Below the pieces are notes generated by a model. That model was not told the origin of the DNA and did no database searches. It saw nothing but the letters and a program-made list of their open reading frames with translations. Position numbers and translations under genes: made by a program. DNA of 16,188 nucleotides from Faecalibacterium prausnitzii. Lineage in GTDB: Bacteria; Bacillota; Clostridia; Oscillospirales; Ruminococcaceae. The stretch lies in assembly GCA_002313795.1 (NCBI GenBank), contig DCCL01000233.1:284-16471 (forward strand). Direction: 5' to 3'. Shown here one piece after another: positions 1 through 16,188 of this stretch. Numbering within the stretch: position 1 is the first letter of the stretch; each line of letters begins with the position of its first letter.

Positions 1-6
1 AGGAGG
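1..6 (+). promoter_or_regulatory. Ribosome binding site of rpsR
   Basis: AGGAGG lies at the very start of the window, 9 bases before the ATG at 16. It fixes the rpsR start and shows that the gene is complete although its upstream neighbours are cut off. Confidence 0.85.
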
Positions 7-15
7 TAATAAGCA

Positions 16-273
16 ATGGCTTTTGAAAGAACCGAAGGCTCTCGCCCCGCACGCCCCATGCGTCGCGGCCGCAAGAAGGTTTGCAGCTTCTGTGTCGATC
101 GCATCGACACCATCGATTACAAGGACGTGCCCCGTCTGCGTAAGTACGTCTCTGAGCGTGCAAAGATCATTCCCCGCCGTGTGACCGGCACCTGCGCTTA
201 TCATCAGCGCGCCCTGACCACCGCCATCAAGCGTGCTCGTCACGTTGCTCTGATGCCCTACGTCAGCGACTAA
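16..273 (+). CDS. rpsR: 30S ribosomal protein S18
   Basis: Small-subunit ribosomal protein S18 of the ribosome platform, a partner of S6 and 16S rRNA. The 85-residue length fits the family (about 75-90). The basic N-terminal tail, the run [11 protein letters not shown] (16-26), the core segment [17 protein letters not shown] and the closing [19 protein letters not shown] are typical. C23, C26, C60 and H63 form a CX2C...CX2H set, so this looks like the zinc-binding (C+) form of S18. In Firmicutes rpsR usually follows rpsF and ssb, which would lie outside the window. No U-tract terminator is visible directly after the stop; the hairpin-rich repeat at 319 is the first structure downstream. Confidence 0.97.
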
Positions 274-318
274 TCTGAACAAATCAACCCAATCAAAATA
301 ATCAGCAATCAGCAAAGC

Positions 319-608
319 GCCCTCTCAGTCACGCCGCAGGCGTGACAGCTCCCCCAGAGGGGGAGCCACTGGCGTGTCGATAAAGTTTCGTCTGGACGAG
401 AAAAGTTTGATTCTATCGTAAACAGTAGTGCCCTGCTATAGAGATTCACAGCAGCTTGACAAGGAGCGCTTGTCCAGAAGCTGCTGCCCTCTGTAGCAGG
501 GCACTATCTTTTGCGTTATATTAGACTTCAGGCGTTCAGCTGAAAGCTGCCCGGCCTGCCAATGGCTCCCCCTCTGGGGGAGCTGTCTGCGCAGCAGACT
601 GAGAGGGC
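319..608. repeat. MITE-like element with long structured inverted-repeat arms
   Basis: The left arm (319-373) and right arm (558-608) are inverted copies about 50-55 bases long. Each arm has two hairpins. In the left arm they are GTCACGCC/GGCGTGAC (328-335 with 339-346) and GCTCCCCC/GGGGGAGC (348-355 with 359-366). In the right arm they are GTCTGC/GCAGAC (585-590 with 594-599) and GCTCCCCC/GGGGGAGC (565-572 with 576-583). The first hairpin differs in sequence between the arms but still pairs. A further long stem sits between the arms (427-505). No transposase and no clear target-site duplication is seen. I recognise the CTCCCCCAGAGGGGGAG core as a repeat type dispersed in gut Clostridia genomes, from memory only. 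Confidence 0.75.
427..505. repeat. Nested long stem-loop inside the MITE-like element
   Basis: AGTGCCCTGCTA (427-438) pairs perfectly with TAGCAGGGCACT (494-505). Inside it CAGCAGCTT (449-457) pairs with AAGCTGCTG (478-486), and GACAAG (458-463) with CTTGTC (469-474) around a GAGCG loop. Together they form one long imperfect hairpin. It lacks a U-tract, so I do not call it a terminator. Confidence 0.75.
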
Positions 609-840
609 TTCTGCCGGAAAAGTGCTCTATCATTGAGCATTGTCAGGTTGCTACAGAAGGCAGCAGCTTCAGAACTTACCCCTCATCCGGCGCTGGGAGC
701 CGCAACCCGGGTTCCGCTATATAAAACATTTGCTGCGACGGACAGAATAAAGGTAATAAAATTATCCATTTCGCCTCACCCCCTTCCCAATAAAATGGGC
801 GGAGTCAGACCGCAAACACATTTAATTTGACAAAAAGATA

Positions 841-1007
841 CAACAAAAGGAGCTGTTGCAAAATAGCTTTCTGAAAAAATAATGCACAAAACCCGAAACC
901 TTTTCGGGGCCAAAACAGCTCCAAAAGGGTTCCGGGTTTCTGATTTTGCGTTATTTCTTTGTGCAAATTGCTATTGCATTTTTATTTTGCAACAGCCCCT
1001 TTTATTG
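841..1007. repeat. Small MITE-like element with 25-bp terminal inverted repeats
   Basis: Bases 841-865 and 983-1007 are inverted repeats matching at 23 of 25 positions. Both contain CTGTTGCAAAATA next to the GGAG/GGGG end. The CTGTTGCAAA core resembles the terminal repeats of IS6-family elements such as IS26 and IS257. In the centre, AAACCCGAAACCTTTTCGG (889-907) pairs imperfectly with CCAAAAGGGTTCCGGGTTT (921-939). At 167 bases with no open frame it looks like a non-autonomous derivative. No target-site duplication is obvious. Confidence 0.7.
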
Positions 1008-1029
1008 CAGAAAAATTTCGTTTTTCGGC

Positions 1030-1203
1030 TCAGTCGATGATCTCATACTGGAAATATTCGCACTTGAGCTTGCTGCCCACATCGATTTCCGGCGGCAGCA
1101 AGGCCAGCGCCACCGGGTTCAGCTCATCGCTCTCGATGTCGGTGCGGCGCAGATTGACATAATCGCCGTCAAAGCTGACGACTTCATAATACCATGGCCC
1201 CAT
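1030..1203 (-). CDS. Small conserved-looking acidic protein, unknown function (57 aa)
   Basis: ATG at 1203 is preceded by AAGGAGGAAGACCGCT, a strong ribosome site, and the frame closes with TGA after 57 codons. The protein begins MGPWYYEVVSFDGDYVNLRR and ends KCEYFQYEIID. It is acidic and rich in Tyr, Asp and Glu, with no signal peptide or membrane segment. It starts 30 bases after the stop of the upstream membrane protein (1234-1551), so the two are probably co-transcribed from the promoter at 1592-1620. I do not recognise the family. The ribosome site, tight spacing and balanced composition argue that it is real. Confidence 0.7.
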   Translation of the reverse strand: MGPWYYEVVSFDGDYVNLRRTDIESDELNPVALALLPPEIDVGSKLKCEYFQYEIID

Positions 1204-1233
1204 AGCGGTCTTCCTCCTTGTGTTGGGGCAGTG

Positions 1234-1551
1234 TTACCCCTGCCCGTCGTTGTCTTCGCTTTTTTCTTTGCGCCAGTGATAGTACGGCCCGAGAATGCAG
1301 ACGGCGGCGAGGATCATCACCACGAGAATGATGCTGGTCACAGTGCCGTTGTCGGAGAAAAAGTAGAATACCGCCTCACCGCCGCCGATGACGAGCTCCA
1401 GCACACCGAACAGCCGCTGCCAGAGGGTACGGGCCTCCTCACTGTCAAAGGCTTCTGTCCGCTTGCCCAGCACGCCGGGCAGCTGGATGCGGAGCAGGTC
1501 GGCAATGCCCCAGACGAGAAAGAGCACACCAAGGATGAGGTGGGATATCAT
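1234..1551 (-). CDS. Small membrane protein, unknown function (105 aa)
   Basis: The protein has three hydrophobic segments: residues about 3-20 (SHLILGVLFLVWGIADLL), about 46-64 around VLELVIGGGEAVFYFF, and about 70-90 (SIILVVMILAAVCILGPYY). A basic and acidic tail (HWRKEKSEDNDGQG) follows. The ATG at 1551 is chosen because AAAGGAGA lies just upstream and because the promoter at 1592-1620 would start transcription near 1585. That makes upstream in-frame starts, for example the ATG near 1581, unlikely. It is the first gene of a two-gene operon with the 57-aa protein. I cannot assign a function; it resembles the many short integral membrane proteins of Clostridia. Confidence 0.75.
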   Translation of the reverse strand: MISHLILGVLFLVWGIADLLRIQLPGVLGKRTEAFDSEEARTLWQRLFGVLELVIGGGEAVFYFFSDNGTVTSIILVVMILAAVCILGPYYHWRKEKSEDNDGQG

Positions 1552-1591
1552 AGCGGTTCTCCTTTCTGCAGAGGGATGCATCTTTGAAGCA

Positions 1592-1620
1592 AGTATATCA
1601 TACCGGCAAAAACCCGGCAA
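1592..1620 (-). promoter_or_regulatory. Sigma-70-type promoter for the small two-gene operon
   Basis: Read on the minus strand, TTGCCG (1615-1620) and TATACT (1592-1597) are separated by exactly 17 bases. The predicted start is near 1585, about 34 bases before the ATG at 1551. Confidence 0.65.
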
Positions 1621-1771
1621 GTGCGAAATAGGGCCGACTGCATTTTGGATGCACCGGCAGCATCTGCCAAGCACATATCGCAAATATGCTGCTCTGTAAG
1701 GCATTATCTGTAAAAAATGTGATAATTTCTCTGCTTTTGGAGAAAAAGCGCCACCAGCGGCCCGGCGGCTC

Positions 1772-1800
1772 TTGTGGAAAATGAAAAAATATGCTATACT
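1772..1800 (+). promoter_or_regulatory. Promoter of tRNA-Gln
   Basis: TTGTGG (1772-1777), a 17-base A-rich spacer and TATACT (1795-1800) lie just before the tRNA at 1813. The tRNA therefore seems to be transcribed as a single-gene unit. Confidence 0.75.
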
Positions 1801-1812
1801 ATCCTATACTGA

Positions 1813-1883
1813 TGCGCCATCGCCAAGCGGTAAGGCAGGGGACTTTGACTCCCCCATCGCAGGTTCGACTCCTGCTGGCGCAA
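1813..1883 (+). tRNA. trnQ: tRNA-Gln (anticodon TTG)
   Basis: A complete cloverleaf can be drawn. The acceptor stem is TGCGCCA (1813-1819) with TGGCGCA (1876-1882), perfectly paired, with discriminator A at 1883. The D arm is GCCAAGCGGTAAGGC. The anticodon stem GGGGA/TCCCC encloses the loop CTTTGAC, giving anticodon TTG. The T arm is GCAGG TTCGACT CCTGC. The CCA end is not encoded and must be added by CCA-adding enzyme. Its own promoter is upstream and a strong terminator follows 4 bases later. Confidence 0.95.
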
Positions 1884-1887
1884 CTGA

Positions 1888-1924
1888 AAGGCCCCGGAAC
1901 CATCGCGGTTCCGGGGCCTTTTTT
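1888..1924 (+). terminator. Intrinsic terminator of tRNA-Gln
   Basis: AAGGCCCCGGAACC (1888-1901) pairs perfectly with GGTTCCGGGGCCTT (1907-1920) around a five-base loop and is followed by a run of T. Confidence 0.93.
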
Positions 1925-1930
1925 GATGCA

Positions 1931-1986
1931 GAAAAGCCGCCCGGCATTCACCGGACGGCCATGAAACAAAATCGCAGCGGAGCGAT
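1931..1986 (-). terminator. Terminator region of the thiamine operon
   Basis: On the minus strand, GCCGTCCGG pairs with CCGGGCGGC (1951-1959 with 1936-1944, one G-U) and is followed by TTTTC. A second small hairpin, ATCGC/GCGAT (1982-1986 with 1971-1975) followed by TTTTG, sits between it and the thiC stop, so termination may be tandem. The tRNA terminator faces the other way, making this a convergent junction. Confidence 0.75.
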
Positions 1987-2005
1987 AAAATATCAGAGCA
2001 GCAGC

Positions 2006-3316
2006 TTACAGGATGTCGATGTACTCACCGGCCAGAGCCTTGTTCATGCTGCGGACAGCGCAGAACTTGCCGCACATGGAGCAGGTATCGCTGTGGTCAT
2101 CCTCGGGCAGACGGGCGTCGCGGATGGCCTTGGCGGTCTCGGGGTCGAGAGCGCAGGCAAACTGTGCATCCCAGTCCAGCACGCGGCGGGCGTCGCCCAT
2201 CTTGTCGTCGATGTCCCGGGCGTGAGGAATGCCCTTGGCGATATCGGCGGCGTGAGCAGCGATCTTGGAGGCCACGATGCCCTGCTTGACGTCGTCCACA
2301 TTGGGAAGAGCCAGATGCTCGGCGGGGGTGACGTAGCACAGGAAGGCTGCGCCGCTCATGGCAGCGACAGCGCCGCCGATGGCAGCGGTGATGTGGTCGT
2401 AGCCGGGAGCGATATCGGTCACCAGAGGTCCGAGGACATAGAAGGGAGCGCCCATGCAGATGCTCTTCTGGACTTCCATGTTGGCGGCGACCTGATTCAG
2501 AGGCACATGGCCCGGGCCCTCCACCATGACCTGAACGTTGTGAGACCAGGCGCGCTTGGTCAGCTCGCCCAGACGCACCAGCTCCTCGATCTGGCAGACA
2601 TCAGTGGCGTCAGCCAGACAGCCGGGACGGCAGGCGTCGCCCAGAGAGATGGTCACATCGTGCTCGGCGCAGATCTCGCAGATCTCGTCGAAGTGCTCAT
2701 AGAAGGGGCTCTCGTTGCCGGTCATGCACATCCAGGCGAAGACCAGGGAACCGCCGCGGCTGACGATGTTCATCTTCCGCTTGTGCTTGCGGATCTGGTC
2801 GATGGTCTTGCGGGTGATGCCGCAGTGCAGGGTGACGAAGTCCACGCCGTCCTCTGCGTGCAGACGCACCACATCCACGAAGTCCTGAGCGGTCAGGGTA
2901 GCCAGGTCGCGCTGATAGTGGATGACGGAGTCATACACAGGCACGGTGCCGATCATAACGGGGCACTCGTGGGTCAGCTTCTGACGGAAGGGCTGGGTGT
3001 TGCCGTGGCTGGACAGGTCCATGATGGCCTCAGCGCCCATGTTGACAGCGCTCATGACCTTCTGCATCTCGATATTGTAGTCCTTGCAGTCGCGGGAGAC
3101 GCCCAGGTTGACGTTGATCTTGGTGCGCAGCATGGAGCCGATGCCCTCGGGATCCAGGCACTCGTGGTGCTTGTTGGCCGGGATGGCGACCTTGCCCTCA
3201 GCCACCAGCTGACGGATCTCCTCGACGGTGCGGTACTCCTTCTTGGCCACGATCTCCATCTGAGGGGTGACGATGCCCTTGCGTGCGGCATCCATCTGGG
3301 TAGTGTAAGTCTGCAT
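2006..3316 (-). CDS. thiC: Phosphomethylpyrimidine synthase ThiC
   Basis: Non-canonical radical-SAM enzyme that rearranges aminoimidazole ribotide into HMP phosphate, the pyrimidine moiety of thiamine. At 436 residues it is the short form without the extra N-terminal domain of the roughly 630-aa E. coli enzyme. Diagnostic stretches include [100 protein letters not shown] and [21 protein letters not shown]. The cluster cysteines are C412, C415 and C419 (CSMCGKFC). The spacing is CX2CX3C rather than the CX2CX4C quoted for E. coli-type ThiC. The start at 3316 has GGAGG just upstream and is 34 bases from the thiD stop. The ThiC-like BzaA/B/F enzymes are an alternative, but the thiamine operon argues against them. 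Confidence 0.96.
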
Positions 3317-3350
3317 TTGAAATCCTCCGAAAATTACACTCTGATTCTCT

Positions 3351-4181
3351 TTATATCTGTACAGCGTCCGGGACGCCGTGCATCCAGTTTTCAACGCCCA
3401 CACCACCCAACGTGTGATCCAGCGGGCCGGAGCCATGGCCCAGATCAAGCTGGGCGTTCAGTGCGTCGGTGAGGTAGGCCTTGGCCCGGGCGATGGCATC
3501 CACCAGCTCAAAGCCCTTGGCAAGGTTGGCCGCAATGGCACTGGACAGGGTGCAGCCGGTGCCGTGGGTGTTGGGGTTGTCGATGCGCTGACCGGCAAAC
3601 CAGTGTTCGCCGCCCTGGCAGAACACCAGCAGGTCGTCGGCATCGGTGTCGCTGTGGCCGCCCTTGAGCAGCACATTGCAGTGGTAATTGTCCGCAATGG
3701 CCCGGGCCGCAGACACCATATCGCTGCGGTCATGGATGGACATCCCGGACAGAACTTCTGCCTCGTGGCGGTTGGGAGTGATGACCTCAGCCAGCGGGAA
3801 CAGCTCCCGGCAGAGGGTGCGCACAGCATCCGATGCGATGAGGTCGGAACCGGAAGTGGCTACCATCACGGGATCCACCACGATGTGCTCTGCCTTGTAG
3901 AAGCGGAGCCGCTCGGCAATGGTCTCGATGAGGGGGGCAGAGGACACCATGCCGATTTTGACCGCGTCGGGGCGGATATCGGTGAACACGGCATCGATCT
4001 GCTGGGCCAGAAATTCGGGCGTCACCTCATAGATGCCGGAGACGCCGGTGGTGTTCTGGGCGGTCAGGGCGGTGATGGCGCTCATGGCGAAGACGCCGTT
4101 CATGGTCATGGCTTTGAGGTCGGCCTGGATGCCGGCACCGCCGCTGGAATCGCTGCCCGCGATGGTAAGTGCAGTTTTCAT
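3351..4181 (-). CDS. thiD: Hydroxymethylpyrimidine/phosphomethylpyrimidine kinase ThiD
   Basis: Phosphorylates HMP and then HMP-P to HMP-PP, the pyrimidine donor for ThiE. The 276 residues match the usual ThiD length (about 265-280). Ribokinase-fold signatures are [20 protein letters not shown] (6-25), the [13 protein letters not shown] motif, [12 protein letters not shown], and the C-terminal anion-hole/catalytic loop [18 protein letters not shown]. The ATG at 4181 is preceded by AAAGGAG; it matches the family N-terminus, whereas the open frame runs 33 codons further upstream without similarity. It lies 59 bases after the thiE stop and 34 bases before the thiC start, so it is inside the operon. 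Confidence 0.96.
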
Positions 4182-4240
4182 GAAGAACTCCTTTGGGTGA
4201 GAGATGCTTTTGGCTTCCCCGTTCGGGAAAACCGGAATGG

Positions 4241-4876
4241 TTATACGATCTGTTCGGCCAGTGCTTTCAGTTCCCTGCACTCAGCCTCGATATTTTCAGC
4301 ACTGAAGATGGCGCTCACGAGGGCGACGCCGTCAGCGCCGGAACCCTTCAGCTTGAGGATATTGTCTTTATGGATGCCGCCGATGGCCACCACAGGCACA
4401 TCCACGGAGTTGCAGATGGCCTGCAGCTCGCCCTCGGGCAGCACATCCACATCCGTCTTGGTGTGGGTGGAGAAGGCTGCGCCTACGCCCAGATAATCGG
4501 CACCGTGTGCCACGGCCTGCTGTGCTTCCTCCACGGAATGGGCCGACACACCGATGATCATATCGGGGCCTACCTTGGCCCGGACATCTGCGGCGGCCAT
4601 GTCTTCCTGCCCCACATGGATGCCGTCGGCATGGCACTTGATGGCGATGTCCACATTGTCATTGATAATGAAGGGGACACCGTAGCTGCGGCAGAGGGCG
4701 GAAAGCTCCATGGCCTCCTTGAGAAAATCTTCCTCATCCAGCTCCTTTTCCCGCAGCTGGACGCAGGTGACGCCGCCCTTCAGGGCGGCTTCCACCTGCT
4801 GGAAAAGGGTCTCGCGGCCCGTCCATGCCCGGTCGGTGACGGCATAGAGAAGCATGGTGTGTTTATCGCATTTCAT
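4241..4876 (-). CDS. thiE: Thiamine-phosphate synthase ThiE
   Basis: Couples HMP-PP with hydroxyethylthiazole phosphate to give thiamine phosphate. It is 211 residues long, a TIM-barrel protein of normal family length. Signatures are LYAVTDRAW (10-18), CVQLREKELDEEDF (38-51, with R42 and K44 for pyrophosphate binding), ADGIHVGQEDM, IIGVSAHSVEEAQQA, GADYLGVGAAFSTHTKTD and VVAIGGIHKDNI. The ATG at 4876 lies inside the 3' end of thiM (14-base overlap) with GAGGAGG upstream, which suggests translational coupling. In the operon it joins the products of ThiD and ThiM. Confidence 0.96.
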   Translation of the reverse strand: MKCDKHTMLLYAVTDRAWTGRETLFQQVEAALKGGVTCVQLREKELDEEDFLKEAMELSALCRSYGVPFIINDNVDIAIKCHADGIHVGQEDMAAADVRAKVGPDMIIGVSAHSVEEAQQAVAHGADYLGVGAAFSTHTKTDVDVLPEGELQAICNSVDVPVVAIGGIHKDNILKLKGSGADGVALVSAIFSAENIEAECRELKALAEQIV

Positions 4877-5684
4877 AGCGTGCGCCCTCCTCGAGCTGCT
4901 CCGGCGTCATATTATAGATGGCGTCGATGATATAATTGCGGTAGGTAGCGCTGCCGTCCAGTCTGGTCAGGCGGCTGTGGGCGATCTCGCCCGCAAGGCC
5001 CATGGCACAGACGGCAGTAGCAGTGGCTTCCAGAATGCTGTCCGGGTTGGCGGCGCAGAAGGCAGCCGTCAGGGCCGAGAGCTGGCAGCCGGTGCCGGTG
5101 ACAGCGCTCATCATGGGGTGGCCGTTCCGGATGCAGTAAGCTTTCTCGCCGTCAGTTACGATATCGATGGCACCGGTCACAGCCACGACGGCCCCGGTGC
5201 GGGCGGCAAAAGCTTTTGCAAAGGCCACAGCGCTGTCCAGCGTCTCGTCGGTCACCTTGTCTGCCGTGTCGGCATCCACGCCCTTGGTGGTGCCGCTGCC
5301 TGCGGCCAGCGTCCGGATCTCGGAGATGTTGCCCCGGATGACGGTAGGCTTGGCCTCCCGCAGCAGCTGGAGAGCAGTCTCGGTGCGGAGATGAGAAGCG
5401 CCTGCACCCACCGGGTCGAGGATGACCGGACGGCCCAGTTTTTTCGCGGTGCGGCCGGCCAGAAGCATGGAGGGGATGGTGCGGCTGTTCAGGGTGCCGA
5501 TGTTGATGTTCAGCCCGGCACACAGGGTGGTGATGTCCTCCACCTCGGCGGCATCATCTGCCATGATAGGGGAGGCACCGCAGGCCAGCACCATGTTGGC
5601 GCAATCGTTGACGGTAACGTAGTTGGTGATGTTGTGGACGAGGGGGCTTTTGGCCCGCACGTTGGCAAAGACATTCTGGAACAT
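4863..5684 (-). CDS. thiM: Hydroxyethylthiazole kinase ThiM
   Basis: Phosphorylates 4-methyl-5-(2-hydroxyethyl)thiazole so that salvaged thiazole can enter the ThiE reaction. The 273 residues are normal for the family. Visible signatures are PLVHNITNYVTVNDCANM (14-31), ACGASPIMADD (34-44), NIGTLNSRTI (61-70), PVILDPVGAGAS (86-97), VIRGNISEI (115-123) and SAVTGTGCQLSALTAAF (193-209), with C200 in the GTGC catalytic loop. The ATG at 5684 is 19 bases after the thiW stop and has AGGAG upstream. Its 3' end overlaps thiE. Its pairing with thiW points to salvage of external thiazole. Confidence 0.97.
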   Translation of the reverse strand: MFQNVFANVRAKSPLVHNITNYVTVNDCANMVLACGASPIMADDAAEVEDITTLCAGLNINIGTLNSRTIPSMLLAGRTAKKLGRPVILDPVGAGASHLRTETALQLLREAKPTVIRGNISEIRTLAAGSGTTKGVDADTADKVTDETLDSAVAFAKAFAARTGAVVAVTGAIDIVTDGEKAYCIRNGHPMMSAVTGTGCQLSALTAAFCAANPDSILEATATAVCAMGLAGEIAHSRLTRLDGSATYRNYIIDAIYNMTPEQLEEGARYEMR

Positions 5685-5703
5685 GGCTGTAGTTACTCCT
5701 TCC

Positions 5704-6219
5704 TCAGTTCAGGCTGGACTGCATGGCCCGCAGGGCACCCATCCGCTCAAGGCTGAACAGCAGCACACCGGCGATGATGGCACCGCCTGCAGTGGAGACC
5801 AGGAAGGGCACGATGTAGGCGTAGAAAGCGATGTCGCCGGCGCTCTTGCCCATCAGCAGGATGGCGACGGGGTAGGCGCAGAGACCGCCCAGGATGGAGG
5901 TGCCGAACACCTCACCCACCAGAGTGGGCAGCAGCTTCTTGGTCTTGTCAAAGACGATGCCGCAGAGCAGGGCACCGAACATGCTGCCGGGGAAGGCCAT
6001 CAGGCTGCCCAGACCCAGCAGGTTGCGCAGCAGGGAGGCCACAAAGGCCACGCCTACGCCGTAGTAGGGCCCCAGCAGAACGGCGCAGAGGATGTTGACC
6101 ATGTGCTGCACAGGGGCGCACTTGCTGCCGAACACGGGGAAGGAGAACACGCTGCCCACAACAGCGACGGCACAGAACATTCCGGCAAGGGCCAGCTTTT
6201 TTGCAGAATAGTGTTTCAT
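5704..6219 (-). CDS. thiW: ECF transporter S component ThiW (thiazole uptake)
   Basis: Membrane substrate-capture subunit of an energy-coupling-factor importer, predicted to take up the thiazole precursor of thiamine. The 171 residues are mostly hydrophobic, with about five to six helices. The family signature is clear: KLALAGMFCAVAVVG at the N-terminus, GSKCAPVQHMVNILCAVLLG, LLRNLLGLGSLMAFPGSMFG, and LVGEVFGTSILGGL. The ATG at 6219 follows AAAAAGGAGC; the longer open frame upstream is the untranslated leader. No EcfA/EcfT genes are nearby, so it presumably shares a general module encoded elsewhere (group II ECF). It is first in the operon, directly under TPP control. Confidence 0.92.
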   Translation of the reverse strand: MKHYSAKKLALAGMFCAVAVVGSVFSFPVFGSKCAPVQHMVNILCAVLLGPYYGVGVAFVASLLRNLLGLGSLMAFPGSMFGALLCGIVFDKTKKLLPTLVGEVFGTSILGGLCAYPVAILLMGKSAGDIAFYAYIVPFLVSTAGGAIIAGVLLFSLERMGALRAMQSSLN

Positions 6220-6462
6220 AGTGAGAAGCTCCTTTTTAAAAAATTCAGGCGGAAGCAGGTGGGGAAAGATCCCGCTGCTCCCGCACACAAACAGACCTGA
6301 CGCCCCCGAAAAGGCACAGGTACACGGAAGAAGCGGTCGAGACTTGCTGGTCTCCTCTCACGCCGGAACACGGCTTCCCATCGCACATCTTTCACCCGAA
6401 GCTCAGGGCGCTCCCCCTCAGCCGGGCCGCAGCCGTTGCCGGGGCTGCAGAGCCGGTGATAA
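6220..6462 (-). other. Long structured leader between riboswitch terminator and thiW
   Basis: About 240 bases separate the riboswitch terminator from thiW, far more than a ribosome site needs. On the minus strand several stems can be drawn: CAGCC/GGCTG near 6446-6429, GAGAC/GTCTC near 6353-6338, ACCTG/CAGGT near 6321-6294, and GCGGGAGCAG/CTGCTTCCGC (6284-6275 with 6258-6249, one G-U). The last stem is followed five bases later by TTTTTT and then immediately by AAAAAGGAG of thiW. I do not recognise a known RNA family. GC-rich sequence forms stems readily, so function is uncertain. Confidence 0.45.
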
Positions 6463-6498
6463 CAAAAAACAGGAGATGCCTTCTGCGGCATCTCCTGT
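6463..6498 (-). terminator. Intrinsic terminator controlled by the TPP riboswitch
   Basis: On the minus strand ACAGGAGATGCC (6498-6487) pairs perfectly with GGCATCTCCTGT (6480-6469) around a six-base loop, followed by TTTTTG. It lies about 20 bases after the aptamer and before thiW, the classic position of a riboswitch terminator. TPP binding should favour it and shut the operon off. Confidence 0.92.
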
Positions 6499-6520
6499 AA
6501 AAATCCATAAACACGGTTAT

Positions 6521-6607
6521 GACTTCCTACGGCGGCATTATCCGCATCAGGTAATAGGGTCGGAGTTCGAGAACTCCCTCTCAGCCTGCTTTCACAAGCT
6601 CCCCTGT
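6521..6607 (-). promoter_or_regulatory. TPP (thiamine pyrophosphate) riboswitch
   Basis: The minus strand carries the THI-box core in order: GGGG start, P3 hairpin GCTT-GTGA-AAGC, then GGCTGAGAG. An optional hairpin GGAGTT-CTCG-AACTCC (P3a) follows, then GACCCT closing P2. The second half is ACCTGATGCGGATAATGCCG with P5 GCGG/CCGC, and finally CGTAGG pairing with CCT of P4. The P1 helix is not obvious and may be weak or slightly displaced, so the outer limits are approximate. A terminator follows. The aptamer senses thiamine pyrophosphate and represses thiW-thiM-thiE-thiD-thiC. Confidence 0.96.
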
Positions 6608-6624
6608 ATTTGTTTGTCGGGAGT

Positions 6625-6653
6625 ATTCTACACCCATCGTGGATAAAATGCAA
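6625..6653 (-). promoter_or_regulatory. Promoter of the thiamine operon
   Basis: On the minus strand TTGCAT (6653-6648), a 17-base spacer and TAGAAT (6630-6625) are followed by the riboswitch. The predicted start near 6618 leaves about ten bases before the aptamer. Confidence 0.85.
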
Positions 6654-6661
6654 GGGTTTTC

Positions 6662-6690
6662 TTTTTTCGCGGTGGTTTTTGTGGTATACT
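6662..6690 (+). promoter_or_regulatory. Extended -10 promoter of the SPFH/zinc-ribbon operon
   Basis: TATACT (6685-6690) is preceded by TG one base upstream, an extended -10. The -35 position 17 bases upstream is only TTTTTT. A leader hairpin (GCCCTG 6705-6710 with CAGGGC 6726-6731) precedes the ribosome site AAAGGAG at 6747. It is back to back with the thi promoter, only about 10 bases apart. Confidence 0.6.
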
Positions 6691-6763
6691 GAAAAAAAGC
6701 CCGGGCCCTGCCGCAGGATATGCGACAGGGCAGAATGCGGGCGGATAAAGGAGATTTTGACTT

Positions 6764-8059
6764 ATGGGTCTTGTCAGAGCAGCTCTGGGCGCAGCATCCG
6801 GCGTGATGGGCGACCAGTGGAAGGAATATTTTTATTGCGATGCCCTCCCGGCGGAGGTGCTGGCAGTCAAGGGACAGAAGAAAGTCTCCGGCCGTTCGGC
6901 CAACCGCCGCGGCACTGAGAACATCATCACCGACGGCTCCATCGTGGCCGTGGCCGAGGGCCAGTGCGCCCTCATCGTGGAGCAGGGCAAGGTGGTAGAC
7001 CTCTGCGCCGAGGCGGGCGAGTATACCTATAATACAGGCACTCAGCCCTCTCTGCTGAGCAAGGGCCTTGCCAAGAACATCGATGAGGTGTTTGCCGAGA
7101 TCGGCAAGCGGTTCACCTTCGGCGGGCAGGCAGCCACCGACCAGCGCATCTACTACATCAACACCAAAGAGCTGATGGGCAACAAGTACGGCACCCCCAG
7201 CCCGGTGCCCTTCCGTGTGGTGGATCAGCGGGCCGGCATCGACATCGATGTGGGCATCCGCTGCTTCGGTGAGTACAGCTACCGCATCGTCAACCCCATC
7301 CTGTTTTACACCAATGTCTGTGGAAATGTGGAAAACGAGTACACCCGGGACGCTCTGGAAGGCCAGATGCGCACCGAGATGATGACAGCATTGCAGCCTG
7401 CCTTTGCCCGCATCAGCGAGATGGGCATCCGGTATTCTGCTCTGCCCGGCCACACTGCCGAGCTGGCCGACGCCCTGAACCAGGAGCTGTCTGCCAAGTG
7501 GAGCAAGCTGCGGGGCATCGAGATCGTCTCCCTCGGCGTGTCCGGCGTCAAGGCCAGCGAAGAGGACGAGCAGATGATCAAGGAGCTGCAGCGCAGCGCC
7601 GCCTTTATGGACCCCAGCCGCGCCGCAGCTCATCTGGTGGGTGCACAGGCCGCTGCCATGCAGGCCGCTGCTTCCAACACCACTGCCGGCCCGGCCATGG
7701 CCTTTATGGGGATGAATCAGGCCGCTGCTGCAGGCGGCGTCAATGCACAGGCCCTGTATCAGATGGGGGCACAGCAGCAGACTGCTGCTCCTGCCCCGGC
7801 CCCTGCTGCCCCGGCAGGCAGCTGGACCTGCTCCTGCGGGCAGACCGGCAACACTGGCAAGTTCTGCACCGCCTGCGGCAAGCCCCGTCCGGAAGAGGGC
7901 TGGGTGTGCAGCTGCGGCACCCACAATACCGGTAAATTCTGCTCGGAGTGCGGCAAACCCCGCCCCGCAGCCAAGTGCTCCAACTGCGGCTGGACCCCTG
8001 CCGACCCGTCCAACCCGCCCAAGTTCTGCCCCGAGTGCGGTAAGCCCTTCGGCGTTTGA
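6764..8059 (+). CDS. SPFH-domain protein with three C-terminal zinc ribbons (YdjI-like)
   Basis: The protein has 431 residues. Residues about 20-280 form an SPFH/virion-core-like domain (IITDGSIVAVAEGQCALIVEQGKVVD, FGGQAATDQRIYYINTKE, VVDQRAGIDIDVGIRCFGEYSY, LNQELSAKWSKLRGIEIVSLGVSGV, here named in pieces). An Ala/Gln-rich linker (about 285-350) leads to three zinc ribbons: CSCG...CTACG, CSCG...CSECG and CSNCG...CPECG (352-431). The first two use a CXC knuckle rather than CXXC. SPFH proteins scaffold membrane-associated assemblies; B. subtilis YdjI links PspA to membrane partners YdjG and YdjH. The next two genes resemble those partners, so a membrane-stress complex is inferred. The ATG is preceded by AAAGGAG. 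The exact role here is unknown. Confidence 0.85.
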   Translation: MGLVRAALGAASGVMGDQWKEYFYCDALPAEVLAVKGQKKVSGRSANRRGTENIITDGSIVAVAEGQCALIVEQGKVVDLCAEAGEYTYNTGTQPSLLSKGLAKNIDEVFAEIGKRFTFGGQAATDQRIYYINTKELMGNKYGTPSPVPFRVVDQRAGIDIDVGIRCFGEYSYRIVNPILFYTNVCGNVENEYTRDALEGQMRTEMMTALQPAFARISEMGIRYSALPGHTAELADALNQELSAKWSKLRGIEIVSLGVSGVKASEEDEQMIKELQRSAAFMDPSRAAAHLVGAQAAAMQAAASNTTAGPAMAFMGMNQAAAAGGVNAQALYQMGAQQQTAAPAPAPAAPAGSWTCSCGQTGNTGKFCTACGKPRPEEGWVCSCGTHNTGKFCSECGKPRPAAKCSNCGWTPADPSNPPKFCPECGKPFGV

Positions 8060-8074
8060 AAGGGGGCCTGAAAG

Positions 8075-9160
8075 ATGGCAGAAAAGACAACGAATTATCA
8101 GTGCCCGGCCTGTACAGGCCCGCTGCGGTTCGACAGCGCCTCCGGCAAGCTGGTCTGCGACTACTGCGGCTCTACCTATGAAGTGAGCGAGGTGGAAGCC
8201 CTCTACGGCGAGAAACAGGCTCAGGCCGACAAGGCCGCAGAAGCTGCCGAAAAAGCTGCGTCCAACGGCCCGGTCTGGAGTGAAAAAGAGACGGGCGGCC
8301 TCAGCAGCCGCACCTGCACCTCCTGCGGTGCCGAGCTGGTCTGCGGCCCGGAGACCGCCGCCACCACCTGCCCTTACTGCGGCAACCCCATGGTACTGGG
8401 CGGTCAGCTTTCCGGCAAGCTCAAGCCGGAGTACATCATTCCCTTCAAGATGGACAAAAAGACGGCCATCGCCAACCTGAAAAAGTATTATAAGGGCAAA
8501 GCGTTCCTGCCCAAAGCCTTCAAGGACGATAACCACATCGAAGAGATCCAGGGCGTGTATGTGCCCTTCTGGCTCTACGATGGCCGGATGGAAGCCCGGG
8601 GCGCCTATAAAGGCGAGATCAGCGAGAGTCACCGGGAGGGCGATTACATCGTCACCACCACAAAGCACTTCGACATCGCCCGCGTGGGCGACGCGGATTT
8701 CGTCCAGGTGCCGGTGGATGGCTCCAGCAAGATGCCGGATGCCCATATGGACGCCATTGAGCCCTTTGATTATAAGGAGCTCAAGCCCTTCTCCACAGCC
8801 TATCTGCCCGGCTTTCTGGCCGACCGGTACGACGAGGACGACAAGAAATGCGCCGCCCGCGCCGTGAGCCGGATGCAGAACAGCACCGCCGCAGCCCTGC
8901 ATAGTACGCTGGGCGGCTACACCGGCCTGCAGACCCTCTCGGAGCAGGTGGACCTGCGGCAGCTGGAACCTCACTACGCCCTGCTCCCGGTCTGGATGCT
9001 CCACACCCGCTGGAAAGACAAGGACTTCCTCTTCGCCATGAACGGCCAGACCGGTCGGCTCATCGGTGACCTGCCGGTGGATAAGGGCCGGGTGGCGGCA
9101 TGGTTTGCCGGCATCAGCATCCCGCTGATGATCCTGACGGCCCTGTTCCTGTTGCTGTGA
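8075..9160 (+). CDS. Zinc-ribbon protein with C-terminal membrane anchor (YdjG-like)
   Basis: The protein has 361 residues. Two zinc ribbons open it: CPAC (10-13) with CDYC about 15 residues on, and, after an Ala/Glu-rich helix (about 45-65), CTSC with CPYC. The middle contains YIIPFKMDKKTAIANLKKYY and IQGVYVPFWLYDG, typical of the TFIIB-type zinc-ribbon membrane proteins of Firmicutes. One transmembrane helix closes the protein (VAAWFAGISIPLMILTALFL). It starts 15 bases after the SPFH gene stop with a GGGGG-rich ribosome site and ends 16 bases before the TPM gene. By analogy with B. subtilis ydjG it would help recruit the SPFH protein to the membrane. The molecular activity is not known. Confidence 0.82.
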   Translation: MAEKTTNYQCPACTGPLRFDSASGKLVCDYCGSTYEVSEVEALYGEKQAQADKAAEAAEKAASNGPVWSEKETGGLSSRTCTSCGAELVCGPETAATTCPYCGNPMVLGGQLSGKLKPEYIIPFKMDKKTAIANLKKYYKGKAFLPKAFKDDNHIEEIQGVYVPFWLYDGRMEARGAYKGEISESHREGDYIVTTTKHFDIARVGDADFVQVPVDGSSKMPDAHMDAIEPFDYKELKPFSTAYLPGFLADRYDEDDKKCAARAVSRMQNSTAAALHSTLGGYTGLQTLSEQVDLRQLEPHYALLPVWMLHTRWKDKDFLFAMNGQTGRLIGDLPVDKGRVAAWFAGISIPLMILTALFLLL

Positions 9161-9176
9161 GAGGGGGAACGGTAAA

Positions 9177-9965
9177 ATGAAAACATTGAAAAAACTGTCT
9201 GCCCTTCTGACTGCGGCCCTGCTCTGCATGGTCATCGTCCTGCCCGCAGGCGCTGCGGCCCCGCTGGTGCGGGATGAATGCGGCGTGTTCGACGCCGATA
9301 CGCTGGCACAGCTGGAACAGAAGGCAGAGAGCGCTTCGGAAGGCCATGATGTGGACGTCTACCTCCTGATGGTGGATGACATCGGGGACACTGACCAGCG
9401 CGACTACGCAAAAAACTATTACATCACCAACGGCCTCGGCTATGGCGATGAAAAGAGCGGCATCCTGTTCATGGTGGCAGTGGGTTCCCGCAAGTATGTC
9501 ACCATCACCTATGGCGGCGGCGTCACGGCTTTTACCGACTACCGCATCCAGGAGCAGGAAAATGACATCGTATCCCACCTCTCGGACAACGACTGGAAGG
9601 GTGCGGCAGAGACCTACCTCGATATGTGCGACCACGCGCTGAACTATTACGCCAAGCACGGGGAGCCCATCGATGAGGACAATGATATTGGCTGGGATAG
9701 CTTGGCCATCGCCATGCTGTTCCCCCTCGGCATCTCTGCGGTCATCTGCTTCATCCTCTACGGTCAGATGAAAACGGCCAAAAAGAAGACCCAGGCCAAC
9801 GACTATATGCCCGGCTTTGAGCTGCGGGTCAAGCGCGACTGCTACACCCACACCACCCGGGAGCGTACCTATGACCCGCCGAAGAAGGAGTCCAGCTCTT
9901 CTTCCGGCGGCGGTTCCTCTACGGATTCGAGCGGCTTCGGCGGTTCCTCCGGCGGCTCGTTCTGA
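9177..9965 (+). CDS. TPM-domain membrane protein (YdjH/YgcG-like)
   Basis: The protein has 262 residues. A signal peptide (1-27, ending PAGAAA) is followed by a TPM domain, about residues 28-165, containing VRDECGVFDADTLAQLEQKA, DVDVYLLMVDD, GYGDEKSGILFMVAVGSRK and YVTITYGGGVTAFTDYRIQ. A membrane helix follows (LAIAMLFPLGISAVICFILY), then a basic cytoplasmic stretch and a Ser/Gly-rich tail ending GFGGSSGGSF, usual for YgcG proteins. Third gene of the operon, 16 bases after the zinc-ribbon gene, ribosome site GAGGGGG. B. subtilis YdjH is the closest functional analogue I know. The extracytoplasmic TPM domain may sense or act on the envelope, but that is inference. Confidence 0.85.
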   Translation: MKTLKKLSALLTAALLCMVIVLPAGAAAPLVRDECGVFDADTLAQLEQKAESASEGHDVDVYLLMVDDIGDTDQRDYAKNYYITNGLGYGDEKSGILFMVAVGSRKYVTITYGGGVTAFTDYRIQEQENDIVSHLSDNDWKGAAETYLDMCDHALNYYAKHGEPIDEDNDIGWDSLAIAMLFPLGISAVICFILYGQMKTAKKKTQANDYMPGFELRVKRDCYTHTTRERTYDPPKKESSSSSGGGSSTDSSGFGGSSGGSF

Positions 9966-9976
9966 AACGGGAAAGC

Positions 9977-10012
9977 AAAAACACCTCTGTGCAGCGCACA
10001 GAGGTGTTTTTT
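9977..10012. terminator. Bidirectional intrinsic terminator
   Basis: ACACCTCTGTGC (9981-9992) pairs perfectly with GCACAGAGGTGT (9996-10007) around a three-base loop. It has TTTTT on the + side and AAAA before it, giving a U-tract on the - side. It serves the TPM gene (+) and the ABC transporter operon (-), whose stops lie 15 and 18 bases away. Confidence 0.93.
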
Positions 10013-10025
10013 ATAGGAAAAGAAA

Positions 10026-10775
10026 TTACAGCATCTTGGAGAGGAATGCCTTCAGGCGGGGATGCTTGGGGTTGGTGAAGAGCTCCTGCGGGGGCTCGTC
10101 CTCCTGGATTTTGCCATCATCGATGAAGATGACGCGGTTGGACACTTCGCGGGCAAAGCCCATTTCGTGGGTAACGACCAGCATGGTGATGCCGGTGTGG
10201 GCCAATTCCTTCATCAGTTCCAGAACCTCGCCTACCATCTCGGGGTCGAGTGCACTGGTGGGCTCGTCAAAGAGGATGACGTCCGGGTCCATGGCCAGTG
10301 CACGGGCAATGGCGATGCGCTGCTGCTGACCACCGGAAAGGCTCTTGGGGTAGGCGTTGGCCTTGTCGGCCAGACCCACGCGGGCCAGCAGCTCGTCAGC
10401 ACGGGCGGAGATGGCGGCCTTGTCTTTGAGCTTGAGCAGGGTAGGGGCCAGCTCGAGGTTCTTCTTGACGGTCAGGTGGGGGAAGAGGTTGAAGTGCTGG
10501 AACACCATGCCCATCTTCTGGCGGTGGAGGTCGATATTCACCGACTTGCTGGCCAGATCCACGCCGTCGAAGAAGATAGCACCGGAGGTGGGCTCCTCCA
10601 GCATGTTCAGGCTGCGCAGCAGAGTGGACTTGCCGGAACCGGAGGGGCCGATGATGGCCACCACCTCGCCCTTGTGGATGTCCAGGTCACAGCCGTCCAG
10701 CGCGTGAACGGTGCCGTGGTTGTACTCCTTGACCAGCTTTTTCACGGAGATGAGAACTTTACTGCTTATCGCCAC
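10026..10775 (-). CDS. Polar amino acid ABC transporter ATP-binding protein (GlnQ-type)
   Basis: Cytoplasmic ATPase that drives amino-acid uptake with the permease and binding protein upstream. The 249 residues are normal for the GlnQ/ArtP/HisP group. Walker A is GPSGSGKS (43-50), the Q-loop is [10 protein letters not shown] (91-100), the signature is LSGGQQQR (146-153), Walker B is [13 protein letters not shown] (166-178) and the switch histidine is H203 in VVTHEM. The start is a GTG at 10775 with AAGGAG eight bases upstream. It lies inside the permease gene, overlapping it by 17 bases, so translation is probably coupled. Substrate cannot be read from this subunit. Confidence 0.95.
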
Positions 10776-11490
10776 GGCGCATTCTCCTTTCTATGGCCTC
10801 GATCGCTTTGGAGGCGGGGTAGTTGATGCAGAAGTAGACCAGCGCGGCCAGCACATAGGGCGCCAGCGTGATGTAGCTGTTGCCGGAGACGGTTTGGGCG
10901 GTGTACATGATCTCCGCCATGCCCAGCACAGAGCAGATGGAGGATTCCTTCACCATGGTGACCACCTCATTGGCCAGAGCGGGGAGGACGTTCTTGATGG
11001 CCTGGGGCAGCACCACCAGCCGCATGGACTGCCAGCCGGAAAGACCCAGCGAGCGGGCGGCCTCTGTTTGCCCCTTGTCCACGGCCAGAATACCGGCGCG
11101 GAATATCTCGGCCACATACGCCGAGCTGTTCAGCGCCAGCGCCACCACGCCGGGGATGAAGCGGTTGATGGCGATAAAGCCGAACAGAAGGGTGCGGGGC
11201 AGGGTGATGTAGTGGAACAGTCCGAAGTAGATGATGGACAGCTGCACCAGCATGGGGGTGGAACGGAACACGGCGATATACGCGCCGGCGAACCACTTGA
11301 TGGGCTTGACCTTGCTCAGCCGCATCATAGCCAACAGCAGAGCGGGGATCACAGCCAGCAACACGGACACAACCGCCAGCAGCAGGGTGTATTCAAAGCC
11401 GCGGACGAAGGCGGAGCCGTACTTGGGCAGGAACGAGAAGTTGAAGAAGTTGGTGTTGTCCATGTTGACAAACAGATCATTCCACGACAT
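10759..11490 (-). CDS. Polar amino acid ABC transporter permease (HisM/GlnP family)
   Basis: Integral membrane subunit, 243 residues, about five helices. The HisM-type start [20 protein letters not shown] (24-43) and the [10 protein letters not shown] motif (75-84) are followed by the EAA loop [20 protein letters not shown] (143-162), which contacts the ATPase. The segment [21 protein letters not shown] (173-193) is typical of amino-acid permeases. Only one permease is present, so a homodimer is likely. The ATG at 11490 has AAAGGA upstream. It lies 87 bases after the binding-protein stop, with a stem-loop in between that may set relative expression. Confidence 0.94.
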
Positions 11491-11525
11491 AGACGAGACA
11501 TCCTTTCAAAAGTTCTGATACACAG

Positions 11526-11561
11526 CGCAAGCGTGCAAAGCCGGGGCTTTGCACGTTTGCG
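11526..11561 (-). promoter_or_regulatory. Intercistronic stem-loop between binding protein and permease
   Basis: Bases 11526-11542 and 11545-11561 are inverted repeats matching at 16 of 17 positions with a two-base loop. No U-tract follows on either strand. Such structures after binding-protein genes often protect the upstream mRNA and let the binding protein be made in excess; that role here is inferred. Confidence 0.75.
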
Positions 11562-11577
11562 GTGGTTGGCGGGATTA

Positions 11578-12459
11578 TCAGCCCACGTAGCTCAGACCCA
11601 CGTTGCCGTCCAGCACCAGCAGGTCGATGGTGCCGTTCTTCAGCTCAGTGACCAGAGTGGGAACCAGGGATTCCAGAACCATGCCGTTGGCGGCGTCGGG
11701 GAACATATCGGCGGCGGCCATGGCCTTGGTGGTGTTCTTCTGAGCGCCGATGATGACGGAGGCCTGATTGATGTCGTCAACGGTCTTGTACTTGTCGGCA
11801 TTGGAGGCCTTCACCAGAATGACGGGAGGCAGGTCGGTGTAGTAGGGGTCGGAGAAGTCGCAGGCCAGGGCACGCTCATCGGTGTACTCGCAGGCGGCCA
11901 GCACCATGTCGAAGTCGCCGTTGCTCAGGGAGGTCACCAGATTATCGAAGTTCATGGACTCGATCTGCAGCTCCATGCCCATGGACTCGGCGATGTACTT
12001 GCCCACTTCCACGTCGATACCGGCGTACTCGGTCATAGCGGCATCAGCGAAGAACTCGTAGGGGGGATAGTCGGGGCTGGTGCCCATGACCAGAACGGGC
12101 TTGTCGCTGGCGGCGGCATCCTCGTCGGCAGCGGCCAGATCGGAGGAAACGGAATCGGGGGTGTACGTCTCCTGAGAGGCGACCTTGTCCTCGATCTCCT
12201 TGAGCAGTGCGCCGTCGTTGGCGGTCAGCTCAGCAATGGCCTTGTTGATGCCGGGCAGCAGACCCTTGGGGTCGCCCTTCTGCACCAGAACGCGATAGGG
12301 CTCCGTCTCGCCCCAATCCACCACATTCTCCAGAACCACCAGAGAATCGTCGGTGTCGGCGGCGGTGTCATCCTTCTTGGTGTCGTCAGCCTTCTGGCCG
12401 CAGGCCACCAGGCTCAGAGCCATGACCAGCGCCAGCAGCATTGCCATAAACTTTTTCAT
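11578..12459 (-). CDS. Amino-acid-binding lipoprotein of ABC transporter, circularly permuted
   Basis: Substrate-binding protein (family 3 type) of the amino-acid importer encoded downstream. It has 293 residues, with a lipoprotein signal ending LVAC (C20). What follows is unusual. Residues 39-93 (SLVVLENVVDWGETEPYRVL and on to LLKEIEDKV) match the C-terminal end of a normal binding protein. A Ser/Ala/Asp-rich linker (94-120) leads to the normal domain start VLVMGTSPDYPPYEFF (122-137). The domain then continues through GIDVEVGKYIA, FDNLVTSLSNGDFDMVLA and the carboxylate-binding TDER (R196) to DLLVLDGNVGLSYVG (D284). It stops exactly where the C-terminal segment would normally continue. No remnant of that segment lies in the 87 bases downstream. 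The start has GAAAGGAAG upstream. Confidence 0.93.
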   Translation of the reverse strand: MKKFMAMLLALVMALSLVACGQKADDTKKDDTAADTDDSLVVLENVVDWGETEPYRVLVQKGDPKGLLPGINKAIAELTANDGALLKEIEDKVASQETYTPDSVSSDLAAADEDAAASDKPVLVMGTSPDYPPYEFFADAAMTEYAGIDVEVGKYIAESMGMELQIESMNFDNLVTSLSNGDFDMVLAACEYTDERALACDFSDPYYTDLPPVILVKASNADKYKTVDDINQASVIIGAQKNTTKAMAAADMFPDAANGMVLESLVPTLVTELKNGTIDLLVLDGNVGLSYVG

Positions 12460-12550
12460 GTTACTTACTTCCTTTCAAATTGTGTATGGTTCTATACCGG
12501 AAACCGGGATATAGACGTGTATTTCGGAGGAGTTCCTCCTGACAGTGGCT

Positions 12551-12579
12551 ACTATACACCGCGCGTGCATAAATGTCAA
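12551..12579 (-). promoter_or_regulatory. Consensus promoter of the amino-acid ABC transporter operon
   Basis: On the minus strand a perfect TTGACA (12579-12574), a 17-base spacer and TATAGT (12556-12551) make this the strongest promoter in the window. The predicted start is near 12544, giving an 85-base leader before the binding-protein ATG. Confidence 0.9.
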
Positions 12580-12726
12580 CATGTTTTTGCATAAAAAATC
12601 GATGAAAAGGCGAATTTGTACAAACAGTACATGGGAAAACGGGGGAAAATGAGGTTTTAATTGTGCAGAACGGCGACACTGACCGGCGTATAAATGAATA
12701 AATATGCAAATATACCGAATGAAACA

Positions 12727-12754
12727 GAAACGCCAGCCGAAAGGCTGGCGTTTC
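12727..12754 (-). terminator. Stem-loop terminator after the NlpC/P60 gene
   Basis: GAAACGCCAGCC (12727-12738) pairs perfectly with GGCTGGCGTTTC (12743-12754) around GAAA. On the minus strand the closing bases are followed only by TGTTTC, so it is a weak intrinsic terminator, but its place 39 bases after the stop at 12793 fits. Confidence 0.65.
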
Positions 12755-12792
12755 CTCTACAAAAGAAAAGGGGATCATGAAGAAGTTTCTGC

Positions 12793-13698
12793 TTACATGT
12801 CGATAAGACGGGCGGCGTAGAGGTAGGTGCGGGCGTAGTAGCTCTCGTACAGGGAGCTGATGATCACGCCGCTGCTGGTGCTGGAATGGATAAACTGCCC
12901 TCCGCCCAGATAGATGCCCACATGACCGATGCCGCTGCCGCCGGTGGCGAAGAACACCAGATCGCCGGGTGCACGCTCCGCGGTGGTCACGCTGCGGCAC
13001 ATGCGGTACTGGCTGGTAGCGCCGTGGGGCAGGCTGATGCCGAAGGCACCGAACACCTTCATGGTGAAGCCGGAGCAGTCGATCCCGCTGCGGCTGGTGC
13101 CGCCGTAGCGGTACGGGGTGTCCAGATAGCTGTACGCCTCGGCGATGACATCCTCCAGCAGGGTGTTGGTGGCGGCGGTGCCCTCGTAATCCTCATAGCG
13201 CACGGGCTGGCAGTACTCGGACAGGACGTAGCCGGTATCGCTGCCGTAGGCCACCTGATACCACTCATCGTCCACTATGTCCAGCAGACGGGCGGCCTTG
13301 CCATCGAAGATGATGCGCAGGCGCTGCGCGTCGGTGCTGGGTTCGGCGCGAAGAGAAATGTAGGAATTGCAGTCCACCAGAACACCGGTGTTTTCCTTCA
13401 GGAAGTTCTCCTTGCGGAGCGCCTCCGTCTCCTGTACCAGCGCCTGAGCGGAAAGCTGGGTCAGGGACAGCGTATCGCCGTCCAGCAGGCCGGCCTCCTC
13501 CGCCAGACGCAGACCGTCGCCGGTCTGAAGGGCGGTAGCGGAGCCGGACACAACACCGCTGCCGGCCAGCGCTTCCACGGCGGCCGTATAGCCGGCGGTG
13601 TCGATGGGCGTCGTCTCCTCCGCGTTGGCGGCGGTGACAGCCCCGGAGAAAAGCAGCAGACTGGACAGACCCAGCGCCGCGATCTGTTTTCCGAACAT
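12793..13698 (-). CDS. Secreted SH3b-NlpC/P60 peptidoglycan endopeptidase
   Basis: Predicted exported cysteine peptidase cutting cell-wall stem peptides. It has 301 residues. The signal peptide is 1-26 (hydrophobic IAALGLSSLLLFSGAVTA, cleavage after ANA). Residues about 30-100 are an Ala/Leu-rich helical region with no family I recognise. Residues about 104-163 are an SH3b wall-binding domain (TGVLVDCNSYISLRAEPSTD ... GYVLSEYC). Residues about 180-301 are NlpC/P60, with C208 in SGIDCSGF, H259 in GIGHVGIYLGG and H271 in FIHSST as catalytic candidates. The start at 13698 is chosen for GGAAGG eight bases upstream and for the signal peptide beginning directly; 17 further codons are open upstream. 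Divergent from the AraC gene. Confidence 0.92.
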   Translation of the reverse strand: MFGKQIAALGLSSLLLFSGAVTAANAEETTPIDTAGYTAAVEALAGSGVVSGSATALQTGDGLRLAEEAGLLDGDTLSLTQLSAQALVQETEALRKENFLKENTGVLVDCNSYISLRAEPSTDAQRLRIIFDGKAARLLDIVDDEWYQVAYGSDTGYVLSEYCQPVRYEDYEGTAATNTLLEDVIAEAYSYLDTPYRYGGTSRSGIDCSGFTMKVFGAFGISLPHGATSQYRMCRSVTTAERAPGDLVFFATGGSGIGHVGIYLGGGQFIHSSTSSGVIISSLYESYYARTYLYAARLIDM

Positions 13699-13754
13699 GG
13701 GTATTACCTTCCATCGCATTGATTTCGCCGGGGGTAAGGTACCCGACAACCGAT

Positions 13755-13763
13755 ACTATATCA
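13755..13763 (-). promoter_or_regulatory. Extended -10 promoter of the NlpC/P60 gene
   Basis: On the minus strand TGATATAGT gives an extended -10 (TG, one base, TATAGT). No good -35 is seen in the AT-rich sequence upstream. The predicted leader is about 50 bases. Confidence 0.55.
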
Positions 13764-13837
13764 CAACTCTATCAAAAAAGCTACATAAAAATTACAAATT
13801 GGAAACAAAATTTTCAGAACGGTAATAAGCTGGCTGG

Positions 13838-13871
13838 AATATTGCAATATTTGCATAAGCTGTGTTATAAT
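13838..13871 (+). promoter_or_regulatory. Promoter of the AraC-family regulator with overlapping palindrome
   Basis: TTGCAA (13842-13847), an 18-base spacer and a perfect TATAAT (13866-13871) precede the gene. The perfect 14-base palindrome AATATTGCAATATT (13838-13851) covers the -35, and TTGCA recurs at 13851-13855. This is a plausible operator, possibly for autoregulation; no binding partner can be proven. Confidence 0.75.
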
Positions 13872-13898
13872 GATGGCAAAAAATGCGGAGGTGATACG

Positions 13899-14765
13899 GT
13901 GGAACCGTTGCAATATGAGGAGAGAGGCTACCTGAGGGAGCCGTTCCGCCTGTTCCATCTGGCGGATGGGCGGGGCGAATACATCGAATATCACTACCAC
14001 GCCTTTCATAAGATCATTATCCTGCTGGCGGGAAAGGCGGGCTACGCCGTGGAGGGCGAGCGCTACGAGCTTAGCCCCGGCGACTTTGTGCTGGTGGGAA
14101 GCGGCAGCATCCATCGGCCTGTGGTGGCGGCGGGGGACTACTACGAGCGGATGATCCTGTACATCGCGCCGGAACACCTCCGCTCGCTGACGGCGGGGGA
14201 CTGCGATCCCACGGAGTGTTTCCGGCGGGCACAGGAGACATTTCAATATGTATACCGGGACGAGAACGGCAGCCGGGTCAGGCCGCTGTTTCAGGCGCTG
14301 GCGGAGACGATCCGGCAGGGCGGCTACGGCGCGGCGCTGCTGGCGCAGGCGCAGTTCACAGAGCTGATGGTGGAGGTGAACCGGGTCTGCCGGGGCGGGC
14401 ACCGGGTGGGCGCCGCCGGGGGAGACAGCAAGGTGATCTCTCTGCTGCAATACCTGAACCTGCACCTGACGGAGCCGCTGACCATCGACCAGCTGGCGGA
14501 ACGGTTCTACATCAGCAAATACCACATGATGCGGCGGTTCCGGCAGGAGACGGGGTATTCCGTCCACGGCTATCTGACGGAGAAACGGCTGCTGCTGGCG
14601 CAGCAGCTGCTGGCGCGGGGGTGTACCCCGGCGGAGGCCGCGGTGCAGGCGGGGTATCAGGATTATTCGACGTTTTCCCGCGCCTATAAGAAGCAGTTTG
14701 GACGCAGCCCCTCGGCAGACACAGAGAAAGAGCACGATTTGCAAATAACTACGCAAGATTTATGA
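13899..14765 (+). CDS. AraC-family transcriptional regulator
   Basis: The protein has 288 residues. An N-terminal cupin-like sensing domain is visible (HYHAFHKIIILLAGKAGYAV at 32-51, ELSPGDFVLVGSGSIHRPV at 57-75). The C-terminal AraC DNA-binding domain has two helix-turn-helix motifs: LTIDQLAERFYISKYHMMRR (194-213) and about 243-264 (TPAEAAVQAGYQDYSTFSRA), closing with YKKQFGRSPS. The start is a GTG at 13899, seven bases after GGAGG and about 21 bases after the predicted transcription start. No good ATG is available. It sits immediately upstream of, and in the same direction as, a symporter gene with its own promoter, so control of that transporter is likely. Its alanine codons are overwhelmingly GCG, unlike the YdjI-like operon. 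Confidence 0.93.
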   Translation: MEPLQYEERGYLREPFRLFHLADGRGEYIEYHYHAFHKIIILLAGKAGYAVEGERYELSPGDFVLVGSGSIHRPVVAAGDYYERMILYIAPEHLRSLTAGDCDPTECFRRAQETFQYVYRDENGSRVRPLFQALAETIRQGGYGAALLAQAQFTELMVEVNRVCRGGHRVGAAGGDSKVISLLQYLNLHLTEPLTIDQLAERFYISKYHMMRRFRQETGYSVHGYLTEKRLLLAQQLLARGCTPAEAAVQAGYQDYSTFSRAYKKQFGRSPSADTEKEHDLQITTQDL

Positions 14766-14810
14766 TTTACATTGCGGAAAATGCCCATATAATAGAGAAC
14801 GAAAGTTCTC
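14766..14810 (+). promoter_or_regulatory. Promoter of the DAACS symporter gene with inverted repeat at +1
   Basis: TTTACA (14766-14771), a 16-base spacer and TATAAT (14788-14793) begin one base after the AraC gene stop. GAGAAC-GAAA-GTTCTC (14795-14810) overlaps the predicted start near 14800 and could be a 5' mRNA hairpin or an operator. The sequence just upstream (TTTGCAAATAAC near 14740, inside the AraC gene) resembles the TTGCA repeats at the AraC promoter. Confidence 0.75.
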
Positions 14811-14835
14811 GCTGCGATTTGTGGAGGAGGTCATT

Positions 14836-16077
14836 ATGAAGAAATTTCTGAAAAACTACTGGTTTATCCTGTGCATGCTCACCGGTATCGTGGGCGGCTG
14901 TCTGGTGGGCGCGTTCGCGCCGGAGTTCGGCGGCAAGATCGAATTCCTCGGCACGCTGTTCATCAACATGATGTTCTGCGTGGTGGTGCCCATGGTGTTC
15001 TGCTCCATCGCCTCTGCCATCGCCAACATGAAGAGCGTGAAGCGCGCCGGCAAGATCATGGGCGTGACCATCGCCACGTTCCTCGTCACCGCCGCCATCG
15101 CCGGTGTGCTGATGTACATCGTCTGCCGCATCTTCCCGTTGGTGGACGGCAGCTATACCATCGTGGAGGGCGAGGTCGGCGAGGCGCTGGGCTTCGGCGA
15201 CATGATCGTGAACTTCTTTACGAAGCCCGACTTTGCGGAGCTGCTGAGCCGCCGCGCCATCCTGCCCCTGATCGTGGCGGCGGTGCTGTTCGGCTTCGGC
15301 ATCCAGATGAACGGCGGCCCGGAGACGAAAACGGCAAAGCTGCTGGAGGATATCACGGGCTGCATCATGAAGACCGTGAAGCTCATCACCTACTACGCGC
15401 CCATCGGCTTCTTCGGCTTCTTTGCCGATCTGGTGGCCACCTACGGGCCTGAGCTGGTGAAGGACTACAGCCGCACGCTTATTATTTACTATGTCATGAG
15501 CTTCGCCTACATGTTCATCTTCTTCCCCATCTACGCCCGGTTCGGCGGCGGCAAGGGCGGCGCGAAGCTGATGCTCTCCAAGCTGTTCCGCCCGGCGGCG
15601 GTGTCCTTCGGCACCTGCTCCAGCGTGGCCACCATCCCCACCAACATGGAGGTGGCGGAGGAATCCGGCATCAGCAAGGATGTGACGGACATCGTGCTGC
15701 CTATGGGCGCTACCATGCACATGGACGGCTCGGCCATGTCCGCCATCGTCAAGGTGGCGTTCCTGTTCGGCGTGTTCGGGCTGGACTTCTCCACGGATAA
15801 GGCGATCCTGGCCATCATCGTGGCGGTGTTCTCCTCCGTGGCCATGAGCGGCATCCCCGGCGGCGGCGGCACCGGCGAGCTGGTGGTCTGCACCATCTTC
15901 TTCCCCGACCAGCTGGCCATTGCCTACCCCATCGCGCTGGCCATCGGCAATCTGGTGGATCCCCCGGCCACCATGGTCAACGCCGCAGGCGACTATGTGG
16001 TGTCCTTCATCGTGTCCCGCTATGTGGACGGCAAGGACTGGCTGCAAAAGAAGCTCCACGGCAAGACCGAGGCGTAA
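14836..16077 (+). CDS. DAACS-family cation:dicarboxylate/amino acid symporter
   Basis: Secondary transporter of the glutamate/neutral amino acid symporter fold, 413 residues with eight helices and two re-entrant hairpins. Signatures are HP1 SFGTCSSVATIPTNM (257-271), the helix-7 cation site GATMHMDGSAM (291-301, usually NMDGT), HP2 SGIPGGGGTG (338-347), and helix 8 DPPATMVNAAGD (375-386). Aligned to GltPh, D375, T379, N382 and D386 match D394, T398, N401 and D405, but A378 replaces R397, the residue that binds the acidic side chain. A neutral or other non-acidic substrate is therefore likely. The ATG at 14836 follows GGAGGAGG at five bases; an in-frame GTG at 14821 overlaps that ribosome site and is rejected. 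Confidence 0.93.
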   Translation: MKKFLKNYWFILCMLTGIVGGCLVGAFAPEFGGKIEFLGTLFINMMFCVVVPMVFCSIASAIANMKSVKRAGKIMGVTIATFLVTAAIAGVLMYIVCRIFPLVDGSYTIVEGEVGEALGFGDMIVNFFTKPDFAELLSRRAILPLIVAAVLFGFGIQMNGGPETKTAKLLEDITGCIMKTVKLITYYAPIGFFGFFADLVATYGPELVKDYSRTLIIYYVMSFAYMFIFFPIYARFGGGKGGAKLMLSKLFRPAAVSFGTCSSVATIPTNMEVAEESGISKDVTDIVLPMGATMHMDGSAMSAIVKVAFLFGVFGLDFSTDKAILAIIVAVFSSVAMSGIPGGGGTGELVVCTIFFPDQLAIAYPIALAIGNLVDPPATMVNAAGDYVVSFIVSRYVDGKDWLQKKLHGKTEA

Positions 16078-16085
16078 CAACATAT

Positions 16086-16135
16086 AAAAAAGCGAAAAGG
16101 AAGCGCCACCCGAAAGGGTGGCGCTTCCTTTTCGC
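16086..16135. terminator. Strong 20-bp stem-loop terminator, probably bidirectional
   Basis: Bases 16092-16111 pair perfectly with 16116-16135 around a GAAA loop. On the minus strand the stem is followed by TTTTTT (16091-16086), an excellent terminator for the gene entering from the right edge. On the plus strand the inner stem is followed by CCTTTT, so it can also end the symporter mRNA. Confidence 0.9.
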
Positions 16136-16148
16136 GCATACAGGCGGT

Positions 16149-16188
16149 TTACACCATGCGGCAGCTTTCGCAGTCCTCACAGGCGGGG
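16149..16188 (-). CDS. C-terminal end of a cysteine-rich protein, partial
   Basis: The frame on the minus strand from the right edge ends PACEDCESCRMV and then TAA at 16149-16151, just before the strong minus-strand terminator. The three cysteines spaced CX2CX2C suggest a metal or iron-sulfur site, but only about 12 residues are present. Family not recognised. Confidence 0.5.
   Translation of the reverse strand, partial: PACEDCESCRMV

What the first reader, a model, noticed from the sequence alone, without database searches (positions are those of the whole stretch)
11578..12459. Naturally circularly permuted amino-acid-binding lipoprotein
Seen: after the lipobox (C20), residues 39-93 read SLVVLENVVDWGETEPYRVL ... 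GLLPGINKAIAEL ... LLKEIEDKV, the sequence that normally ends a family 3 solute-binding protein. The normal beginning (MGTSPDYPPYEFF) comes only at residue 125, after an acidic Ser/Ala linker. The protein stops at DLLVLDGNVGLSYVG, where the N-terminal segment would continue. Known: in such proteins lobe 1 is built from both chain ends, so moving the last strand and helices to the front can keep the fold. The ligand residues R196 and D284 are intact and the gene sits in an intact transporter operon, so it is probably functional. Inference: this changes where the lipid anchor and tether attach, and it may affect docking to the permease.
Basis: partly seen in the sequence, partly recalled or inferred. 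Interest (0 to 1): 0.85.

Follow-up and report, generated by a model that had tools for sequence, protein, structure and literature searches.

The report
Circularly permuted solute-binding lipoprotein
A bacterium's nutrient-catching lipoprotein has its sequence cut and rejoined in a different order, close relatives carry the uncut version in the same operon, and similar rearrangements appear to have arisen several times in related bacteria.

Summary
The 293-aa lipoprotein at 11578-12459 (-) is a family 3 solute-binding protein (SBP) whose canonical C-terminal segment (about residues 38-97) lies between the lipobox and the canonical N-terminus. Moving it back raises the profile score from 193.2 to 229.5 bits; 500 shuffles of it reach at most 207.7. 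All 120 listed homologues have this order, as do three genomes of one genus, one on a 1.5 Mb contig. Four genomes of that genus have the canonical order at about 79% identity before the same permease and ATPase. Permuted rows form one clade (100/99): a recent, in-place event. AlphaFold2 gives a confident fold (pLDDT 87.7). The cut lies in lobe 2, so the lipid anchor should move there (inference). Permuted family 3 SBPs recur: 58 genomes found, 57 cut at one of two loops, and a single origin is rejected. The only natural permuted SBP found in print is the sugar-binding Tp0684. Function, ligand and advantage are untested.

The parts
11578..12459 (-). circularly permuted family 3 solute-binding lipoprotein gene, 293 aa
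12400..12459 (-). lipoprotein signal peptide and lipobox Cys20 (residues 1-20)
   Evidence: sequence; lipobox by motif
12349..12399 (-). N-terminal tether (residues 21-37)
   Evidence: sequence; pLDDT under 50 at 14-35
12169..12348 (-). canonical C-terminal segment, now first (about residues 38-97): last lobe 2 strand, second hinge strand, lobe 1 C-terminal helix
   Evidence: profile and shuffle test; canonical orthologues end with it; strands 40-42 and 55-60, helix 68-94 in the model; lobe names recalled
12103..12168 (-). acidic Ser/Ala linker joining the old C-terminus to the old N-terminus (about residues 98-119)
   Evidence: sequence; resembles the post-lipobox linker of canonical orthologues by eye
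11581..12102 (-). canonical N-terminal lobe 1 part, first hinge and most of lobe 2 (residues 120-293)
   Evidence: PF00497; model 122-293 aligns to GlnH 1wdn 4-166
10759..11490 (-). permease gene (HEQRo_perm_3TM), 243 aa
   Evidence: 85-93% identical next to canonical and permuted orthologues
10026..10775 (-). ATPase gene of the polar amino acid transporter type, 249 aa
   Evidence: synteny
11523..11564 (-). inverted repeat between the SBP and permease genes; similar repeats seen by eye in canonical and permuted relatives
12793..13749 (-). NlpC/P60 protein gene upstream, also found upstream in L001, L002, L003 and L048

Best explanation
The gene encodes a working amino-acid-type SBP of an ABC importer that has undergone a recent, nearly lossless circular permutation in place. 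Shown: the order, its conservation, canonical sister genes in the same operon, one origin for this clade, and a confident predicted fold. Inferred: the old C- and N-termini (both in lobe 1) are joined by a flexible acidic linker. The new termini lie in a lobe 2 loop before the last lobe 2 strand. The segment folds back into its usual place, so binding and closing stay the same, while the lipid anchor now tethers lobe 2. The most likely origin is duplication and in-frame fusion of the gene (stop of copy 1 lost, read into the linker of copy 2), then loss of the redundant N-part of copy 1 and C-part of copy 2. Only one permease gene lies in the operon; if the permease works as a homodimer, the SBP can dock either way round, which may be why a change of tethered lobe is tolerated. 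The same kind of permutation has happened repeatedly in family 3 SBPs of this class of bacteria.
For: Profile and shuffle tests. All 120 listed of 2348 homologues (the query itself included) carry the order; one of them, P0108, is a probable chimera. Of 32 genomes of the genus, 3 have the permuted gene and 4 the canonical orthologue at about 79% identity. The same permease (85-93%) and ATPase (68-72%) follow in all seven loci. The tree gives one permuted clade, 100/99, one change, among canonical orthologues. Flanks are shared: upstream, window against canonical L003 scores 45 and against L005 22 (0 of 1000 shuffles as high in either); downstream, permuted L001 and L002 against L003 score 33 (0 of 1000 each). 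omega is below 1 in all six permuted pairs. Model pLDDT 87.7, pTM 0.81. ORFs holding several SBP domains exist in relatives (L047, L027, L171), so duplicated and fused forms occur. Recurrence.
Against: No experiment. No coordinates, PAE or permutation-aware superposition were available. The C-terminal segment evolves faster than the core in each of the six permuted pairs (omega 0.18-0.68 on 54 codons against 0.05-0.21), whereas in the two distant canonical pairs it does not (0.19 against 0.24-0.25); this may mean weaker constraint on the moved segment. Several flank comparisons are not significant or weak: upstream L001 and L002 against both canonical loci, downstream against L005. In L002 the ATPase match stops at residue 175 of 249 with a change of frame, perhaps a sequence error. 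No duplicated intermediate of this orthologue was found, but only the best 120 proteins of limited length were seen. The ligand is not known.
Confidence: 0.87

Rival explanations
1. The chain is permuted but works as a domain-swapped dimer: residues 38-97 of one molecule complete another molecule.
For: T. maritima ArgBP, among the solved relatives, is a dimer with a swapped C-terminal helix (recalled). A linker of about 22 residues would allow a swap.
Against: The monomer is predicted with pTM 0.81 and pLDDT 93-98 in residues 41-100. Only the monomer was modelled, so this is weak evidence.
Confidence: 0.1
2. The segment was moved by cut-and-paste or by fission and fusion, not by duplication and deletion.
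For: No tandem intermediate of this orthologue was seen; these models are in print (PMC3320104, passages).
Against: The permuted L002 protein keeps the canonical C-terminus to its last codon and then reads on into a linker resembling the canonical post-lipobox linker (by eye). Multi-SBP ORFs exist in relatives. Split halves were not searched for.
Confidence: 0.25
3. Assembly artefact or decayed gene.
For: Two listed relatives (P0108, P0144) do look like assembly chimeras, their tail also being joined to unrelated proteins.
Against: Permuted clusters stand for up to 221 contigs and reach contigs of 593 kb; G400 has it on a 1.5 Mb contig; omega is below 1 and the operon is intact.
Confidence: 0.01

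Closest known systems
Canonical family 3 SBP lipoproteins (PF00497), nearest here the L003-L006 orthologues; solved relatives 5t0w AncCDT-1, 4h5f, 4i62, 4ymx, GlnH 1wdn
   Same: Sequence (about 79% to the orthologues), predicted fold of residues 118-293, conserved R196 and D284, operon with permease and ATPase
   Different: Order of segments; new termini and lipid anchor in lobe 2; old termini joined by a linker
Tp0684/MglB-2 of Treponema pallidum, proposed 'Type Ic / Cluster Bc' (PMC4990184; passages seen, part of the abstract among them)
   Same: A natural circular permutation of an SBP lipoprotein clustered with its transporter genes; homologues in gut Gram-positives; its authors also raise anchoring as a possible reason
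   Different: Sugar-binding Type I (cluster B) protein; there the first three N-lobe strands lie at the C-terminus, with 13% identity in an attempted alignment of the moved part; no canonical sister at the same locus is described in the passages I saw
Tandem SBD fusions such as 6h30 (GlnPQ, name recalled)
   Same: Across the domain boundary the chain reads C-segment then N-segment, as in the permuted form
   Different: Two complete domains, not one permuted domain
Engineered circularly permuted binding proteins (permuted ribose-binding protein halves, PMC9815098, seen in a search listing only; mentioned in a passage of PMC10601554)
   Same: Show that SBP-type folds can be given new termini
   Different: Man-made

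Membership tests
SBP_bac_3 (PF00497) by sequence | Profile match above the gathering score | tested here: met
   95.7 bits against 26.4, residues 123-232
SBP_bac_3 (PF00497) by sequence | Conserved ligand Arg and Asp | tested here: met
   R196 invariant, D284 at least 90% of 95 rows; role recalled
Canonical-topology family 3 SBP | N-to-C order lobe 1N, lobe 2, lobe 1C | tested here: not met
   Last segment comes first
Canonical-topology family 3 SBP | Two-lobed SBP fold | tested here: inconclusive
Circularly permuted protein | Reordered sequence aligns better than native order | tested here: met
   with canonical controls and shuffles
Circularly permuted protein | Permutation-aware structural superposition over the full length | not testable with these tools
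   Only sequential aligners and no model coordinates
Type Ic / Cluster Bc SBPs (Tp0684) | Type I sugar-binding sequence with permuted N-lobe strands | tested here: not met
   The protein is a family 3 amino-acid-type SBP by sequence
Polar amino acid ABC importer operon | Adjacent permease and ATPase genes | tested here: met

The most novel reading that the evidence does not exclude
Circular permutation is a recurrent, convergent route of evolution in the amino-acid-type SBP lipoproteins of Clostridia: at least half a dozen changes of order, nearly all at two loops, both in lobe 2, and selected because they move the lipid anchor from lobe 1 to lobe 2, changing how the tethered receptor meets its permease. 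The window's gene would be the youngest case, with both orders alive in the same operon of one genus.
Probability: 0.35. Interest if true: 0.85.

Novelty: new variant of a known kind. Interest (0 to 1): 0.74.

Why it matters
Natural circular permutations are mostly known between distant proteins (my general knowledge). Here both orders exist at about 79% identity in the same operon of one genus, so the effect of a permutation on folding, binding, tethering and transport can be tested almost as in a matched pair. The recurrence at two loops of lobe 2 makes a general question testable: whether SBPs are under selection for which lobe carries the lipid anchor. Profile-based annotation hides the arrangement, because the family model matches only the core.

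Tried and rejected
First AlphaFold2 model with 20 close rows: too weak to use. C-terminal fragments of canonical proteins as extra alignment rows misaligned to the core and were left out. Sequential structure searches do not test residues 38-97. P0108 and P0144 (permuted front plus a whole canonical tail) were considered as evolutionary intermediates and rejected as probable assembly chimeras, because the same tail is also joined to unrelated proteins such as P0165, P0234 and P0235. The order-level sample (394 genomes) first seemed to hold only the centre genome; that was wrong: of ten hits with odd query coverage that I fetched, eight proved to be other permuted SBPs and two (L077, L078) were canonical. 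Literature: ten searches in the held open library showed no natural permuted family 3 SBP; passages of PMC9732360 and PMC10601554 concern a permuted GFP and engineered constructs. Subscription journals are mostly missing and listings were seen, not whole papers, so absence in print is not shown. Of the solved structures listed (60 of 103 and 60 of 112) only the tandem 6h30 spans a permuted order in its best stretch.

Full report
What is there. The gene at 11578-12459 (-) encodes a 293-residue lipoprotein followed by a permease gene and an ATPase gene of the polar amino acid importer type, with an NlpC/P60 gene upstream. No whole genome is held for the window. Pfam SBP_bac_3 matches only residues 123-232.

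Is it permuted? I built a profile from 43 canonical family 3 SBPs, with the close orthologues left out, and scored every cyclic shift of the mature protein. P0001's best single domain rises from 196.2 bits in the native order to 219.5 when cut before residue 101. The permuted L002 protein rises from 191.6 to 220.5. The canonical controls L005 and L003 are within 1.3 and 0.5 bits of their maximum in native order. Residues 120-292 alone score 193.2; followed by residues 37-96 they score 229.5, while 500 shuffles of the segment give 195.3 +- 2.1, at most 207.7. So the segment is the family's C-terminus, in another place.

Is it real? Of 2348 homologues the best 120 are listed, the query included, at 77-100% identity, and all 120 have the C-motif first; P0108 also has a second C-motif and is a probable chimera, and four lack the exact N-motif and were placed by eye. 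Of 160 proteins held after two searches, 146 are permuted, 12 canonical and 2 have both (142, 11 and 2 by pattern, the other five by eye). Permuted clusters stand for up to 221 contigs and reach a contig of 593 kb.

Canonical sisters. A scan of species genomes gave six loci: L001 and L002 are permuted, L003-L006 canonical at about 79% identity. All six lie in one genus of 32 genomes. There, 3 genomes have the permuted gene (G001, G002, G400; G400 on a 1.5 Mb contig), 4 have the canonical orthologue, 14 have only weaker matches and 11 have none at E 1e-20. In samples of the family (400 genomes) and order (394) the window's own permuted type was found only in members of this genus (G002 and G400, and G002). 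All seven loci have the same permease (85.5-92.6%) and ATPase downstream; in L002 the ATPase match breaks off at residue 175 with a change of frame. The NlpC gene is found upstream in L001, L002, L003 and L048, not in the held stretches of L004-L006, of which L004 is short. The 5' flank of the window matches canonical L003 (score 45) and L005 (22), with 0 of 1000 shuffles as high in either; the 3' flank of L001 and L002 matches L003 (33; 0 of 1000 each). Upstream of L001 and L002 there is no significant match to the canonical loci, and downstream matches to L005 are weak (26-65 of 1000 shuffles as high). Taken together the permutation happened in place.

How the ends map. By eye at DNA level (one local alignment), canonical and permuted genes agree up to the Tyr codon of GNVG..Y; the permuted gene then stops within two codons. 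Its new front resumes at the following canonical codons (ADQNDDLVVLE against ADTDDSLVVLE). The permuted L002 keeps the canonical C-terminus to its last codon (LDTYTPD against LDTYIPE) and reads on into a linker like the canonical post-lipobox linker. Almost nothing was lost. This fits permutation by duplication (model described in PMC3320104, passages), but a cut-and-paste origin is not excluded.

History and selection. In a tree of 46 rows (20 permuted, 12 canonical orthologues, 14 paralogues; permuted rows reordered in silico) the permuted rows are one clade with 100/99 support. The fork that joins it to the canonical orthologues is open, but the latter form one group in none of 200 bootstrap trees. 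omega (NG86) among four permuted genes is 0.05-0.21 in the core and 0.18-0.68 in the C-segment, on 54 codons; in two canonical pairs the C-segment (0.19) is not faster than the core (0.24-0.25). The moved segment may thus be under weaker constraint, or the estimate is noisy; this does not help the reading.

It recurs. Of ten hits of the order-level search with odd coverage, eight turned out to be other permuted SBPs (L070-L076, L079). A type A query over 299 phylum genomes (2 of its 30 listed loci permuted, L085 and L086, and two further hits fetched for their coverage, L120 and L121) and a type B query over 291 class genomes brought the total to 58 genomes with a permuted family 3 SBP, the three of the window's genus included. 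The cut is at profile columns 207-218 in 33 (type A, as in the window), at 136-153 in 24 (type B, start of lobe 2) and at about 172 in 1, out of 270 columns. In the class sample at least 45 of the 290 genomes other than the centre have one: 15 type B and 9 type A among the 30 listed loci (6 of the 30 canonical), all 20 regions fetched, which were picked because their coverage looked permuted, and G994. This is a lower bound from chosen hits, not a census. Some of these rest on weak segment scores (L173, L174). A permease gene lies in 12 of 13 permuted loci with flanks and in 19 of 20 short stretches; an ATPase gene was also seen in 11 of 13 and 13 of 20. Some lie on contigs of 2-5 Mb (L111; L155, L163, L171). 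A lipobox pattern is found in 55 of 58 permuted and 87 of 96 canonical proteins, so being a lipoprotein does not set them apart.

Independent origins. In a tree of 132 rows (94 canonical, 20 B, 17 A, 1 C) order changes at least 9 times by parsimony. Starred branches force at least 6 changes of the canonical label, 4 for A and 4 for B; these can be gains or reversions. Holding all type A rows together is rejected (p-AU 1.5e-39), as is holding all permuted rows together (p-AU 2.45e-05). The groups were set by the order before the tree was made, but some branches are long and the tool warns of that. The 20 later proteins (L155-L174) are not in this tree.

What is known. Tp0684/MglB-2 is a solved, naturally permuted sugar-binding SBP lipoprotein, for which a 'Type Ic' was proposed and anchoring raised as a possible reason (PMC4990184, passages). 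I found no natural permuted family 3 SBP in ten searches of the held library, nor among the listed solved structures, apart from the tandem domains of 6h30.

Verdict. A real, functional-looking, recently permuted SBP with canonical sisters in place, and one case of a recurrent pattern. New variant of a known kind; the advantage, if any, is open.

Noticed in passing
L070 (G358), L071 (G248), L072 (G134), L073 (G049), L086, L140-L144, L146, L147, L150, L152, L155-L170: Other family 3 SBPs permuted at the same loop as the window's (type A); those in the tree fall in three further clades.
   Followed up: yes
L074, L075, L076, L079, L085, L121, L125-L139, L171-L174: Family 3 SBPs permuted at the start of lobe 2 (type B): lobe 2 and the C-terminal part come first, lobe 1 N-part last; this would leave one lobe crossing instead of two (inference).
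   Followed up: partly
L120:3796-4617 (G868): A single SBP with a third cut site, near profile column 172.
   Followed up: no
L047 (G395) and L027 (G120): ORFs with several SBP domains in a row, in L047 three of them followed by a permease-like part (by eye); possible intermediates of permutation by duplication.
   Followed up: partly
L171:1-1461 (G1152): A further ORF with several SBP domains, partly in permuted order, next to a type B-like permuted SBP.
   Followed up: no
P0108 and P0144: Metagenome proteins with a permuted front and a whole canonical tail of the L063 type; the same tail is joined to unrelated proteins, so probably assembly chimeras.
   Followed up: yes
L002:7666-8439: The ATPase gene next to a permuted SBP changes frame after residue 175 of 249; sequence error or decay not resolved.
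   Followed up: no
window 11523-11564: Hairpin-forming inverted repeat between the SBP and permease genes; similar repeats are visible by eye in L001, L002, L003 and L005.
   Followed up: partly
window 2006-6615: Thiamine gene cluster (ThiC-, ThiD-, ThiE-, ThiM- and ThiW-like by eye) on the minus strand with a TPP riboswitch at 6507-6615.
   Followed up: no
window 6764-9965: 431-aa ORF with a zinc-ribbon-like C-terminus, a 361-aa zinc-ribbon-like protein and a 262-aa protein with a signal peptide, in a row on the plus strand; described by eye only.
   Followed up: no
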